A stretch of 64,000 nt of DNA, taken from Candidatus Krumholzibacteriota bacterium. GTDB lineage: Bacteria > Krumholzibacteriota > Krumholzibacteriia > LZORAL124-64-63. Positions 1 to 64,000 of this stretch are shown here, piece by piece. Within the stretch, counting starts at the first letter, position 1, and the number at the start of each line of letters is the position of its first letter. The DNA lies in contig JAJRZA010000036.1 of assembly GCA_024275485.1 (NCBI GenBank), forward strand, positions 62,001-126,000. Direction: 5' to 3'. Made by a program: the position numbers and the translations under genes. Below the pieces are notes generated by a model, which worked only from the letters and a program-made list of their open reading frames with translations, had not been told where the DNA came from and did not search any database.

Positions 1-153
1 CGAGAGAGTCTAGATGTGGCTGCTGGGCAGTTTGGACCTCTGCTGGAAGAACTGCGAAGCTTGGTGGAAAGAGATATCAATAATTTGGAAAACACCCTGG
101 AAACGGCTGGAGCGCCCTACACGCCGGGGCGTATTCCTGTCTGGCAAAAGTAG
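1..153 (+). CDS. C-terminal end of an unidentified protein (5' truncated by window edge)
   Basis: An open frame enters from the left edge and stops at TAG 151-153, giving 50 residues. The fragment is rich in Glu/Leu and predicted helical (LLEELRSLVERDINNLE), then ends in a Pro-containing tail (GAPYTPGRIPVWQK). A rho-independent terminator follows 23 bases later, which supports this as a true gene end. A helical segment followed by a short 'P-x-P' tail is reminiscent of the C-termini of secreted VPS10/BNR-repeat proteins, but the fragment is too short to assign. No function is claimed. Confidence 0.6.
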   Translation, partial: RESLDVAAGQFGPLLEELRSLVERDINNLENTLETAGAPYTPGRIPVWQK

Positions 154-175
154 AATTTTCCGAATACCATCCATT

Positions 176-212
176 CAGGCTCCGGTTTCCCCGGGGCCTG
201 TTCTCATTATTT
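176..212 (+). terminator. Rho-independent terminator after the truncated gene
   Basis: Arms at 176-185 and 191-200 form a 10-bp stem with one G-U pair and a 5-base loop (TTTCC). A T-rich stretch (TTCTCATTATTT) follows. It sits just after the stop codon at 153 and would separate the upstream gene from the PepSY-type gene. Confidence 0.7.
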
Positions 213-316
213 CTCCACTTTTTTGACCTTAAAATTTCAATTATTCCTGCCAGTTGACTATATTCTTTCTGAAATACGGGAACAGTTATCCCATTATATT
301 GTTGTTCCCTGATCCG

Positions 317-733
317 ATGAGGGCTTGCACTTTGAAGACGTGGCGAAAATTCCACATGTACAGTTTCGGCCACTTCAAACTCCTGAGTTTGGTCGTCGTA
401 ATATGCATGTTCTTTATTTCCATCACCGGATTTCTGCTGAACCACAGGCACGATTTCCGTTGGGTCGACACCACACGTGTCCCCACAAGGATTCTGCCGC
501 CGGCTTATCAGGTCAGGCTGGACAATGTCAGGGAAGCCCAAGGCCTGGCGGATCTGTTTCCCGACGAGGCCAAGAGCGTGCCTCTGCAATGGCTGATCAC
601 CGATTTTCACACCGGTGAAATCCTGGGTCCCTATGGGCCCTGGTTTTACGATTTGATCTCGGCCAGTTTCACTGTTCTTTGTGTAACCGGCATTGTCATG
701 TACTTCAAGATCCGGCGTCGAAAGCGCTTTTAA
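317..733 (+). CDS. PepSY-associated transmembrane protein
   Basis: Small inner-membrane protein of about 138 residues. It has a basic N-terminus (WRKFHMYSFGHFK), a membrane helix (LLSLVVVICMFFISITGFLLNH), a roughly 70-residue extracytoplasmic loop, a second helix (FYDLISASFTVLCVTGIVMYF) and a basic tail (KIRRRKRF). 'R-K-x-H-x-Y...G...L-N-H' at the start of the first helix is the usual signature of PepSY_TM proteins, which often accompany iron or redox systems. The frame is open from a TTG at 254, but ATG 317 puts the first helix in the expected position, so it is preferred; neither has a strong ribosome site. The next gene follows after 26 bases and is probably co-transcribed. Substrate unknown. 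Confidence 0.7.
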   Translation: MRACTLKTWRKFHMYSFGHFKLLSLVVVICMFFISITGFLLNHRHDFRWVDTTRVPTRILPPAYQVRLDNVREAQGLADLFPDEAKSVPLQWLITDFHTGEILGPYGPWFYDLISASFTVLCVTGIVMYFKIRRRKRF

Positions 734-759
734 CCCGGAAAAAACAAGGGGAGAACAAC

Positions 760-1239
760 ATGAGAACCGCAAAACTGCTGACCTTCGTTCTGGCTGCCGT
801 GCTGATCAGCCTGGTAGCCACCGCGGCCCTGGCCAAAGACGTCTACACCGTGAAATCCATGGCTGGTGACGTCAGCAAAATTCAGGGTACCGAAATCACC
901 GTCGAAGGCACCATCGTGGGGGCCTGCAAGAGCGGCTGCAAGATGTGGATCGCCGATGGCCAGTACAAGGAGGGTGACCTGTTCACTCTGGTTCGCGCCA
1001 AGGACGACGCTTTCAAATTCGACACCAAAAAAACCGGTGCCAAAGTGACCATGACCGGTTTCGTTGTGGCCAAGTACAAGGACTATTGCGGCGACAAGGA
1101 TAAAAAAGACCACGCGGAACACAAGGAATCCGGTGAAGTCAAAACCAGTTGCGCTGCCCCAGTAGATGTTGAATCCGCTACCAAGGGCGAGCTGGAAGAG
1201 ATGACCTTCTTTGCCACCACGGTAAAGTACATCGACTAG
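760..1239 (+). CDS. Small secreted OB-fold-like protein (DUF4920-like)
   Basis: 159-residue protein with a clear signal peptide (MRTAKLLTFVLAAVLISLVATAALA, cleavage near residue 25). The mature part has the spacing of a small OB-type beta-barrel: EITVEGTIVGACKSGCKMWIADG, then TLVRAKDDAFKFD, then GAKVTMTGFVV. 'C-x3-C-x-MW' resembles the DUF4920/BOF family, whose members typically carry 'C..KGCWM'. A Lys/Asp/His-rich insertion (YCGDKDKKDHAEHK) follows, then another Cys, so redox or metal binding is possible. GGGGAGA lies 6 bases before ATG 760 and decides the start over upstream in-frame codons. It follows the PepSY-type gene and ends at a strong terminator. Exact role unknown. Confidence 0.7.
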   Translation: MRTAKLLTFVLAAVLISLVATAALAKDVYTVKSMAGDVSKIQGTEITVEGTIVGACKSGCKMWIADGQYKEGDLFTLVRAKDDAFKFDTKKTGAKVTMTGFVVAKYKDYCGDKDKKDHAEHKESGEVKTSCAAPVDVESATKGELEEMTFFATTVKYID

Positions 1240-1263
1240 TGCCTGGTTTGATTTGGGAATAAG

Positions 1264-1295
1264 GGCCGCCTGGTTATTTAGGGCGGCCTTTTTTT
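1264..1295 (+). terminator. Rho-independent terminator
   Basis: GGCCGCC (1264-1270) pairs with GGCGGCC (1282-1288) across an 11-base loop and is followed by seven T residues. It ends the PepSY-type/OB-like transcription unit immediately before the convergent sthA-like gene. Confidence 0.85.
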
Positions 1296-1296
1296 G

Positions 1297-2685
1297 TCAC
1301 CGCAATTTATTGGCCCCGTTCAAGGCGGCCACCCGATACCCTTCAGCCAAAGTAGGATAGTTGAAGGCACTGTCGATAAAGTAGTCCAGGCGTCCATCGA
1401 GAGCCATCACCGCCTGGCCAATATGAATCAGCTCGGTAGCACCGGTGCCGATGATATGAACTCCAAGCACTTCACGTGATTGGGGATGGAACAAAATCTT
1501 CAACAACCCCACATCATCCCCAATAAGCTGCCCCCGGGCAATTTCCTTGTAACCCGCACAGCCCGTTTCAAACGGAACGCCCTTTTCGGTGAGTTCCTCC
1601 TCCGTATCGCCGACCATGCTGATTTCGGGGATGGAATAAATCCCAAAGGGAAAATACTTGCGCAATTTGTGCCGCGGCTTGTTGAACATGTGACAACTGG
1701 CCAAACGGCCCTGATTCATGGAGGTGCTGGCCAGGGCCGGGAAACCGATCACGTCGCCAACGGCGTAAATATCAGGGTTGGTGGTTTGGAAATTGTCGTC
1801 CACAGTGAGGCAGCCTCGTTTGTCGGCCGTCAATCCAACATTTTCCAGACCCAGGCTTTCGGTGACGCCCTGACGCCCCTGACAGTAGAGAAAAGCATCG
1901 GCCTGCAGACACTTTCCACTCTTCAAGCAAACTTCAACCGAGGGTTTGTCGGCACCGTCAATTTTTTTGACCGATTTCAATTCCTCACCGAAACGCAGGG
2001 TCATGCCCCGGTTGCGCATATGGTATTGCAGGGCCTCTCCAATTTGAAGATCGAGAAATCCCAAAACCCGCTGGCCACACACCACCAGGGTCACGCGTAT
2101 TCCCAACCGGGCAAACATGGAAGCGAACTCGGTGCCGATGACACCACCGCCCACCACGATCAGTGATTCGGGCAAACGTTTCATGATCAACAGGTCATCC
2201 GAAGTCAGGATGCAATCGTCATCAAAGGGAATGAAATCAGGGCGCACCGGTTCGGTGCCCACCGCGATGATGAAATGATCCGCAGTGAGTTCTTTTTCGC
2301 CTTCGGAATTTTTCACCAACAGGGTCGATTGGTTTTTGAACGAGCCAAAGCCCCTAATCAACTCCACCCCATTTCGCCGCAGCTGCACCCGAACGATTTC
2401 CATTTCCGTGGCGATGATGCGCTGGCAGGCAGCCATCAGTTCACCAATGGTCAGTTTTCCGGTTTTGACCTCGGCCCTCACCCGCAAGTGATCAATGCCG
2501 CCGGTAGCTTCCATGATGGCCTGGCGCAAAGCTTTCGAGGGAATGGTGCCCGTGTGAATGGCCACTCCGCCCACCTGTTCCATGCGCTCGACCAGGCATA
2601 CTTTCTTACCGAGTTTGGCCGCTTGAATAGCCGCCTTCTGGCCACCGGGGCCACTGCCGATAACGCATAACTGGAAATCCGACAA
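1297..2685 (-). CDS. sthA: SthA-type soluble pyridine nucleotide transhydrogenase (FAD flavoprotein)
   Basis: Flavoprotein disulfide-reductase family member of about 462 residues. An FAD-binding GxGxxG motif (VIGSGPGGQKAA) lies at the N-terminus, a second dinucleotide fold (VVGGGVIGTEFASMFARLG) in the middle, the FAD-contacting 'YAVGDVIG' follows, and a C-terminal dimerisation domain ends the protein. The active-site segment reads GGVAIHTGTIPSKALRQ: both redox cysteines of lipoamide dehydrogenase and related reductases are replaced, while 'GTIPSKALR' typical of SthA is kept. That points to NADH/NADPH hydride exchange rather than disulfide reduction. The frame is open from TTG 2727, but GGAAGGA lies 6 bases before TTG 2685, so the shorter start is chosen. 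Monocistronic by position. Confidence 0.85.
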   Translation of the reverse strand: MSDFQLCVIGSGPGGQKAAIQAAKLGKKVCLVERMEQVGGVAIHTGTIPSKALRQAIMEATGGIDHLRVRAEVKTGKLTIGELMAACQRIIATEMEIVRVQLRRNGVELIRGFGSFKNQSTLLVKNSEGEKELTADHFIIAVGTEPVRPDFIPFDDDCILTSDDLLIMKRLPESLIVVGGGVIGTEFASMFARLGIRVTLVVCGQRVLGFLDLQIGEALQYHMRNRGMTLRFGEELKSVKKIDGADKPSVEVCLKSGKCLQADAFLYCQGRQGVTESLGLENVGLTADKRGCLTVDDNFQTTNPDIYAVGDVIGFPALASTSMNQGRLASCHMFNKPRHKLRKYFPFGIYSIPEISMVGDTEEELTEKGVPFETGCAGYKEIARGQLIGDDVGLLKILFHPQSREVLGVHIIGTGATELIHIGQAVMALDGRLDYFIDSAFNYPTLAEGYRVAALNGANKLR

Positions 2686-2798
2686 GGGGAATCCTTCCGG
2701 GGGATGGTTGGTTGAGACTTGGTGCAAACTAACAGGCTGCTAGATATTATGCCCCCCACTGAGTATTGGCAACCTCAACAGTGGACTTTGGACCCCAG

Positions 2799-2832
2799 AA
2801 AACAGGGCCGTCCGAAACATCGGACGGCCCTG
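2799..2832 (-). terminator. Strong rho-independent terminator of the C25 protease gene
   Basis: A perfect 13-bp stem (2803-2815 with 2820-2832) with a 4-base loop, followed on the minus strand by four T residues. It lies 22 bases after the stop codon of the large protease gene. Confidence 0.9.
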
Positions 2833-2854
2833 CCAGGAAACAACCGTTTGGATT

Positions 2855-5800
2855 TTACTTCACCAGCAGCATTTTTTGGGTTTCCTCGAACCCATCAGCC
2901 TGCAAGCGGTAGTAGTATGCCCCACTGGCAACACCTCTTCCCTTTTGGTCGGTGCCATCCCACAGAATGGAGTGGAAACCGGCGGTTTTTTGGTCATCGA
3001 CCAGGGTCCGCACATGACGGCCTGCCAGGTCGTAGATTTTCAAACTCACCAATCCGGTGCGCGGGGTGGCGTACTTGATGGTGGTTGCCGGATTGAACGG
3101 GTTCGGGTAGGCGCTTTCCAGGGCGAAGCTCGTGGGCAGACCACCGTCGCCGACACCGCTCAAACCATCAGTCACGGTCAAGGAAACGGGGATCTCGATT
3201 ACGGGGTTTTCCAGATCGTTCGTTTGAACCGAAACCATGCCCAGGTACTCGCCCGCCTCGGTGTCCACCGTGTTGAAGGTCACTTCAAGATCGCCCGAGC
3301 TCATGGGGCCCACCGCGCCTTGACGCGGCGAAACGCTCAGCCAGGGTTCAGGCAGTGGCTCGGCGGAAATCAGGATGGCCATCTCGCTGTGCAGATAATC
3401 GGCGTTGAAGTTAATCTGCAACCCGTCGGTTCCGGTGGCGTTTTCGGTTCCCACCGTGCAACCGGTTCCAGTATCGAGCACCTTGTACTGGTAAACGATG
3501 GTGCCGTTGGCGTTCAGAATGACCTGGAGCGTTTCCGGACCACCACCGGAGTAGTGGGGCACACCTTCATACTCGACGATGAAACGATTGTTGTTCAGGT
3601 CGTCGTAAAAATAAATGGTACCACCATTGCTTGGGTTAAGATCATCCCACAGGGCGGCCAGAAGGTTGTTGGGCTCACTACTGTTGGGGATGCCCTGGTT
3701 GGTGTAGGCGGTGCTGAGGGAGGTGAAACTCAGCCAACCGTTGGTGCAGATCCGCACCGAATTGAATGTAGCACCATAGTACGGGAAATCGAATCCCATG
3801 GCGAAGGGACCAAGGTTGGTATCATCGCCACCACCGGCTACAGTACCAACGCCGTTGATTTCCACCCATTGGTAGACCGGCCCGCCGGGCTCGTCGCTGT
3901 CGATCCAGGTGTAGCCGAAGGCGTCTGGACCACCGCTGCCACGTTCAATCGGTGCGGCGGTGCGAGTGTCGACTTCCCCTTTCTTGAATTTGCCTTCGGG
4001 AACCTCGGTCTGACGACGGTCGCCCAGGAAAACCGAAGCCTCGTACACCAACTCCCCTTCCCCGGTGTTGGTCATGGTGAGCAGACGCATGGTGGTATCG
4101 GGTTTGTTCAAGGAAACGCTTAGGCTCCCTGGGGTGATTTCACAAGTGGGACGCAAGGGTTCGCCGATGGACGGGAAAACGATGTAATCGACCCAGCCGC
4201 AATCCGATCCACTGTCCACGGAAACGTCCTTGGTGTAACTCCATTTGAAAACATGGGTGCCGGCATCCACAGGGAATGATACTTCGGTCCAATCCAAGGT
4301 GCCGGACCAACTGGCCAGCTCGTTATCGTCGATGGCGAACCGTAGAAAATCCCAGCCGCTCTCGCTGCTGACTTTTGCCATGAAAGTTATGGTGCCGGGT
4401 GCAAGCACTTCCACCTCGATGGAAAGATCCGAGCTCTGGTTGTGGCTGATCGAACCACTCTGGGCACAGTAGGTGCCCTCATAGGGGGCGATATCAGTGG
4501 TTAGCCAATCGCTCTGACCACCCATCTCCCAGCTGTAGGCATAGAAACTTCCGGTCTCAAAGTCTTCAATGCTAAGTCCGATGCTCATGCCGAATTGACC
4601 AAGGAAATCGTAGTCATCGCCGTTGGCAACCAGGTCGAATTCAGCCAACTCGCCAACAGGTGTCTCTGCGTTGGCCGCCACTGTCCAGCTCACACTGCGG
4701 CTTCCGTTAGGAGCCAGCATGGGAATGAAGGGATGCTCGTCACCCAGCACCACGTTGGGGTTCAGGCTGGTCAATTCCACGGCAATGTTCCGCACCGTGG
4801 AAGTACCCTGATTGGCCAAGGTCACGTTCAGGACGGCCGATTCTCCCGGATCCAGGATTCCGTCGTTGTCCTGGTCACCAGTGATGGTGTACCCATCGAT
4901 TTCCAGCACCGGCGCATGGGCGGTCAGTGCGAACCCACTGGTGTAGAACGAATCCGCGTCGGTGGCCACCAGGGTGAACGAAATCACACGGCCATCGGGG
5001 ACTGCCGCATCCAGGACCACCCGGAAACCGTCATCCACAGTGAGAAAACCGTCGGCGGCGATATCGCCGTAGGCCTCGGTGTCATCCAGAATCGTGATGT
5101 AGGAATCTTCACTGCTGATCACTGCCGTGACGCCCACTGCAGGCTCAAGCCCCACGTTGTGAAGGTTGACCGACAGGGTTACATCCTCGGTGAAATCCAG
5201 ATTGCCGTCGTTGTTGCCGCTGGCATCATTGATGACCACATCGTCGAAAATGACGAAGGAGCCTTCGGGCGGGATGATCGGCACAACCCGGCGCTCACGG
5301 TAAAAATTCTGCTTCGTCACCGTGACGATCAGATCCTGACCAGGCAATTGATCCGGAATGCTGATGGTGGTCTCCCCACCGGTTGAAACAGCCGAACCAA
5401 TGAGTTCGCCACCCACCGACAGGCCGATCAGGGCGCCGGCATCCACGGTGACATTGAAAAAGTCCACACCGCTGATAAGACTGGCCTCATGGGCCAAGGT
5501 CAGGTTGGCGGGAACTTCGGTGAAGATGTTGCTGAAAGCATCGCCATGGTGATGGAACAGGTAATAGGTCACTTCCTTGTTGTCCGTATTGTAGGGCCAG
5601 CTGCTGGCTTGGAGGAAGTACTTGCCGGAAGCGTTGGCAAAGGCGGGCAGGAACTTGGGATCGCCCGAAATGCCGTGGCCAGGATCAAAATCGGGCCACA
5701 AGTAATCGAACATGCCCCACACGTAGGTATCGTTCACGAAGGAGTAGGAGACTTCCGAGGCGGCAATCAGGCCCAGGGCACCCTGCGCGTGGCGATGGAA

Positions 5801-7432
5801 AGTCTCGGCAAAGCACTCTCCAGAGTAGTTGTATTTGCCGGTCAAGCAGTTGATGGAGAAGACAAAAGTAAGGTCCTCATTATTCAGTCCGGTAAGATCG
5901 TTGCTTTGATAATCCGGTTCACCCCAACCGGTTTCCCCGCCATGATCGCGATGCTGGACCAGGAAGGTGCCGGCGTTGATGTCGGCGTTGATGCGGGTGG
6001 CATTGCCTCCCCAATCCGTCAGATGACTAGGTGTGGCGGGCAAATAGCCCAAACCGTCAGGACCAAAGTAGCTAAGCACTGTGGCTGTATTGGTGGCCGT
6101 GGACCAGACAGTGGGGCTACCGCTGTAAATGGCGTACTCACGAGTCGGAACCTTTCCCAATTCGTTGGCCATGAAACCGTAGATGACCTCGTCGCACAGA
6201 ATAAACCAGCGCTCGGTTTGCCAGCCACCGGCGATGACCGGTTGGGAGTAGAAGTCGGGATTGGTGGGAGGGTTCATCTCGTAGTCGAGTACCTTGCGTA
6301 CGTAGGTTTCCAGGTTGGTGGGGTTGTCGGCCGTCATGCGGGCCAGAATAACGTCGGACATGTGGTTGCCGCTGACATCGGCGTAAATATTGTCCGATAC
6401 ACAGTAACCATCATAAATGGGAGCGATTACATCGGTGGCATCGGTGCCGTGATCACCCAGCAGCAGGATGGCCACCGGCGGCACATCCCAGCTGGCCATG
6501 GCGTTGTCGATAAAACCTTCAATGGCCGCCACAGTGTTGCCGCCAACATCCGGGGTGGTGAACACACCGGTGCGAATACCCTGCTCCGTACGGAAGCGCT
6601 TCAGACTGTCGGCCCAGGCCATGTAACTGGGCAGGGGCGGACAGATGATGACATATTCGAAGTCGGGAGTGCGGTCCCCGGCCTTGATCCCGCGCTCAGC
6701 CGGATCCTGCAACTCGGGCAGGGATGAGGCGTTCAGGAAAATGTCTTTCAGGATGGGATCAAACCACCTGCTGCGCAGACGATCCTCACCAAACTGTCCG
6801 TTGCCGCCGTTGAAGGTAATCTCCAAACGAATGTCACGGAAAACGACCAGCTCCTGGCGCACGGGATTGTACTGGAACGGCGTGATCCCCAGCATGGCCG
6901 TTTCAACCCCGCGGACGGCTGCAATCCCGCCAACTAGCAATGGGTCGTGGGGGTAGTAGGAATCCTTGGCGAAAATTTCATTGTTGCGGGTGTAGACCAG
7001 GGGACTGTCATCCGTATCGAGAGGAATGACCGGGGCCGGTGCCATTTCCACACCATAAAAGGTTTCGCGGCGGGAATCGATCATGCGCACGGTGGCGGTA
7101 GCACCGTTGGGCAGTGCAATGAAATGGCTGATGCCTGGCAAATCAGGAGCACCGGCGTCGTTGGGCAGAAAAACTCCGGGCATCCGGATGACATTGGCGC
7201 TGCGACCGTTGACATCCATGGTGCCGATGGTCCATTGGTGGAGTGAAAAATTCAGCTCCAGTTTGTCGCCGGCCGGACGAGTCATGGTCAGGCCTTCGGG
7301 GCCCCAGCTGTCGTCATAATTGTGGGTTTGGGCGTCGGCAATGGCAAAAACACTGGCTGCGCTCAAGACCATTAGTCCCAAAACTAGCAATCCAACGGTT
7401 CCGGATGAAATGCTCAGACATAACTTGGACAT
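2855..7432 (-). CDS. Gingipain-family (peptidase C25) secreted protease with FlgD-like C-terminal module
   Basis: Very large secreted cysteine protease (1525 residues). ATG 7432 has GGGGGGAA upstream and begins a signal peptide (MSKLCLSISSG... LSAASVFA). The catalytic region spans about residues 270-640. 'HRDHGGETGWGEP' near residue 497 supplies the His and 'FSINCLTGKY' near residue 528 supplies the Cys of the C25 dyad. Several beta-sandwich or CARDB-like repeats and a jelly-roll-like segment (SFYAYSWEMGG) follow. The last 85 residues are the 'YPNPFNPATTIKY... SGAYYYRLQADG' module of FCB surface proteins, likely used for export and anchoring. Upstream in-frame codons to 7594 look non-coding. 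It probably degrades external protein at the cell surface. Confidence 0.88.
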   Translation of the reverse strand: MSKLCLSISSGTVGLLVLGLMVLSAASVFAIADAQTHNYDDSWGPEGLTMTRPAGDKLELNFSLHQWTIGTMDVNGRSANVIRMPGVFLPNDAGAPDLPGISHFIALPNGATATVRMIDSRRETFYGVEMAPAPVIPLDTDDSPLVYTRNNEIFAKDSYYPHDPLLVGGIAAVRGVETAMLGITPFQYNPVRQELVVFRDIRLEITFNGGNGQFGEDRLRSRWFDPILKDIFLNASSLPELQDPAERGIKAGDRTPDFEYVIICPPLPSYMAWADSLKRFRTEQGIRTGVFTTPDVGGNTVAAIEGFIDNAMASWDVPPVAILLLGDHGTDATDVIAPIYDGYCVSDNIYADVSGNHMSDVILARMTADNPTNLETYVRKVLDYEMNPPTNPDFYSQPVIAGGWQTERWFILCDEVIYGFMANELGKVPTREYAIYSGSPTVWSTATNTATVLSYFGPDGLGYLPATPSHLTDWGGNATRINADINAGTFLVQHRDHGGETGWGEPDYQSNDLTGLNNEDLTFVFSINCLTGKYNYSGECFAETFHRHAQGALGLIAASEVSYSFVNDTYVWGMFDYLWPDFDPGHGISGDPKFLPAFANASGKYFLQASSWPYNTDNKEVTYYLFHHHGDAFSNIFTEVPANLTLAHEASLISGVDFFNVTVDAGALIGLSVGGELIGSAVSTGGETTISIPDQLPGQDLIVTVTKQNFYRERRVVPIIPPEGSFVIFDDVVINDASGNNDGNLDFTEDVTLSVNLHNVGLEPAVGVTAVISSEDSYITILDDTEAYGDIAADGFLTVDDGFRVVLDAAVPDGRVISFTLVATDADSFYTSGFALTAHAPVLEIDGYTITGDQDNDGILDPGESAVLNVTLANQGTSTVRNIAVELTSLNPNVVLGDEHPFIPMLAPNGSRSVSWTVAANAETPVGELAEFDLVANGDDYDFLGQFGMSIGLSIEDFETGSFYAYSWEMGGQSDWLTTDIAPYEGTYCAQSGSISHNQSSDLSIEVEVLAPGTITFMAKVSSESGWDFLRFAIDDNELASWSGTLDWTEVSFPVDAGTHVFKWSYTKDVSVDSGSDCGWVDYIVFPSIGEPLRPTCEITPGSLSVSLNKPDTTMRLLTMTNTGEGELVYEASVFLGDRRQTEVPEGKFKKGEVDTRTAAPIERGSGGPDAFGYTWIDSDEPGGPVYQWVEINGVGTVAGGGDDTNLGPFAMGFDFPYYGATFNSVRICTNGWLSFTSLSTAYTNQGIPNSSEPNNLLAALWDDLNPSNGGTIYFYDDLNNNRFIVEYEGVPHYSGGGPETLQVILNANGTIVYQYKVLDTGTGCTVGTENATGTDGLQINFNADYLHSEMAILISAEPLPEPWLSVSPRQGAVGPMSSGDLEVTFNTVDTEAGEYLGMVSVQTNDLENPVIEIPVSLTVTDGLSGVGDGGLPTSFALESAYPNPFNPATTIKYATPRTGLVSLKIYDLAGRHVRTLVDDQKTAGFHSILWDGTDQKGRGVASGAYYYRLQADGFEETQKMLLVK

Positions 7433-7842
7433 GGTTCCCCCCCTGAGGAAGAATGTGTTTAAAGGTCGATTGCTGGTGTGGATGGAGGAGGAGCAATCCT
7501 GTGCCCCGAGGAATGCTGGGATACCCCAACCGTTTGGAATTATTGCATATTTTGAGGCTTTTGTGGACAAATAACTTTGCATTATCAATACCAATATTGT
7601 CGTCTTTTATGATATATATGAGAACTGAAATTCATATTCATCATTCATTATCATGCAAAAATACGCAGATTCCCCATATCCCTGGGTCCCCGAAAAACCA
7701 CCGTGCCAGCAATTGATCATGAATGCCCTGCCCATAAAGCTGCACCTCGTCAAATGAATGAACAACACACCAAACACAACTCCAACAAATAGGGAGCCAC
7801 AACTTGAGGTACCTGGGTAATGTGCCGGCCACGTTCGGGGAT
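7433..7842. other. 410-base intergenic region upstream of the C25 protease gene
   Basis: Between the carbonic anhydrase stop and the protease start, both on the minus strand. The middle part (about 7540-7670) is strongly AT-rich compared with its surroundings and probably holds the protease promoter. The minus-strand text includes 'TGATAATGAATGATG', loosely like an iron-regulator box, but the match is only partial. No gene, tRNA or clear terminator was seen. Confidence 0.5.
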
Positions 7843-8466
7843 TTACTCCACAATTTCAAAGTGGCCAGTTTCATCGTTGAAGTTGAATACCTCGCCCGTC
7901 TCGATGATGTAGTACCAGCCCAGGACATTCAAGGTGCCAGCCACCACCCGCTCCCTGATGTAGGGATAAGTAAGCAGGTTTTCCATCTGGACCAGGATGT
8001 TGACTTCTTCGGTGATCCACTCTCGTTCGGCAGCGCTGTTGCCTGTCATCAGACTAGTTACCCGCTCCGGTACCTCTCGAATAATCTCCAGCCACTTGAG
8101 AAGGTTGGGCATGTTCTGCAATGTTTCGGGCGGCTTATTCAGGGCATAACAACCACCGCAATTGCTGTGTCCGCAAACAACGATGGTATCGATCTCAAGT
8201 GAGAGCACCGCGAATTCGATGGCCGAAGCGGTGGCCACGAATCGCTCGCTCAAATGATATGGCGGCACAATATTCGCCACATTGCGCACCAGGAAAAGCT
8301 CACCTGGATCGGTTTTCGTGATCAGGGTCGGCACCACCCGCGAATCACTGCAACCAATGAAAAGGGTATGGGGATTCTGACTGCTTTTCAGGTCGTTGAA
8401 CAGTTCCCGGTGGGCTTCAAAATCATCTGCCTGAAATTCGAGGATTCCTTTGAAGAGCTTTTTCAT
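7843..8466 (-). CDS. Beta-class carbonic anhydrase
   Basis: 207-residue cytoplasmic enzyme that interconverts CO2 and bicarbonate. The zinc site is complete: CSDSR gives Cys39, Asp41 and Arg43, and 'GHSNCGGC' gives His100 and Cys103, the standard Cys2His(Asp) beta-class arrangement. The middle motif (ELFLVRNVANIVPP) and C-terminal 'VLGWYYIIETGEVF' match the plant/bacterial clade. GGAGAA lies about 8 bases before ATG 8466. It lies 91 bases downstream of the permease operon on the same strand and could be its last gene, or be separately transcribed. All key residues are present, so activity is likely. Confidence 0.93.
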   Translation of the reverse strand: MKKLFKGILEFQADDFEAHRELFNDLKSSQNPHTLFIGCSDSRVVPTLITKTDPGELFLVRNVANIVPPYHLSERFVATASAIEFAVLSLEIDTIVVCGHSNCGGCYALNKPPETLQNMPNLLKWLEIIREVPERVTSLMTGNSAAEREWITEEVNILVQMENLLTYPYIRERVVAGTLNVLGWYYIIETGEVFNFNDETGHFEIVE

Positions 8467-8557
8467 GTCAAGAATTCTCCGGATGGTTTGGATGTCGAAT
8501 GTTGGATCATACCATTAAAGCCATGCTGAGGAAAGTTCAAGGGGAAGCCCGGGTCTA

Positions 8558-9802
8558 TTATTCCCGCCCCAAGGCCACAACTGGATCCATCCGGGCCGCC
8601 TTATTGGCAGGGTATATGCCAAAGAACAACCCAATGGAGATGGAAAAAAGAGCCGCACCCACAGTAACCATGGGACTGATGGACAGCGGGAAACGCAAGA
8701 CCTGCGTAACTCCATAAGAAGCCAGATACCCCAGACCAATACCCAACAGCCCTCCGATACCCGTCAATATCCCCGCCTCAATCAGGACCTGAAACAGAAC
8801 CTCTTTCCGCTTCGCCCCCACAGCCATCCGCAGGCCGATTTCCCGGGTCCGCTCCGCCACCGAAATGAGCATGATGTTCATCACCCCGATGCCACCGACC
8901 AACAAACCGATGGACGACAAGACCACCAGCACCATGGCGATGCCTCCGGTAATTTTGTCCACCATGTCGCCATAGGTTTCACTGGCGATGGCGTCGAAAT
9001 CGTTTTCCTGTCCCGGTCTGAGACGGCGCACCTTGCGCATGGTCCCGATGATATTGGAGATAACCTCGTCGACTTCGTAAGCGGGAAGTACCGATACGGC
9101 GATGTTCCGGTCCTCAATCCCCTCGGAAAGACCGTCTTTTTCGAATATGGTCCAGGGCAGGCACACATAATTTTCGCCCATGGCACCAATGATGTGCCCC
9201 CGCTCCTGCATGGTCCCCACAATGCGATAGGGTTTGCCGAAGATGCGAAGAACTTTGCCGATGGGGTCGCGTTTGGGAAACAGATCCTTGGCCGGGCCAT
9301 ATCCCAGCACGCATACGCGCTCCCGCGCCGTGACTTCGGCAGCGGTGAAGAATCGCCCTTCACCAACTTTGATGCTGAACAGGTAAGCAAAATTTTCCGA
9401 CGAGCCAAACGCCTGCACGAAGTTGGTTTTTTCTTCCAGATACTTCAAGACCATTCCCGAGCCGTTGGAGACCTCATAGTCCACCAGCTCCACGCCCTCG
9501 GTGTCCTTCAACACTTGAATACACTCCGGTTTCAATTGTGCACGACGCATCAGTTTTTCGGGATCCTCGCCGCCGATACCACTGTTGCGTGTCACATAGA
9601 TGTAGGGCCTGTTGGACGAAACGATATCGTCCCGAATGCGCTGGCTCAGTCCGCCGACAATGGTGTAGATGGCCAACAACGTCGTCACCCCGATGCTCAC
9701 ACCAAGGATGAGCAACAAACTGCGGGTGCGGTTGTGGGTGATGGTGTGCAGGGCCATTTTAAAAGTATCGACCCAGTGCAGGCTGAGCGATTGTCTACCC
9801 AT
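8558..9802 (-). CDS. MacB/FtsX-type ABC transporter permease (second of a pair)
   Basis: About 414-residue inner-membrane permease of the MacB class. The N-terminal helix (RTRSLLLILGVSIGVTTLLAI) is followed by a roughly 240-residue periplasmic MacB_PCD domain. Three C-terminal helices carry the FtsX motif (GGIGVMNIMLISVAERTREIGLRMAVGAKR) and end 'PANKAARMDPVVALG'. ATG 9802 overlaps the stop of the upstream permease by 8 bases, so the two are translationally coupled. The open frame extends further upstream to 9859, but that stretch only mirrors the upstream gene. Together with the adaptor gene it would form a tripartite exporter. No ATP-binding subunit is encoded beside it, so the ATPase must be supplied elsewhere. 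Substrate unknown. Confidence 0.88.
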   Translation of the reverse strand: MGRQSLSLHWVDTFKMALHTITHNRTRSLLLILGVSIGVTTLLAIYTIVGGLSQRIRDDIVSSNRPYIYVTRNSGIGGEDPEKLMRRAQLKPECIQVLKDTEGVELVDYEVSNGSGMVLKYLEEKTNFVQAFGSSENFAYLFSIKVGEGRFFTAAEVTARERVCVLGYGPAKDLFPKRDPIGKVLRIFGKPYRIVGTMQERGHIIGAMGENYVCLPWTIFEKDGLSEGIEDRNIAVSVLPAYEVDEVISNIIGTMRKVRRLRPGQENDFDAIASETYGDMVDKITGGIAMVLVVLSSIGLLVGGIGVMNIMLISVAERTREIGLRMAVGAKRKEVLFQVLIEAGILTGIGGLLGIGLGYLASYGVTQVLRFPLSISPMVTVGAALFSISIGLFFGIYPANKAARMDPVVALGRE

Positions 9803-11024
9803 GATACAACGCCTCCACGGGATCGAGGCCGGCCGCTTTCCAGGCTGGAAGCGTCCCAAAAACCCCGCCGATTACGAAGGTTGTCACCAGCCCCAGCACG
9901 ATGGACCAACCGGCCACTGCAAAAGGCAGCGGGGAAACGAGGGAAATAACCCAGGCAATCAAAAGCCCGATCAAAATCCCCAACACACCACCCATCAACG
10001 AGAGGGTGATCGCTTCCACCAGGAACTGCCAGAGGATGGATCGACGCGATGCACCGAGAGCCTTGCGCACACCAACTTCCCTGGTACGCTCCGTGACCGA
10101 AACCAGCATGATATTCATCAGGACTATGCCGCCAACCACCAGGCTGATGCCCACCAAAGGCACCAGTGCGGCGTACACGCTTTTGCTCACGGCACTCCAT
10201 ATGGAAAGCAATTGGTCCGATGTCTGAACGGAGAAATCCTGCCGGTCCAGCGGCCGCAGGCGATGGCGCATCCGCATCATGAACACCGCTTCGTCCTTGG
10301 CGGCTTCCAGCCGGTTCAGATCCCGCACAGCCACTTTGATATCCACCGATTCTCCGGAACCAAAAACCTTTTGCCAGGAGGTCAGGGGTATCACCGCGAA
10401 CTGATTGCGATTGTTTCCCACCACCATGGCCCGTTCCTGCACCACCCCGATGACCTTGAAATGTCGCCCGCCGATTTTAACTTCCAGACCAAGAGGGTTG
10501 GCGCGGCGGGGAAAAAGATTCTCGGCTACTTCGGACCCCAGCACCACCACCTGACGGCTTTGGGATACATCCAGCGGCGTAAGATGGCGTCCCAGTATCA
10601 GAGGGAGGTCTTCCATGGTGGTGTAGTCCGAGGTGAGGCCGCGAATGTTCACATTTTTCTGACGGTTGCCACCGGCCCGCATATTGTCGCGACGCGATAC
10701 TACCGCACCCACTGCCCGGGCTTCTTCCAAATTGGCCCTCAGCCAGTCACGGTCCGACAACTCCAGGTCGGGATTGGACAGGCTCTCAAGAAAAGCCTCG
10801 AAATCGGTGAGAAATTGTACTCCGTCGATGCGGGAAATGGTGAAGACATCGGTGCCCTCATCGAGAACCACCGTGGACACATAACGATCAGCTCCATAGA
10901 TCAGCGAAACCACAGCAATCACCGACATGGTCCCGACAATATTTCCGAGAAGGGTCAGAAAGGTGCGCAGTTTGTTACCGCGCAAACTTCCCAAGGCAAT
11001 AAGCACCCCTTCAAAGAGATTCAT
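9795..11024 (-). CDS. MacB/FtsX-type ABC transporter permease (first of a pair)
   Basis: 409-residue permease related to, but clearly different from, its downstream partner. It has one N-terminal helix (LRTFLTLLGNIVGTMSVIAVV), a periplasmic MacB_PCD domain (about residues 50-270) and three C-terminal helices with 'GGIVLMNIMLVSVTERTREVGVRKALGAS', ending 'PAWKAAGLDPVEALYHG'. Its ATG shares one base with the TGA of the adaptor gene (TGATG), a classic coupling arrangement. Two non-identical permeases suggest a heterodimeric exporter. It is likely to work with the adjacent adaptor to move a lipid, peptide or small molecule across the envelope; the substrate cannot be told from sequence. Confidence 0.88.
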   Translation of the reverse strand: MNLFEGVLIALGSLRGNKLRTFLTLLGNIVGTMSVIAVVSLIYGADRYVSTVVLDEGTDVFTISRIDGVQFLTDFEAFLESLSNPDLELSDRDWLRANLEEARAVGAVVSRRDNMRAGGNRQKNVNIRGLTSDYTTMEDLPLILGRHLTPLDVSQSRQVVVLGSEVAENLFPRRANPLGLEVKIGGRHFKVIGVVQERAMVVGNNRNQFAVIPLTSWQKVFGSGESVDIKVAVRDLNRLEAAKDEAVFMMRMRHRLRPLDRQDFSVQTSDQLLSIWSAVSKSVYAALVPLVGISLVVGGIVLMNIMLVSVTERTREVGVRKALGASRRSILWQFLVEAITLSLMGGVLGILIGLLIAWVISLVSPLPFAVAGWSIVLGLVTTFVIGGVFGTLPAWKAAGLDPVEALYHG

Positions 11025-12352
11025 CAGTCACCCGATCGGCCGAAGGAGAAGCCTTTCCTGTTTTTGGCTTCGACAACCACAAAGGCCCCGTCTTTGAGTT
11101 CCCGCAAAATACGGAATGGACCCTTGACCAGTTCCTGCCCCTCTTCCAGCCCTTCAATAATTTCAAAATCATCATCGCCGGCAATGCCGAGCTTAACCGG
11201 AACGAATTTGACGAAATCACCAACCATCAGGAAAACGCCTTCGGTTTCTTCGCGCTCGATTTCAACATCGTCAATTTCGGCATCATCATCAGGTTGGGGC
11301 GTAAAACCATAAGACCCCAGAGTCTCTTCCTGGGATGCGGATAGCTTGCCCTTGAAACGTCGGATATCTTCTTCCTTCAGGGGCCAGTCGCGCACGGTGA
11401 CCGCACCCAGCGGTACCGCCAGGGCTTCATTTCGCCGGGCCACTGTAATTTCCGCCTTGGCCGACAATCCCGGACGAATATTGGGCACCTCATCCTGCAA
11501 GGTGATCTTCACTTCAAAGTCCACGGCTTCAGAGCTGCTGCCCGTGCCTGAGCCCAGCGGGCTGTTGCCGATTTCAGTTACGGTGCCGACAAACTCGTCA
11601 TCGGGAAAAGCATCGATCTTGATGGTGGCCTTCTGGCCCAGAACAACCTTCACCACTTCGGTTTCATCGACCTCCACCCAGGCTTCCATGGTGCCTAGGT
11701 CGGCGATGGTCAACAGCACCGTGCCGGGATTGTTAAGCGTACCCATGATCACGTTCTCACCCTGCTCCACATTCAACCTGGTGATCAGCCCGGACATGGG
11801 TGCGGTGATGGTCACCTTTTCCAAATCGTAATGGGCTTTGGCCAGGTTGGCCTGGTACTGGGAAATACGGTGATGGGCCGCTTCCACCCTGGCAGCCTCC
11901 ACCCTGGAGCTCGTTCGCGCCGAAATCAAATCCTGCTGTGATACCAGCCCTTCGGCGTGCAGATCTTCCGACCGCTTCGCCTCTTCCTGCGCCTTTTCGA
12001 GAGACGCCTGGGCCAGTTGCAACTCCGCCTCGGCGGTCAGGACCGTGGCCTCCAATGCCTGCACAACCGCCCGAAATTCGGTAGGATCGATTTCCATGAG
12101 CAAATCGCCCTCCTGCACACGCCCACCCTCGGCCACCGCCAGATTCAGGATGGTGCCCATGGTGTTGGCGCTGACGTCGACTTTGCGTTTGGGCTGCATG
12201 GTTCCCGAACAGTTCACCAGCGAAGTGAGACTCTTGCGCACAACTTTGCCTTTTTCCACTACGGCGTCCGGCTTTTGCCCTTTCAACAAGGTCCCGGCCA
12301 CAATGCCGCCCATCACAACCACGGCTACAACAATGAGGATGATTTTCTTCAA
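11024..12352 (-). CDS. HlyD/RND-family periplasmic adaptor subunit
   Basis: About 442-residue membrane-fusion protein with an N-terminal anchor (IILIVVAVVVMGGIVAGTLL). A lipoyl half-motif (VNCSGTMQPKRKVDVSANTMGTI) comes next, then a long alpha-hairpin (residues about 85-160, rich in Ala/Glu), the second lipoyl half (ITAPMSGLITRLNVEQGENV), a beta-barrel domain and a membrane-proximal domain with an acidic insertion (PDDDAEIDDVEIEREE). AGGAG, placed across the stop of the Yip1 gene, lies 7 bases before TTG 12352, which is preferred over the TTG at 12373. It would link the two downstream MacB-type permeases to an outer-membrane duct. No duct gene lies in this operon. Confidence 0.88.
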   Translation of the reverse strand: MKKIILIVVAVVVMGGIVAGTLLKGQKPDAVVEKGKVVRKSLTSLVNCSGTMQPKRKVDVSANTMGTILNLAVAEGGRVQEGDLLMEIDPTEFRAVVQALEATVLTAEAELQLAQASLEKAQEEAKRSEDLHAEGLVSQQDLISARTSSRVEAARVEAAHHRISQYQANLAKAHYDLEKVTITAPMSGLITRLNVEQGENVIMGTLNNPGTVLLTIADLGTMEAWVEVDETEVVKVVLGQKATIKIDAFPDDEFVGTVTEIGNSPLGSGTGSSSEAVDFEVKITLQDEVPNIRPGLSAKAEITVARRNEALAVPLGAVTVRDWPLKEEDIRRFKGKLSASQEETLGSYGFTPQPDDDAEIDDVEIEREETEGVFLMVGDFVKFVPVKLGIAGDDDFEIIEGLEEGQELVKGPFRILRELKDGAFVVVEAKNRKGFSFGRSGD

Positions 12353-12362
12353 GACAACACTC

Positions 12363-13097
12363 CTATAGTCCAAGCATGAGCCGAAATCCGGCCGTGACCG
12401 CAGTGATTAGAACCCAGGGCATGAAAACGGACAAGCTCGCCGGGGAACGATCCAACTTGAATACTTTTCCAAAGCCGATGACAACCACCACCAGCCCCCA
12501 CAAAATGGTGACATCGGCAAAAGAATCCAACAGGATGAAAAAGAAAGACCCCACGGATTCAACAGGCAGGAAAACCGCCGGGCTCAGGGTAATGCGGGCA
12601 AACTCACCCGTGTTGAGAACCAGGACCAACTTCACCAGGGTTCCCAATCCATAGGGTATCAGGGCCGCCCAGTGCACAATGCCCAGGGCCTGCGAAAAAC
12701 TGCCTTTGCCTCCAGCCATCTTGGCAAAAAAGCCCAGGACCAGGCTGAAGACAAGAGTACCCCCCCAGCTGTTCATGCCCGAGCTGATGACCGATGAAAA
12801 TTTGCTGCCCTCACCCGAACCCACGGAATTTTCCAGTTTATCCAGAAAGTCCTTTTCACTGACCAGGGAATTCAATGCCGAAGAGTGGGACCGTCCACGA
12901 TACTCCTCCAGAAGAACCGGCCCTTCCCAGGTTGTGGCCACTCCATTGATGACCACGATCAGCAGTCCGGCCATCCACCAGCGGGGCCAACGACCCACAT
13001 TTTTCATCAAACGGCCTGGCCTGGCAAACAGGTCCCAGAGGCGCTGAGGCAGAAAATCAGGTTCTTCAACCGTGGTGGTGGTCTCGTCAATACTCAA
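12363..13097 (-). CDS. Yip1-family multi-pass membrane protein
   Basis: 244-residue membrane protein. The N-terminal 'LPQRLWDLFARPGRLMKNVGR' resembles the opening of bacterial YIP1-domain proteins ('...F.sP.~f..l...P.w'). It is followed by about five hydrophobic helices, with a Gly/Ser-rich soluble loop between the first two (residues about 62-105). Bacterial Yip1 proteins have no settled function but recur beside envelope transporters. Its TTG start overlaps the TGA of the KARI-like gene (TTGA), and the adaptor's ribosome site lies in its own stop region, so it sits inside one translationally coupled operon. It may help assemble or regulate the exporter (inference). Confidence 0.72.
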   Translation of the reverse strand: MSIDETTTTVEEPDFLPQRLWDLFARPGRLMKNVGRWPRWWMAGLLIVVINGVATTWEGPVLLEEYRGRSHSSALNSLVSEKDFLDKLENSVGSGEGSKFSSVISSGMNSWGGTLVFSLVLGFFAKMAGGKGSFSQALGIVHWAALIPYGLGTLVKLVLVLNTGEFARITLSPAVFLPVESVGSFFFILLDSFADVTILWGLVVVVIGFGKVFKLDRSPASLSVFMPWVLITAVTAGFRLMLGL

Positions 13098-14125
13098 GAT
13101 GACGATCTTTCATTGGGATGCAATCTAGGCAGAACCCGCCGTCCTGCTGCAGCCAAGGGCGATGCTGCCTCTTTGTCAGCCAAGGCTGCGGTACCCTGGC
13201 GAGGGTCATTGTGCCGGGCCAGAAATTCCCTGGCGAACTGGCCGGATTCGATTTCACTCAGAATTGCCCGCATATTTTCCCGCACATCTTCGCTGATGAC
13301 CCGTCGTCCCCGGGTCAGACCACCGTAGGCCGCAGTCCCGCTGATGCACCGGCGCATGCCGTCGACTCCATGCCGATGCAAAAGATCGGTGATCAGTTTC
13401 AGCTCGTGGACGCACTCGAAATATGCATTTTCTTCTCCATAACCACCCTCGACCATGATCTCAAAGGCGGCTTTTACCAGTTCGATCACTCCACCACAAA
13501 GCACAACCTGTTCGCCAAACTGATCGCTGATGCATTCCTGGCGAAAGGTCGTCACAAAACCACCACCCACCAGGCACCCCACGGCCTTGGCATAGGATGC
13601 AGCCAGATCCCAGGTTTCCGGTGGTGATGAATCCGTCACCGCCAACAGACCAGGCAATCCACCACCGACCGCGAAGCCGTCCAGCAGCATATCGCCCTGG
13701 CCTTTGGGCGCGACCAAAAAACACGGTCCCGACCATTGGATCTGATCGAATGCAATGGCAAAACCGTGGGCCAGACCCACAATACTGTCCGGCTTCAGGA
13801 CTGGTTTGATTTCATCGGCAAAAACCTCCGCCACGACCTCGTCAGGCAGCATGAGCATGACGATATCGGCGGCAAGGGCAGCTTCAGCCACTGAAAGCAC
13901 TGTCATGCCTTCACTTCGAGCTCGATCACCGCTGACTGACTGTTCGCGGCTGCCCACCACAACCTGCACACCTGAGCGACGCAGATTCAGGGCCTGGGCC
14001 CGGCCCATGGTGCCGTAGCCGATGATCGCCACAGTCAATGGGGCCAGGGGCTCACCATGGACCTGGTCGGCCTCGACCACCGTGCCGGCAGGAGGCGGGT
14101 ATTGCGCAAAAAACTTATGCTTCAT
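13094..14125 (-). CDS. Divergent ketol-acid reductoisomerase (IlvC-like)
   Basis: 343-residue protein of the class I ketol-acid reductoisomerase family, which converts acetolactate-type substrates with NADPH and Mg2+ in branched-chain amino acid synthesis. The Rossmann motif 'AIIGYGTMGRAQALNLRRSG' (residue 34 on), 'LPDEV', 'AHGFAIAFDQI', the catalytic Lys in 'VAPKGQG', metal ligands in 'DQFGEQ' and 'AYFECVHELKLITDLL' are all kept. Departures from the usual family: KGQG instead of KGPG, FRQECISDQFGEQ instead of FKEETETDLFGEQ, ISGTAAYGG instead of ISDTAEYGD. No ilvBN, ilvD or leu genes are near; it instead heads an exporter operon. A leaderless promoter directly precedes ATG 14125. It could be a housekeeping IlvC or a paralogue acting on another 2-hydroxy-3-oxo acid. 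Confidence 0.8.
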   Translation of the reverse strand: MKHKFFAQYPPPAGTVVEADQVHGEPLAPLTVAIIGYGTMGRAQALNLRRSGVQVVVGSREQSVSGDRARSEGMTVLSVAEAALAADIVMLMLPDEVVAEVFADEIKPVLKPDSIVGLAHGFAIAFDQIQWSGPCFLVAPKGQGDMLLDGFAVGGGLPGLLAVTDSSPPETWDLAASYAKAVGCLVGGGFVTTFRQECISDQFGEQVVLCGGVIELVKAAFEIMVEGGYGEENAYFECVHELKLITDLLHRHGVDGMRRCISGTAAYGGLTRGRRVISEDVRENMRAILSEIESGQFAREFLARHNDPRQGTAALADKEAASPLAAAGRRVLPRLHPNERSSS

Positions 14126-14131
14126 ACAGCG

Positions 14132-14160
14132 AGAATACCGGGGTTGGGCCTTCTTGACAA
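14132..14160 (-). promoter_or_regulatory. Putative sigma-70 promoter of the KARI-like/exporter operon (leaderless)
   Basis: On the minus strand TTGTCA (14160-14155) and TATTCT (14137-14132) are separated by exactly 17 bases. The -10 box ends 6 bases before ATG 14125, so transcription would begin at or next to the start codon. No ribosome site precedes the gene, which fits a leaderless mRNA. The -35 overlaps the -35 of the opposite tRNA promoter. Confidence 0.6.
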
Positions 14161-14180
14161 GGAAGGGCTGATAGTATAAA
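14154..14180 (+). promoter_or_regulatory. Putative sigma-70 promoter of the tRNA gene
   Basis: Consensus TTGACA at 14154-14159 and TATAAA at 14175-14180, 15 bases apart (16 if read as ATAAAT), lie 48 bases upstream of the tRNA. It shares five bases with the -35 box of the divergent promoter, so the two should exclude each other. Confidence 0.6.
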
Positions 14181-14227
14181 TTGCTTGCCTGTCCGGAAAA
14201 AAAACCTGGCCGAAAAAAAATATTGGT

Positions 14228-14304
14228 GGCGGCTTAGCTCAGTTGGTTAGAGCATCGGAATCATAATCCGAGTGTCTGGGGTTCAAATCCCTGAGCCGCT
14301 ACCA
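14228..14304 (+). tRNA. tRNA with CAU anticodon, probably elongator tRNA-Met
   Basis: 77-base cloverleaf. Acceptor GGCGGCT pairs with AGCCGCT (first pair G-U). D arm GCTC/GAGC with loop AGTTGGTTA, anticodon stem TCGGA/TCCGA with loop ATCATAA (anticodon CAT), T arm TGGGG/CCCTG region with TTCAAAT loop, discriminator A, and encoded CCA at 14302-14304. A run of seven T follows directly and may end transcription. CAU can be Met (elongator), initiator or Ile2. The acceptor and D-loop do not look like initiator. Ile2 cannot be excluded, and tilS, which modifies tRNA-Ile2(CAU), is the very next gene. Confidence 0.92.
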
Positions 14305-14368
14305 TTTTTTTGTATCCCGCATTTTTGCACCCTCCAACCTTTGGAGGCACTCCCTGTCCAGATCGCCC

Positions 14369-15814
14369 ATGACAAAACTTGTGCTGTCTCGCCTGGACGA
14401 GTTGACTCGTCAGGCTTGCCCCGGTGTGACTGAACCCGGATTGCTGGTCGGTCTTTCCGGAGGGCCGGATTCGGTCGCCCTGCTGCGGATGGCCAAAGCC
14501 TGGGCAGACCAACGCAAGCGCCCCCTTGTCGCCGCCCATCTCAATCACCGTCTGCGGGGCGATCAAGCCGACGCCGATGCCGTGTTCTGCTCTGATTTGT
14601 GCCGGCAATTGTCTATCAAGCTCATTGTTCTTTGCGAAGATCCCCGCCCCCTGGCCCGCAGCCGCGGTGCCGGCATCGAAGAGGCCTCCCGAATCCTGCG
14701 ACACGATTTTTTTCGCAAAATCCTGGCTGAAAATAACGATCTGCACTGCACAGCCACCGGACACCATCACGACGACCAGGTGGAAACCGTGATCATGCGC
14801 CTGTTCCGGGGCACCGGGCCCGACGGCATGGCAGGCATCCGCCCTGTGGCGGGGTCCGTTATTCATCCCCTGCTCCATTTGTCCCGCAGTGAGATCCTGG
14901 CCTGGTTGGAAAAAAGCAACCAGCCATGGCGTTCGGATCCCAGCAATCTTGATGGCGACAACAGCCGCAGCCGCATTCGCCGAGAGCTCATGCCCGTGAT
15001 CCGATCCATCTTTGGCAACGGCGCCACTTCCGGTCCCGCCCGTTTGGCAGGGCTATGGGAAAACGACCTGGACTTTCTGGAACAATCCGCCCAACAGGCC
15101 CTTTCAGCCCTGACCGACGATCAAACCGGAACAGCAACCCTGCCGGTGGATCAATTGCGCAATTTGCACCCGGCCATGGCCGGCCGCCTTCTTCGTCTTT
15201 GGCTGACTTGCCACAAGCTTGTCGATCCGGCCAGACTCGAATCCGTGCACCTGATGAATATTCAGGCCTGGCTGCGGGAAGGTACTAGTGGAACCACTCT
15301 GGATCTGCCCGGAGGTTGTCGCTTGAAACGGGATTTCAACCTTTTGAGTGCCGAAGAAACCAGTGCTGAGACGGCTCCCATGCAGAATGCCGGTGATTTT
15401 CGTATTTTGGTGGCGAGCATCAGGGGTCCTGAAGATCCTGCCTCCTTCGGCCGGTCTGAAGGCCACGGAAGCCCCTGTGGAAAGGAATCCTGGAAATTGA
15501 CCTGCCCCTCGAACGTCCTGCATGGCAACCTGAAGGTACGAAACTGGCGGCAAGGTGACCGGATTCAGCCTTTTGGGCTGGACGGAAGCCATAAGCTGAG
15601 CGATCTTTTCCGTGAACAACGTCTACCCGCATCCGAACGCTCCGGAGTGCTGGTTGTTGAAGACGACACCGGGATCCTCTGGACAGTGGGTCTGGCCCGT
15701 GCCGAGCGAACCCGATTGTTGCAACCTGGGCAACCCGCCGTTATCATCACGGTTGCTCCCCGGGGGACCGGCATCCAGAACAAAGATACAGACAACCATA
15801 CGGGCAATGATTAA
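14369..15814 (+). CDS. tilS: tRNA(Ile)-lysidine synthase TilS
   Basis: 481-residue cytoplasmic enzyme that turns C34 of tRNA-Ile2(CAU) into lysidine so that it reads AUA. The PP-loop ATP site (SGGPDS, residues 30-35) is intact. '[19 protein letters not shown]', '[14 protein letters not shown]' and '[29 protein letters not shown]' are the standard TilS N-domain motifs. A substrate-binding middle region and the TilS C-terminal domain ([27 protein letters not shown]) complete it. Length is normal. The gene lies 64 bases after the tRNA-CAU gene and runs into the ftsH region. Essential in almost all bacteria. Confidence 0.95.
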
Positions 15815-15866
15815 TCAGTCATCAAAACAATCGGTCATCTGCAAACCAAAAGGGATACCCAGCGAA

Positions 15867-17957
15867 ATGAGCTCCAAGCAGCCACGCAAGCCGAACAAAC
15901 CATCCAAACAACCTCAAAAAGGTGTCAACTTCAACCAGATTCCCGGCAAAACCGCGGGTTTCTGGGTGCTCATCATGTTGGTCGTCTTTTTGGTCTACAG
16001 CACTATCAGCAGCAGCCATCAGGCTGTGCACGAGTTGACCCAGAATGTATTCCTGGAACAAGTTGCCCTGGGCAATATTCGTTCGGTGACCAAAACCACC
16101 CTGGATATCAACGGTGAGTTGAATGAGAAGACAACTCTCATAGTCAAGGACGGCACCGAGCAGGTTGTGGATCGCTTCTACACCCGGTTGTGGAGCGATG
16201 AACCAGGTCTGTCACAGCTGATCATGGACAGCAACCCCGGAGTGGTGCTGACCGGCGAGCGCACCAAGACCAATTGGTGGGCGCACTTCCTCATGTATTA
16301 CCTGCCTTTCCTTTTGATCCTGCTGCTTTGGCTATTCTTCCTGCGCCAGATGCAGGGCGGCGGCAACGAGGCTTTCAGCTTTGGCAAGAGCAAGGCCAAG
16401 ATGTTCAACATGGACGAACCCGAAATCACCTTCGAGGACGTCGCTGGTTGCGACGAAGCCAAATACGAGCTGCAGGAGATCATCGACTTTTTGCGTTCCC
16501 CGCAAAAGTTTCAGCGTCTGGGCGGACGCATCCCCAAGGGTGCCCTGCTGGTGGGCGCGCCAGGGACGGGCAAGACCCTTCTCGGGCGGGCCGTGGCCGG
16601 AGAAGCCGGTGTGCCTTTCTTCAGCATGAGTGGTTCCGATTTTGTCGAGATGTTCGTTGGCGTGGGTGCCAGTCGTGTACGTGATCTGTTCGATCAGGGC
16701 AAGAAGCACGCCCCGTGCATCATTTTTATTGATGAGATCGATGCCGTGGGCCGTCATCGTGGCGCCGGTCTCGGTGGTGGTCACGACGAGCGTGAGCAGA
16801 CGTTGAACCAGCTGCTGGTGGAAATGGACGGCTTTGAGAGCAACGAAGGCGTGATCCTGGTGGCGGCCACCAACCGTCCCGACGTCTTGGACCCGGCCCT
16901 GTTGAGGCCCGGTCGTTTTGACCGCCAGATCGTCGTTGATATGCCCGACATGGTGGGTCGCGAAGCCATCCTGAAGGTGCACATGAAAAAGGTGCGCCTC
17001 CATGAGGAAGTATCGGCCAAAACCATCGCCAAGGGCACTCCCGGCATGGCTGGTGCCGACCTGGAAAACCTGGTCAATGAGGCAGCCCTGTTGGCGGCCC
17101 GCAAGGACCACGACTCCGTCACCATGGTCGACTTTGAAGATGCCAAGGAAAAGGTCATGCTCGGCCCCGAGCGCCGCAGCCGCGTCTTCACGGAAAAAGT
17201 CAAAAAGGAAACCGCTTACCACGAAGCAGGACACGCCGTGGTGGCCTTCCGCTGCATAGAGTCCGATCCTGTCCACAAGGTGACGATCATCCCCCGCGGC
17301 CAGGCCCTTGGCTTGACCTTCACCCTGCCCAAGGAAGACCAATACACCCAGGACGAGCAAATGCTGCTGGATCGGATTTGTGTTGCTTTGGGTGGCCGTG
17401 TTGCCGAGGAAATTTTCCTGGGTAAAATCGGCTCTGGTGCCTATTCGGACATCCGCTCGGTGACCAGCATTGCCCGCTCCATGGTCACACGCCTGGGCAT
17501 GAGTAAAAAAATGGGCCCCATCTCCTACGAAGAAGGCGGTGGACAGGTATTCCTGGGCCGCGATTTCGGTCGCCAACCCACCACCAGCCAGAAAACCCTG
17601 GAGGACATCGACACCGAGATTTACCGCATTGTTGATGAGCAGTTGGACCGGGCCCGCAAAATTCTGAAAGAAGACCGTGAGCTGGTCGAATTGTTGACCG
17701 CGGCCCTGCTCGAACGCGAGACCGTCGACGCCGAAGAATTCGAAATGCTGATGAAGGGCGAAGAATTGCCGACACCCGAGTTGGAAATCGATCATTCCAC
17801 CGGCAACGATGATGCCGACGCTGACGATACCAACAGTGACGCGTCGGTTGAAGGCCGCGGTGATGACGATGGCGACAAGGAAGCGAATCCATCGACGGAG
17901 GATAACCCGGAAAGTCCGGATGACCCGGACAAGAGTTCCCCCCGGGGGGGAAATTGA
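15867..17957 (+). CDS. ftsH: ATP-dependent zinc metalloprotease FtsH
   Basis: About 696-residue membrane AAA+ protease that degrades damaged membrane proteins and short-lived regulators. It has two helices ([40 protein letters not shown]) with a periplasmic domain between them, Walker A GAPGTGKT (near 230), Walker B '[11 protein letters not shown]', pore-loop region '[14 protein letters not shown]', SRH '[18 protein letters not shown]' and zinc site HEAGH (near 452). The C-terminal tail is strongly acidic ([11 protein letters not shown]) and probably disordered. An ATG at 15807 overlapping tilS is also in frame. ATG 15867 is preferred because AAAAGGGA precedes it and it leaves a normal-length N-terminus, but this is uncertain. 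Confidence 0.93.
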
Positions 17958-17974
17958 CTTCACCGAGCGAAACC

Positions 17975-18001
17975 AAAGGGCCCTGCGAGGGGCCCTTTTT
18001 T
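17975..18001 (+). terminator. Rho-independent terminator between ftsH and folP
   Basis: AAAGGGCCC (17975-17983) pairs with GGGCCCTTT (17990-17998), loop TGCGAG, followed by a T run to 18001. It lies 18 bases after the ftsH stop and rules out a folP start upstream of it. Confidence 0.85.
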
Positions 18002-18016
18002 GCGCCCGCCTGGAAT

Positions 18017-18832
18017 ATGGGACGCCTGACTCTGACGCCCACGGCACGCCCGCTCATCATGGGCGTCCTGAACCTCACCCCGGACAGTTTTTTTGATGGT
18101 GGTCGTCACCTTCAGGTGGAAAATGCCCTGATCCAGGCCGCAGCCATGATCGAAGCGGGCGCCGATGTTCTGGATTTGGGGGCCGAATCATCACGACCTG
18201 GTTCTCAACCCATCACCAGGGACGAAGAATGCCTACGGCTACTGCCTGCCCTGAAAGCCATCCGTTCACGATTTGATGTCCCCATCACCGTGGACACCCT
18301 TCGCCCGGACACCGCCCGCACCGCCTTGGCCGAGGGCGCCGATGCCATCAACGACATCCAAGGTGGACGCGACCCACAAATGCTGGAACTAGCGGCAAAT
18401 GCCGGTTGTGGATTGATCTTGATGCACATGCAAGGCACTCCGTCCACCATGCAGGTGAAACCGGCGTACGAAAATGTCGTGTCCGATGTGGCGCAGTGGT
18501 TGGCCCATCGTTGCACCGATGCCCTGGCATCGGGAGTGGGCAATGACAGTTTGATGATTGACCCGGGGATTGGTTTTGGCAAAACCCTGGAACACAACCT
18601 GAAGCTGCTGAACAACCTTGATGTTGTGGGATCGGACCATCCTGTTTTGCTGGGCGCCAGCCGCAAAAGTTTCATCTCCCAACTGACCAATGCGCCGGTT
18701 GATGATCGCCTTCCCGGAAGTCTTGCCGCCCTGTCCGCCGCTTTTTTTGGTGGCGCCTGCATGGTGCGGGTGCACGATGTAGCCCCATCGGTTCAGTTCC
18801 TGGACGTACTGGCTGCCATTGCCTCCAGATAG
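18017..18832 (+). CDS. folP: Dihydropteroate synthase
   Basis: About 271-residue TIM-barrel enzyme that joins p-aminobenzoate to dihydropterin pyrophosphate in folate synthesis. Diagnostic motifs are present: 'IMGVLNLTPDSFFDGG', 'DVLDLGAESSRPGS', 'PITVDTLRPDTA', 'INDIQGG', 'LMHMQGTP', 'DPGIGFGKTLEHNL' and the phosphate-binding 'LGASRKSFI'. The frame is open from TTG 17954, but that would translate through the terminator hairpin (giving 'KGPCEGPF'), so ATG 18017 just past it is chosen. Followed by cdaA after 136 bases, the order seen in many bacteria (ftsH-folP-cdaA). Confidence 0.93.
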   Translation: MGRLTLTPTARPLIMGVLNLTPDSFFDGGRHLQVENALIQAAAMIEAGADVLDLGAESSRPGSQPITRDEECLRLLPALKAIRSRFDVPITVDTLRPDTARTALAEGADAINDIQGGRDPQMLELAANAGCGLILMHMQGTPSTMQVKPAYENVVSDVAQWLAHRCTDALASGVGNDSLMIDPGIGFGKTLEHNLKLLNNLDVVGSDHPVLLGASRKSFISQLTNAPVDDRLPGSLAALSAAFFGGACMVRVHDVAPSVQFLDVLAAIASR

Positions 18833-18847
18833 TTTTTTTCACTCCTG

Positions 18848-18943
18848 TTGGTGGTGACGCTTATTGCCGGCACAACCCAGGCCCTGGCCCTGCCCGGGAG
18901 CATTCCCACAACCTTTTATCCGCCAGAGGCAATTCCCCATTGA
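18848..18943 (+). other. Possible tiny secreted-peptide ORF or remnant between folP and cdaA
   Basis: Directly after the folP TAG and in the same frame, an open stretch encodes a signal-peptide-like sequence (LVVTLIAGTTQALA) plus about 17 residues (PGSIPTTFYPPEAIPH) before TGA 18941-18943. The only usual start is TTG 18848 (or GTG 18851), without a ribosome site. It may be a decayed gene or chance; low confidence. Confidence 0.25.
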
Positions 18944-18968
18944 GAAACCCCTTTCCCAGTGGTAACTT

Positions 18969-19805
18969 ATGGATACAATGTGGACTTCAGTAACCGGCAA
19001 CCCACTCATCGACCTCCTCGATATCCTTATCGTGGCTTATTTGCTGTATCGGCTCATCGTCTTCATCAAGGATACCCGGGTTATTCAGATGTTCCTGGGT
19101 CTGGGATTTCTTCTGTTGCTCTCCTTTGTTGCCAGAATCCTGGGCATGATCATCGTGGGACAAATCATCGCGACCCTGCAGACGGTTTGGGTGGTGGCCT
19201 TCATCATCATATTCCAGCCCGAGCTGCGGGCCGCCCTGACCAACCTGGGGTTGCGCAGAGGGTTCGGCATGTTCCGCCAAACCGATGAATTTCCCGCCGA
19301 AGCCGAGTTGCTTGCCTCCATCTCCCGGTTGAGCAAGCGCGGCCTCGGAGCGCTGATCGTCATCGAAGGTGAAGTGAGGCTGAACAACTGGATCAAAAAA
19401 GGTGTCATCCTGGACGCCGAAATCACTGCCCTGACCATCGAAGCCATTTTCACTGTACCGGGTCCGCTTCACGACGGCGCGGTGATCATCAGCCAAAACA
19501 AAATTGCTGCCGCAGCGGTGATCCTGCCCATCACCGAGCAGGAAGAGCTGGCTTATACCCTGGGCACTCGGCACCGGGCGGCCATCGGCATCAGCGAGCA
19601 GTCCGATGCCATTGTTATCGTCGTTTCCGAAGAGACAAGAGCCATCAGCGTGGTGTTTGACGGGGAAATCCGCCGCGGCTTGTCCCTGGAGGATGTCACC
19701 ATCGAACTGGAACGCATTCGGCGCAACAAATCGGGTTCCGCGCGCAAACGCAAAAAAGCCTCCGACGAAGGGTCGGAGACCGGTGAGAGTTTGCCCGCTT
19801 CTTGA
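18969..19805 (+). CDS. cdaA: Membrane diadenylate cyclase CdaA (c-di-AMP synthase)
   Basis: 278-residue enzyme that makes the second messenger c-di-AMP from two ATP. Three N-terminal helices (LIDLLDILIVAYLLYRLIVF; MFLGLGFLLLLSFVARI; IATLQTVWVVAFIIIF) precede the DAC domain. The domain carries 'ALIVIEGE', the catalytic 'LHDGAVII' (Asp near 168) and 'TLGTRHRAAIGISE' (RHR near 201). The tail is basic (RKRKKASDEG). c-di-AMP usually controls potassium/osmolyte balance and wall integrity. In many genomes ybbR (cdaR) and glmM follow cdaA; here the next gene is convergent and ends 2 bases away, so that part of the operon is missing. ATG 18969 lacks a strong ribosome site, and ATG 18978 is an alternative. 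Confidence 0.93.
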   Translation: MDTMWTSVTGNPLIDLLDILIVAYLLYRLIVFIKDTRVIQMFLGLGFLLLLSFVARILGMIIVGQIIATLQTVWVVAFIIIFQPELRAALTNLGLRRGFGMFRQTDEFPAEAELLASISRLSKRGLGALIVIEGEVRLNNWIKKGVILDAEITALTIEAIFTVPGPLHDGAVIISQNKIAAAAVILPITEQEELAYTLGTRHRAAIGISEQSDAIVIVVSEETRAISVVFDGEIRRGLSLEDVTIELERIRRNKSGSARKRKKASDEGSETGESLPAS

Positions 19806-19806
19806 A

Positions 19807-22032
19807 TCAGGGAGTCTGTTCAAGCACTTCTTCCTTTGCTTTTCCGCTCCCTTTTTTTGATTTCCCATCCTTCTGATTTTCAGCATTTTCCTGCCCGGGT
19901 AATACCGCCTGCAAAAACACCGTCACAATATCCGGATCAAAACGGCCACCGGGATCTTCACGCATTTGCTGGGCCGAGTCCTTGGCGGACATGGGCTCAG
20001 GCAAACCAATTCCATTGATCATGGCCACATAGTTTTCCACCACGCTGACCACCCTCGCTGGCAGTGGGATCTCACGCCCGGCCAAACCTTCGGGATAACC
20101 CTGGCCATTGTATCTTTCGTGATGGCAGGAGACGACCTCCAGTATGGTGGTCGGCAAATCCCGTTCGCTGAGGAGGTCACGACCCCGCTCCGGATGTTTG
20201 TAGTAAACCTGAAGTTGTTCCGGGGTCATTTCCGACGGGGCTACCATCAACTCGTCGGGCTGGCCCACCAATCCCAAATCACGCAGCAGGCAGCCGTAAA
20301 GCAAGTCCCGATGCTGATCGGGCGGAAAGCCCATTTCCACTGCCAGTAGATTCAGTTGTTCCACCATGCTCAGGGTCACGTCATCGGATCCGAAACAACG
20401 GATCTCCCGTTCCGCCATCAGGGTCTGAACCAGGCTTTGGGTCAGATCAGCGTCGTCGTTGTGACTGTCGAAACGTGCCAGCATACGGCCGGTGGGTTCA
20501 AACAATTGCATGAGACGCTCTTCGGGGAACATCTCCATCTCATCCATTTTGCACCCCAGCAAAACCATTCCCTGATACTGGTCATCCCAATTCAAACCGA
20601 TCAGCCAATCGACTCCGGCAGCCATCATCTTGTCTTTGATTTCCTGGAACAGGGACGGCAGATTGGCAACCCGGACGGGGCGCTCCATGGATCGGAAAAA
20701 CATCTTCAGACGGTCCTGGCCCATATCCAAAGCCATCCAATCGGTGCCGTGACCGGCCATGACCTGGGGACGGTTTCCATCAGGGGCCAAAAAAGCGAGT
20801 TCGTCCAGCGGCATGATTGTCTTGACGTTGCGCCAGAAGATTCGCCAGAAGTGTGGGCGATCGTCGGCATCAGGCAATTCCAGGGCCAGATGGTAGAGCG
20901 TCTCGTTCAGGTCCGGTGGGGTTTTGGTGTTGGAAGGCGCGGTCACACTTTGGGCTGCTTCCAACAGGTCTTCCACCGGGGCTGAGGAATTCTCCGATGA
21001 GGGCATTCCGGCTTCAACTGTGGAACCACCAAGAACCTGCATCAACAATTCAAAAGCAAAATTCTCCCCGACAGTGTATTCACGATCTTGACCGTTGTTG
21101 CTCAGAAGGATCACCCCGATGAGCTGCTTGTCATGCAACAGGGGCAAAATCATTTCGGGATTCACTTCCTCCAGATAATCCGTTTCACTTTTCTTCAGCT
21201 CATCCGCATGCAAGTCCAGGATTGTCAAAGGTCGTGCATAGTCAACCAACTGGCGAGCAAGAGAACCAGCCAAGGGGATTTTCTTCTCTCCACTTGTGCT
21301 GCGCAGATGAATACCGGATGGGAAAAGCAGGGTCACATTGTCAGCCAACCCCTGACTGAACAGAAGATTGGTCAACGCATCGGCAAACTCCTGGCGGTTC
21401 TTACCGTTGTGCCAGGTGCCGAGGGCGGAAATCGCCTCGGTCAGGGATGTATAGCGGTGCTCCTTGCGGCGACCCTTCCGGGCATCCTTGGCCGTGAATT
21501 CATGCAGAAGGTCATTAAGTCCGCTGTCGGCATCACCCTCCTCATCCTCCAGAAAACTCATGGCCCCGACATCATCATTATCTTCGGTGGATTGATTCAG
21601 GACGGGTTCAACCGTTGCTGCGGGTTGGGCTTTTGCCAAATCTGGAGGTTGCAGAGCCGAATGATCGGGGGCCGTGTAGTCCTCATTGTGGAATTCCCTG
21701 ACCGCATCATCCACGTTCAGGTAGTAGCGCAAAGGCAGATCATCAAATTTCCCATCCAGGAAGCGACGAACCACCGGGCCCACTCCGGAAAAGACCGCTT
21801 CTCCACCCAGGGCAATCAATCGGCGTTGAAAGTCAGCCAACACCCGGGCACCGCTGCCCCCGAGGCTGGACAAATGACTCAGATCCAGAACCAACTGGAC
21901 CTTTTTTCGGGACATGGCCTGCTGTGCCAACTCCTGCAAGGCGGTTTTGTCCGACCTGCTGACGGAACCCGCCAGAGAAACGCCAAACAAAGCTGGATCC
22001 TTTAGTTTAAGAGGTTGGAACTGAATGGCCAT
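19807..22032 (-). CDS. STAS-GAF-HD-GYP-like signalling protein with degenerate HD motif
   Basis: 741-residue cytoplasmic protein. The N-terminal STAS-like domain (residues about 5-110: VQLVLDLSHLSSLGGSGARVLADFQRRL) is followed by an acidic linker, a GAF-like domain (about 215-340), a second sensor-like domain (about 375-540) and a C-terminal HD-GYP-type region. The latter keeps 'HHERYNGQGYPEGLAGREIPLPARVVSVVENYVAM' in pieces but has 'LLRDLGLVG' where active enzymes have 'LLHDIGKI', so metal binding and c-di-GMP hydrolysis are doubtful. The tail is Lys/Glu-rich. AAGGTG lies 6 bases before ATG 22032. It is probably a sensor or scaffold in the signalling cluster upstream on the same strand. Confidence 0.78.
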   Translation of the reverse strand: MAIQFQPLKLKDPALFGVSLAGSVSRSDKTALQELAQQAMSRKKVQLVLDLSHLSSLGGSGARVLADFQRRLIALGGEAVFSGVGPVVRRFLDGKFDDLPLRYYLNVDDAVREFHNEDYTAPDHSALQPPDLAKAQPAATVEPVLNQSTEDNDDVGAMSFLEDEEGDADSGLNDLLHEFTAKDARKGRRKEHRYTSLTEAISALGTWHNGKNRQEFADALTNLLFSQGLADNVTLLFPSGIHLRSTSGEKKIPLAGSLARQLVDYARPLTILDLHADELKKSETDYLEEVNPEMILPLLHDKQLIGVILLSNNGQDREYTVGENFAFELLMQVLGGSTVEAGMPSSENSSAPVEDLLEAAQSVTAPSNTKTPPDLNETLYHLALELPDADDRPHFWRIFWRNVKTIMPLDELAFLAPDGNRPQVMAGHGTDWMALDMGQDRLKMFFRSMERPVRVANLPSLFQEIKDKMMAAGVDWLIGLNWDDQYQGMVLLGCKMDEMEMFPEERLMQLFEPTGRMLARFDSHNDDADLTQSLVQTLMAEREIRCFGSDDVTLSMVEQLNLLAVEMGFPPDQHRDLLYGCLLRDLGLVGQPDELMVAPSEMTPEQLQVYYKHPERGRDLLSERDLPTTILEVVSCHHERYNGQGYPEGLAGREIPLPARVVSVVENYVAMINGIGLPEPMSAKDSAQQMREDPGGRFDPDIVTVFLQAVLPGQENAENQKDGKSKKGSGKAKEEVLEQTP

Positions 22033-22048
22033 TTTATTCACCTTTACA

Positions 22049-22081
22049 AACACCAGGACAACCGACGGCTGTCCTGGTGTT
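22049..22081 (-). terminator. Long intercistronic hairpin (terminator or attenuator)
   Basis: A perfect 12-bp stem (22049-22060 with 22070-22081, 9-base loop) lies between the small HTH gene and the STAS/HD-GYP-like gene. On the minus strand only a short T-rich tail (TTTGTAAAGG) follows and merges into the ribosome site of the next gene. It could thus be a partial terminator, a processing site or a translational control element. Confidence 0.55.
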
Positions 22082-22106
22082 CGTCGATCTCAGAATTTTG
22101 CAGAAA

Positions 22107-22262
22107 TTACACAAGAGATTCGGACAACCATTTGTCCAACACCGTACGCATAAATCTCCACTCACTTCCTACCTTTTTAGCCGGAATCTTACCCTCCTTG
22201 GCAAGGCGGCAAACAGTTTTAACATGCATTTTCAGGTACTCGGCCGCTTCCACGGAAGTCAT
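22107..22262 (-). CDS. Small excisionase/MerR-like helix-turn-helix DNA-binding protein
   Basis: 51-residue protein: MTSVEAAEYLKMHVKTVCRL followed by AKEGKIPAKKVGSEWRF and MRTVLDKWLSESLV. This is the compact winged HTH of the AlpA/excisionase/BldC-type family ('S..EAAEYL..H..TV.RLA.EG.IPA.KVG..WRF....LD.WL'), complete from start to end. AGGA lies 6 bases before ATG 22262. The same frame continues upstream through 14 plausible codons to an in-frame TAG (22307-22305) and six more codons back to an ATG at 22325 that has its own AGGAG. So the gene may have lost an N-terminus to a nonsense change. It probably regulates the neighbouring signalling genes. Confidence 0.82.
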   Translation of the reverse strand: MTSVEAAEYLKMHVKTVCRLAKEGKIPAKKVGSEWRFMRTVLDKWLSESLV

Positions 22263-22304
22263 GACCTGTCCTGTTAGATCGGCCCCCCCTATGTAGACCT
22301 TAGA

Positions 22305-22325
22305 CTAATCGCTGTAGTTCGGCAT
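22305..22325 (-). other. Six-codon leader ORF in frame with the HTH gene (ends in TAG)
   Basis: AGGAG (22338-22334) is 8 bases before ATG 22325, which starts M-P-N-Y-S-D and then TAG. The frame then continues SKVYIGGADLTGQV into the HTH protein's Met at 22262. Either a nonsense mutation in the true 5' end of the gene, a leader peptide, or an amber readthrough site. Confidence 0.5.
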
Positions 22326-22545
22326 GGGGGTATCTCCTCTCAGAGTCATATTTGCGATGCGTGCCACATCACACGAATAAGCAAAACAAAGCAACTCCCA
22401 TGCCCATAAGCCGGACATGGCAAAATCGGCAGCTTTCCCCTGTTTTAATGGTTTAAAGGTAATCAGAAGGTATTACCAGGCCGTTTTCAGCCATAAAAGA
22501 CGGTGCAGGATACATCAAGAATCGCCAGGGCATTGCAATCCGCAA

Positions 22546-23154
22546 TCAAGATCCGGGACCAAAACCCTTCCAACGCAGTAGGCTGGACCCGGAATCGGGA
22601 GTTGAAGGATGAAAAAGTGCGTTGCCAAATTGACACAAACGGGCCCAGCATTGCTGCAATTCGATTTCCTGATCTGAATCAAGGGTTTCGTCACACCAGG
22701 AATCCTGCCATTTCAGAAGCAACTCTTCCATCTCATTCATTACCAGAAGTGGAGTCTGAAAATTCCCAAACCAGCTGGTCAGACGCTGCCATCGGGTATC
22801 TTCCACCCATTGCTCCAGGGAATCTCCGGCATCCAGTCCAGCGGCCAAATCATCCAGAAAGGATGCCAACAGATTGAGACCAACTCGCCAGCCCGAAGGG
22901 ATTCTTTGAGGCTCCTGCTGCCCCAGAACAACCAGGGACGACAGTGCCCGGGTGAACTGAATCAACCCCGTCTCCCCGGATTCCCCAGCCACTCCCCCCA
23001 ACAAATCAGCCTGGACACCCAGATGGGACAAAACAGACCACGAAGAGGTTTTGGCCATGGAATCGGCTGCAGAATGGCGGAGCCGGGATTCCAGCTCCGC
23101 CAACAGCAGGGCAAATTGGGCAGGTTGTGTTTCAGACGATGGCAGGTAACTCAA
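22546..23154 (-). CDS. Hypothetical helical protein of the receptor-like cluster
   Basis: 202-residue soluble protein with no family I recognise. It is Leu- and Trp-rich with several predicted amphipathic helices (ALLLAELESRLRHSAADS, RVGLNLLASFLDDLAAG, LVMNEMEELLLKWQDSW), no signal peptide and no membrane segment. Its TTG start at 23154 has GGGAG five bases upstream and lies 38 bases after the stop of the YDL-motif protein gene, so it is in the same operon. The acidic/Trp-containing helices suggest a protein-protein adaptor role with its neighbours (inference only). Confidence 0.7.
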   Translation of the reverse strand: MSYLPSSETQPAQFALLLAELESRLRHSAADSMAKTSSWSVLSHLGVQADLLGGVAGESGETGLIQFTRALSSLVVLGQQEPQRIPSGWRVGLNLLASFLDDLAAGLDAGDSLEQWVEDTRWQRLTSWFGNFQTPLLVMNEMEELLLKWQDSWCDETLDSDQEIELQQCWARLCQFGNALFHPSTPDSGSSLLRWKGFGPGS

Positions 23155-23192
23155 TTCCGCTCCCGGGCGTTGCCGCGGGCCGGACGGACCCG

Positions 23193-24194
23193 CTAGGTCA
23201 AACTGACGGCACCGAATTCTGCCAGATCGTAAATCCTCTCGGATTCGACCTCGGCTTCAACTTCGGGTTCGACTTCAGGTTCAGACACGGCAGTTTCGGG
23301 CTCACCCTCAGGAAGGGCCCCAAACTCGTCCAGATCGTACACCTTTTCTTCAGCCGGGGGAAGCACCGCTTCGGCTACGACTTCAGCTGCGGTTTCAGCT
23401 TCGGGAAGAGGATCTTCCTTTTCTGGTATTGCCGACTCCAGAAAACCCGTATTTTCCGGTTGGCTGCCCGAGTCGCCCAACAGATTGTCCGCTTGACTGA
23501 AAGGATCCACATCCGTCATGGGCTCCATTGCCGGACCCGATTCCGCAAAAGGATCGTGTTGGTTGAGGTTCAAACCACCTTCGGGGGGATTTTCAGGATT
23601 CCCTGTGGAGACATCTTCGGCATTGAACGGCAAACCTGTCAAACTGCCGAGGCTTTCACCCAGGCAGGTCAGCCGGTCACCCTGTTGAGAGAAACTCTGG
23701 GCAACTTCCACCAAACTGCTGGACACTTGATTCACCGATGGGATCAGTTTTCCCACCACCTCCGTCATTTTACCGGCTGAATCCCCAGGACCCTTGTCCA
23801 AACGTGCCTGGACCTGTTTCAAGCTGGTTTGAATTTGCTTGCGGGGCCCGTCTCCACTCTCGCCCATGGCGGTTGCCACCTGTCGGAATTCGTTGCTCAA
23901 TTCCTCGAGAGACTGGGTCATGGGCAACAGACGTTCGCCCCGGGTGCCCAGACGAGCAACCTCCATGGCCATTTGGAAGGCCAACTTGCTGCCTCGATCC
24001 ACAAGATTGTTGATCTTGCCCAAACTACCCTGGGCACCGAAATCTTGGCCCCAGGCTTCAACTTCCCGGGTGATGTCAGCCACAGCCTCGGCCACCTGTT
24101 TTTGATCCTGACCACTTGTCATCTGGCTGACCAGGCTACCCAGTTCGGCCAGTTGGGTTGACAATTTTTCCACGGCCACACCTTGCTGGCTCAT
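23193..24194 (-). CDS. Receptor-like coiled-coil protein, C-terminal part, with two YDLxEFGA motifs
   Basis: 333-residue protein. The first 170 residues are a long helical region resembling the signalling half of methyl-accepting proteins (VNQVSSSLVEVAQSFSQQGD; VARLGTRGERLLPMTQSLEE). The rest is acidic and Pro-rich, probably disordered, and contains two copies of a short motif: VYDLDEFGALP and IYDLAEFGAVS. The frame stays open upstream of ATG 24194 for 26 sensible codons (KDQYQSREILGVVQDARSW...), back to the TAA that ends the next gene. This indicates that the two ORFs were one gene. The weak ribosome site (GGGA) before ATG 24194 agrees. Function unknown; the repeated motif may dock a partner. 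Confidence 0.68.
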   Translation of the reverse strand: MSQQGVAVEKLSTQLAELGSLVSQMTSGQDQKQVAEAVADITREVEAWGQDFGAQGSLGKINNLVDRGSKLAFQMAMEVARLGTRGERLLPMTQSLEELSNEFRQVATAMGESGDGPRKQIQTSLKQVQARLDKGPGDSAGKMTEVVGKLIPSVNQVSSSLVEVAQSFSQQGDRLTCLGESLGSLTGLPFNAEDVSTGNPENPPEGGLNLNQHDPFAESGPAMEPMTDVDPFSQADNLLGDSGSQPENTGFLESAIPEKEDPLPEAETAAEVVAEAVLPPAEEKVYDLDEFGALPEGEPETAVSEPEVEPEVEAEVESERIYDLAEFGAVSLT

Positions 24195-24272
24195 TTTTTC
24201 CCGGGTGGACTGATTCCAACTGCGGGCATCCTGAACAACACCCAGGATTTCCCTGGATTGGTACTGATCTTT

Positions 24273-25076
24273 TTACCGGACGCACTTGGACTCGTTGCGA
24301 GCCGCTTCTCCTTCATCAAAGAGCTGGACCGCCGCATCAGCCAAACTCCTGGCCATCTGGTTCTCGAATTGCCCCACAAGATCATCGCGGGATTTCGATT
24401 CCATGGCAGCCAGCAGCCGGCGCAATTCCCCTTCCAGGGCAATATTTTTCTTCTGACTGGCCACTTGCAAGCGCCACGAACCCAGGGTTTCCGCGACAAA
24501 GGCTGCCACCCGGGGATCGGATTTGAAGTCGGAATTCTGCCACGGTTCTTCCTGATCCAACCGCAGGGCAGAGAGTTGATCCAGCATATGGATTGCCGTT
24601 TGATGTTGTTTTTCAGCATTGCGGACCGCCCGGGCCACAGCCCAACTGCCCAAAAATCCCAGGGACAAGACTCCGGCCACGAGGATGTACAACAGATTCA
24701 GGGGATAGGTCTGGTAATTGAACCATTGGTCAACCTGAGTCAGTCCTGCAGGATTCCAAAGCGACAGCGGATCCACCCCGGCCACAAACACCACTCCCCC
24801 AGCCAAGCCCAAGCCGGCCACCAGAATCGAAATCAAAAACATGGTCCCAAGGCCGCCTCCAGAAATACCCAATTTATGGTCAGTGGAAGGATTTGGAAAT
24901 TTCTTCGGGGAAATTTTATCATTGCCATCGGCGACATCAATCTCCGGCAGGACTGATCCAGCATTTTCACTAAAATCTGAAAAATCCTCGAGAGACTCAT
25001 CCTGTGTTGTATGTTCGCCCGCAAGGCTTTCAAAATCCATGTCGTCGTCCCAATCAAAACGTTCCTGGTCGCTCAT
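24273..25076 (-). CDS. Receptor-like membrane protein, N-terminal part (ends at in-frame TAA)
   Basis: 267-residue protein starting at ATG 25076 with AAAGGA upstream. An acidic cytoplasmic N-terminus (DWDDDMDFESLAGEHTTQDE) is followed by two membrane helices (about residues 76-100 and 125-150: LLYILVAGVLSLGFLGSWAVARAVR) and a helical region. The topology is like a chemoreceptor or TipN/Tar-type signalling protein without a large sensor domain. The TAA at 24275-24273 lies in the middle of coding-like sequence in the same frame as the downstream ORF 23193-24194. The intact protein would have about 626 residues. Either a nonsense mutation, an error or a split gene. Confidence 0.68.
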   Translation of the reverse strand: MSDQERFDWDDDMDFESLAGEHTTQDESLEDFSDFSENAGSVLPEIDVADGNDKISPKKFPNPSTDHKLGISGGGLGTMFLISILVAGLGLAGGVVFVAGVDPLSLWNPAGLTQVDQWFNYQTYPLNLLYILVAGVLSLGFLGSWAVARAVRNAEKQHQTAIHMLDQLSALRLDQEEPWQNSDFKSDPRVAAFVAETLGSWRLQVASQKKNIALEGELRRLLAAMESKSRDDLVGQFENQMARSLADAAVQLFDEGEAARNESKCVR

Positions 25077-25385
25077 CAGCGGATCCTTTCGCAGTCGGGG
25101 GCCGCCTTTCCCCGCACATGGTCAGGGTGGGGCAGCGGTTCAATTTCTGGTGTTTTTATCGACAATAAGCAGAGCGACCAAAGCAAAATTCTGCCTCCAA
25201 TCCCAAATTTTTCATGCAACTGGTGGTCCAAATATTGTCGGAAGCGGGAATGACCTCAGGGAGATCAACTTAACTGAAATATTAACTCCTTTATTATCAA
25301 CATTTTAAATGATGTCAATCAACCCATCCGTGGCACATTCCCTACAAGTCCTGGCAGGAATCCCGAACCACGAAGGGTCAAAAAC
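25077..25385. other. 309-base divergent intergenic region
   Basis: Lies between the receptor-like gene (left) and the unknown rightward gene at 25386. The right half (25260-25315) is very AT-rich; TTAACT and TTAAAT 17 bases apart around 25281-25309 could be a weak rightward promoter. No RNA gene or small ORF with a ribosome site was seen. Confidence 0.4.
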
Positions 25386-26183
25386 ATGCCGAACGCACTG
25401 CGCAAAACCGCCTCACCCCAGTATCTCAGTCTATTTCCCGACTGGAGCGGGCCGCGTCCCCTTCGTTTCTATCTGCTTGAGCAACTTCTTGAAGCAAGGC
25501 GGCAATCGACCTTCCCGACCAACCTCGCCGGTCCCGATGAAGACGTGAATATTTACCTGGCTGATCTGATGACCGCATTTTTAGGCGGGCACCATCCCAC
25601 TGATGTTCAGTTTGGTGCGATCCCGCTTTTGGCTCCTCCCGCAAAAAGCCTCGGCCGGAGCCGGCAGGCCGAATTTTACCGGCACAACGCCGATCACCGC
25701 CTCATCATGCTGGGATTATTCAGCCGGGGAGATCATTTGCGAAAACGGGCGGATCTTTTTGGTTTGAGCCACCGGGAGACTCATCTGCGGGACCAGGGTG
25801 TGGGTAGGGATTGCTATCAATTGGCCGTCAACCTTCTGGAATACAGAGATGTGGGCCAGGCTGGAATAGTCGACGTTTGGCGAAAATTGGCTGAAAATTT
25901 CGAGCGCTATATCCAGGTGCTGTCCACCATGGCCGTCGGCCGGCTGGGTCTGGGCGCGAAACTCAGTCAGACTGATCTGGGCCTGCTTCTGACCGGTCCG
26001 GCACCCGAGAACACCGTGGTGTCTTCAGGGGATGGGCGACATATGGATCGGCTGTTGGACTTGCTGTTGGAATTGCGCCAGTTCACCGGAGAGAGAGGTC
26101 TGCAAAAGAAAAGGGCCGAGGTCATCAACCTGGCCCTTCATCTGAATCTTGATCCGCAGAAGCTGCTAGAGCAAACCGGTTGA
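25386..26183 (+). CDS. Hypothetical protein, unknown family
   Basis: 265-residue soluble protein that I do not recognise. The N-terminal part has 'PQYLSLFPDWSGPRPLRFYLLEQLLEARR' in consecutive segments and 'VNIYLADLMTAFLGG', followed by basic and helical segments. Examples are 'QAEFYRHNADHRLIMLGLFSRGDHLRKRADLFG' in pieces and 'RDCYQLAVNLLEYRDVGQAGIVDVWRKLAENFERYIQVLSTMA' in pieces. No signal peptide or membrane segment. Composition and codon use match the neighbours, so it is a real gene. GAAGGG precedes ATG 25386 by about 8 bases. The stop abuts the stop of the convergent hydrolase gene. Helical architecture with conserved-looking Trp/Tyr/Arg suggests a binding rather than a catalytic role, but nothing firm can be said. 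Confidence 0.72.
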   Translation: MPNALRKTASPQYLSLFPDWSGPRPLRFYLLEQLLEARRQSTFPTNLAGPDEDVNIYLADLMTAFLGGHHPTDVQFGAIPLLAPPAKSLGRSRQAEFYRHNADHRLIMLGLFSRGDHLRKRADLFGLSHRETHLRDQGVGRDCYQLAVNLLEYRDVGQAGIVDVWRKLAENFERYIQVLSTMAVGRLGLGAKLSQTDLGLLLTGPAPENTVVSSGDGRHMDRLLDLLLELRQFTGERGLQKKRAEVINLALHLNLDPQKLLEQTG

Positions 26184-27281
26184 TCAAATCACCCGACCAC
26201 CACAGAACTTGATGATATCCCCATATAGCCCCTGATCACCATGGTTGGCCAGTATAGCGTGGCCGCCATCGGCAAAAACCCGGAATCGGGACGACTTGTT
26301 GCGCGACTTTCGCTGCAGAATACGCAGGGAAGCCGGAGACGCCCTATCGTCATCCTCGCATTGGGCTGCATAGATGGGAACTTTGATTTTGCCGATCTTG
26401 CTGCGGGCGATGTCCATGCCCTCCATCAGATCAGCATTCCACCCCAGCATGTTGTGCACAAAACCCAATCGATGCAACTTCATTCGGACCAGCATTCTCT
26501 GCCAAAAACTCTCCCTCGGTATGATGGCCGGAGATAGCAGGACCAGCGAAGATACACTTTCAACGAGAGCCAGGTGAAGGGCCAGGGTAGCACCAAAGCC
26601 CATACCCACCGCGTGCACTGGCCCACCTCCACGGGCCAACAACCGGTAGCATTGACGTCCCTGCTGCAAAGCCGCCTCCCAGGAAACCTCGCTGATGGTG
26701 TTGTCAGGTGTGCCGAAATCCGGCAGGCGCAGAACATATACGTTGAGGTCGGCATCGTGGAGCCGAATGGCCAACTCGCGAAGACTTCCCGGACTGGTCG
26801 AAACGCCGTGAATCAAAAGCACCGAGGAATTGGCGCCTTCTTTGACCTGCAAAAAACTGCGGTCGTTTTCGGGGATGTTCCGCTCACTCTCAAAAGACGA
26901 GACCAGTCGCTGATGAGCCCGTAGAGTCATGACCTGACCACGGGTCGAATCGGGCTGCTGTTTGCGGGTGCGGGCCAAGTCCCAGGCGGAGAGAGTCAGG
27001 TTCTGGGTTTGGCGTGAGAGTTGGACTCGTTTTTGGGTGGCCTGAAGGCCCTCTTGATTGCCTGACTGGTTCAGGTCGCCCTGGGCTGCCCCCCCCCTTG
27101 GGTGTTGCGGCCGGGCCGGGTGCTGTTGTGACGACCGGCCCTGGGACCGTTGTGGCGCTCCACCGGAACGGTATTTCTTTCCCTGAGCATTGTCCTTGTT
27201 TCGGGACCGGTTGCCCATAGCACGACCTGATCGACCACCGGAAGATCTGCCACGCCTGCTGTTGTTGCCTTCTGCGTCCAA
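26184..27281 (-). CDS. Alpha/beta-hydrolase-fold protein with a basic RG/Q-rich N-terminus and no nucleophile serine
   Basis: 365-residue protein. Residues 1-85 are low complexity, rich in Arg, Gly, Ser and Gln (RRGRSSGGRSGRAMGNRSRN), like an RNA-binding tail. Residues 140-365 form a typical hydrolase fold: 'SVLLIHGVSTSPGSLRELAIRL' (oxyanion HG), 'VYVLRLPDFGTP', the elbow 'AVGMGFGATLALHLAL', acid region 'AAQCEDDDRAS' and 'DGGHAILANHG' (His). The elbow reads G-M-G-F-G, so the usual Ser/Cys/Asp nucleophile is Gly, which argues against ordinary esterase activity. TTG 27281 has GAGGG upstream and begins 9 bases after the HAD gene. Could be a binding protein or a pseudo-enzyme. Confidence 0.75.
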   Translation of the reverse strand: MDAEGNNSRRGRSSGGRSGRAMGNRSRNKDNAQGKKYRSGGAPQRSQGRSSQQHPARPQHPRGGAAQGDLNQSGNQEGLQATQKRVQLSRQTQNLTLSAWDLARTRKQQPDSTRGQVMTLRAHQRLVSSFESERNIPENDRSFLQVKEGANSSVLLIHGVSTSPGSLRELAIRLHDADLNVYVLRLPDFGTPDNTISEVSWEAALQQGRQCYRLLARGGGPVHAVGMGFGATLALHLALVESVSSLVLLSPAIIPRESFWQRMLVRMKLHRLGFVHNMLGWNADLMEGMDIARSKIGKIKVPIYAAQCEDDDRASPASLRILQRKSRNKSSRFRVFADGGHAILANHGDQGLYGDIIKFCGGRVI

Positions 27282-27290
27282 AATGAACCC

Positions 27291-28109
27291 TCAGTTTCCC
27301 ATGATTGTATCTGTCGCCGACAAGTCGGCGGCAGCAGTCACTATGATATCAGGCCAATGGTTTTGCTCCATGCGGCCCAGAATTTCGTGGTCCGAGTATT
27401 TCCCCGATAGGGTGAAGACCGTGGTCATGCCCAGCTCTTTGGCCATCACCAGATCGGCCACGGGGTCATCCGAAATAAATAGGGCTTCGCCGGGCCTCAC
27501 GCCAACCCTTTTAAGAGCCTCGCGATAGATTCTCTCCTCAGGTTTTCCCATTGTCACCACTTTTCCGGCTCCGGTCACCAATTCAAGAGCCGCGGCCCAG
27601 GCTCCTGGTCCAAGACGACGGTTGCTCTCCGCGTCCAGGAAAAAGGTGTTGCGATGCAGGCAGACCAGGTCGGCGCCAAAGTCCTGCAGAGCCGGCAAGG
27701 CCGCGTCCAAATCAGAAATGGACAGTTCAGAATTGGCTCCCAGGACTACAGCATCGCAGGGCCCTGAAGTCACTGTTTCAAACCCGGAGGCCTGCCAGAA
27801 CCCAACCAAACCGGGTGTTCCCAACCAATGTATGGTGTGGCGACCCCGTTCCTTCAGCCAGCGAACACCCAATCCCAGAGCCCCAACCAGGCCGTCTTCC
27901 GTGACTGGAAAACCCAGGCCGCGCAGGAGCTCAATCAGGTCTTCGGGTCTGTCAGTGGTGTTATTGCTGACCAGGCAATATGGTACGCCACTGCGTTGAA
28001 TATCCTGCATCCAGGATACGGATCCTGCCACCGGCTGATAACTCTTGTCCCTCACCAGAACACCTTCAATATCGATAAGCCAAGCTCCGGGAGCTTTGAA
28101 CGGTTTCAT
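27291..28109 (-). CDS. HAD-IIA (NagD-like) phosphatase family protein
   Basis: 272-residue cytoplasmic protein of the NagD/PNPase-like HAD group, which dephosphorylates small phosphometabolites. Motif I is 'WLIDIEGVLVRD' (first Asp kept, second acidic residue Glu instead of Asp), motif II 'YCLVSNNTT', cap region about residues 80-175, motif III Lys in 'MGKPEERIYREALKRVG', motif IV 'LFISDDPVADLVMAKELGM' and 'TVFTLSGKYS'. The D-x-E form of motif I is less common and could shift the reaction from phosphatase to phosphotransfer or binding. ATG 28109 has GAGGG upstream and overlaps the upstream gene's TGA by 4 bases (ATGA). Substrate unknown. Confidence 0.83.
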   Translation of the reverse strand: MKPFKAPGAWLIDIEGVLVRDKSYQPVAGSVSWMQDIQRSGVPYCLVSNNTTDRPEDLIELLRGLGFPVTEDGLVGALGLGVRWLKERGRHTIHWLGTPGLVGFWQASGFETVTSGPCDAVVLGANSELSISDLDAALPALQDFGADLVCLHRNTFFLDAESNRRLGPGAWAAALELVTGAGKVVTMGKPEERIYREALKRVGVRPGEALFISDDPVADLVMAKELGMTTVFTLSGKYSDHEILGRMEQNHWPDIIVTAAADLSATDTIMGN

Positions 28110-29272
28110 TCTGGACCCTCGCAGAAAGCGCCGGCAACCACCCGATCAACCAGATCATCAAAAGAATGAACCAACCGTTGCCAGCAGAATTGATCCACAT
28201 CCCGATCCAGGGAACAGACGTGACCACAGGAATTCCCGGTCATCAAGTCACTCAAAAGGTCCACCAGTTCGTCTTCCGTTTCGTAAAAGTGACGACCTTT
28301 ACAGCGTGCGCCGTACATGGTCGGATAAACCTGCTCCCGCGGCAGCACGGGATAACATCCAGCCTGCACAGCTTCGGCCACCGAGATGCCAAAATACTCT
28401 TGATTGGCACAACTGACCACAATATCCGCCCGCTCCAGGAGCTGATCGTACTGCTGACGACTGGGCAAATATCCAAAAGAAACACAACGATCTCCCAATT
28501 GATCAGCCAGCAACTGGAATACTTCTTCGTGGGTTTTGGACTCCCCCAGCAGAGCCACATCGAAATCAAGGCCTGCCTGCATCAACCGCAACATCGCCCG
28601 GCTGAACATCCCTGGACGCTTGTCGAATTCCCACCGATGGTTCCAAACCACCAGGGGACGGGTCCCGCGTGGCCAGGCTGGTCCGATATTCGGATCACAA
28701 TCACCCCCGCGGTATTGGGCAAAGTGGTGGTCCGGCAGGGGCTCTCGCTGCAATCCCACTCCCAAAACTTCGCTGTTGGCAGCCAGGCGGGCGGGCACCT
28801 TGCGCGGAACCCCTTCGGGCATCTTCCCCAGATAAGAGGAGAGATTGTCCAGGAACAGCTGGCGATGAAACTCGCTGTTGAACACCACCCTATCTGCTAC
28901 CAGGCAGCTGATGATGTTGGTGAACCCGAAGTGGAAGTCGAATTCTTCATCCGGAGAAAGGGGATAAGTCATCTGGTTTTCATGCATATAGAGGATAATG
29001 GGTACTCGGTCCAAAGGTGGATTCAACATTCCCCGCAAATCAGCAACATTCAAAAATCCGGTTGCAAAGATTAAATCAAACGGCCCGTTGTCCTGCTGAT
29101 TGAGCAAGTCGGCAAACCAGACGGCCGCCCCGCGCATGCGCCATTTCCAGAAGCGGGCAGGAAGAGTGAAGGATTTGAACTGGTGCCGGGAACGCTCGAT
29201 CCAACCTTCACGAAAGGCCCGATGACTGCCACCATCATAGGGCTCGATGAACAATATTCTCTTTATCTTCAA
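28106..29272 (-). CDS. tRNA-queuosine alpha-mannosyltransferase-like glycosyltransferase (DUF3524/GTDC1 family)
   Basis: 388-residue GT-B glycosyltransferase. The N-terminal 'RILFIEPYDGGSHRAFREGW', then 'ILYMHENQMTYPLSPDEEFDFHFGFTNI' in pieces, 'SCLVADRVVFNSEFHRQLFL' and the C-terminal nucleotide-sugar site 'VVSCANQEYFGISVAEAVQAG' define the DUF3524 family, whose vertebrate member adds mannose to queuosine in tRNA-Asp. The middle 'VVWNHRWEFDKRPGMF' is also characteristic. A role in queuosine decoration fits the presence of queF and queG within 12 kb (inference). TTG 29272 with AAGGGG upstream opens a three-gene operon with the HAD and hydrolase-fold genes. Confidence 0.85.
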   Translation of the reverse strand: MKIKRILFIEPYDGGSHRAFREGWIERSRHQFKSFTLPARFWKWRMRGAAVWFADLLNQQDNGPFDLIFATGFLNVADLRGMLNPPLDRVPIILYMHENQMTYPLSPDEEFDFHFGFTNIISCLVADRVVFNSEFHRQLFLDNLSSYLGKMPEGVPRKVPARLAANSEVLGVGLQREPLPDHHFAQYRGGDCDPNIGPAWPRGTRPLVVWNHRWEFDKRPGMFSRAMLRLMQAGLDFDVALLGESKTHEEVFQLLADQLGDRCVSFGYLPSRQQYDQLLERADIVVSCANQEYFGISVAEAVQAGCYPVLPREQVYPTMYGARCKGRHFYETEDELVDLLSDLMTGNSCGHVCSLDRDVDQFCWQRLVHSFDDLVDRVVAGAFCEGPE

Positions 29273-29343
29273 CTTTTACAACCCCTTATAAAAAACCTTA
29301 AAGATGAGTATTCTCAACAGATTCTGTCAAAAAACCAACCATA

Positions 29344-29372
29344 TTGAACGAAACCCCGATTTCCTTTATAAT
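29344..29372 (+). promoter_or_regulatory. Sigma-70 promoter of the subtilase gene
   Basis: TTGAAC (29344-29349) and a perfect TATAAT (29367-29372) are 17 bases apart. The predicted transcript starts near 29379, giving a 5' leader of about 178 bases that contains a short tandem repeat. Confidence 0.75.
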
Positions 29373-29416
29373 TCATTTTGAAACAAGAGCTAACAGTTTT
29401 TTGCCCCGTCCATTTC

Positions 29417-29446
29417 CCGTTCGGAACCGTTCGGAATCGTTCGGGT
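29417..29446 (+). repeat. Three tandem 10-bp repeats in the subtilase leader
   Basis: Units CCGTTCGGAA, CCGTTCGGAA and TCGTTCGGGT lie head to tail, 140 to 111 bases before the start codon. The 10-bp period would place each unit on the same face of the helix, as expected for a protein-binding array, but they lie downstream of the predicted transcription start. Confidence 0.6.
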
Positions 29447-29556
29447 TATCCCCGGCGGTTAGTTTATCTCGTTGCGCGATGGTTTTCAGGTTCGCCCCTC
29501 AGGCCCCTCAGGCACCTCCGCCCCGAGACCCCGTTCACTCCTTGAGAGGATTATTC

Positions 29557-32500
29557 ATGAAGAAGTTTGCCTTTATCGCCCTGCTGACTGTGATGCTTTG
29601 TGCAAGCATTGCCAGCGCCCAGCCCTATGAAAACCCCTCAGTCGTGGGCCAGGTCCAGGATCGGGTTGTTATTACAGTCAAAGCCGGGACCAAAATGGCC
29701 CTCGACAAGGCCGATGGCACCGTGCGGGTTGGCGTGCCCAGCCTCGACGCCCTGAGCGAACGCTTTTCCGTCACCGGTATGGAGCATATGTACGGAGGTA
29801 TGACTGGAAACCTGAAATCCAAAGCCGACCGCGATATCCTGGACCGCGTCTGGGCCGTGGACTTTCCCGAAGAGATGGGATTGAAAACTGTGCAGGCAGC
29901 GTATGCCGCCCTCCCCGAAGTGGAGGAAGTTCTCCTGGTGGACATCTGCAAAATGTACGATGCCTACCTGCCCGATGATATTTCCCCCAACCAGTACTAT
30001 CTGCGCAACCTGAACGTGGGCGGGCCTGATATTCATGCCGTGGGCGCCTGGAACCAGACCCTTGGTGATTCCAACATCATCGTGGCGGTTATCGATTCGG
30101 GTGTCGACTGGCATCACCCCGATCTCGGCGGCACCCATCCTGACAAAGTCAACGGAGCCATCTGGACCAACTGGGCCGAATACTATGGAACCGACAATGT
30201 CGATGATGACGGCAACGGCAAAGTCGATGATATCCGCGGCTGGGATTTTGTAAATCTGCCCGCCAGTTCGGGATGGCCTGATGAAGATGTTGTCGGCCAG
30301 GACAACGATCCCATGGATTACGAAAGCCACGGCACCAGCTGCGCCGGTTGTGTGGCGGCCATCACCAACAACGGCATCGGCATCGCCGGTACCGCCCCCG
30401 GTTGCAAAATCATGGCCTTGCGCGTGGGCTGGTTGCCCAATGGCGAAACCGGCGGCGTTGTTCGCATGGACTTTGCCTCCCAGGGAATCCTTTACGCCGC
30501 CAACAACGGAGCCAAGATCATCAACTCCAGTTGGGGATCCAGCAGCTTTCTGAGCCTTGCGGTAACTGCGGCTCAAAATGCAGGTGTGCTTATCGTCACC
30601 GCTGCCGGCAACGATGACAACACTGTTGCTTCCTACCTCTCCTCCCGCTCCGGCGTAATTGCCGCCGCCGCCACCAATCAGGATGACCTGAAGGCTTCCT
30701 TCTCAAGCTATGGCAGCTGGGTGGAAATTTCGGCTCCCGGCGTGGGGATTTTCACGACCAGCTACAACCGGTTTGATCAATCCCACGGGTATTCTGCGGT
30801 GAGTGGAACCAGTTTTTCATCACCCATCACCTGCGGTGCCGCGGCGCTGTTGTGGTCCGCAAACCCCGGCATGGGTTACCAGCAGATCACCAGCCTTTTG
30901 CTCAACAGCGCCGACAACATTGACGACCTGAACCCCGCCTACACCGGCATGCTCGGTGCAGGACGGGTCAACATGTTGCGAGCTCTTGGTGACACTGAGC
31001 ATCGTTATCCAGCCGAATTCCCCACCATGTTCGATGCCATCAATTCTGCTGCCGATGGAGACATCATCGCTGTTGAGGGTGGCATTATCATTACCGGGCC
31101 CTTGACGGTGGTTGGCAAAAATTATGAAATTCTGGGTGGCTACAGCTCGGATTACACCAGCCGTGACCCTTTGGGCAATCCCGCTATTATCCAGGGAACT
31201 CTCGTCAATACGGTGCTCAAATTCTCCGGAACGGTTGAGAATACCACCGTGATTGATGGATTCCTTGTCCAGGGTGGTGGAGGATTGGACTTCTCCGGCA
31301 TCCCCTATTCCGGACGTTACGGCGGTGGTATTCAGTTGCAGAACGCTTCACCAACCCTTCGTAACTTCCAGATCACCGGCAACTCTGTCGGCTCCGAATT
31401 TCAGCTGGGACTCGGTGGCGGAATCATGATCAATGGTTCCCACCCTGTGCTGGAAAACGTGCATGTTTACGGAAACACCGGTATTTATGGCGCCGGCATC
31501 TTCATCAACAACAGCACCGTTACCCTGACTGATTGCGTGATTGAGGACAATACAATCATGACCGACAACCTGTCCAGTGCCCCTCTAGGTGGCGGTTTGC
31601 ACATGGTGAACTCCACTGTAAGCATGACCAATTGCACCGTCAGTGGCCATACCGACTGCCAGGATGGTGGCGGCATCTATTCCAGTGACGGCAACGCCCT
31701 GACCATGGTTGGCGGTTCGGTGAGCAACAACAGTGCGTTGAACAGCGGAGGTGGCTTGTACCACTCCGACGGTAGTCTTGACCTGACCGGAACCCTGATC
31801 TCCGGCAACAGCAGCCTGCCCGCCAGCTCCTTCATGAATGGTGGTGGTATCTACGCCATCGCCGCCAACGTGAGTCTCGACGGCGTGACCGTCTCGGGCA
31901 ACACTTCCCACGCCGGTGGTGGTGCCGTCTTCAACACCTGTACCCTTGCCGACGTGAACAATTCGGTCTTTTCCGGCAACACAGGGCATTTCTTTGGTGG
32001 GGGCATGTTCTACCAGAACACCACCGCAGGAACCGTGGCCAACAATACAATTGTTGAGAATGACGCCACCTTCAGCGGTGGTGGCGGTTTGTATGTCCAG
32101 GGCAATGTGCCGGAAATCAGCAACAACATCATCGCCTTCAACACCGGGGCAGCAGGCTTTGCCAATGGAGTAGCCGTTCCCGCGGAACCTGCGGTTTTCA
32201 GTTGCAACGATGTTTTCGGCAACGCCATCGCCGACTATTCCGGCATGGCCGATCCCACCGGGACCAACGGGAACATCATGGCCGACCCCCTGTTCTGCGA
32301 CCAGGCCCAAGGCAACTACAATGTCACTTCCGCCTCTCCCTGTGACCAGGACAACAGTGGTGGTTGTGGACTCATTGGCGCCCTCGGCGCCGGTTGCGGG
32401 TTGAGCCCCGTGCCGGACCCGGACAACGGAACCCCCATCGTCTTCCAGGTGGACCAGAACTTCCCCAACCCGTTCAACCCTTCGACCACCATTCGCTTTG

Positions 32501-32715
32501 CCCTGCCTGTCAGCGCCCAGACCCGGGTGGTCATTTTTGACGTGGCCGGCCACAAGGTCAAAACCCTGGTGGACGACGTGATGGCCGCCCAGGTTCACGA
32601 GGTGCAGTGGACTGGTCGGGATGATGCCGGACGAAGTGTTTCGGCGGGTGTGTACTTCTACCGGGTTAGCTCTGGAGAACACTTCTCGGTGGGACGGATG
32701 GCTTTGGTTAAGTAG
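29557..32715 (+). CDS. Subtilisin-family (S8) secreted protease with beta-helix and FlgD-like C-terminal module
   Basis: 1052-residue secreted serine protease. ATG 29557 with GAGAGGA upstream starts a signal peptide (MKKFAFIALLTVMLCASIASA). A propeptide-like region (30-150) precedes the S8 domain: Asp in 'VAVIDSGVDWHHPDLGG' (near 180), His in 'ESHGTSCAGCVAA' (near 258), Ser in 'SGTSFSSPITCGAAALLW' (near 418). Residues about 500-950 are right-handed beta-helix repeats with recurrent 'GG.....G......V..N...G.GGG' (for example VSNNSALNSGGGLYHSDGS). The end is 'FPNPFNPSTTIRFALP... SAGVYFYRV', the sorting/anchoring module shared with the C25 protease. All three catalytic residues are present. The own promoter and terminator make it monocistronic. 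Confidence 0.9.
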   Translation: MKKFAFIALLTVMLCASIASAQPYENPSVVGQVQDRVVITVKAGTKMALDKADGTVRVGVPSLDALSERFSVTGMEHMYGGMTGNLKSKADRDILDRVWAVDFPEEMGLKTVQAAYAALPEVEEVLLVDICKMYDAYLPDDISPNQYYLRNLNVGGPDIHAVGAWNQTLGDSNIIVAVIDSGVDWHHPDLGGTHPDKVNGAIWTNWAEYYGTDNVDDDGNGKVDDIRGWDFVNLPASSGWPDEDVVGQDNDPMDYESHGTSCAGCVAAITNNGIGIAGTAPGCKIMALRVGWLPNGETGGVVRMDFASQGILYAANNGAKIINSSWGSSSFLSLAVTAAQNAGVLIVTAAGNDDNTVASYLSSRSGVIAAAATNQDDLKASFSSYGSWVEISAPGVGIFTTSYNRFDQSHGYSAVSGTSFSSPITCGAAALLWSANPGMGYQQITSLLLNSADNIDDLNPAYTGMLGAGRVNMLRALGDTEHRYPAEFPTMFDAINSAADGDIIAVEGGIIITGPLTVVGKNYEILGGYSSDYTSRDPLGNPAIIQGTLVNTVLKFSGTVENTTVIDGFLVQGGGGLDFSGIPYSGRYGGGIQLQNASPTLRNFQITGNSVGSEFQLGLGGGIMINGSHPVLENVHVYGNTGIYGAGIFINNSTVTLTDCVIEDNTIMTDNLSSAPLGGGLHMVNSTVSMTNCTVSGHTDCQDGGGIYSSDGNALTMVGGSVSNNSALNSGGGLYHSDGSLDLTGTLISGNSSLPASSFMNGGGIYAIAANVSLDGVTVSGNTSHAGGGAVFNTCTLADVNNSVFSGNTGHFFGGGMFYQNTTAGTVANNTIVENDATFSGGGGLYVQGNVPEISNNIIAFNTGAAGFANGVAVPAEPAVFSCNDVFGNAIADYSGMADPTGTNGNIMADPLFCDQAQGNYNVTSASPCDQDNSGGCGLIGALGAGCGLSPVPDPDNGTPIVFQVDQNFPNPFNPSTTIRFALPVSAQTRVVIFDVAGHKVKTLVDDVMAAQVHEVQWTGRDDAGRSVSAGVYFYRVSSGEHFSVGRMALVK

Positions 32716-33043
32716 TCCGCGTATTTTTTCTGATTTGACCCATTCCGATCGCCAAGCTTGGTGTCGGCCCCGGGCGGAGTTCTTCTGCTCGGGGCCTTTT
32801 TGTTTGGGGGAACCGACAAACCGACCAAGTCCTCCAACCAGCTCCAGCCTTTGGCTTGTGGGGAGGTAGGTAATTATCATCCAGGAAATCGGATCAAAAT
32901 AAGGGGAAGCTCAACATAATCTCCCATGGAAAAAGGCAATATGCTAAGATGGATCACCATTTGTCGGCCAAAGCAATGATTCATGTCTGTCGAACTTTAG
33001 CCTTGAATGAGGTTTCCTATTCAACCAAAGGGAGAACACACTA
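32716..33043. other. 328-base intergenic region after the subtilase gene
   Basis: Holds the subtilase terminator (32766-32801) and, near the next gene, an imperfect hairpin TTGAAT...ATTCAA (33003-33024) just before its ribosome site AAAGGGAG. No gene seen. The promoter of the next gene is not obvious. Confidence 0.45.
32766..32801 (+). terminator. Rho-independent terminator of the subtilase gene
   Basis: GGCCCCG (32766-32772) pairs with CGGGGCC (32790-32796) around a 17-base loop and is followed by five T residues. Confidence 0.8.
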
Positions 33044-33772
33044 ATGAATTCCAAAACTATCCAGTTGTGCTTGGGGATTGTTTTTATTTGCCCGCTGCTG
33101 TTGATTTTCCCGACTCAGGCTTTTGGCGAGTTAACCGCACCACCGGCGGTAGTCTCAAACCCCACTCCCGGGCAGGCACCTTCCGCCGTTGCGGGCCTGG
33201 ACAACCTGATCCTCAATGGCGATTTCGAATTCACCACCTTGCCACCCGATTGCCACTTCAATCTGAGTAATGCCTTTGCCACGGAAAATATCTCCAACAT
33301 TACGTTTTGGGGAGAAGCTGCCGAAGTTGATTTATTAAATAATGGTACTGGTTGCACCTATTTCATTCCCCCCCAAAGTGGCATGGCATCGCTGGCCATT
33401 CATCGCCAGGAGTTTGGTCTCCAAGACGCCTTTTGCTTCGAATTGGCCTCCCCTGTGTTCGAGGGAGTGACCTACACCGCCAGCTTTTACCTCATGGCCA
33501 ATACTGAATTTAGTCCCTTAATAGGTTCTGTGGAGATCGGACTTTCGTTGGACCCGACCAGTTTCGGAACCTTCATCTTTTCAGGTTCAGGAAACTTGAC
33601 CGATTGGACCTATGCGGAATACACCTTCGTGGCACCGTTTACGGCAAATTATCTTTGCGTCCAGGCGGGGCCGGATTGGGCCTGGAACAGCGTCGATAAT
33701 TTTTCCCTGGACCAGGCTACCGTTCCTGTTTCGGCAACTCACTGGGAAACCCTAAAGAGTTACTACCGGTAG
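33044..33772 (+). CDS. Secreted jelly-roll/CBM-like protein of unknown function
   Basis: 242-residue secreted protein with a signal peptide (IQLCLGIVFICPLLLIFPTQAFG). The mature region has 'DNLILNGDFEFTTLPPDCHF' and a closing 'WNSVDNFSLDQATVP', the pattern of carbohydrate-binding-like jelly rolls in which 'lv.NGdFE' opens and 'vDdv.l' closes the sandwich. Several Cys (CHF, GCTY, FCFE, LCVQ) may pair in the periplasm. The last segment, PVSATHWETLKSYYR, is short, basic and aromatic and could be a C-terminal sorting or anchor motif (inference). GGGAG precedes ATG 33044. No catalytic residues recognised. Confidence 0.7.
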   Translation: MNSKTIQLCLGIVFICPLLLIFPTQAFGELTAPPAVVSNPTPGQAPSAVAGLDNLILNGDFEFTTLPPDCHFNLSNAFATENISNITFWGEAAEVDLLNNGTGCTYFIPPQSGMASLAIHRQEFGLQDAFCFELASPVFEGVTYTASFYLMANTEFSPLIGSVEIGLSLDPTSFGTFIFSGSGNLTDWTYAEYTFVAPFTANYLCVQAGPDWAWNSVDNFSLDQATVPVSATHWETLKSYYR

Positions 33773-33992
33773 TTGGACCCACAGCAGAACAGCAGGGAGT
33801 AAATTCAACTGCCTCGATCCTTCCTTTTGAGGGAATGAGGACTTCATTGTCCCCCTGCGGGCCTGAACTCCCAAATGAAACAGGAGATGGTCTACTTGAT
33901 CAAAGCCATCGGTCTTGTCTCACTGTGCCCACCGGCTTCCAGACCGCAAAAATATACTCCCGAGGCCGCCTCGCGGCCGGTCTATTCGAAAC

Positions 33993-34610
33993 CTACCGCA
34001 AAAAAGCCACTCCAGCCGTCAAGATCAACAACAGCCCCATGGACCTCATTATCCACTGAATATGTTTATGGGAAATCCTCAGCCGAAAAATATCCAACAA
34101 CTTCAGAAGTAGTCCAAACCATCCGATAATTCCCAAGGCCACCCCAACAATAAAAACCACCGGCGAAGCCGATTCGGGATGAAAACCAAACCCAACCGCC
34201 ACGGTCAACAACGCCAACCAATTCAACGGAACCGAAATATTCCCTCCCACCAGCGAGAACCCCATCCAGAATTCCCTGGAATAATTTTCCTCCATGGACA
34301 ATTTCTCATTCCGCGAAGGAACCGAAGATTCCCTCGTCAAAAAGAAGATCCCCAAGCCCACCAGAATAAGCGCACCCACCACCTTGGCAATACCTTCGGC
34401 GGCTGGCCAGCGCTCCATGATTTGTTCGGCTCCCACCAGTGCAAGCAAACACCAGGCGGCTTCGGCCACCGCAGCACCCAACGAAAGGGACATACCGGCT
34501 TTCAGGCGACCGGCCAAACCCCGCTGAAAAACAAAAATGGAAACGGCGCCGGCGATGGGCATGGATCCCAACCAGCCAAGAACGAAACCTGCTGCCAGAT
34601 GGGTGATCAT
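33993..34610 (-). CDS. LysE/RhtB-superfamily exporter
   Basis: 205-residue inner-membrane protein with six predicted helices. The N-terminus 'AAGFVLGWLGSMPIAGAVSIFVFQRGL' matches the LysE family pattern (helix 1, Gly-Pro-rich loop, helix 2), with 'KAGMSLSLGAAVAEAAWCLLALVG' next. LysE-type carriers expel amino acids or related small molecules. Its start overlaps the stop of the cytidylyltransferase gene (ATGA), making it the last gene of the head-group cluster. It may export a product or precursor of that pathway, or flip a lipid precursor (inference). Confidence 0.8.
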   Translation of the reverse strand: MITHLAAGFVLGWLGSMPIAGAVSIFVFQRGLAGRLKAGMSLSLGAAVAEAAWCLLALVGAEQIMERWPAAEGIAKVVGALILVGLGIFFLTRESSVPSRNEKLSMEENYSREFWMGFSLVGGNISVPLNWLALLTVAVGFGFHPESASPVVFIVGVALGIIGWFGLLLKLLDIFRLRISHKHIQWIMRSMGLLLILTAGVAFLR

Positions 34611-35332
34611 AAGTTCTTGAAGGCTTCGCGGGCGGAGTCCAGGTCTTCAGGAGTATCGATTTCCATGCACAGGATATCGCCAAGATCCACCGGCATGACC
34701 TTGTGTCCGGACTGCATCAACTCCACAAAGGAAGCTTCGTAATATTCGTTTACGTAGCCATCGGTTTTCATGCGGCGGGTCAGGACTTCCATCAGGGCCG
34801 TCACGAATTCACCTGAAAAAACTTCCAGGCCCACCGACTCTCCGGCGGATTCACTGACGGGCATTTCCTTAGTGAGGTTGACCACCCTGCCATCTTCGCC
34901 CAAAGATACCTTCATCTCCTCCTGACCCACGCTGCCGGAGGTGCGCAAACCCAGGCGGTTGGGAGCATCGTCGGCCAGAAGCCGATCGATGACAGAGGGC
35001 TCAAAGAGAATATCGCTGTCCATCAGGAAAATGGGTTCTCCCGCATTGCAATCGGCCAGCATCAGCGACCAGGCGTTGTTGGTGGTTTGGAAATCATCAT
35101 TGCGAATGAATCGAAATTCGAAATCCGGAAAGGTGGAACCCAGGGTTTGGCGAATCATGTCTCCGCAAAATCCATCCACCACCGTGAACCGACGGATGCC
35201 ACGCTCACCGAGGATGCGCACCGCCCTTTCGAGGATGCTTTCTTCTCCCACAGACAGCAGGCATTTGGGGCAATTGTCAGTCAGAGGGCGTAGCCGGGTT
35301 GCCTGACCCGCCGCAAGCAGAATAGCTCTCAT
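34607..35332 (-). CDS. LicC/PntC-like NTP transferase (phosphocholine- or phosphoalcohol-cytidylyltransferase family)
   Basis: 241-residue nucleotidyltransferase. 'MRAILLAAGQATRLRPLTDN' followed by CPKCLLSVG is the universal signature of sugar/alcohol-phosphate nucleotidyltransferases and fixes the start at ATG 35332. 'TTNNAWSLMLA' and 'PIFLMDSDILFEPSVIDRLL' (metal-binding DSD) and the end 'DLGDILCMEIDTPEDLDSA' match the LicC/PntC/inositol-1-phosphate cytidylyltransferase branch, which makes CDP-choline-like donors. The neighbouring CDP-alcohol phosphotransferase would use such a donor. The N-terminus overlaps the end of that gene by 56 bases in another frame. Confidence 0.85.
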   Translation of the reverse strand: MRAILLAAGQATRLRPLTDNCPKCLLSVGEESILERAVRILGERGIRRFTVVDGFCGDMIRQTLGSTFPDFEFRFIRNDDFQTTNNAWSLMLADCNAGEPIFLMDSDILFEPSVIDRLLADDAPNRLGLRTSGSVGQEEMKVSLGEDGRVVNLTKEMPVSESAGESVGLEVFSGEFVTALMEVLTRRMKTDGYVNEYYEASFVELMQSGHKVMPVDLGDILCMEIDTPEDLDSAREAFKNL

Positions 35333-36239
35333 GGGTAGTGACTCCATCGATATTGTGCTTTGCCTTTTCAACACGCAGCAACAGCTCGGCGCGGTATTTC
35401 AGGGCCAAGACCAGCAGCCCCCACAAGGTGCCAAAAACCAGGGCGAACCATACGTACCACAGCAATCGGTTGGTAACTCCGGCCACCATGATCAGAAACA
35501 GATGCATGGATGGCCCCATAAAAATGGCCATGCGAGTGATGGGACGGCGCAATTCGATCCATTTATCAAGAAGCGGCCCATGACACTCGACAGCCTTGCG
35601 GTGCACGGCTCCGGTGTACCACAACGAAACATAGAAGGTGTAAAAAGCGATCAGCATTCGCTGACCGGGATGGCTGCCTTCGGTTTTCCATGTGGCGGCG
35701 ATATCCCTCAGCTCGCGCACCTCTGCTTCGGGCTCAGTGCGGTTATTGTAGACCTTGTCCTGCCACTGGTTGCGGAAGCGGTCCACCATGGCGCACCACC
35801 ACGCAAAACTGAGGCCTGCGGGTACTCCAATACCCCAGATGAAACCGGGATTGCCTGTTTGCACCGAGAGGCCATGCAAAATGCTGACAAAAACCACCAC
35901 GTGGGTGATGTAATCCACCATACCGTCGAGAATGTAGCCGATGACCGAACTGGTTCCGAGCGCCCTGGCCAGCATTCCATCGGCGCAGTCGAAAACGTTG
36001 GTCCAGAAGAGGATGATAGCGCCGGCCATAACCCAATTCGCCGAACCCTGCCAGAAACAGAAACCGGAAATGAGGCCCAGAACGAGACTGAACAAGGTGA
36101 TCTGGTTGGGAGAAATGGTAGTGGGCTGAAAAATTTTAACCAATACAAAAGCAAAAGGACGGAACAGAATCAGGTCAAGACCTTCTTCCAGTTCCGTCGC
36201 CTTGAGCATGCTCCGGTATTGCTTGAAATAATTGGCCAC
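35277..36239 (-). CDS. CDP-alcohol phosphatidyltransferase family membrane enzyme
   Basis: 320-residue membrane enzyme that transfers a phosphoalcohol from a CDP-alcohol, or phosphatidyl from CDP-diacylglycerol. The full family motif is present: 'DCADGMLARALGTSSVIGYI' then LDGMVD (D-G-x2-A-R-x8-G-x3-D-x3-D). About six helices surround it, with a soluble insertion rich in Arg/Glu (residues 160-205). The start is GTG 36239, 8 bases after the aminotransferase stop. The last 18 residues overlap the conserved beginning of the downstream gene and look unconstrained, so the functional protein probably ends near 'VEKAKHNIDGV'. With the cytidylyltransferase and aminotransferase it suggests synthesis of an amino-alcohol or inositol-type head group. 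Confidence 0.87.
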   Translation of the reverse strand: MANYFKQYRSMLKATELEEGLDLILFRPFAFVLVKIFQPTTISPNQITLFSLVLGLISGFCFWQGSANWVMAGAIILFWTNVFDCADGMLARALGTSSVIGYILDGMVDYITHVVVFVSILHGLSVQTGNPGFIWGIGVPAGLSFAWWCAMVDRFRNQWQDKVYNNRTEPEAEVRELRDIAATWKTEGSHPGQRMLIAFYTFYVSLWYTGAVHRKAVECHGPLLDKWIELRRPITRMAIFMGPSMHLFLIMVAGVTNRLLWYVWFALVFGTLWGLLVLALKYRAELLLRVEKAKHNIDGVTTHESYSACGGSGNPATPSD

Positions 36240-36247
36240 TGTTTCGA

Positions 36248-37333
36248 TTAGGCGACCTCTCCGCCTGAAGCGGATTGCTGACGTTTTTCAGGCCAGGCAT
36301 CTTTCACTGCAGCCAGCAGCCAGGCGTTCTCTTGGTCGGTGCCCAGGCTGATACGGGCATAGCCCAGAAAACACTCTTCCTTGAAGAATTTGATGATCAA
36401 ACCCTGACTGTCCAAAGCTTCCTTCATTATGGGCACAACCCAATCGGGGAACTTCACCAAAATGAAGTTGGCCTCCGATTCAAAAGCCAGGCACCCCAGA
36501 TCACGGAAGACATGGTACATTTCCTGACGATCGGCAGCCATGCGCGAGGCTATGTCGGCGTAATATTCGGGACTATCCAGGGCAGCCAGGGCCAAGCGCT
36601 CACTGATGCGATTATAACCCAGGTTGCGGGCACAGAATTTTTGGAACCCGCCGAGACCTTCACCAATAACGCCATAACCCATGCGCACACCGGCCATGGC
36701 GTACAGCTTGCTGAAGGTGCGCAGGAAAATCAGGTTTGGGTACTGGTCGGTCAGTCCACCAAAATCGTCTTCCTCACTTGGATTGTGACCAAAATAAGCC
36801 TGGTCCAACATCACCGGAGTATCGCGATATGCTTCCAGAACCCGCAGTAAATCTTTGCGCGAGAGCACGTTGCCGGTGGGGTTGTTCGGTGAGGCGATCA
36901 AAACGATGCCCGGGTTGTGCTCTTCCTTCAGGTTGATCAGGGCTTCAACGTCGAATTCGAAGCGCTCGGGAGTTTCCACCAAGGGGAACTGAACGGTGAC
37001 GCCTCCCACCTCATCGGCGATGGCGGTGTAATACCACCAGCTGGCCGAGGGGATCAGGATGGTGCGACCCTTCTTGAGGAAGTAGTGCACAGCTCCCTTG
37101 AGGATGTCTTCGCAGCCGTAGCCCAGAATAACCCGTTTTTCTTCAACATTGTGCAGTTCGGCCAGGCGCACCGAAAGGTCGCTGTAATTACCCTGCTGGA
37201 ATGCACGCGTGTAGTTGAACAGCAGTTCCTTGTCGGCATCCCGCAATACCTGCAGGCACGCGGGCGCAGGACCATATCGATTTTCGTTGCGATCAAAAAG
37301 AATTGGTTCCTGATGGCTCACGATTTTCCCCAC
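36248..37333 (-). CDS. HisC-like class I/II aminotransferase (PLP)
   Basis: 361-residue PLP enzyme of the histidinol-phosphate aminotransferase branch. '[19 protein letters not shown]' (substrate loop), '[19 protein letters not shown]', '[14 protein letters not shown]' (Asn contacting PLP), '[10 protein letters not shown]' (Asp-x-Ala-Tyr) and the Schiff-base Lys in '[19 protein letters not shown]' are all present. No other his genes lie nearby. In this setting, leading an operon with a CDP-alcohol phosphotransferase and a cytidylyltransferase, it more likely makes a phosphorylated amino alcohol or aminophosphonate (as in 2-aminoethylphosphonate-type pathways), but a HisC role cannot be excluded. 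GTG 37333 with AAAGG upstream is the start used. Confidence 0.82.
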
Positions 37334-37581
37334 AAGGCTGGCCTTTTGGCAAAGGCATCTTAAAAAACAAATGGAATCAAGTTTGTCTGATTCGTGAAAA
37401 TTCCATAGAACGTATTAAAATTAACCGATCTGTTCCAAAAACTCCAAAACAAACGCATTGTTCCCTTAATTCAATAGCTCTGCAGGTAATTGACGAGCAA
37501 GGATCTTTCTGGCCCTCCTTGTCGGTTGTGTTTAATATCCGTCAGCGCAATCTGTTCGTCCCATCCATCAGGAGGAAGCCC

Positions 37582-37956
37582 ATGTCCAGCCAGCCCAGCA
37601 AGGATCTGGAAATTTTTGAAAATCCCAATCCCGACCGGGATTACGAAATCGAATTCGACTGTCCCGAATTCACCTGCCTGTGCCCACTGACCGGCCAGCC
37701 TGATTTTGCCCATTTTTGGATTTCCTATGTTCCGGATCAGAAATGCGTGGAACTGAAAAGCCTCAAGCTATACCTCTGGTCCTTCCGCAATGAAGGTGCC
37801 TTCCACGAGAAGGTGACCAATCAAATTCTCGATGATCTGGTGACCGCCGTCAAACCCAGGATGATGGAAGTCAAAGGCGAGTGGTTCGTACGCGGCGGCA
37901 TCACCACCTGGGTCACCGTCAGCCATATTGATGAGAACTGGGGAACTGAGGATTGA
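37582..37956 (+). CDS. queF: NADPH-dependent preQ0 reductase QueF (type I)
   Basis: 124-residue enzyme that reduces 7-cyano-7-deazaguanine (preQ0) to preQ1 in queuosine synthesis. The catalytic Cys is in '[20 protein letters not shown]' (with the following conserved Asp) and the QueF signature '[22 protein letters not shown]' is found in consecutive segments. The length is normal for the short, unimodular type. AGGAGG lies 6 bases before ATG 37582; the frame extends far upstream but that part looks non-coding. The 5' region has no recognisable preQ1 riboswitch. Convergent with the radical SAM gene (4-base gap). Confidence 0.95.
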
Positions 37957-37960
37957 CCAC

Positions 37961-38953
37961 TCAGGATATCACAACGGGTATTTGACGGCCGCAGCCTGGG
38001 CAGCGGCCGTTCTTTTCGAGGCTAACCCTGGCCTGGAATCCCTCACGCTGGATTACGGTTTTTCCACAGCCGGGGCAGATGGTATCGCGACCATCGGCAC
38101 CTCCAATGTTGCCCAGATAAACCCAGGGCAATTTTTTTTGCGCCTGTTTGAAGGCCCTCACCATGGTGGCCCGTGGGGTTGGCGGTGCATCCATCTTCCA
38201 GGCAGGATGGTAGGCTGAAAAATGCAGGGGAATTGACGGATCCAGGTCAGCCACAAAATCAACCAGTTGACCGATCTGTCCAGCTGAATCGTTATGACCG
38301 GGGATTAAAAGATTGGTCAACTCCACGTGCACACCCGCCTGATGAAACTGACGAACTGCGGCCAATACCGGCTCCAAACCCGCCTTGCAGATTTTCCGGT
38401 AGAATTCATCGTCCATGGATTTCAAATCGATGTTGGCAGCGTCGATCAAGGGCAGAATTTCCGCCAGTGGGTCGGGGTTGAGAAACCCGTTGGTCACCAG
38501 GACATTTTTTAAACCGGCCGACCGGGCTTCCCGGGCCGTATCACGCACAAACTCGTACCACACCAACGGTTCACTGTAGGTGAAGGCGATGCCCAGGGAG
38601 TTTTCCGCCTGGGCCGCCTCAACCACCTGCCGGGCTGTGGCCGGACTCGTCGCCTGCCCAGACCCCTGACTGATGCCATGGTTCTGGCAAAATTTGCAGT
38701 GCAGATTGCAGCCGGGAGCCGCTACCGAAAGAATCGACTGGCCGGGATGAAAATGATAGAGCGGTTTTTTTTCGATGGGATCCACTCCGGCAGAGACCAG
38801 TTCCCCGTAGTGCAGAGCCTTCATCACTCCATCACGATTGGAACGCGTACCGCAGGGTCCATCCTGCCCCCGCTTCAATGTGCAATCGATGGGGCACAAC
38901 TCGCAAGCGACTTTACCGTCGGGAAGAGAACGCCACCAGGCAGCTTCAACCAT
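37961..38953 (-). CDS. amrS: AmmeMemoRadiSam-system radical SAM protein
   Basis: About 330-residue radical SAM enzyme. The N-terminal cysteine pattern 'VACELCPIDCTLKRGQDGPC', then 'GCNLHCKFCQNHGIS' (the CxxxCxxC cluster site), 'GIAFTYSEPLVWYEF', 'VLVTNGFLNPDPL', 'IDLKSMDDEFYRKI' and 'VHVELTNLLIPGHND' define the AmrS family, named for co-occurrence with AMMECR1 and Memo proteins, whose reaction is not settled. Neither partner is in this window. A C-terminal zinc-ribbon-like tail (CPGCGKTVIQREG... CPGCGRQIPVV) is present. ATG 38953 with GGAGG upstream overlaps queG by 8 bases; upstream in-frame codons only mirror queG. Confidence 0.88.
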   Translation of the reverse strand: MVEAAWWRSLPDGKVACELCPIDCTLKRGQDGPCGTRSNRDGVMKALHYGELVSAGVDPIEKKPLYHFHPGQSILSVAAPGCNLHCKFCQNHGISQGSGQATSPATARQVVEAAQAENSLGIAFTYSEPLVWYEFVRDTAREARSAGLKNVLVTNGFLNPDPLAEILPLIDAANIDLKSMDDEFYRKICKAGLEPVLAAVRQFHQAGVHVELTNLLIPGHNDSAGQIGQLVDFVADLDPSIPLHFSAYHPAWKMDAPPTPRATMVRAFKQAQKKLPWVYLGNIGGADGRDTICPGCGKTVIQREGFQARVSLEKNGRCPGCGRQIPVVIS

Positions 38954-40055
38954 TGTTCCTGCCTCCACCCAGATTTTTGCGAACCAGGGCCGCGTTGCGC
39001 CGCATGCCTTCGGGGTGGCACCGCCAAATGGGAGTCTGGCGGAAATGACGGCGGAAATCATCGTCTGAAATGTTTTCAAGGTCTTGCAGGGACAACTCAT
39101 GGTGGCTGGGCAAAGCCAGGTAGGACTCATTCACGGGAGAATTTTTCTGACTATGCTGCTGGGCCCGATTGTTCCAGGGACAAACGGCCTGACAGATGTC
39201 GCAGCCAAAAAGCAGACCGCCCTGCAAATGGGCCGACTCCGGCGGAGCTCCCCCCTGCCATTCGATGGACCAGGTGGAAAGGCAGAGATTTGCGTCCAAC
39301 CCCTTGCTCAGATCCAAGGCGTTGGTGGGGCAGGCATCGATGCAACGAGTGCAGGAACCGCACAGATTGACCGGCGCAATTTTGGGAGGACGACGCAGTC
39401 GTTTAGTGGTGGTGTACAAGGAATCCACGGCGGGAGTCCCGGCATTGGGCAGATCTTCGATGATGAGATTGGTCAAGGCCACCCCGAGAAACATCCCCGA
39501 GCCCAGTTTTTCGTGAATCAGGCATTGGTTGTGACCCAGAAATCCGAGCCCGGCAAGCCAGGCGTATTCCCGTTCCAGATATGGCCCGGTGTCCGTGGAG
39601 GCAAAGGCTTCCATGCCTGGGATTTTTTCCTTCAAATCCCGCACAACCTGCTTCATGGATTTCAACAGGACATGGTGGTAATCACCCCCGCGGGCGTAGC
39701 GGCTGACCCGCTCGATCCAGGGGCTTTGCTCCGGCGCAATTCCGCCCGATGACGGTGCCGGGTCACCGCTTGGCCACCCCTCCGTATAACGATGGGCCAT
39801 CACCAGAATGGACTTTGCCCAGGGATTGCGCAGAGTTGGGTCCACCCGGTTATCCGGCTCCCGGACCAAGTACTTGAGCCCACCGTAACGGCCACTTTCA
39901 ATCCATTGTTCCCATTGCCGACGATGCGGCAACCGGCAGGGCAAAGAGACGGCCCCTACCAATTCGATGCCGGCTGAAGGGCAAATCTCCCCCAGCCAGG
40001 TTTTCAACCGGTCGGCTGATGTGCCCACCGAAGCAATGTCGTCCCGCTTCTTCAT
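38946..40055 (-). CDS. queG: Epoxyqueuosine reductase QueG
   Basis: 369-residue cobalamin and 4Fe-4S enzyme for the last step of queuosine formation in tRNA. 'GRYGGLKYLVREPDNRVDPT' (R...D), 'YARGGDYHHVL', 'STDTGPYLEREYAWLAGLGF' then LGHNQCLI and the two clusters 'CGSCTRCIDACPTNAL' and 'FGCDICQAVCPWN' are all standard QueG features. The C-terminal HEAT-like extension of some QueG proteins is short here. ATG 40055 overlaps the TGA of the upstream oxidoreductase gene (ATGA), so this is preferred over the GTG at 40064. With queF it shows that the organism makes queuosine. Confidence 0.94.
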   Translation of the reverse strand: MKKRDDIASVGTSADRLKTWLGEICPSAGIELVGAVSLPCRLPHRRQWEQWIESGRYGGLKYLVREPDNRVDPTLRNPWAKSILVMAHRYTEGWPSGDPAPSSGGIAPEQSPWIERVSRYARGGDYHHVLLKSMKQVVRDLKEKIPGMEAFASTDTGPYLEREYAWLAGLGFLGHNQCLIHEKLGSGMFLGVALTNLIIEDLPNAGTPAVDSLYTTTKRLRRPPKIAPVNLCGSCTRCIDACPTNALDLSKGLDANLCLSTWSIEWQGGAPPESAHLQGGLLFGCDICQAVCPWNNRAQQHSQKNSPVNESYLALPSHHELSLQDLENISDDDFRRHFRQTPIWRCHPEGMRRNAALVRKNLGGGRNNG

Positions 40056-41008
40056 TCGCGGCACAAACGGGTCAAGGTGCTATGGTATTGATCCAGAAGT
40101 CGGGTCATCAGCTCGGCCACCTCCGGGATATCGTCGATCAGCCCGGCCACCTGTCCGATCTCCAACTCTCCCTGGTCCAAATCTCCTTCGAGCATGCCGG
40201 CCCTGGCCCGGCCGGATCCCAACAGGTCAGCCAGTTCTTCGCGGTCGGCACCTTGATTTTCAAGAGCCATCACTTGATCCCTGAATTCGTTTTTAAGCAG
40301 ACGCACAGGCACGTGGGCCTTCATAACCAGTTGGGTATCCCCGGCTCCTGCGGCAACCACCGCGTCCTTGAACTTTGCATGACCACTGCCTTCAACGGTG
40401 ACGGCAAAGCGGGAGCCGATTTGCACAGCTTCGGCGCCTAGGGCCATGGCCGCAACCATCTGCTCTCCTGTGGCAATACCACCTGCTGCGATGACGGGAA
40501 TGGACACCGCTTGAACACATTCCGGAACCAGGACCATGGTGGTGATTTCATCGCGACCGTTGTGCCCGCCGGCTTCAAAGCCCTCCACCACCACAGCGTC
40601 ACAACCGGCGTCTTCACACTTGATGGCCAATTCCCTGCTGGCCGCCACATGCACCACCACACAGCCGGCTTTTTTCAAGGGTCCGATGGCTCGTTTGGGG
40701 GATCCCGCCGAAGTGAAGAATATTTTCACGCCTTCGGCCAAAGCCACTTCCAGGCATTCGCGGCTGTTGGCATACAGAAGCGGCAAATTGACCCCGATGG
40801 GATTCTCGGTCAATCCGCGGGCTTTGCGGATTTGCTCACCAAACAGTTCCGGGCGCATGCTTCCCGCACCGATCAGCCCCAAACCTCCGGCATTGGATAC
40901 CGCCGCGGCCAGTTTGGCACCGCTATTGTAGATCATTCCGCCTTGAACGATGGGATGTTCAATACCGAGCAGGGAACATAGGCGATTCTTTTTTCTGGGT
41001 TTCGTCAT
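40052..41008 (-). CDS. FMN-dependent nitronate monooxygenase / FabK-like oxidoreductase
   Basis: 318-residue TIM-barrel flavoprotein. 'PIVQGGMIYNSGAKLAAAVSNAGGLGLIGAGS', read in pieces, 'VEGFEAGGHNGRDEITTMVL' and 'IPVIAAGGIATGEQMVAAMA' then LGAEAVQIGSRF are the FMN-binding signatures shared by nitronate monooxygenases and the enoyl-ACP reductase FabK. The length matches both. The 'GGHNG' His is the usual catalytic His. No fatty-acid synthesis genes are adjacent, so the two cannot be told apart by context. GGAGA precedes ATG 41008; its TGA overlaps the start of queG. Confidence 0.85.
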   Translation of the reverse strand: MTKPRKKNRLCSLLGIEHPIVQGGMIYNSGAKLAAAVSNAGGLGLIGAGSMRPELFGEQIRKARGLTENPIGVNLPLLYANSRECLEVALAEGVKIFFTSAGSPKRAIGPLKKAGCVVVHVAASRELAIKCEDAGCDAVVVEGFEAGGHNGRDEITTMVLVPECVQAVSIPVIAAGGIATGEQMVAAMALGAEAVQIGSRFAVTVEGSGHAKFKDAVVAAGAGDTQLVMKAHVPVRLLKNEFRDQVMALENQGADREELADLLGSGRARAGMLEGDLDQGELEIGQVAGLIDDIPEVAELMTRLLDQYHSTLTRLCRE

Positions 41009-41177
41009 ATTTTTCTCCGGGAGTGGGTCAGATTGTCAGAATCACAGAATACCCTCGAATATGCAGGGCCTCAACCAGTTGGTGTGGTCCAGGAGCAAAA
41101 CCCGGGTGGGAAGTCCGGCTGGAACAAATTCACTATGCCTGCCACAGAGCCCAGGCGGCAACCCCGGGGGGTGAATT

Positions 41178-41741
41178 TCACAACCCAAGGTCATCAGCCA
41201 CCGTAACCAAAGCCTCCAGCACATGACCGATGATCTCATCCCGTTCCAGGCCCAGACCAGCCGCCCCTTCTTCGATATCCTCGCGGCTCACCTTGGCGGC
41301 AAAGTCCTTCTTCTTCAATTTTTTCCGCACCGACTTCACTTTTACCTGGGAAATCATTTTATCCGGCTGGACCAGTGCGCAAGCCATGCAAAAACCACAA
41401 AGCTCATCCACGGCGAACAGCCAACTGGCGCAGTCATTTTCCCGGGGAACTCCAGTGTAGGCAGCGTGAGAAAGGATAGTGCGAACAAACTCCTCGTCGT
41501 AGCCGAGCTGCCGCAAAATTTCCGCACCCTTCAAGGGATGGTCCGGGGCTTCGGGGAACATTTCATAGTCAAAATCGTGCAACAGACCCACTGCACCCCA
41601 ATATCGGGGATCGTTTCCCGTCCGCTCGGCGGCAGCCCGCATGGCCGCTTCCACTGCATAGGCATGACGGCGTAGGCCATCTGTTTTGGTGTATTCGTGC
41701 AGCAGCTCCAGAACTGCCGATCGCTGGAACAAATCACTCAT
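41178..41741 (-). CDS. HD-domain hydrolase
   Basis: 187-residue HD-domain protein. 'GLRRHAYAVEAAMRAAAERT' gives the first metal His, 'GAVGLLHDFDYEMFP' the HD pair, and 'ILSHAAYTGVP' and 'FAVDELCGFCMACALVQP' the third His and last Asp. This HDIG-like group has phosphohydrolase activity on unidentified nucleotides or phosphometabolites. The Cys-rich 'CGFCMAC' segment is typical of the family. GGAG lies 7 bases before ATG 41741, preferred over TTG 41753. Confidence 0.85.
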   Translation of the reverse strand: MSDLFQRSAVLELLHEYTKTDGLRRHAYAVEAAMRAAAERTGNDPRYWGAVGLLHDFDYEMFPEAPDHPLKGAEILRQLGYDEEFVRTILSHAAYTGVPRENDCASWLFAVDELCGFCMACALVQPDKMISQVKVKSVRKKLKKKDFAAKVSREDIEEGAAGLGLERDEIIGHVLEALVTVADDLGL

Positions 41742-41812
41742 TGAGTTCTCCAAATCAGTTTGGGGTCACCAGATATCATGATGCCCCACTGTCGGCATCT
41801 CCACAATGCCCA

Positions 41813-42535
41813 TTACAGGGAAACTGACGTAGCATTTTCCGTCAACCAATTGTGGGTTTGATGGTAATCGGGCAGGAAGCTCTCCAACAACCCGTAAAAA
41901 TCCTTCCCGTGATTGCAGAACTTCAAATGACACAGCTCATGCACCACAATACAGTCGATCACCGCTGGTGGGGCCATGACCAGGCGATAACAAAATGACA
42001 AGGTGCCCTGGGAAGAACAGCTTCCCCAACGAGTGTTTCTTTCGCCAACAATAACCTTCGAAGGCACCAGGCCTGTTATCAGGGACCAGTACTCGACCCT
42101 CCAGATCAAGTCCTCCTTGGCTTTCTTTTTTAAAAAATTGATCAAGGCCGGCCGTGGATGAAGAACTTCATCGGCAGGCAATTCCATTTTCAAAATTCCG
42201 CTACCGATTTCCATGCGGCGCAGCTTGCGTCCCCCCGACAGAGCCGATATTTCCAACCGTCGAGCAATACCAAGCCAGAGGATTTCCGTGCCTGTGGCTA
42301 TGGGACGGATGGCCGGCCCTTCCCAGACGCCTTCACGACTAACGTTCAGTTCCAGCCATTCTTCGCATTCCTTCAACAATTCATCGATTCCAGCGAGATT
42401 TTGACCAGGGGGCATGGTTACGACAAGACCTTGATCGCGGCTGACGGTCAATTTCCAGCTCCGGGCCCTGGGATGCCGACGAACTCGATATTTCAGGGCT
42501 TTGCCCTTGACCAGGGCCAAACGGGTTTCCGACAA
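41813..42535 (-). CDS. YgjP-like zinc metallopeptidase-fold protein (M48/SprT-related)
   Basis: 240-residue protein of the YgjP/DUF45 family. The zinc motif 'IVVHELCHLKFCNHGKDFYG' (HExxH with a third His) is at about residue 200, with the usual 'NTRWGSCSSQGTLSFCYRLV' before it. The N-terminal 'KYRVRRHPRARSWKLTVSRD' matches the family start. Some members cleave nucleotides or proteins; the role is unclear. TTG 42535 with AAGGA upstream is the start. Divergent from the CZB gene, whose 5' region lies only about 28 bases away. Confidence 0.88.
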   Translation of the reverse strand: MSETRLALVKGKALKYRVRRHPRARSWKLTVSRDQGLVVTMPPGQNLAGIDELLKECEEWLELNVSREGVWEGPAIRPIATGTEILWLGIARRLEISALSGGRKLRRMEIGSGILKMELPADEVLHPRPALINFLKKKAKEDLIWRVEYWSLITGLVPSKVIVGERNTRWGSCSSQGTLSFCYRLVMAPPAVIDCIVVHELCHLKFCNHGKDFYGLLESFLPDYHQTHNWLTENATSVSL

Positions 42536-42562
42536 TTGATATTCCTTTTCATTTTTTGGTTA

Positions 42563-43192
42563 ATGCCGCGGCCATCACTGCCGAAAAGAACCAGAAGAAA
42601 GAGGAGGTGGGAACTGGATGCCTCCATCAAGGAAGAACGTGAGTTCACGCTGACCACCGACCCGCACATGTGTGCTTTCGGAAAGTGGTACGACACCTAC
42701 AAAACCGAAGACCTAAGCGCCAAGGCCATCCTTCGCAAGTTTGATCGACCTCATCGCAGAATCCATGCCATCGCCCACAAAGTGAAAGAATTTCAAATTG
42801 CAGGCGACTATGAAAATGCCGCCGCAGTGGTCAAAGATGCCAAGGGAAACGAACTTGAGGTCATGATAAAAATCTTTGCCAACATCAGCCAGCATATGCG
42901 CGATGCTGCCAAGGAGATCGTCATGATTGTGGAAACTCGCGCCTTCGATTACGCCCTGGTCATAGACATGGTCAAGGCCGTCGAATTTCTGGCCCCGGGC
43001 ACCACCGAGAAACTGCCTGCAGGTCTGGACAACGGCGCCACCAACAACCTGGTGGGCCTGATTGGCAGGCGTCAGTCCGACAATTCTTCGGTGCAGATCC
43101 TCAACGCCAATCACATCTGCGATCCCGATGAGGTGAAGGGTTTGATCCAGGAGAGCGAAGCGGTTGAACAGAAAGAGCTGCTACCTGCTTGA
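42563..43192 (+). CDS. CZB (chemoreceptor zinc-binding) domain protein, N-terminus uncertain
   Basis: About 209-residue protein whose central part is a clear CZB domain: 'REFTLTTDPHMCAFGKWYDT' and 'KFDRPHRRIHAIAHKVKEF' give the Cys and three His of the zinc site found in bacterial chemotaxis proteins. The C-terminal part (RAFDYALVIDMVKAVEFLAP, NLVGLIGRRQSDNSSVQILN) resembles the last strands of CheW. ATG 42563 gives a very basic, unconvincing N-terminus (MPRPSLPKRTRRKRRW) without a ribosome site. The +1 alternative frame over 42560-42612 reads a more natural VNAAAITAEKNQKKEEVG, suggesting a frameshift near 42612. Also, AGGAGG stands 6 bases before an in-frame CTG at about 42614. The domain is sure, the start is not. 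Confidence 0.72.
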   Translation: MPRPSLPKRTRRKRRWELDASIKEEREFTLTTDPHMCAFGKWYDTYKTEDLSAKAILRKFDRPHRRIHAIAHKVKEFQIAGDYENAAAVVKDAKGNELEVMIKIFANISQHMRDAAKEIVMIVETRAFDYALVIDMVKAVEFLAPGTTEKLPAGLDNGATNNLVGLIGRRQSDNSSVQILNANHICDPDEVKGLIQESEAVEQKELLPA

Positions 43193-43195
43193 TTC

Positions 43196-44662
<1,467 letters not shown>

Positions 44663-44673
44663 GGGACACTCTC

Positions 44674-45228
44674 CTAAGCCTTCATGATGCCGATAAACGG
44701 CAAGTTCCGGTATTTCTCGTCATAATCCAGCCCATAGCCGATGACGAATTCCTGGGGGATCTCAAAACCGGTGTAGTGCAGGGGAACGTCGATTTTGCGG
44801 GCCCCTTTCTTATCCAGCAAAGCCGCCACGCGAAGGCTGCGCGGATTCCTGGTTTTCAGCAGTTCCATCAGGTTGTTGATGGTCAAACCAGTGTCAATGA
44901 TGTCTTCCACCAGGATACAATCCCGGTTGGTTATGTTGCTTTTCAGATCCTTTTCTATCTTCACCACCCCGGTGCTCTGGGTTCCGCCGTCATAGCTCGA
45001 CACGGCCATGAAATCCACTTCATGATCCACAGACACACACCGCGTCAGATCGGCCAGGAAAGGATAGGCTCCCTTTAGGATGCAAACGAATATGGGTACC
45101 GAGTCCTTATAATCGTTGCTGATTTCATTGCCGAGTTGACGTACCCGACGGGTGATCTCCTCGGATGAAATCAAAACCCTGTCGATAAACGGGTACCGGC
45201 TCAGGTATTCCTGATCGTCGAAAGTCAC
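44674..45228 (-). CDS. hpt: Hypoxanthine-guanine phosphoribosyltransferase
   Basis: About 184-residue enzyme that salvages hypoxanthine and guanine with PRPP. '[17 protein letters not shown]', '[17 protein letters not shown]' (flexible loop) and the PRPP motif '[18 protein letters not shown]' are diagnostic; the base-contacting '[20 protein letters not shown]' and 'LPFIGIMK' end the protein. GGAGG lies directly against ATG 45234 but exactly 6 bases before GTG 45228, so the GTG start is preferred. Downstream guaB is only 11 bases away. If GuaB is really interrupted, this enzyme would be the remaining route to guanine nucleotides. Confidence 0.93.
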
Positions 45229-45248
45229 AATCATCCTCCAGGCGGGGG

Positions 45249-45971
45249 TTAGTTGACGGGGCCATTCGTTGGCCCTTCCTCTTCGGCTCTGGCCAGCTGG
45301 ACCTGGTGGCTCAGGGCCCGCATCCGGTCGCGTTCACCGATAGTATCATTGATCTTGGTAGCAATCAGGTCGATGGCCACGGCATTGTGTCCACCCTCGG
45401 GAATGATCAACTGGGCGTAGCGCTTGCTGGGCCACACAAACTGCAAATGCATGGGTCGCACCACGTTAAGATACTGGTCGATAACACTGTTTAGGGATCG
45501 CCCACGTTCGTTTATGTCGCGTTTCAGGCGCCGCAACACCCTTTCGTCGGCATCCACGTCTATGTACAGACGGATATCCATCAACTTGCGCAACATGGTT
45601 GATTCAAGAACCAAGATGCCTTCCACAAATATAATATCCGCAGGTTCGCAGGTATCGGTTTCCGGCAAACGGCTATGGGTGCTGTAGTCATATCGTGGGA
45701 TCTCAACCGCCAGTCCTTCCTGGAGACATCGCAAGTGATCTATTAAAAGCTTTGTTTCAAAGGCTTTGGGGTGATCGTAGTTGATGGAGACGCGATCTTC
45801 CATGGGCAGATGGGAATTGTCTTTGTAGTAGGAGTCGTGATGGATGATCTGGATGGTTTTGCCGGGACAAGCCTCACGCACACGGATAGCCACGGTAGTC
45901 TTACCCGAGCCCGATCCGCCAGCGATGCCGATGATCACCGGTGGCAGAGGTTTTTTATTTGATTCATCCAT
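45249..45971 (-). CDS. udk: Uridine kinase
   Basis: 240-residue P-loop kinase that phosphorylates uridine and cytidine. Walker A 'IGIAGGSGSGKTTVA' (P-loop residues 18-25), 'IIHHDSYYKD', 'NYDHPKAFET', 'VEIPRYDYSTHSR', 'IIFVEGILVLE' and 'RRLKRDINERGRS' are the standard Udk motifs. The C-terminal tail (EEEGPTNGPVN) is unstructured. It is the first gene of the udk-hpt-guaB operon. Together with the nucleoside transporter and dGTPase farther right, this suggests active nucleoside salvage. Confidence 0.94.
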   Translation of the reverse strand: MDESNKKPLPPVIIGIAGGSGSGKTTVAIRVREACPGKTIQIIHHDSYYKDNSHLPMEDRVSINYDHPKAFETKLLIDHLRCLQEGLAVEIPRYDYSTHSRLPETDTCEPADIIFVEGILVLESTMLRKLMDIRLYIDVDADERVLRRLKRDINERGRSLNSVIDQYLNVVRPMHLQFVWPSKRYAQLIIPEGGHNAVAIDLIATKINDTIGERDRMRALSHQVQLARAEEEGPTNGPVN

Positions 45972-46051
45972 GAGCGTAAAATACCTGGGTGATGGGAGGC
46001 TGTCAATAAATCGGGTGGATTGGGTCGGGAAAATATTTTATTGTAGGTTGT

Positions 46052-46177
46052 GCTCAAGAGAATGTGGCTGGGCCTGGATTGGGCCCTTGTTTTGATGAAC
46101 CAACCGGTTTCCTGGTGTTTACCCGGAAGTTTCCGGGTATCTTTGGCTCTCGGGAGAAAGGCGACATTCTCTTGGGC
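46052..46177. repeat. Inverted repeat pair with an internal hairpin upstream of the membrane-TPR gene
   Basis: CAAGAGAATGT (46055-46065) and ACATTCTCTTG (46164-46174) are perfect 11-base inverse copies, extendable with two mismatches to about 17 bases (46052-46068/46161-46177). Between them lies a second inverted repeat, TACCCGGAA-GT-TTCCGGGTA. The nested arrangement could fold as a large RNA structure in the leader of the gene starting at 46216 or in the leader of udk on the other strand. Confidence 0.6.
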
Positions 46178-46215
46178 ACCACCCACCACTTGGAGCCCCT
46201 GGGCAAAGGTAATAA

Positions 46216-48299
46216 ATGAAAAATCCAACCTACCTGGCCATGATCCTCTTACTATTTCTTGTTTTTTGTGGAGTCTGGGCCAGTGGACCCAATGCCTGGG
46301 GGTTCAATCATTTTTCATATTTGCCAATTTCATATTTTTTGATCTGGATGGTATTTGTTGCTGTGTCCGTATTGCCGGCAGTCCAGAATTCATTGGCAAT
46401 GTCTCTTCAAAAGACCATTCCATACTTTATATTCAAAACAAAAATCGGCCCCTTTGTCTTGACTCTTTTTCTGGGCCTTTCATTTTACTTTCTCCAAAGT
46501 CAATCAGTCTTTCTGGGTGATGGATACTTGATTTTGAACCTTGTTGAAAAGGGGGCCCCCTTTCGGATTTTTGACAATATGGATTTTTTCCTGCATAGCC
46601 TGGTTTTCCAAATCAGTGACAACAAGGTGAGTGCTGCATCTCTTTACAGGTTCGGTTCGATTTTGGGCGGTATCCTGGCTATTCCACTTGTCATCCTACT
46701 TTTAAAAAACCTTCGGTGGGAATTGTGGCGACGAACTCTTGTTCTGGCCCTATTCATGTTTAGTGGCCCGGTCGTTTTGTTTTTTGGCTACATAGAAAGC
46801 TATACTTACCTGTATATATTCATAACCTGTTTTTTAATTTCCGGTGTTCTATATCTTGAAAACAAAATTCCGTTGTATGTTGCTTCATCCTTCTTCGGTC
46901 TGGCCATCTTCTTCCATTTGTCTGCTGTCTTTTGTTTGCCTGCCCTTATCCATATTTTGTTTGTTGATTCCCGCCAGCGAAAATGGAGCCGTTTCCCGGC
47001 AGCAATCCTGCCACCATTGTTGCTGTTTGGGATGAGTATCTTCATCCACCTTCAGAGCGGTTACTCCACACAGTGGTTTCAACACGATTTTCTCGAAAAT
47101 GGGAATCTTGACCAAATGTTGATTCCGTTTGGCGGAGAACGCGGATTCTTTTCTTTGGCCAATCTTATCAACCAATGGAATTTGCTGCTGATAATTGCCC
47201 CGGTCGCTTCTCTGGTTGTTTTGTTGCGAATAAAAAGTATCCTTGCCCGCAGACGTGAATCCAGTCTTCAATTTCTTCTTGTCCATCTCATTACAATTGG
47301 CATGATCGGCTTGGTGCTTGACCGAAAATTGGGCTTTGCAAGAGACTGGGATCTCCTTGTCGCCCACTCGGCAAGCCTTTACCTGGTTGCCGCAATAGTT
47401 ATATCCGCCCCAAAAATATTCCCGGGCAAGGCTCTCTCCCTTGCCATTACCACATCTTTTTTTCTCACTATCCCCTGGGTTGTCCTGCAAAATTCGGAAA
47501 TATTTTCCCTAACTCGATTTACCGATGTCGCCAAAGGGTTTCCGACCCCTGCCCGAGCCCACGCATTTGAAGAACTCGGGCAGTATTTCAGGGAAAAGGA
47601 AACCTTCGGAAAGCTCTGTCAATGTATGATCAATGCATTTTGGCAGACCCTTCCCACTATCGGTACTATGCTTTGGCCGGAGCAGCCAATTCCCTTATTG
47701 CTCGTGATTCAGAACCCGACAGCCCGGAAAGAGACGCCTTCATTGTCGAAGCCCAGGCCAATTTCGAGGAGGCTTTGCGCAGGAATCCGTCAGATATTTC
47801 CACAAGGAAAAATCTCGGAAAACTATTGCTACTGGTTGGAAAACCCCAACAGGCAAGAATCCATTTTAGTGAGATATTAAAAATCAAACCAGCCGATCAA
47901 AAGGCCTGGGAGCTTCTCGGAAGTTGCTATGCCAAGTCTGGTGATCATCAAAATGCTGTCAACGCATTTCGCCGGGCACTGTCCATCAAGGCAAGTCCAT
48001 CAACAATGGGGCAATTGGCTTTTTCCCTTTTTGAAATGAAAAATTTCCCGGAGGCCCGGAACGTTCTGAGATCCTATTTGTAATTTCATCCCGGCGATGA
48101 TCGCTTGCGCGCAATGCTTGCCTATTGTTCGCTAAATTTAATGGAACAGGATCTTGAAGCTCACCGAAAACCGGATGTAGCAAGTTTTTCGGAAGCGCGA
48201 GCCTTGATTGGTGGTCTTTTGGAAAAAAGCCCCGATAGTTTGGCATACCAAGCCATGAATACTCGACTTGTGGCAATCGGCCATTCTTTTCAACAGTAG
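46216..48299 (+). pseudogene. Polytopic membrane protein with C-terminal TPR domain, broken by a frameshift and a stop codon
   Basis: ATG 46216 with AAAGGTAATAA upstream begins a protein with about 12 membrane helices (residues 1-440), like PMT/O-antigen-ligase-type envelope glycosyltransferases with a TPR tail. 'VFLGDGYLILNLVEKGAPFR' is the first periplasmic loop and 'LDRKLGFARDWDLL' is characteristic. At about 47598 (GGGAAAAGGAAACC) the meaningful frame changes: 'AFEELGQYFREK' is continued in another frame by 'GNLRKALSMYDQCILADPSH', a TPR. That frame then meets TAA 48081-48083 and continues 'FHPGDDRLRAMLAYCSLNLM' to the true end at 48299. One missing base plus one nonsense codon. AT content is higher than in the neighbours, hinting at transfer. 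The intact product would have about 694 residues. Confidence 0.78.
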
Positions 48300-48353
48300 A
48301 AGTAAACGCCCATCGTCCCCAGAAAAACCCCCAGCGAAGGAGAATTCATTGTC

Positions 48354-48578
48354 ATGAGCAACCCGCAAGCCAACAACCCTCTTCACGGCAAGACTCTCGA
48401 ACACATAGTCAAGAGTTTGGTCGATTACTACGGTTGGGATGGCTTGGGCTGGCGCGTCGAAATCCGCTGTTTCACCCATGACCCATCCCTGAAATCAAGC
48501 TTGAAGTTCTTGCGCAAGACACCCTGGGCGAGGAAAAAGGTTGAAGACCTGTACCTCTTTACCTTCAGGCAGGATTAG
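48354..48578 (+). CDS. VF530-family (DUF2132) small DNA-binding protein
   Basis: 74-residue protein. '[20 protein letters not shown]' then [14 protein letters not shown] and '[20 protein letters not shown]' then VEDLYL match the VF530 family end to end. Structures of this family show a small helical DNA-binding fold; the physiological role is unknown. GAAGGAG is 8-10 bases before ATG 48354. It ends one base before the stop of the convergent rho-like gene. Confidence 0.9.
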
Positions 48579-48579
48579 C

Positions 48580-49686
48580 TCATTCCCCCTTCACATGCAT
48601 GGATTTCAACAAATCATCATTGGTCGCATGTTTTTCCAACAGCCTCAACAAGCCGGCCATGGCCTGCTGCGGGGCAGCCTTGGCCGCCCCTCGCCGCAGC
48701 AAATTCAAAGCCTCATAATCCTCTTCACTGTACAACAATTCATCCCGCCGAGTACCACTTAGACGCAGGTCCAGAGCAGGAAATATTCGCTGCTCGGCCA
48801 AACGCCGGTCCAGCACCAACTCCATGTTTCCGGTACCCTTGAACTCTTCAAAAATGAGATCATCCATGCGGGATCCAGTTTCCACCAGGGCAGTGGCAAC
48901 CACCGTAACCGAACCGGCTCCTTCAACATTGCGGGCCAGTCCGAAAAACCGACGAGGAACTTCCATGGCCCGGGAATCCAATCCACCGGAAAGGGTCCGG
49001 CCAGAACCGATCACCTGTTGGTTGAAAGCGCGCCCCATGCTGGTCAGGCTGTCAACAAGGATGACGACATGGTGTCCACATTCCAATTCGCAACGGACCT
49101 GGGCCAGACAGAGTTCCACCAGACGAACATGGGTAGCTGCGTCCTGATCGCTGCTGCTGGCCAGAACTTCGGCTTGTACCCGCCGGCGAAAGTGGGTCAC
49201 CTCTTCGGGACGTTCGTCCACCAGTAAAATCACGAGGCGGATTTCGGAATCATCGGCGGCGATGGCCACGGCCAACTCTTCGAGCAGCTGGGTCTTGCCG
49301 GTTTTCGGCGCGGCCACAATCAGCCCCCGAGTGCCGCGGGCAATCGGGGCCACAAGATCCACCAGACGCATGGACGGGTTGCCTGCGCGACCCAGTTTGA
49401 ACCGTCCTTCGGGGTTGATGACCACCAGGTCGGCAAACGGTGTGCGATTCCTGAAATCTAATGGATTCAAACCGCAGATTGTTGAAACACCTTTGAGCTG
49501 AGGACCCTTTTTCCCTTTGCCCACAGACCCACAGACAGTCGCTCCGGCCACCAACCGGTGTTCATTGACCAGAGCCTGTGGAACAAAAGGATCATCCGAC
49601 GTAGGTTTGAAAGACATTGCAGGGTTGCGCAGAAAGCCACCACCGCGGGGCAAGGATTCGAACACACCGGAGAAATTGGTCGTCAT
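48580..49686 (-). CDS. Short Rho-like transcription termination factor
   Basis: 368-residue RecA-type ATPase with the Rho layout. An OB/CSD RNA-binding domain is at residues 5-65 (GVFESLPRGGGFLRNP; canonical Rho 'G.LE.l..GyGFLR'). The ATPase core has Walker A 'APKTGKT' (126-132), 'ILLVDERPEEVTHFRRRVQA', Walker B 'VVILVDSLTSMGRAFN', Q-loop-like 'GSGRTLSGGLDSRAMEVPRR', and 'LDLRLSGTRRDELLYSEED' at the end. The N-terminal helical domain of normal Rho (about 50 residues) is absent. ATG 49686 lies 2 bases after the cusA stop with no ribosome site of its own, so it is coupled to the efflux operon. It may be the cell's only Rho or a specialised paralogue. Confidence 0.85.
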   Translation of the reverse strand: MTTNFSGVFESLPRGGGFLRNPAMSFKPTSDDPFVPQALVNEHRLVAGATVCGSVGKGKKGPQLKGVSTICGLNPLDFRNRTPFADLVVINPEGRFKLGRAGNPSMRLVDLVAPIARGTRGLIVAAPKTGKTQLLEELAVAIAADDSEIRLVILLVDERPEEVTHFRRRVQAEVLASSSDQDAATHVRLVELCLAQVRCELECGHHVVILVDSLTSMGRAFNQQVIGSGRTLSGGLDSRAMEVPRRFFGLARNVEGAGSVTVVATALVETGSRMDDLIFEEFKGTGNMELVLDRRLAEQRIFPALDLRLSGTRRDELLYSEEDYEALNLLRRGAAKAAPQQAMAGLLRLLEKHATNDDLLKSMHVKGE

Positions 49687-49688
49687 TA

Positions 49689-52600
49689 TTAATCCGTTCG
49701 TGGTTCAGATGAGAGGGGCAGTTGGGCGATGCTGGAACTATATCCCAGAATCCGGCGACTGACAAACCACTTATACAACGCCGGCAAGACCACCAGAGTA
49801 AGGATCGTCGAACTTACCAGGCCTCCAACAACTACCGTGGCCAAGGGTTTTTGCACCTCGCTGCCGGTGCCGGTGGCAAACAACAGAGGCATCAACCCGA
49901 GACCAGTGGTGATGGCGGTCATCAATACGGGGCGCAATCGGCGACAGGCTCCTTCCACCGAAGCTTCACCTATATCCATGCCTTCGGCCACCAGCTGGTT
50001 CATGTAGGTGATCATCACCATGCCATTTTCCAGGGCGATCCCGAACAGGGCGATGAAACCGATGGAGGCTGGTACCGACAGGTTGATTCCCGTGAGCCAC
50101 AGGGCCACCACCCCTCCGACGAGAGCCAGTGGAATGTTGATCAGGATCAATAGACTGTTACGCACGGAACCGAAGTTTCCGAACAGCAGAATGAACAGGA
50201 ACAACATGACAATTGGCACCACAAAGGCCATGCGCTTGTTGGCCTCCTGCTGCAGACGGAACTGCCCGCCCCAGGTGGTCAAATAGCCGGCCGGCAATTG
50301 CACCTCCGCGGCGATGGCCTCCTGGGCTTCGGCCACGAACGAACCAATATCCCGATCCACCACATTGCACTGAATGGAGATGAAACGCTGGTTGTTCTCC
50401 CGGGTGATTTGCCGAGGCCCTACGATCTCCTCGAAAGTTGCCAGCTCGGCAATGGGAACCATGGTCCCATCCGGTGCGGTAATTATTATCTCCTGAATAC
50501 TTTCGGAAGAATTGCGAGCTTCGGGGACAAACCGAACCAGAATATCGAACTTTTTCATGCCTTCAAAGATCTGCCCTGCAACTTCCCCTCCCACCGCCGC
50601 TGTGATCACCGATTGCACATCGGCAACATTCAAGCCATAACGAGCAATGGCACCGCGATCGATTCTTATCTGCAGTTGCGGTGCGCCTGTGACCTGATCC
50701 ACCTGGACATCGGCTGCCCCGGGAACCTTCCGGACCACGGCTGCCACCATGTCGGCACTGGTTTTGAGAGTTTCCAGATCATTCCCAAAAACCTTCACGG
50801 CCAATTCTGCCCGAACACCTTCCATCAGCTCATCCACCGTCATGGCGATGGGTTGGGTCAAGTTTACCAAAACACCCGGGACATTGCCTATCTCCTGGCG
50901 AATCAGATCTTCAATCCCGGCCTGTTCCAGATCAGCGCGCCATTGGTCTTTTGGATGCAAAAGAACATAGATCTCGGCACTGTTGACCGGGTCGGTATGC
51001 GCTCCAACCTCCCCACGACCGATGCGACTGACAACCTCCCGCACTTCGGGCATTCCCATCAGGCGGCGTTCAACTATTGTAGAAATCTTTTCACTTTCGG
51101 TCAGGGCGATGGACGGAGCCATGGTCAGCCGAACCACTATGGTTCCCTCCTGCAACCGAGGCGTGAACTCGGAACCAAGCATTGGGGCAATGAACACCCC
51201 TATGGCCAGCATCACCACGGCGACCAGGACGGCCAACCAACGGTTGTTCACGAAGAACCGAGCCACTGGTCGATAAGTAATCAACAGCCAACGAACAACA
51301 CCTGTCTCTCCTTCCTGACTCTTACCGGAAGGCTTTTTCATGAAAATCAAGCTCAGCATTGGAGCAATGCCTAGGGCAAAAATCAATGACCCAAGCATGC
51401 CCAGGGCCACGGTAAATGCTAGCGGCCTAAACGTTTTCCCTTCAACTCCCTGAAGTGTGAACAGTGGCACAAACACCAGAATAATAATTCCTATGGCAAA
51501 CAAGATCGGTCGAGCCACTTCCTTGCAGGCTTCGGCAACCACCTTGGTTTTCGACTGCGATGAATCACTCCTCTTCAAATGCTGATCAACATTTTCAACC
51601 ATGACAATGGTGCCATCGACCAGCATGCCAATGGCAATGGCAAGCCCTCCGAGGGACATCAGGTTCGCCGACATACCCAAACGTCCCATCATCAGGAAGG
51701 CAAACATCACGGAAAAGGGCACCGAAAGGGCAACCACCAGGCTGGGACGAAACCCACCCATGAATACCAACAGGACCAGGGCTACCAGGAGAATTCCCTG
51801 CATCAAGGCGTTGGTTACGGTTTTTACCGCAGCCTGGACCAGGGTTTTTTGTTCGTAATAGGGGACGATAAGCAGACCTTCGGGAAGAATACCGTTGATC
51901 TCCGCCATCTTCTCTTCCACCCGGGCGATAACTTCACTGCTGTTGGTTCCAAAGAGCTTGATCACCTGGCCGGCAACCACCTCACCTGTCCCGTTGCGCG
52001 ACTGCATGCCTCGACGAACTGCACCCCCAACCTTGACCTCGGCCACGTCACCCAGATAGATGGGACGGCTGTCATTCGTGCGCACAACGATATTGCGCAG
52101 ATCATCCATGTTGCGGGCCAATCCCACTGAACGGACCACGAACTCCTCTGAATTTTTCTCAATAAACTGGGCACCCACATTCAGATTGTTGGCCCGGACA
52201 CGTTCGATCAATTCGGAAAGGGTCACCCCATACCGCAGCAGTTGCTCCGGTTGCACCTCTATGTGAAATTGTTTTTCAAATCCACCGATGCCAAGGACTT
52301 CGGTCACTCCGGGGACCGTCTGCAAGTTGAACTTGATCAGCCAATCCTGAATAGATCGCAGTTCTTCCAGAGAGTATTTGCCAGTGGTATCTTCAAGATA
52401 GTAAAACAGGACCAGCCCCATCCCCGTGCTGATTGGGCCCATGGCGGGATCCCCAAATCCTTCGGGGATTTGTTCCCGCGCCTCTTGAAGGCGTTCACCC
52501 ACAAGTTGACGAGCAAAATAAATATCCATTCCATCTTCGAAATAAATATTCACCACGCTCAAACCGAAATTTGAAACCGAGCGGACCTTGACCACCCGAG

Positions 52601-52829
52601 GCAATCCGGTCATGGCCGCCTCGACCGGATAGGTCACATATTTTTCAATTTCCTCGGGAGCCAACCCGCTGGTGACCGTGAAAACCTGCACCAGGTTGGG
52701 TGAAACATCCGGAAATGCATCTACGGGCAACTTTGTGTAGGAAAAATACCCCGCACCCATGGCAACCAATGCGGCCACCACTATCAACAGGCGGTTGCGC
52801 AAACCGAAATCAATAATTCCATTCAACAT
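49689..52829 (-). CDS. CusA/CzcA-type heavy-metal efflux RND pump
   Basis: 1046-residue inner-membrane proton antiporter, the engine of a tripartite metal exporter. N-terminal 'FGLRNRLLIVVAALVAMGAG', then 'KLPVDAFPDVSPNLVQVFT' (the HME-RND signature), 'GLAPEEIEKYVTYPVEAAM', helix 4 motif 'IGMLVDGTIVMVENVDQHL', the second periplasmic repeat from about residue 560 ('LGSEFTPRLQEGTIVVRLTM'), and a C-terminal 'ALYKWFVSRR'. Twelve helices are expected. Exact metal (Cu/Ag against Zn/Co/Cd) is not decided by the visible motifs. It follows the adaptor by 12 bases with AGGAGG before ATG 52829. Confidence 0.92.
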   Translation of the reverse strand: MLNGIIDFGLRNRLLIVVAALVAMGAGYFSYTKLPVDAFPDVSPNLVQVFTVTSGLAPEEIEKYVTYPVEAAMTGLPRVVKVRSVSNFGLSVVNIYFEDGMDIYFARQLVGERLQEAREQIPEGFGDPAMGPISTGMGLVLFYYLEDTTGKYSLEELRSIQDWLIKFNLQTVPGVTEVLGIGGFEKQFHIEVQPEQLLRYGVTLSELIERVRANNLNVGAQFIEKNSEEFVVRSVGLARNMDDLRNIVVRTNDSRPIYLGDVAEVKVGGAVRRGMQSRNGTGEVVAGQVIKLFGTNSSEVIARVEEKMAEINGILPEGLLIVPYYEQKTLVQAAVKTVTNALMQGILLVALVLLVFMGGFRPSLVVALSVPFSVMFAFLMMGRLGMSANLMSLGGLAIAIGMLVDGTIVMVENVDQHLKRSDSSQSKTKVVAEACKEVARPILFAIGIIILVFVPLFTLQGVEGKTFRPLAFTVALGMLGSLIFALGIAPMLSLIFMKKPSGKSQEGETGVVRWLLITYRPVARFFVNNRWLAVLVAVVMLAIGVFIAPMLGSEFTPRLQEGTIVVRLTMAPSIALTESEKISTIVERRLMGMPEVREVVSRIGRGEVGAHTDPVNSAEIYVLLHPKDQWRADLEQAGIEDLIRQEIGNVPGVLVNLTQPIAMTVDELMEGVRAELAVKVFGNDLETLKTSADMVAAVVRKVPGAADVQVDQVTGAPQLQIRIDRGAIARYGLNVADVQSVITAAVGGEVAGQIFEGMKKFDILVRFVPEARNSSESIQEIIITAPDGTMVPIAELATFEEIVGPRQITRENNQRFISIQCNVVDRDIGSFVAEAQEAIAAEVQLPAGYLTTWGGQFRLQQEANKRMAFVVPIVMLFLFILLFGNFGSVRNSLLILINIPLALVGGVVALWLTGINLSVPASIGFIALFGIALENGMVMITYMNQLVAEGMDIGEASVEGACRRLRPVLMTAITTGLGLMPLLFATGTGSEVQKPLATVVVGGLVSSTILTLVVLPALYKWFVSRRILGYSSSIAQLPLSSEPRTD

Positions 52830-52841
52830 GACAACCTCCTT

Positions 52842-53813
52842 TTAGTGTCCGTGTCCATCGCCGAACGAGCTTTTCCCCAACTCGGCTTTTATGGTGAAAC
52901 CTCCACTGGAAACATAACGAGTCCCAACAGCCAACCCCGACAAGATTTCCACCTGACCCTGTCCTGTGTGGCCAATCTCAACTGTTTGAGGAACAAAGCC
53001 TTCGTGAGTTTCCACGAAAACAACGTCCTCACCCTCGTAAGATTGAATTGCCGAGCTGGGAACCGAAATTCGGGCAGAATAATAGCCAACAGTCACCGAG
53101 CCGGCGACAAACATTCCCGGTCGCCAGTAGCCTTCCTTGTTATCCAGCACCAACCTTGCAGTGGCAGTTCGAGTTTTTTCATCCACCACCGGAGCAACAT
53201 AACTGATTGTTCCCACATCCGAATTTCTTCCTGAACCCGAACGGACCGTCACTCTGTTGCCAACCTTGATGAAATCGAGATCGCGCTGGTACACCGTCAG
53301 ATCGATCCAGACATCACTCAGGTCCGCAATCACAAAGCTTTCACTCTCACGGGAAACAGCTTCTCCGATAGTAAGATGCCTACCGATCACTGTACCGCCA
53401 ATGATGGTTTTGATTTCGTAGGGGGTTAAACTATCGTTGCTTTCCACCACCGCCAAAACCTGATCTTCAAGCACCATATCGCCCTCTGAAACCAACACCT
53501 GGGTGACGATACCCGCATACCGGGGCCCGATGTGAGCCAAGCGGTTTTCGTTCACCACGACTTCCCCGGGAAGTTTTCGAATTTTCACAATTCCACCCGG
53601 ACCAGCCACTTGCACTTCGATGTTGAACTCATCCAACTCGGCAGAACTGAGCTGGACAATTTCTGCCCTATTCTCCTGACCATGTCCTTCTTCACTATGT
53701 CCTTCTTCACTATGTCCTTCTTCACCATGTCCTTCTTCTGCCAGGACCACTGACCCTGTGATCAGAAACAACAAAAGGGACCACAGCCCCAAGTTCTTTT
53801 TGATGCTATTCAT
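52842..53813 (-). CDS. CusB/CzcB-type periplasmic adaptor with His-rich metal-binding N-terminus
   Basis: About 323-residue membrane-fusion protein. After a signal/anchor (LGLWSLLLFLITGSVVLA) comes a (E-E-G-H-x)4 repeat (EEGHGEEGHSEEGHSEEGHG), likely a metal-collecting tail. Then lipoyl halves ('RKLPGEVVVNENRLAHIGPR' with YAGIVTQVLVSEGDMV, and 'IKTIIGGTVIGRHLTIGEAV'), a beta-barrel ('DLSDVWIDLTVYQRDLDFIK') and membrane-proximal domain ('VVFVETHEGFVPQTVEIG'). Its helical hairpin is very short, as in some CusB-like proteins. ATG 53813 is chosen because GGAAGG is 9 bases upstream; it overlaps the cusC-like stop by 8 bases. Confidence 0.9.
   Translation of the reverse strand: MNSIKKNLGLWSLLLFLITGSVVLAEEGHGEEGHSEEGHSEEGHGQENRAEIVQLSSAELDEFNIEVQVAGPGGIVKIRKLPGEVVVNENRLAHIGPRYAGIVTQVLVSEGDMVLEDQVLAVVESNDSLTPYEIKTIIGGTVIGRHLTIGEAVSRESESFVIADLSDVWIDLTVYQRDLDFIKVGNRVTVRSGSGRNSDVGTISYVAPVVDEKTRTATARLVLDNKEGYWRPGMFVAGSVTVGYYSARISVPSSAIQSYEGEDVVFVETHEGFVPQTVEIGHTGQGQVEILSGLAVGTRYVSSGGFTIKAELGKSSFGDGHGH
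53680..53739 (-). repeat. Four tandem 15-bp repeats coding for the His-rich tail
   Basis: Four near-identical 15-base units (53680-53694, 53695-53709, 53710-53724, 53725-53739), each encoding Glu-Glu-Gly-His-Gly/Ser. In-frame copy-number change by slippage would lengthen or shorten the metal-binding tail of the adaptor. Confidence 0.9.
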
Positions 53814-55143
53814 TTCCATCCGCCTTCCGGGAATAAAAAATTTCACTGGAGCTATCGCCCAGAATTCTTTGGATTACTGCCGTGGCAGATTGGTATTCAG
53901 CAAGGGCAAAAACATATTCCCGATGCCAGTCGAACCAGGTTCGACGAACTTCCAGGACATCCGTCATGTTGAATAAACCCTTGCGATAAGCTTCTTCTGA
54001 TTGCAACAAACCCTGCTCAGTGGAAGGCAGGATTTCACCCTTTATGGAGGTGATTTTCAAATGGGTGGTCGACATGATTTGGTATTGATCCAACATCTGT
54101 CCCAACAAATCCAGGATCTGGGCCTGGCGTTCATTGTCCAGACGATCCAAACCGTATTGGGCAGCCCTTTGTCCGTCCTGGTTCTTGTTGCTGGTGGGCA
54201 AGGGGATTGAGATGGTCGCAACCGCTGCAAAATCACCACTGTCACCGTAGTGCCGCAGTCCGGCCCCGACCGTTAGATCCATCGCCCCTTGGGACTTGGC
54301 CACCGCCAGAATTGCCCTGCGCCGACCACTTTCCAGTTCCCACTGCCTGAGTGCAGGACTTTGTTCCAGCCTTTCCACCAAATCCTGCCAGGATGGAAAT
54401 TCTGCCAGAGATTCAAGGCTGCCGGTCACCTCGCCAAACGATGGAATGACCTCATTCCAAAAACCGGACAACCGAATGCGGGCTGAGTTTTGATCTTGAC
54501 GAGCTTTTCCAATTTCCAGTTTGGCCATTTGCACTTCCACCAAGGCCCGAGTCTCTTCCACTCGTGAAATAGCACCTTTGGCGATTTTTTGCCGAACCAA
54601 TTCCAGATCTTCTTCTGCGAGGCGAGCCAACTCCTGGGCCAATTCCAATTCTTCATTGGCACGCAAGGCCTCGATGAACGCCACGGTGACCAGAGCCTCC
54701 ACCCTTCGGCCGGCCAGGTCTGCTGCCTGTTCAACTTTTTTCAACTGCCACCCCACAAGGGCAACGGCATGGTCCCTCTTTCCGCCCATTTCATAGGTTT
54801 TGGAAAGAGCCAAGGTGTATTCCGCGGCCGAGAAGCCATTGTAATCACCCGAACCGACGAAATTTTCCACCTCAAAACCCAACTCGGGGTTGAGACCACG
54901 CCTGGCCTGCTTGGCCCGAGCCTGGATTTGCAGCTGGGCAGCAGAGAATCCCAGGAGCTCCGGATTATAGCTACGCGCCAATTCAATGGCTTTCGGCAAG
55001 GTAATTTCCTGCCCCTGTAAGTCCGGAGGCTGGGGGATTTCATTGCTCCCAAATGCCAAACCCGAAGGCAGGATTGCCAGGATCAACAAAGGCAAAACTC
55101 TGGCGGACAAACCTTTTCCAGGTATCTCTGTTCTGTTTTTCAT
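53806..55143 (-). CDS. CusC/TolC-type outer-membrane efflux protein
   Basis: 445-residue outer-membrane channel. Signal peptide (LSARVLPLLILAILPSGLAFG), then 'ITLPKAIELARSYNPELLGF', the OEP-repeat start, and long periplasmic helices in two halves (about residues 50-220 and 250-430: 'ALRANEELELAQELARLAEE', 'LLQSEEAYRKGLFNMTDVLE'). Typical OEP endings ('RRTWFDWHREYVFALAEYQSA') are present. It would form the exit duct for the CusB/CusA pair encoded just downstream. ATG 55143 with GAGGG upstream. The start of the next gene overlaps by 8 bases. Confidence 0.9.
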   Translation of the reverse strand: MKNRTEIPGKGLSARVLPLLILAILPSGLAFGSNEIPQPPDLQGQEITLPKAIELARSYNPELLGFSAAQLQIQARAKQARRGLNPELGFEVENFVGSGDYNGFSAAEYTLALSKTYEMGGKRDHAVALVGWQLKKVEQAADLAGRRVEALVTVAFIEALRANEELELAQELARLAEEDLELVRQKIAKGAISRVEETRALVEVQMAKLEIGKARQDQNSARIRLSGFWNEVIPSFGEVTGSLESLAEFPSWQDLVERLEQSPALRQWELESGRRRAILAVAKSQGAMDLTVGAGLRHYGDSGDFAAVATISIPLPTSNKNQDGQRAAQYGLDRLDNERQAQILDLLGQMLDQYQIMSTTHLKITSIKGEILPSTEQGLLQSEEAYRKGLFNMTDVLEVRRTWFDWHREYVFALAEYQSATAVIQRILGDSSSEIFYSRKADGNE

Positions 55144-55248
55144 ATTAAACCCTCAGTAGGATTGCATGGAATTGACACGCCCATCAAACATCAAGGGCTG
55201 AAAAGCCCTCAGTCAACAGGTCCAAAAAATCAGCGGGAAGGAGGCGAA

Positions 55249-55596
55249 TCAGCAGATCAACGGTAGTGTGCGGGTGCAGATAATAGTTTCAGGCAAGCTG
55301 TCATCCAAGACAACAATCGGCCTGAGTCTATCCAGGGATGTAAAGGACAAATACCTGCTGGGATTGTCCCATTCGATCATAAAATGGTACTGGTCAACGT
55401 TGGCTGTGCTTTCATCCCTGATGTTCATTTGTAAAAGAATAACCTGGCAGGGGTCAGCCTCACAGGAAACTTCGTGATGGCAATCAGGGCCATCATCATC
55501 CAGGCAAGCATGAACCACCATTCCCAGTCCACAGAAGAACGGGGCTATCAGGAGGGTCCAGAGTGCAACAGCGATGGCAACCTTACTCGTTAGCAT
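55249..55596 (-). CDS. Small secreted His/Cys-rich protein heading the metal efflux operon
   Basis: 115-residue protein with an N-terminal hydrophobic segment (VAIAVALWTLLIAPFFCGLG) followed by 'HACLDDDGPDCHHEVSCEAD' and PC, a dense cluster of Cys, His and Asp. The rest (about residues 60-115) is beta-rich with a C-terminal 'TIICTRTLPLIC'. This fits a periplasmic metal-binding or sensing protein. No known family recognised. It precedes the CusC-like gene by 105 bases on the same strand and is likely the first gene of that operon. A possible promoter lies directly upstream. Confidence 0.7.
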   Translation of the reverse strand: MLTSKVAIAVALWTLLIAPFFCGLGMVVHACLDDDGPDCHHEVSCEADPCQVILLQMNIRDESTANVDQYHFMIEWDNPSRYLSFTSLDRLRPIVVLDDSLPETIICTRTLPLIC

Positions 55597-55599
55597 GGT

Positions 55600-55630
55600 A
55601 TTAAACTAATACTCCATTGAAATTCGTCAA
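55600..55630 (-). promoter_or_regulatory. Candidate promoter of the metal efflux operon
   Basis: Minus-strand TTGACG (55630-55625) and TTTAAT (about 55605-55600) are 19 bases apart, a spacing used by MerR-type metal-responsive promoters, though no clear dyad was found between the boxes. The 10-base element TTGACGAATT containing the -35 box recurs exactly 90 bases upstream at 55720-55711. Confidence 0.4.
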
Positions 55631-55882
55631 TTCTATTTTGTTGTGCCGCAGACAATCTTGCTGAACGAAAAACCTACCGGTTATCAACACCATTTGTGCC
55701 TGGATACTTTAATTCGTCAAAACTTGAACAGGATTTTCGGCCTGCAACATTCTCCACAGCACAACTTAACCTAATTCCAATCAATGACAAATACTGGACG
55801 AAGCCCCATATTTGACACTAATCTTCTTCTATCATCCCCTTATCCGGGATCAAGGCGTCAATAACCTCATTCGGAGGCCCTC

Positions 55883-57163
55883 GTGCTGCAAAACCTTATA
55901 TCCCTTTTGGGCATTTTAGTCCTCTTGTTTTTGGCTTGGCTGATGAGTAACAACCGCCGGCAGTTTCCCTGGCGGGTGGCCTTCTGGGGTATTGGTCTGC
56001 AAATCACCTTGGCTGTTCTTCTCCTGAAAACACCCTGGGGTAAAGTAATCTTCGGCAGCGCCCGGGCTTTTGTTAACCGTCTTTTGGGATTCACCGATGC
56101 AGGTGCCAGTTTTCTTTGGGGCAACCTCTATCGCACCGACGAAAACCTGGTGGCTTTCATCAACCCCGAAGGTGGTTTCATCCAGGTTACAAACTCCGTC
56201 ACCGGGCAATTGGTTCCTATAGGCACTGTTTTTGTGATTCACATTCTGCCCACCATCATTTTCTTCAGCAGCCTGATGGCCCTGCTCTACCATGTGGGCA
56301 TCATGCAGAAATTCATCTCGGGTATGGCCTGGGTCATGCGTAAAACCATGGGCACCAGCGGCAGTGAAAGCCTCAGCTGCGCAGCCAATGTTTTTGTGGG
56401 CCAGACCGAAGCTCCTTTTGTGATCAAGCCTTATCTCGGCACCATGACCAACAGTGAACTCATGGCTGTCATGGTGGGTGGGTTTGCCACGGTGGCCGGT
56501 GGCGTGATGGCAGCCTATGTGCGCTTCGGCATCGACGCCGGACACCTGCTGGCCGCCAGTGTCATGTCAGCACCGGCGGCCCTGGTGGTGGCCAAAATCA
56601 TGTTTCCGGAAACAGAAAGTTCGCCCACTCGTGGTAAAGTCTCCCTGGATATTCCCAGGGAATACAGCAACGTGCTGGATGCTGCCGCTGGCGGTGCCGG
56701 AGTCGGTTTGAAGTTGGCCGCCAACGTGGGCGCGATGCTGCTGGCTTTCATTTCCCTGGTGGCCATGATTAATTATGGCCTGGGCCTGATGGGATTTTCC
56801 TTGCAACAAATATTCGGCTTTTTATTCTCACCCGTGGCCTGGATCATGGGAGTACCCTGGAGTGAAGCCCATGTCTTCGGAAACCTGCTGGGCACAAAAA
56901 TAGCAGTGAATGAATTCATGGGTTATATCGAACTGGGCAATGCCGCCAAGTCCGGGGCCTTGTCCCCCCGCAGTGTGGTCATCGGAACCTACGCCCTGTG
57001 TGGCTTTGCCAACTTCAGCAGCATTGCCATTCAGATTGGGGGCATCGGAACCATCGTGCCAGAACGACGGTCAGATGTGGCAGCACTTGGATTGAAAGCC
57101 ATGTTCGGTGGAGCCCTCGCTTCGTGGCTGACAGCCACCATTGCCGGGGTTTTGCTGGGTTGA
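55883..57163 (+). CDS. NupC-type concentrative nucleoside transporter
   Basis: 426-residue inner-membrane symporter (CNT family) for nucleoside uptake. 'FPWRVAFWGIGLQITLAVLL', 'LPTIIFFSSLMALLYHVGIM', 'GTSGSESLSCAANVFVGQTE' with APFVIKPYL (the substrate and cation-binding signature), 'GGFATVAGGVMAAYVRFGI' and 'YALCGFANFSSIAIQIGGIG' are diagnostic. GTG 55883 has GGAGG 7 bases upstream. It heads a tight rightward run (thioesterase 9 bases later, then the RNA methyltransferase, dGTPase and outer-membrane-like genes). It fits with udk and hpt in nucleoside salvage. Confidence 0.94.
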   Translation: MLQNLISLLGILVLLFLAWLMSNNRRQFPWRVAFWGIGLQITLAVLLLKTPWGKVIFGSARAFVNRLLGFTDAGASFLWGNLYRTDENLVAFINPEGGFIQVTNSVTGQLVPIGTVFVIHILPTIIFFSSLMALLYHVGIMQKFISGMAWVMRKTMGTSGSESLSCAANVFVGQTEAPFVIKPYLGTMTNSELMAVMVGGFATVAGGVMAAYVRFGIDAGHLLAASVMSAPAALVVAKIMFPETESSPTRGKVSLDIPREYSNVLDAAAGGAGVGLKLAANVGAMLLAFISLVAMINYGLGLMGFSLQQIFGFLFSPVAWIMGVPWSEAHVFGNLLGTKIAVNEFMGYIELGNAAKSGALSPRSVVIGTYALCGFANFSSIAIQIGGIGTIVPERRSDVAALGLKAMFGGALASWLTATIAGVLLG

Positions 57164-57172
57164 AAGGATCTC

Positions 57173-57604
57173 ATGTCGCGTGTTCAAATCACTGCCCTGA
57201 GCAAGTATGATTTTCGGGTGGAAATCACCGTGCGCACTACCGATCTTAATTACGGTGGGCATCTGGGCAACGATCGTCTGCTCTCGTTGATCCATGAGGC
57301 CCGCGTGGCTTTTTTGGCCTCCCACAACTGGTCCGAACTGGATTGCGGTGGCGTGGGGCTGATTTTAAGCGATGTTGCCATCGTTTATCGGGGTGAAGCT
57401 TTTGCCGGAGATACGCTTGTTATTGAAATTTCAGCCGGCGAACCTACCAGCTGCGGATTCCGTTTGTTCCACCGAATAACCCGTAAACAGGATGCCGCCA
57501 AAATCGCCCTCGCTGAAACGGGCATGGCCTGTTTCGATTACGGGAAAAGGAAAATTGTCGCCCTGCCCGATCTTGTGCGTCAGGAATGCTCTTCAACCGA
57601 ATAG
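57173..57604 (+). CDS. Hotdog-fold acyl-CoA thioesterase (4HBT family)
   Basis: 143-residue hotdog-fold protein. 'VRTTDLNYGGHLGNDRLLSL' gives the YbgC/4HBT catalytic-loop pattern (Asp and Gly-His in 'D-L-N-Y-G-G-H'), followed by the long helix 'IHEARVAFLASHNW', strands 'GVGLILSDVAIVYRGEAFAG' and 'CGFRLFHRITRK'. Such enzymes cleave acyl-CoA or acyl-ACP; the substrate is not predictable. AAAGGA precedes ATG 57173. In the same run as nupC and the RNA methyltransferase. Confidence 0.86.
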   Translation: MSRVQITALSKYDFRVEITVRTTDLNYGGHLGNDRLLSLIHEARVAFLASHNWSELDCGGVGLILSDVAIVYRGEAFAGDTLVIEISAGEPTSCGFRLFHRITRKQDAAKIALAETGMACFDYGKRKIVALPDLVRQECSSTE

Positions 57605-57611
57605 ATTGACT

Positions 57612-58484
57612 ATGAAAGTACCACCGCTTCGCATCACCAGTTTAAAGAACGACCAGGTCAAGGATCTGGTCCGGTTGCGCCATCGCCGGAACCGGGATCA
57701 AGCTTCGGTGACGATCATTGAGGAGCCTTTCGTGATCCGTCAGGCCCTACGGGCAAACTATCCCCTGCGCGCGGTGTATTTTTGCCCGGAGCAGGTTGCC
57801 GATCAGGATCGGGAATTGCTTGATGACCTGCTTGATCTCTGCGAAGCACCCCACGCGGAACGGCCATCTGCGGTGGAGTTGGCCCCCCAGGTGATGGACC
57901 GGGTTTCCTATCGGGAAAAGAGTGAGGGAATTCTGATTGTCGCTCCCCAGGTGAAAACGGATTTGGAATCCCTTTCCCTCCGTAACGAATCGGCCCAGCC
58001 GGCTCTGCTGGTCGTGCTCGAAGGTGTGGAAAAACCCGGCAACCTGGGCGCCGCCCTGCGCGTAGCTGATGGAGCCGGGGCCGATGGCGTGGTCATTTGC
58101 GGCGACGGGACTGACCTGTTCAACCCCAATGTGCTGCGGGCCAGTCGGGGATCTTTTTTCTCGGTGCCTTCGGTGACTGCCGAGAGTGAAGCGGTGGTGG
58201 AGTATCTGCACCAAAAGGGCATCCGCCTGGTGGCCGCCAGTCCCATTGCCGATCATCACTGGGACGAAGTTGATCTCACCATCCCCGTAGCCATCGTTTT
58301 GGGCGCGGAACACCATGGATTGAGCCCGGAATTGATAAGTCGTTGTGACCTGACCGTGGGCATACCCATGCGGGGAACCGGCGACAGCCTGAATGTCGCG
58401 ACCTCGGCGGCCATCCTGTTGTATGAAGCAGTTCGTCAGCGGCGGGGCCAAATCCATGTTGCAACCAATGGCCCGGCAATTTAA
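57612..58484 (+). CDS. TrmH/SpoU-family RNA 2'-O-methyltransferase
   Basis: 290-residue SPOUT methyltransferase. The N-terminal substrate-binding domain (residues 1-115: 'VKDLVRLRHRRNRDQASVTI') is followed by the knotted domain with motif 1 'GVEKPGNLGAALRVADGAGA', motif 2 'VAIVLGAEHHGLSPELI' and motif 3 'IPMRGTGDSLNVATSAAILL' (SAM-binding trefoil). Target is probably a ribose in rRNA or tRNA. ATG 57612 lies 7 bases after the thioesterase stop. The frame is open further upstream but mirrors that gene. Confidence 0.9.
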   Translation: MKVPPLRITSLKNDQVKDLVRLRHRRNRDQASVTIIEEPFVIRQALRANYPLRAVYFCPEQVADQDRELLDDLLDLCEAPHAERPSAVELAPQVMDRVSYREKSEGILIVAPQVKTDLESLSLRNESAQPALLVVLEGVEKPGNLGAALRVADGAGADGVVICGDGTDLFNPNVLRASRGSFFSVPSVTAESEAVVEYLHQKGIRLVAASPIADHHWDEVDLTIPVAIVLGAEHHGLSPELISRCDLTVGIPMRGTGDSLNVATSAAILLYEAVRQRRGQIHVATNGPAI

Positions 58485-58502
58485 TCAGCCAAAAGGAAAA
58501 CA

Positions 58503-59771
58503 ATGATCGACAACAAATTCTACACCGACTTCGACCGTGAAGAACTCGACCCCCGCGACCCGGATTATCGCTCCGTTTTTCAGCGCGGCCGCGACCGACT
58601 CATCCACAACGCCGCCTTTCGGCGCCTCCAGGCCAAAACCCAGGTGTTCCTGTCCGGTGAATACGATTTCTACCGCACCCGCCTGACCCACAGCATCGAA
58701 GTCAGTCAGATTGCCGGATCCATCACCCGTTTTCTCAACAGCAACAGTTCCCAACTGGGCGAGAACCACTTCATCGACACCGCCCTGGTGGAAGCCTGTG
58801 CCCTGTCCCATGACATCGGCCACCCACCTTTTGGTCACGCCGGCGAAGGTAAGCTGCACCAACTCATGCGACCCTGGGGCGGCTTCGAAGGCAACGCCCA
58901 AACCCTGCGTCTGATCACCGAAATCATCTTCACCAGCGGGCGCAGCCGCCGGGGCATGAACCCCACCCGCGCGTTTATGGACGGAGTTCTCAAGTACAAG
59001 ACCTTGTTCAGCGAGTGGGACAACCCGATCAAACATTTCCTTTACGACGATCAAAAAAAGTATCTGGATTTTGTTTTTGACGGTCGCCCCTTTCCCGCCC
59101 AATTGACTCCCGGACCGCAGCTCAACAAACTACGCAGCCTGGAATGCCAAATCATGGATTGGGCCGACGACACCGCCTACAGCCTGAACGACCTGGTCGA
59201 CAGTGCCAACGCCGGATTTGTCAACATTGGCCAAATGAGCCGATGGGCGGAGAACAACGGCACACTCTCCCACGAAGACACCATCATCATCGACAAACTT
59301 CTTGAAGCCATGCACGACGGCAATCTGGAAAGGGTCATGAACCGCAAAATCGGTGCTTTCGTGGAAGCCTGTCAACTTGTGGAGCGCGACAACTTCATGA
59401 GCGATGTGACCAACCGCTACCGTTTTGGCGTGGAGTTGGATCCACAGTTCGTCCGGGAACAAAAACTCTACGCCCAGCTGGCGGTGGACCTTGTCTTCCG
59501 TTCGCCGCAGGTCTGTCAGCTTGAGCACAAGGGCAATCACATGCTGACCAGGCTCTTTGAAGCCCTGGAGGAGAATTACCTGAGAGATGAAAAGCCTAGA
59601 TTGACCCTGCTTTCCAGGGATTTTGAAGGGGAGATGGCCTCCGCCGAAGACCCCCACATCCGCGCCAGAATTCTTTGCGACTACCTCGCAGGCATGACCG
59701 ACGGATTTGCCACCCGTATTTTCAAGCGCATGTTTGACCCTGACTTCGGTTCCATAGTGGATCTCGTCTGA
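58503..59771 (+). CDS. Deoxyguanosinetriphosphate triphosphohydrolase-like protein (dNTPase)
   Basis: 422-residue HD-domain enzyme that removes triphosphate from dNTPs. 'HNAAFRRLQAKTQVFLSGEY' with DFYRTRLTHSIEVSQIAG supplies the first His, 'ACALSHDIGHPPFGHAGE' the HD pair, and 'QIMDWADDTAYSLNDLVD' the last Asp. Ends 'DYLAGMTDGFATRIFKRMF', typical of the dGTPase family. AAAAGGA precedes ATG 58503. It balances deoxynucleotide pools and sits near nucleoside salvage genes in this window. Confidence 0.93.
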   Translation: MIDNKFYTDFDREELDPRDPDYRSVFQRGRDRLIHNAAFRRLQAKTQVFLSGEYDFYRTRLTHSIEVSQIAGSITRFLNSNSSQLGENHFIDTALVEACALSHDIGHPPFGHAGEGKLHQLMRPWGGFEGNAQTLRLITEIIFTSGRSRRGMNPTRAFMDGVLKYKTLFSEWDNPIKHFLYDDQKKYLDFVFDGRPFPAQLTPGPQLNKLRSLECQIMDWADDTAYSLNDLVDSANAGFVNIGQMSRWAENNGTLSHEDTIIIDKLLEAMHDGNLERVMNRKIGAFVEACQLVERDNFMSDVTNRYRFGVELDPQFVREQKLYAQLAVDLVFRSPQVCQLEHKGNHMLTRLFEALEENYLRDEKPRLTLLSRDFEGEMASAEDPHIRARILCDYLAGMTDGFATRIFKRMFDPDFGSIVDLV

Positions 59772-59772
59772 T

Positions 59773-60987
59773 ATGATCCGCGCCTGCTATCCGATCCTGA
59801 TACTTTTCGGGCTTCTGGCAACCTTGACTGTGGGTGCCGAATTGGCACATGCTGGAGAGATTCCGGATATTAATCCGGATATTTTTCCGGAAATTAATCC
59901 GGAAATTGTAGTCACTCCCTATTTGCCCTGGACCGATACCATCGAAGGCAAAGAAGGCAAATATTTCTTCTACCGGGGCCTCGACTACGGCAGCCAATCC
60001 CTCATTCATCCCCTGCGTCTCATCATCAACGGCGGGTATGGAATCCTGCAGGTGGAAAACCGTGACAACCGGCCCGGCCGCGTCATGTATGCCCGTGGGG
60101 TTCAGAACGTGACCAAGAATATTTTGAATCCCGGCTGGTCCATCGGTGTCAACGGGTTGTGGGATTTTCTGAGCAGGGAAGTGATCCCCATCTCCGTCAA
60201 CTCGGGCAAGGCCCAGTACTGGCCCAACTACATGAACCACCTCATCGGCGGCGGCATGAGTTATCGCATGATGACCGAATATTTCCGCTTCAACGAATAC
60301 CGACACCCCAAGACCATGGCCGGATTGACCATCTTCGCCTATCACTTTCTGAATGAGGTGGTTGAGAACAACGGCTACCAGGGTCCCACCACCGATCCGG
60401 TAGCCGATTTCTGGATCTTCAACCCGGCCGGGATCATACTTTTCAGCAATGATGGTTTTGCCCAGTTTTTCAGCGAGACCCTGAACATGGCCGATTGGTC
60501 ATTCCAGCCTACAATCATGCCCTGGCGGGAAGAGTTGCAGAATCAGGGTCAAAACTACTCGGTCAAATACCACCTCAACAAAAAGGGCAGCACCAGCCTG
60601 TTCTATCACTGGGGAGGTCATGCTGAATTGGGCATGAGTTTCACCCGGCCGGATGGTCGTTGTTTTTCGTTTGGTTTGGGGTTCGTGGCAAAAAATCTTT
60701 TGGAAGTTGACCAGGTCAGCAAAACCCTCGATCTGGCCGCTTCCGGCGGTATTTTTTATGATCGAAACAACTCGCTCCTGGCTTCTTTGCTCTTTGCCAG
60801 GACCAAGGACTACCGCTACCGTCTCAATTTGTATCCCGGTTTGTTCAAGATGGGGCCATTCAAGCCCGGCATTTTTGTGGGCCTGAATCATGATGAGCGT
60901 ATTATGTATGGCATCACCTTTGGAAATCTGCGGAATATGCCTATTGGTATTGGAGGTAGTTTTAATTCTCCGGAGAAACCAAAGTAG
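59773..60987 (+). CDS. Outer-membrane-like protein resembling DUF3943
   Basis: 404-residue exported protein. The signal peptide (ILILFGLLATLTVGAELAHA) is followed by a short repeat (IPDINPDIFPEINPEI), then a large domain: 'YWPNYMNHLIGGGMSYRMMT', 'FAYHFLNEVVENNGYQGPTT' with DPVADFWIFNPAGIILFS, 'DGFAQFFSETLNMADWSFQP'. Alternating beta-strand patterns dominate the C-terminal half (GHAELGMSFTRPDGRCFSFG), as in outer-membrane barrels. The 'NEVVEN... DP.AD' core resembles DUF3943, function unknown. Its ATG starts 1 base after the dGTPase stop, indicating co-translation. Confidence 0.7.
   Translation: MIRACYPILILFGLLATLTVGAELAHAGEIPDINPDIFPEINPEIVVTPYLPWTDTIEGKEGKYFFYRGLDYGSQSLIHPLRLIINGGYGILQVENRDNRPGRVMYARGVQNVTKNILNPGWSIGVNGLWDFLSREVIPISVNSGKAQYWPNYMNHLIGGGMSYRMMTEYFRFNEYRHPKTMAGLTIFAYHFLNEVVENNGYQGPTTDPVADFWIFNPAGIILFSNDGFAQFFSETLNMADWSFQPTIMPWREELQNQGQNYSVKYHLNKKGSTSLFYHWGGHAELGMSFTRPDGRCFSFGLGFVAKNLLEVDQVSKTLDLAASGGIFYDRNNSLLASLLFARTKDYRYRLNLYPGLFKMGPFKPGIFVGLNHDERIMYGITFGNLRNMPIGIGGSFNSPEKPK
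59860..59907 (+). repeat. Four tandem 12-bp repeats at the start of the mature DUF3943-like protein
   Basis: Four 12-base units with TCCGGA/TCCGGAA cores encode (I/N/F)-P-(D/E)-I four times. The in-frame period means that slippage would add or remove four residues just after the signal peptide. Confidence 0.85.
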
Positions 60988-61350
60988 AAATGTTTTTGAG
61001 TCTCGCCTTATGCGATCCAGGAGCGATTCAAACCTTGGGTTGGGAAGACATTCGGGGGGGGCGAGAGTGGATTCCGGACCTTCCGTGGAACCAACAATGA
61101 TCCAGACTGGTGCCGACAAGGCTAACAACATCCCGTGGGAGGCCCTGGACAAGTTGCCCGGTAAAGCCCATCCGGAAGTCGCGCCACTTTGCGGGTTGGA
61201 ACCTTATCGCCAACCCTTTCGCCTTTCCTGTTCCCAGGGATTGGATCACCCTATCCAGCACGAATGATACACCTTCCCAGTATTACACCGACAATGGATC
61301 CTGGATCAAAAAGCCGGTATCTTGGCTTGCGGCCGGCGCCGGTTTTAGAT
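60988..61350. other. 363-base gap between the DUF3943-like and GGDEF-EAL genes
   Basis: Contains the surface-protein remnant (61110-61364) and, before it, about 120 bases with fragments that could be further decayed coding sequence in other frames. No terminator or RNA gene seen. Relic of a deletion. Confidence 0.5.
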
Positions 61351-61364
61351 CTACTTCCGCTTGA
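61110..61364 (+). pseudogene. Remnant of a large FCB-type surface protein
   Basis: The readable part is GWNLIANPFAFPVPRDWITL followed by SSTNDTPSQYYTDNGSWIKK and PVSWLAAGAGF before TGA 61362-61364. 'GWNLIANPFAFPV... YYDG.GW.. ...PG.GF' is a recurring motif near the C-termini of very large secreted proteins in the FCB group. Here there is no start, no export signal and no C-terminal module, and the upstream sequence (60988-61109) has only short frames that do not join. It is a decayed fragment. The tail overlaps the last bases of the convergent GGDEF-EAL gene. Confidence 0.6.
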
Positions 61365-63897
61365 GAACTTCCGAAAACCCCTCTGAACTCAGCGGCGGCG
61401 AATAATGAAATCCCTGCACCTCATGGCAACCCATTTCCCGCAGAATATCAGCTTGTTCCTTGGTTTCCACCCCTTCGGCAATGACCTGCATCTCCAGATT
61501 GCGCGCCATGTTGATGACGGTGCCCGCAATAGCCCGATCATTGGCAACCGTGGAGATATCCTCCACAAATTCCCGCGCGATCTTGATCCGGTTGACCGGG
61601 TAGTTCTTCAAATACAACAGAGAGGAATAGCCCGTACCAAAATCATCAATAGCCAACTTCACCCCATAGCTGCTGAGGCAATTGAGGGTATGCATGGTCA
61701 CGTCCGCATCAATCATCAGCACACTTTCGGTGATCTCCAACTCCAGCCAGTGGGGCGGCAACCCTGTATCGACCAGCACTTTCTTCACCATGCCCACCAC
61801 ATCCGGTTCCAGAAACTGGCTGGCCGATAGATTGACCGCAACCCGCAATTGCTTTAGACCAGCCTGACGCCATTGCTGAACCTGCCCACAGGCCTGCTCC
61901 AGCACCCAGCGACCAATGGCGTGAATGTGTCCGGTCTCTTCAGCCAAGGGGATAAACCGGCTGGGGCTGATGCTCCCCATTGTGGGATGTTTCCATCTGA
62001 GCAAAGCCTCCACTCCCACCAAAACGCCCGTGGCCAGACAATATTGGGGCTGCCAGGCCAAACTAAATTCCTTGCGTTCGATAGCCTGCCGCAAGCCCAG
62101 TTCCATGGTCATTCGTTCCTGGGCCCGGCGGTTCATTTCAGCACTGAAGAATCGATACCGGTTGCGACCTTCGCCTTTGGCCGCGTACATGGCCATGTCG
62201 GCATGTTTCAAAAGGGTTTGCACATCAACACCATCTTCCGGATGCACGGCAATGCCAATGCTGGTGGTGGTGAAAAGCTCCTGTCCATCGAGATCGAAGC
62301 TTTTTTTCATGGCCCTTTGAATTTTACGTGCCACGGTCACGGCTTCCCGGTCACTGTCCACCGAAGGCAACAAGAGAACAAACTCGTCGCCACCGAGGCG
62401 GCAAAGAGTATCTCCTCGCCGGATGCAACCACTCAGACGCGAGGCAATGCCCTGAAGCAGAAGATCACCCTTGTCGTGACCAAAGGTGTCGTTGATGTCC
62501 TTGAAATTGTCCAGATCGCAAAAAAGCAATGCCACGTGTTTCTCGTTGCGCCGGGCGGTGGCCATGGCCCTTTCAAGTTGTTCAAGAAAGAAGGAGCGGT
62601 TGGGCAACCGGGTCAGCGTATCGTAATAGGCAAGCTGCCTGATTTCTTCTTCGGTGCGCTTGCGCAAACTGATGTCGGTGATGGATCCGATGTATCCCTC
62701 CAGGGTTTCGTCGGAATCAAAAATCGGTTCGGCCTGGCAAAACACCCAGGTGGTTTTCCCTCCGGGGCGCTGGAAACGACACTCCACCTTGAAGGCACGG
62801 CGCTCATGCACAGCCGTCAGCCAGATGTCCCTGATCGCCGGCAAGTCATCATGATGAACAGCAATATCCCAACCTTGTCCCAGCACAGCCGAGAGCATTC
62901 GGCCGGAAATTTCCCGCCACTTCTTGTTCACATGGCAGATGCGCCCCTCGTGGTCCAGTCGAAAAATCCCAACCGGCGAGGCTTCAGCCATGACCTGATA
63001 ACGACGCTCACTCTCGCGCAGGGCTTTTTCCGTCAATTTCTGCTCGGTCACATCCTGGACCGTGGAGATCATCAGATTCATATCCGGCAGGGGAATGTTG
63101 CGGATGGCGAGAATTTTCTCGGTGCCGTCGCGGCAGGTGATGCGCATGTCATCCCAATGCATTTTTTCGACGTCGCCCGTGGCAATGTCCTGCAGAATGC
63201 GCTGGCGGACCTGCTCCCGTTCCTGGGGGTTGGGATAAATACTCTGGAAGAATGTTTCCAGGTCCGTAAAATCGTTCTCGTTCCAACCACCATAGATTTC
63301 CAGAAAAAGGCGGTTGGCGTAGCCGATGTTGCCCTTGTCGATGGTGTTGATGGACAAACCCACCGGCAAGTTGTCCAGCACCCGTTCGATGAAGAGATTT
63401 CCCTTGGATAGTTCGGCTTCGATGCGCTGCTCTCGCTCGGTTTGATCGACAAAGGTGGCCAAAATACCCGAGACCCGGCTTTCCTGGTTGTAAATGGGTG
63501 AGCTGGAAAACTGGATTCTCATCAGGGAGCCGTCTTTTTTCAAACCGCGTAATTCTTCGTTGAAGATTTGGCTCCCGGAAGCCACCGAAGCAAGCGCCTG
63601 CTGAAATTTTTCCCTGAATTGTTTAGCGATGGCCGGAAAGCCGGTGCCCACAACTTCAGCAGCCTTCCAGCCCGTGGCAATTTCGGCAGCGTGATTCCAA
63701 GCCGTGACGATGCCGGTGAGATCCAGGGCGACCACGGGGCAGGGCAAAGCTTCAATGACGGGAGTGGAAACCCGACCCTTGGGAAGAGAAACATCGACTC
63801 CGGATGAGCTCGCGGCCAACTCCCGGGCAAAAGCCCCGGCCACCATACCTCGAGCCTTCTCGCCGGGGAAAATTCTATCCTGCTTATTGTCGCCCAC
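61351..63897 (-). CDS. PAS-PAS-PAS-GGDEF-EAL cyclic-di-GMP signalling protein
   Basis: About 848-residue cytoplasmic protein with no membrane helix. Three PAS domains (about residues 45-155, 165-290, 300-415: 'LTGIVTAWNHAAEIATGWKA', 'VGIFRLDHEGRICHVNKKWR') precede a GGDEF domain with an intact A-site 'CRLGGDEFVLLLPS' (near 502) and an EAL domain with 'VGVEALLRW' (near 631), 'LELEITESVLM', 'IDDFGTGYSSL', 'VIAEGVETKEQADIL', 'EVQGFHY'. The usual 'K-I-D' is 'K-I-A' (RIKIAREFVEDI). Both synthesis and breakdown are possible. GGAGG lies against ATG 63903 and 6 bases before GTG 63897, so GTG is preferred. Confidence 0.9.
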   Translation of the reverse strand: MGDNKQDRIFPGEKARGMVAGAFARELAASSSGVDVSLPKGRVSTPVIEALPCPVVALDLTGIVTAWNHAAEIATGWKAAEVVGTGFPAIAKQFREKFQQALASVASGSQIFNEELRGLKKDGSLMRIQFSSSPIYNQESRVSGILATFVDQTEREQRIEAELSKGNLFIERVLDNLPVGLSINTIDKGNIGYANRLFLEIYGGWNENDFTDLETFFQSIYPNPQEREQVRQRILQDIATGDVEKMHWDDMRITCRDGTEKILAIRNIPLPDMNLMISTVQDVTEQKLTEKALRESERRYQVMAEASPVGIFRLDHEGRICHVNKKWREISGRMLSAVLGQGWDIAVHHDDLPAIRDIWLTAVHERRAFKVECRFQRPGGKTTWVFCQAEPIFDSDETLEGYIGSITDISLRKRTEEEIRQLAYYDTLTRLPNRSFFLEQLERAMATARRNEKHVALLFCDLDNFKDINDTFGHDKGDLLLQGIASRLSGCIRRGDTLCRLGGDEFVLLLPSVDSDREAVTVARKIQRAMKKSFDLDGQELFTTTSIGIAVHPEDGVDVQTLLKHADMAMYAAKGEGRNRYRFFSAEMNRRAQERMTMELGLRQAIERKEFSLAWQPQYCLATGVLVGVEALLRWKHPTMGSISPSRFIPLAEETGHIHAIGRWVLEQACGQVQQWRQAGLKQLRVAVNLSASQFLEPDVVGMVKKVLVDTGLPPHWLELEITESVLMIDADVTMHTLNCLSSYGVKLAIDDFGTGYSSLLYLKNYPVNRIKIAREFVEDISTVANDRAIAGTVINMARNLEMQVIAEGVETKEQADILREMGCHEVQGFHYSPPLSSEGFSEVLKRK

Positions 63898-64000
63898 GCT
63901 CATCCTCCAATGAGGGTTTGCCGGCTGGCCTAATTCCCCCGAATATGAACAATCCCAAATTTTTAAATATACCCTGGAAGTTTAGGGGAAAACCCATGTA

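Follow-up and report, generated by a model that had tools for sequence, protein, structure and literature searches.

We identified a conserved four-gene operon in the 64,000-nucleotide stretch of Krumholzibacteriota DNA analysed here (the window) whose products are likely to build an amino-alcohol head group, activate it with CTP and transfer it to a lipid. A self-contained head-group pathway is the best explanation of the whole, and we hold it at an even balance; serinol specifically as the head group is a tentative assignment, a little short of that balance. The genes run leftward on the (-) strand and encode a HisC-like PLP aminotransferase (AT, 36248..37333, 361 aa; Pfam Aminotran_1_2, 3.6e-36), a CDP-alcohol phosphotransferase (CDPOH, 35277..36239, 320 aa; CDP-OH_P_transf, PF01066, 1.6e-12), a LicC/PntC-like cytidylyltransferase (NTP, 34607..35374; NTP_transf_3, 1.5e-08) and a LysE-family membrane protein (33993..34610, 205 aa; LysE, PF01810, 4.9e-17, 62.5 bits). 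Judged by homologues, the likely true start of AT is a GTG at 37321 (VSHQEP...), giving 357 aa, and that of NTP an ATG at 35332 (MRAILLAAG), giving 241 aa. Eight nucleotides separate AT from CDPOH, CDPOH and NTP overlap, and NTP and the LysE gene overlap by 4 nt. The first-pass annotation had described a leftward operon with gaps of 8 nt or less, and an ORF check with Pfam searches bore out all of its ORFs, strands, coordinates and families. The operon is a real, conserved unit, beyond chance, as the gene order recurs in relatives and AT and CDPOH co-occur. At 29344-32715 the window also holds a large subtilisin-like protein which, by eye, carries repeats resembling a right-handed beta helix, ends in a C-terminal FNPSTTI-type tail and is kept near the module within the genus.

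The families, catalytic residues, linkage and co-inheritance of these genes were observed directly; for the substrates, direction, acceptor lipid and role of LysE we infer the following scheme. AT would aminate a ketone that already carries a phosphate; the likeliest such substrate is dihydroxyacetone phosphate (DHAP), which would yield serinol phosphate. NTP would then join serinol phosphate and CTP into a CDP-amino-alcohol (CDP-serinol), from which CDPOH would transfer the phospho-amino-alcohol to a membrane lipid, probably diacylglycerol, to form a phosphatidylserinol-type aminophospholipid. The LysE-family protein may move the product, or a metabolite of the pathway, across the membrane by export or flipping. 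Conservation, co-occurrence and family assignments support the amino-alcohol phosphate, CTP activation and lipid transfer that the first-pass annotation had put forward, and its phosphonate and inositol variants fell away. It had also regarded a phosphonate-forming or kinase step as missing. No kinase or glycosyltransferase gene recurs beside the module in the neighbourhoods of the module loci examined, but the kinase step may not be missing, since an AT acting on an already phosphorylated ketone would need none.

AT resembles HisC in its fold, in its PLP residues and, in the proposed scheme, in transaminating a phosphorylated ketone, which is HisC's own activity. The best PDB matches to its AF2 model (pLDDT 85.4) are all HisC folds, with CobD ranking 45th, and comparison with E. 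coli HisC shows that it keeps the catalytic Lys209 together with Asp177, Tyr180, Asn151, Arg217 and Arg327. It scores 197 bits against the hisC model TIGR01141 and 117 bits against the CobD model TIGR01140, under the curated cutoffs of 276.55 and 290.55, respectively. Distant orthologues are also under the hisC cutoff (200-243 bits) and, taken with AT itself, span 117-146 bits against CobD; across this set the hisC model is ahead by 79-108 bits. Unlike HisC, AT falls below the equivalog cutoff, lacks the N-terminal segment bearing Tyr20, carries a WWYY motif and has Lys315 in place of HisC Arg322, a lysine found in 34/34 orthologues. The Arg322 replacement means that phosphate or carboxylate is recognized differently than in HisC, which counts against the proposed scheme, and the active-site residues alone do not decide between a transaminase and a decarboxylase. 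The first-pass annotation would have been refuted if AT were the only HisC of the genome and the other genes were unlinked in relatives. Neither is the case: the genes are linked in relatives, and a separate true HisC scoring 364 bits (cutoff 276.6) sits on another contig, by which we rejected AT as the cell's HisC.

The solved enzymes closest to NTP are LicC (1jyk) and PntC (6pd1), which are its top PDB matches and equally near. Their shared catalytic motifs are present: the GXG(T/S)RX4-8PK signature is conserved as GQATRLRPLTD..PK, with A replacing the second G as LicC/PntC alignments allow, and the metal-binding acidic residues DxD (DSD) and EID are conserved, as is K155. NTP therefore reads as a LicC/PntC-like cytidylyltransferase with CTP and an amino-alcohol phosphate as its putative substrates. 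It differs from LicC and PntC in its setting: the genome lacks PEP mutase, no lic-type genes adjoin NTP and the partner genes are others. In CDPOH, the residues of the motif D(x)2DG(x)2AR(x)8G(x)3D(x)3D are invariant across 20 orthologues. Its AF2 model (pLDDT 84.9) finds AF2299, a CDP-alcohol phosphotransferase, as the best fold in Foldseek (E 1.3e-06), a match that confirms the family and does not speak to the acceptor. In AF2299 and IPCT-DIPPS a cytidylyltransferase-like domain is attached to the CDP-alcohol phosphotransferase; like the operon, they show the CDPOH fold and couple an activating enzyme to a phosphotransferase. They differ in acting on inositol or an undefined substrate, in having no aminotransferase and in sequence, which is only distantly related (16-18% in the alignment of the folds).

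Within Krumholzibacteriia, the order AT-CDPOH-NTP-LysE is kept in relatives down to about 59, 45, 55 and 40% identity, respectively; the exceptions are one genome with AT on a separate contig (G067) and one in which the contig stops before LysE (G053). Searches with an AT profile and a CDPOH query placed both genes in the identical 13 of 38 family genomes and found both missing from the other 25. The chance of such an identical pattern is 1/C(38,13) = 1.8e-10 only if the genomes are independent, which they are not, and the co-occurrence counts accordingly lack phylogenetic independence. The module is optional and its product not essential, as 25/38 family members live without it. In a genome of the window's own genus (G066), AT (87%) at the old site is directly followed by NTP (78%) and CDPOH is gone; elsewhere, behind a methionyl-tRNA synthetase-like gene, LysE (56%) is paired with a CDPOH that is only 25-26% identical to that of the window and 57% identical to the CDPOH of a Calditrichaceae AT-CDPOH-NTP operon. 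This arrangement suggests a natural replacement, with a CDPOH of foreign origin substituting for the original one and LysE tied to the CDPOH step. In the locus of the LysE-CDPOH pair (L033:6053-10264), genes for a CPBP-like membrane protein, an NAD epimerase and a PAP2_3 protein come next, and similar CDPOH-epimerase neighbours occur in two Neomarinimicrobiota loci (L103 and L108).

Outside the phylum, 26 loci pair AT with CDPOH. These loci belong to Ignavibacteria, Melioribacteraceae, Bacteroidetes, Calditrichaceae, Aminicenantes and BMS3Abin04, a distribution that is a lower bound as the scan of relatives used exact peptides and kept 80 of 146. The orthologues are 40-49% (AT) and 24-36% (CDPOH) identical to the window proteins. 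NTP directly follows AT-CDPOH in 10/26 of these loci, and we tested the prediction that it is present even where it does not. In 13 of the 14 AT-CDPOH genomes without an adjacent copy, a profile search recovered an NTP orthologue at another site with a strong score (311-357 bits), and the 14th has a C-terminal piece of NTP at a contig start. Genomes with a CDPOH relative and no AT gave weaker NTP matches (29-226 bits). The LysE gene adjoins the module in four loci (L084, L087, L094 and L098) and lies immediately downstream of the separate NTP in three Bacteroidota; its matches are strong in Bacteroidota and Melioribacteraceae, while several other carriers give weak ones (about 50-94 bits) or none, which makes it a frequent, not an obligatory, partner.

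Three loci depart from the common layout. A deltaproteobacterial MAG (L118:7830-11917) has a CDPOH relative, then NTP, then a 640-aa fusion of a nucleotidyltransferase and a class I/II aminotransferase, a fused version of two neighbouring pathway steps. One Ignavibacteria locus (L113:7992-11585) reads CDPOH-AT-NTP-CDPOH; the AT-NTP pair lies between two CDPOH copies that differ from each other. In a Bacteroidia locus (L106:8001-9874), what separates CDPOH from LysE is no more than a fragment of NTP, and AT is missing from the surroundings; the module there looks to be decaying.

The neighbourhood of the module in one clade bears on the substrate of AT. In ten Ignavibacteria loci, and in that clade only, AT-CDPOH follows pgk, with gapA also visible upstream in eight; in one of them (L097) the end of pgk at 6799 lies just ahead of the AT start at 6805. 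HisC transaminates an acetol phosphate, and the simplest hydroxy member of that type is DHAP. This activity and the pgk linkage make conversion of DHAP to serinol phosphate our best guess for the AT reaction.

Campylobacter jejuni offers a precedent for either of two AT reactions: Cj1437 forms (S)-serinol phosphate from DHAP, and Cj1436 produces ethanolamine phosphate by decarboxylating phosphoserine (PMC11800397). Likened to AT by reaction and not by sequence, both depend on PLP and need no kinase to turn a central metabolite into a phospho-amino-alcohol. Their product is amide-linked to capsule glucuronate by an ATP-dependent ligase, whereas in the operon the next enzymes are a cytidylyltransferase and a CDP-alcohol phosphotransferase. 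The second reaction provides the main rival to serinol phosphate formation, an unlikely one in our view: AT would be a CobD/Cj1436-like decarboxylase turning O-phospho-L-serine into ethanolamine phosphate, and the operon a CDP-ethanolamine (Kennedy) route to phosphatidylethanolamine (PE) replacing PssA/Psd. The existence of Cj1436, the fold that HisC and CobD have in common and the lack of Psd in Krumholzibacteriia carriers all favour it, and the pgk linkage fits it too, with phosphoserine coming from 3-phosphoglycerate. The margin of the hisC model over CobD and the low rank of CobD among the folds of AT argue against it, as does the distribution of Psd. Psd is missing throughout the Krumholzibacteriia family, from carriers and non-carriers alike (an absence that, like that of PEP mutase, rests on draft MAGs, though holding over many), so there is no swap of routes; it is present in 25/26 carriers from other groups, where a second PE route would be redundant. 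We therefore rejected a simple PssA/Psd replacement.

The same genomes bear on the phospholipids of the family more broadly. The only other PF01066 enzyme of the window's genome (G000:C33:66380-66814; L040:8297-8959) resembles phosphatidylinositol-phosphate synthase (135 bits); it was rejected as PgsA, the pgsA model giving 23 bits. An inositol-1-phosphate synthase is encoded at G000:C28:131460-132680. Since inositol enzymes are present and searches for Psd and for a further PF01066 protein, the two kinds of enzyme covered, found neither, the family may use phosphatidylinositol as its main phospholipid. Inositol does not fit as the head group of the module itself, a variant that the first-pass annotation had included. 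The distribution of inositol-1-phosphate synthase does not track the module: it is present in 11/11 Krumholzibacteriia genomes tested, with or without the module, and missing from two Ignavibacteria-group carriers. We therefore rejected it.

Serinol phosphate formation also has to be weighed against the same scheme run on a larger phosphoketose, for instance a pentulose 5-phosphate, which would yield an aminopolyol head group like that of aminopentanetetrol phospholipids. All other evidence on the module fits this equally, and there are reports of aminopentanetetrol lipids in deeply branching thermophiles, Thermodesulfobacterium and Aquificales among them (PMC5572230). The gapA-pgk linkage favours trioses, however, and no Aquificales or Thermodesulfobacterium orthologue is among the 80 loci kept in the non-exhaustive exact-peptide scan. 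We give the larger ketose a small chance, slightly below that of the ethanolamine route. Smaller again is the chance that the phospho-amino-alcohol goes onto a glycan or a lipid-linked surface polymer, not a bulk phospholipid, with LysE exporting a precursor. The phosphocholine and 2-aminoethylphosphonate cytidylyltransferases LicC and PntC do serve cell-surface decoration (PMC6697681), the Cj1437 product decorates the capsule (PMC11800397), and the association with LysE would suit such a role. Yet no glycosyltransferase or polymer gene was seen travelling with the four genes, and the transferase belongs to a membrane CDP-alcohol phosphotransferase family. A phosphonolipid (2-aminoethylphosphonate) pathway, raised in the first-pass annotation and favoured by the equal closeness of NTP to PntC and LicC, is very improbable, as a model search found PEP mutase in 0/25 module genomes with a model sensitive enough to ring weakly even in control genomes, so that a divergent C-P bond-forming enzyme would be required.

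Each of the three proposed steps, namely amination of a ketone phosphate from glycolysis, activation with CTP and transfer from the CDP-alcohol, has a known precedent. The literature searched gave no head-group pathway that combines them, no serinol-headed phospholipids and no lipid or enzyme data for Krumholzibacteria, Melioribacter or Ignavibacterium. Joined in this order, the three steps could produce a new class of phospholipid, phosphatidylserinol or another aminopolyol lipid, in Krumholzibacteriota, Ignavibacteria, Bacteroidetes, Calditrichaceae and Aminicenantes, with a LysE-family transporter of lipid or head group as a frequent partner; we advance this as a possibility just under the even mark. 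If true, the operon would let an unrecorded aminophospholipid be recognized from its genes in several phyla with few cultured members and would supply a specific mass for environmental lipidomics to seek. It would also explain by what means a family lacking Psd could nevertheless produce an aminophospholipid.
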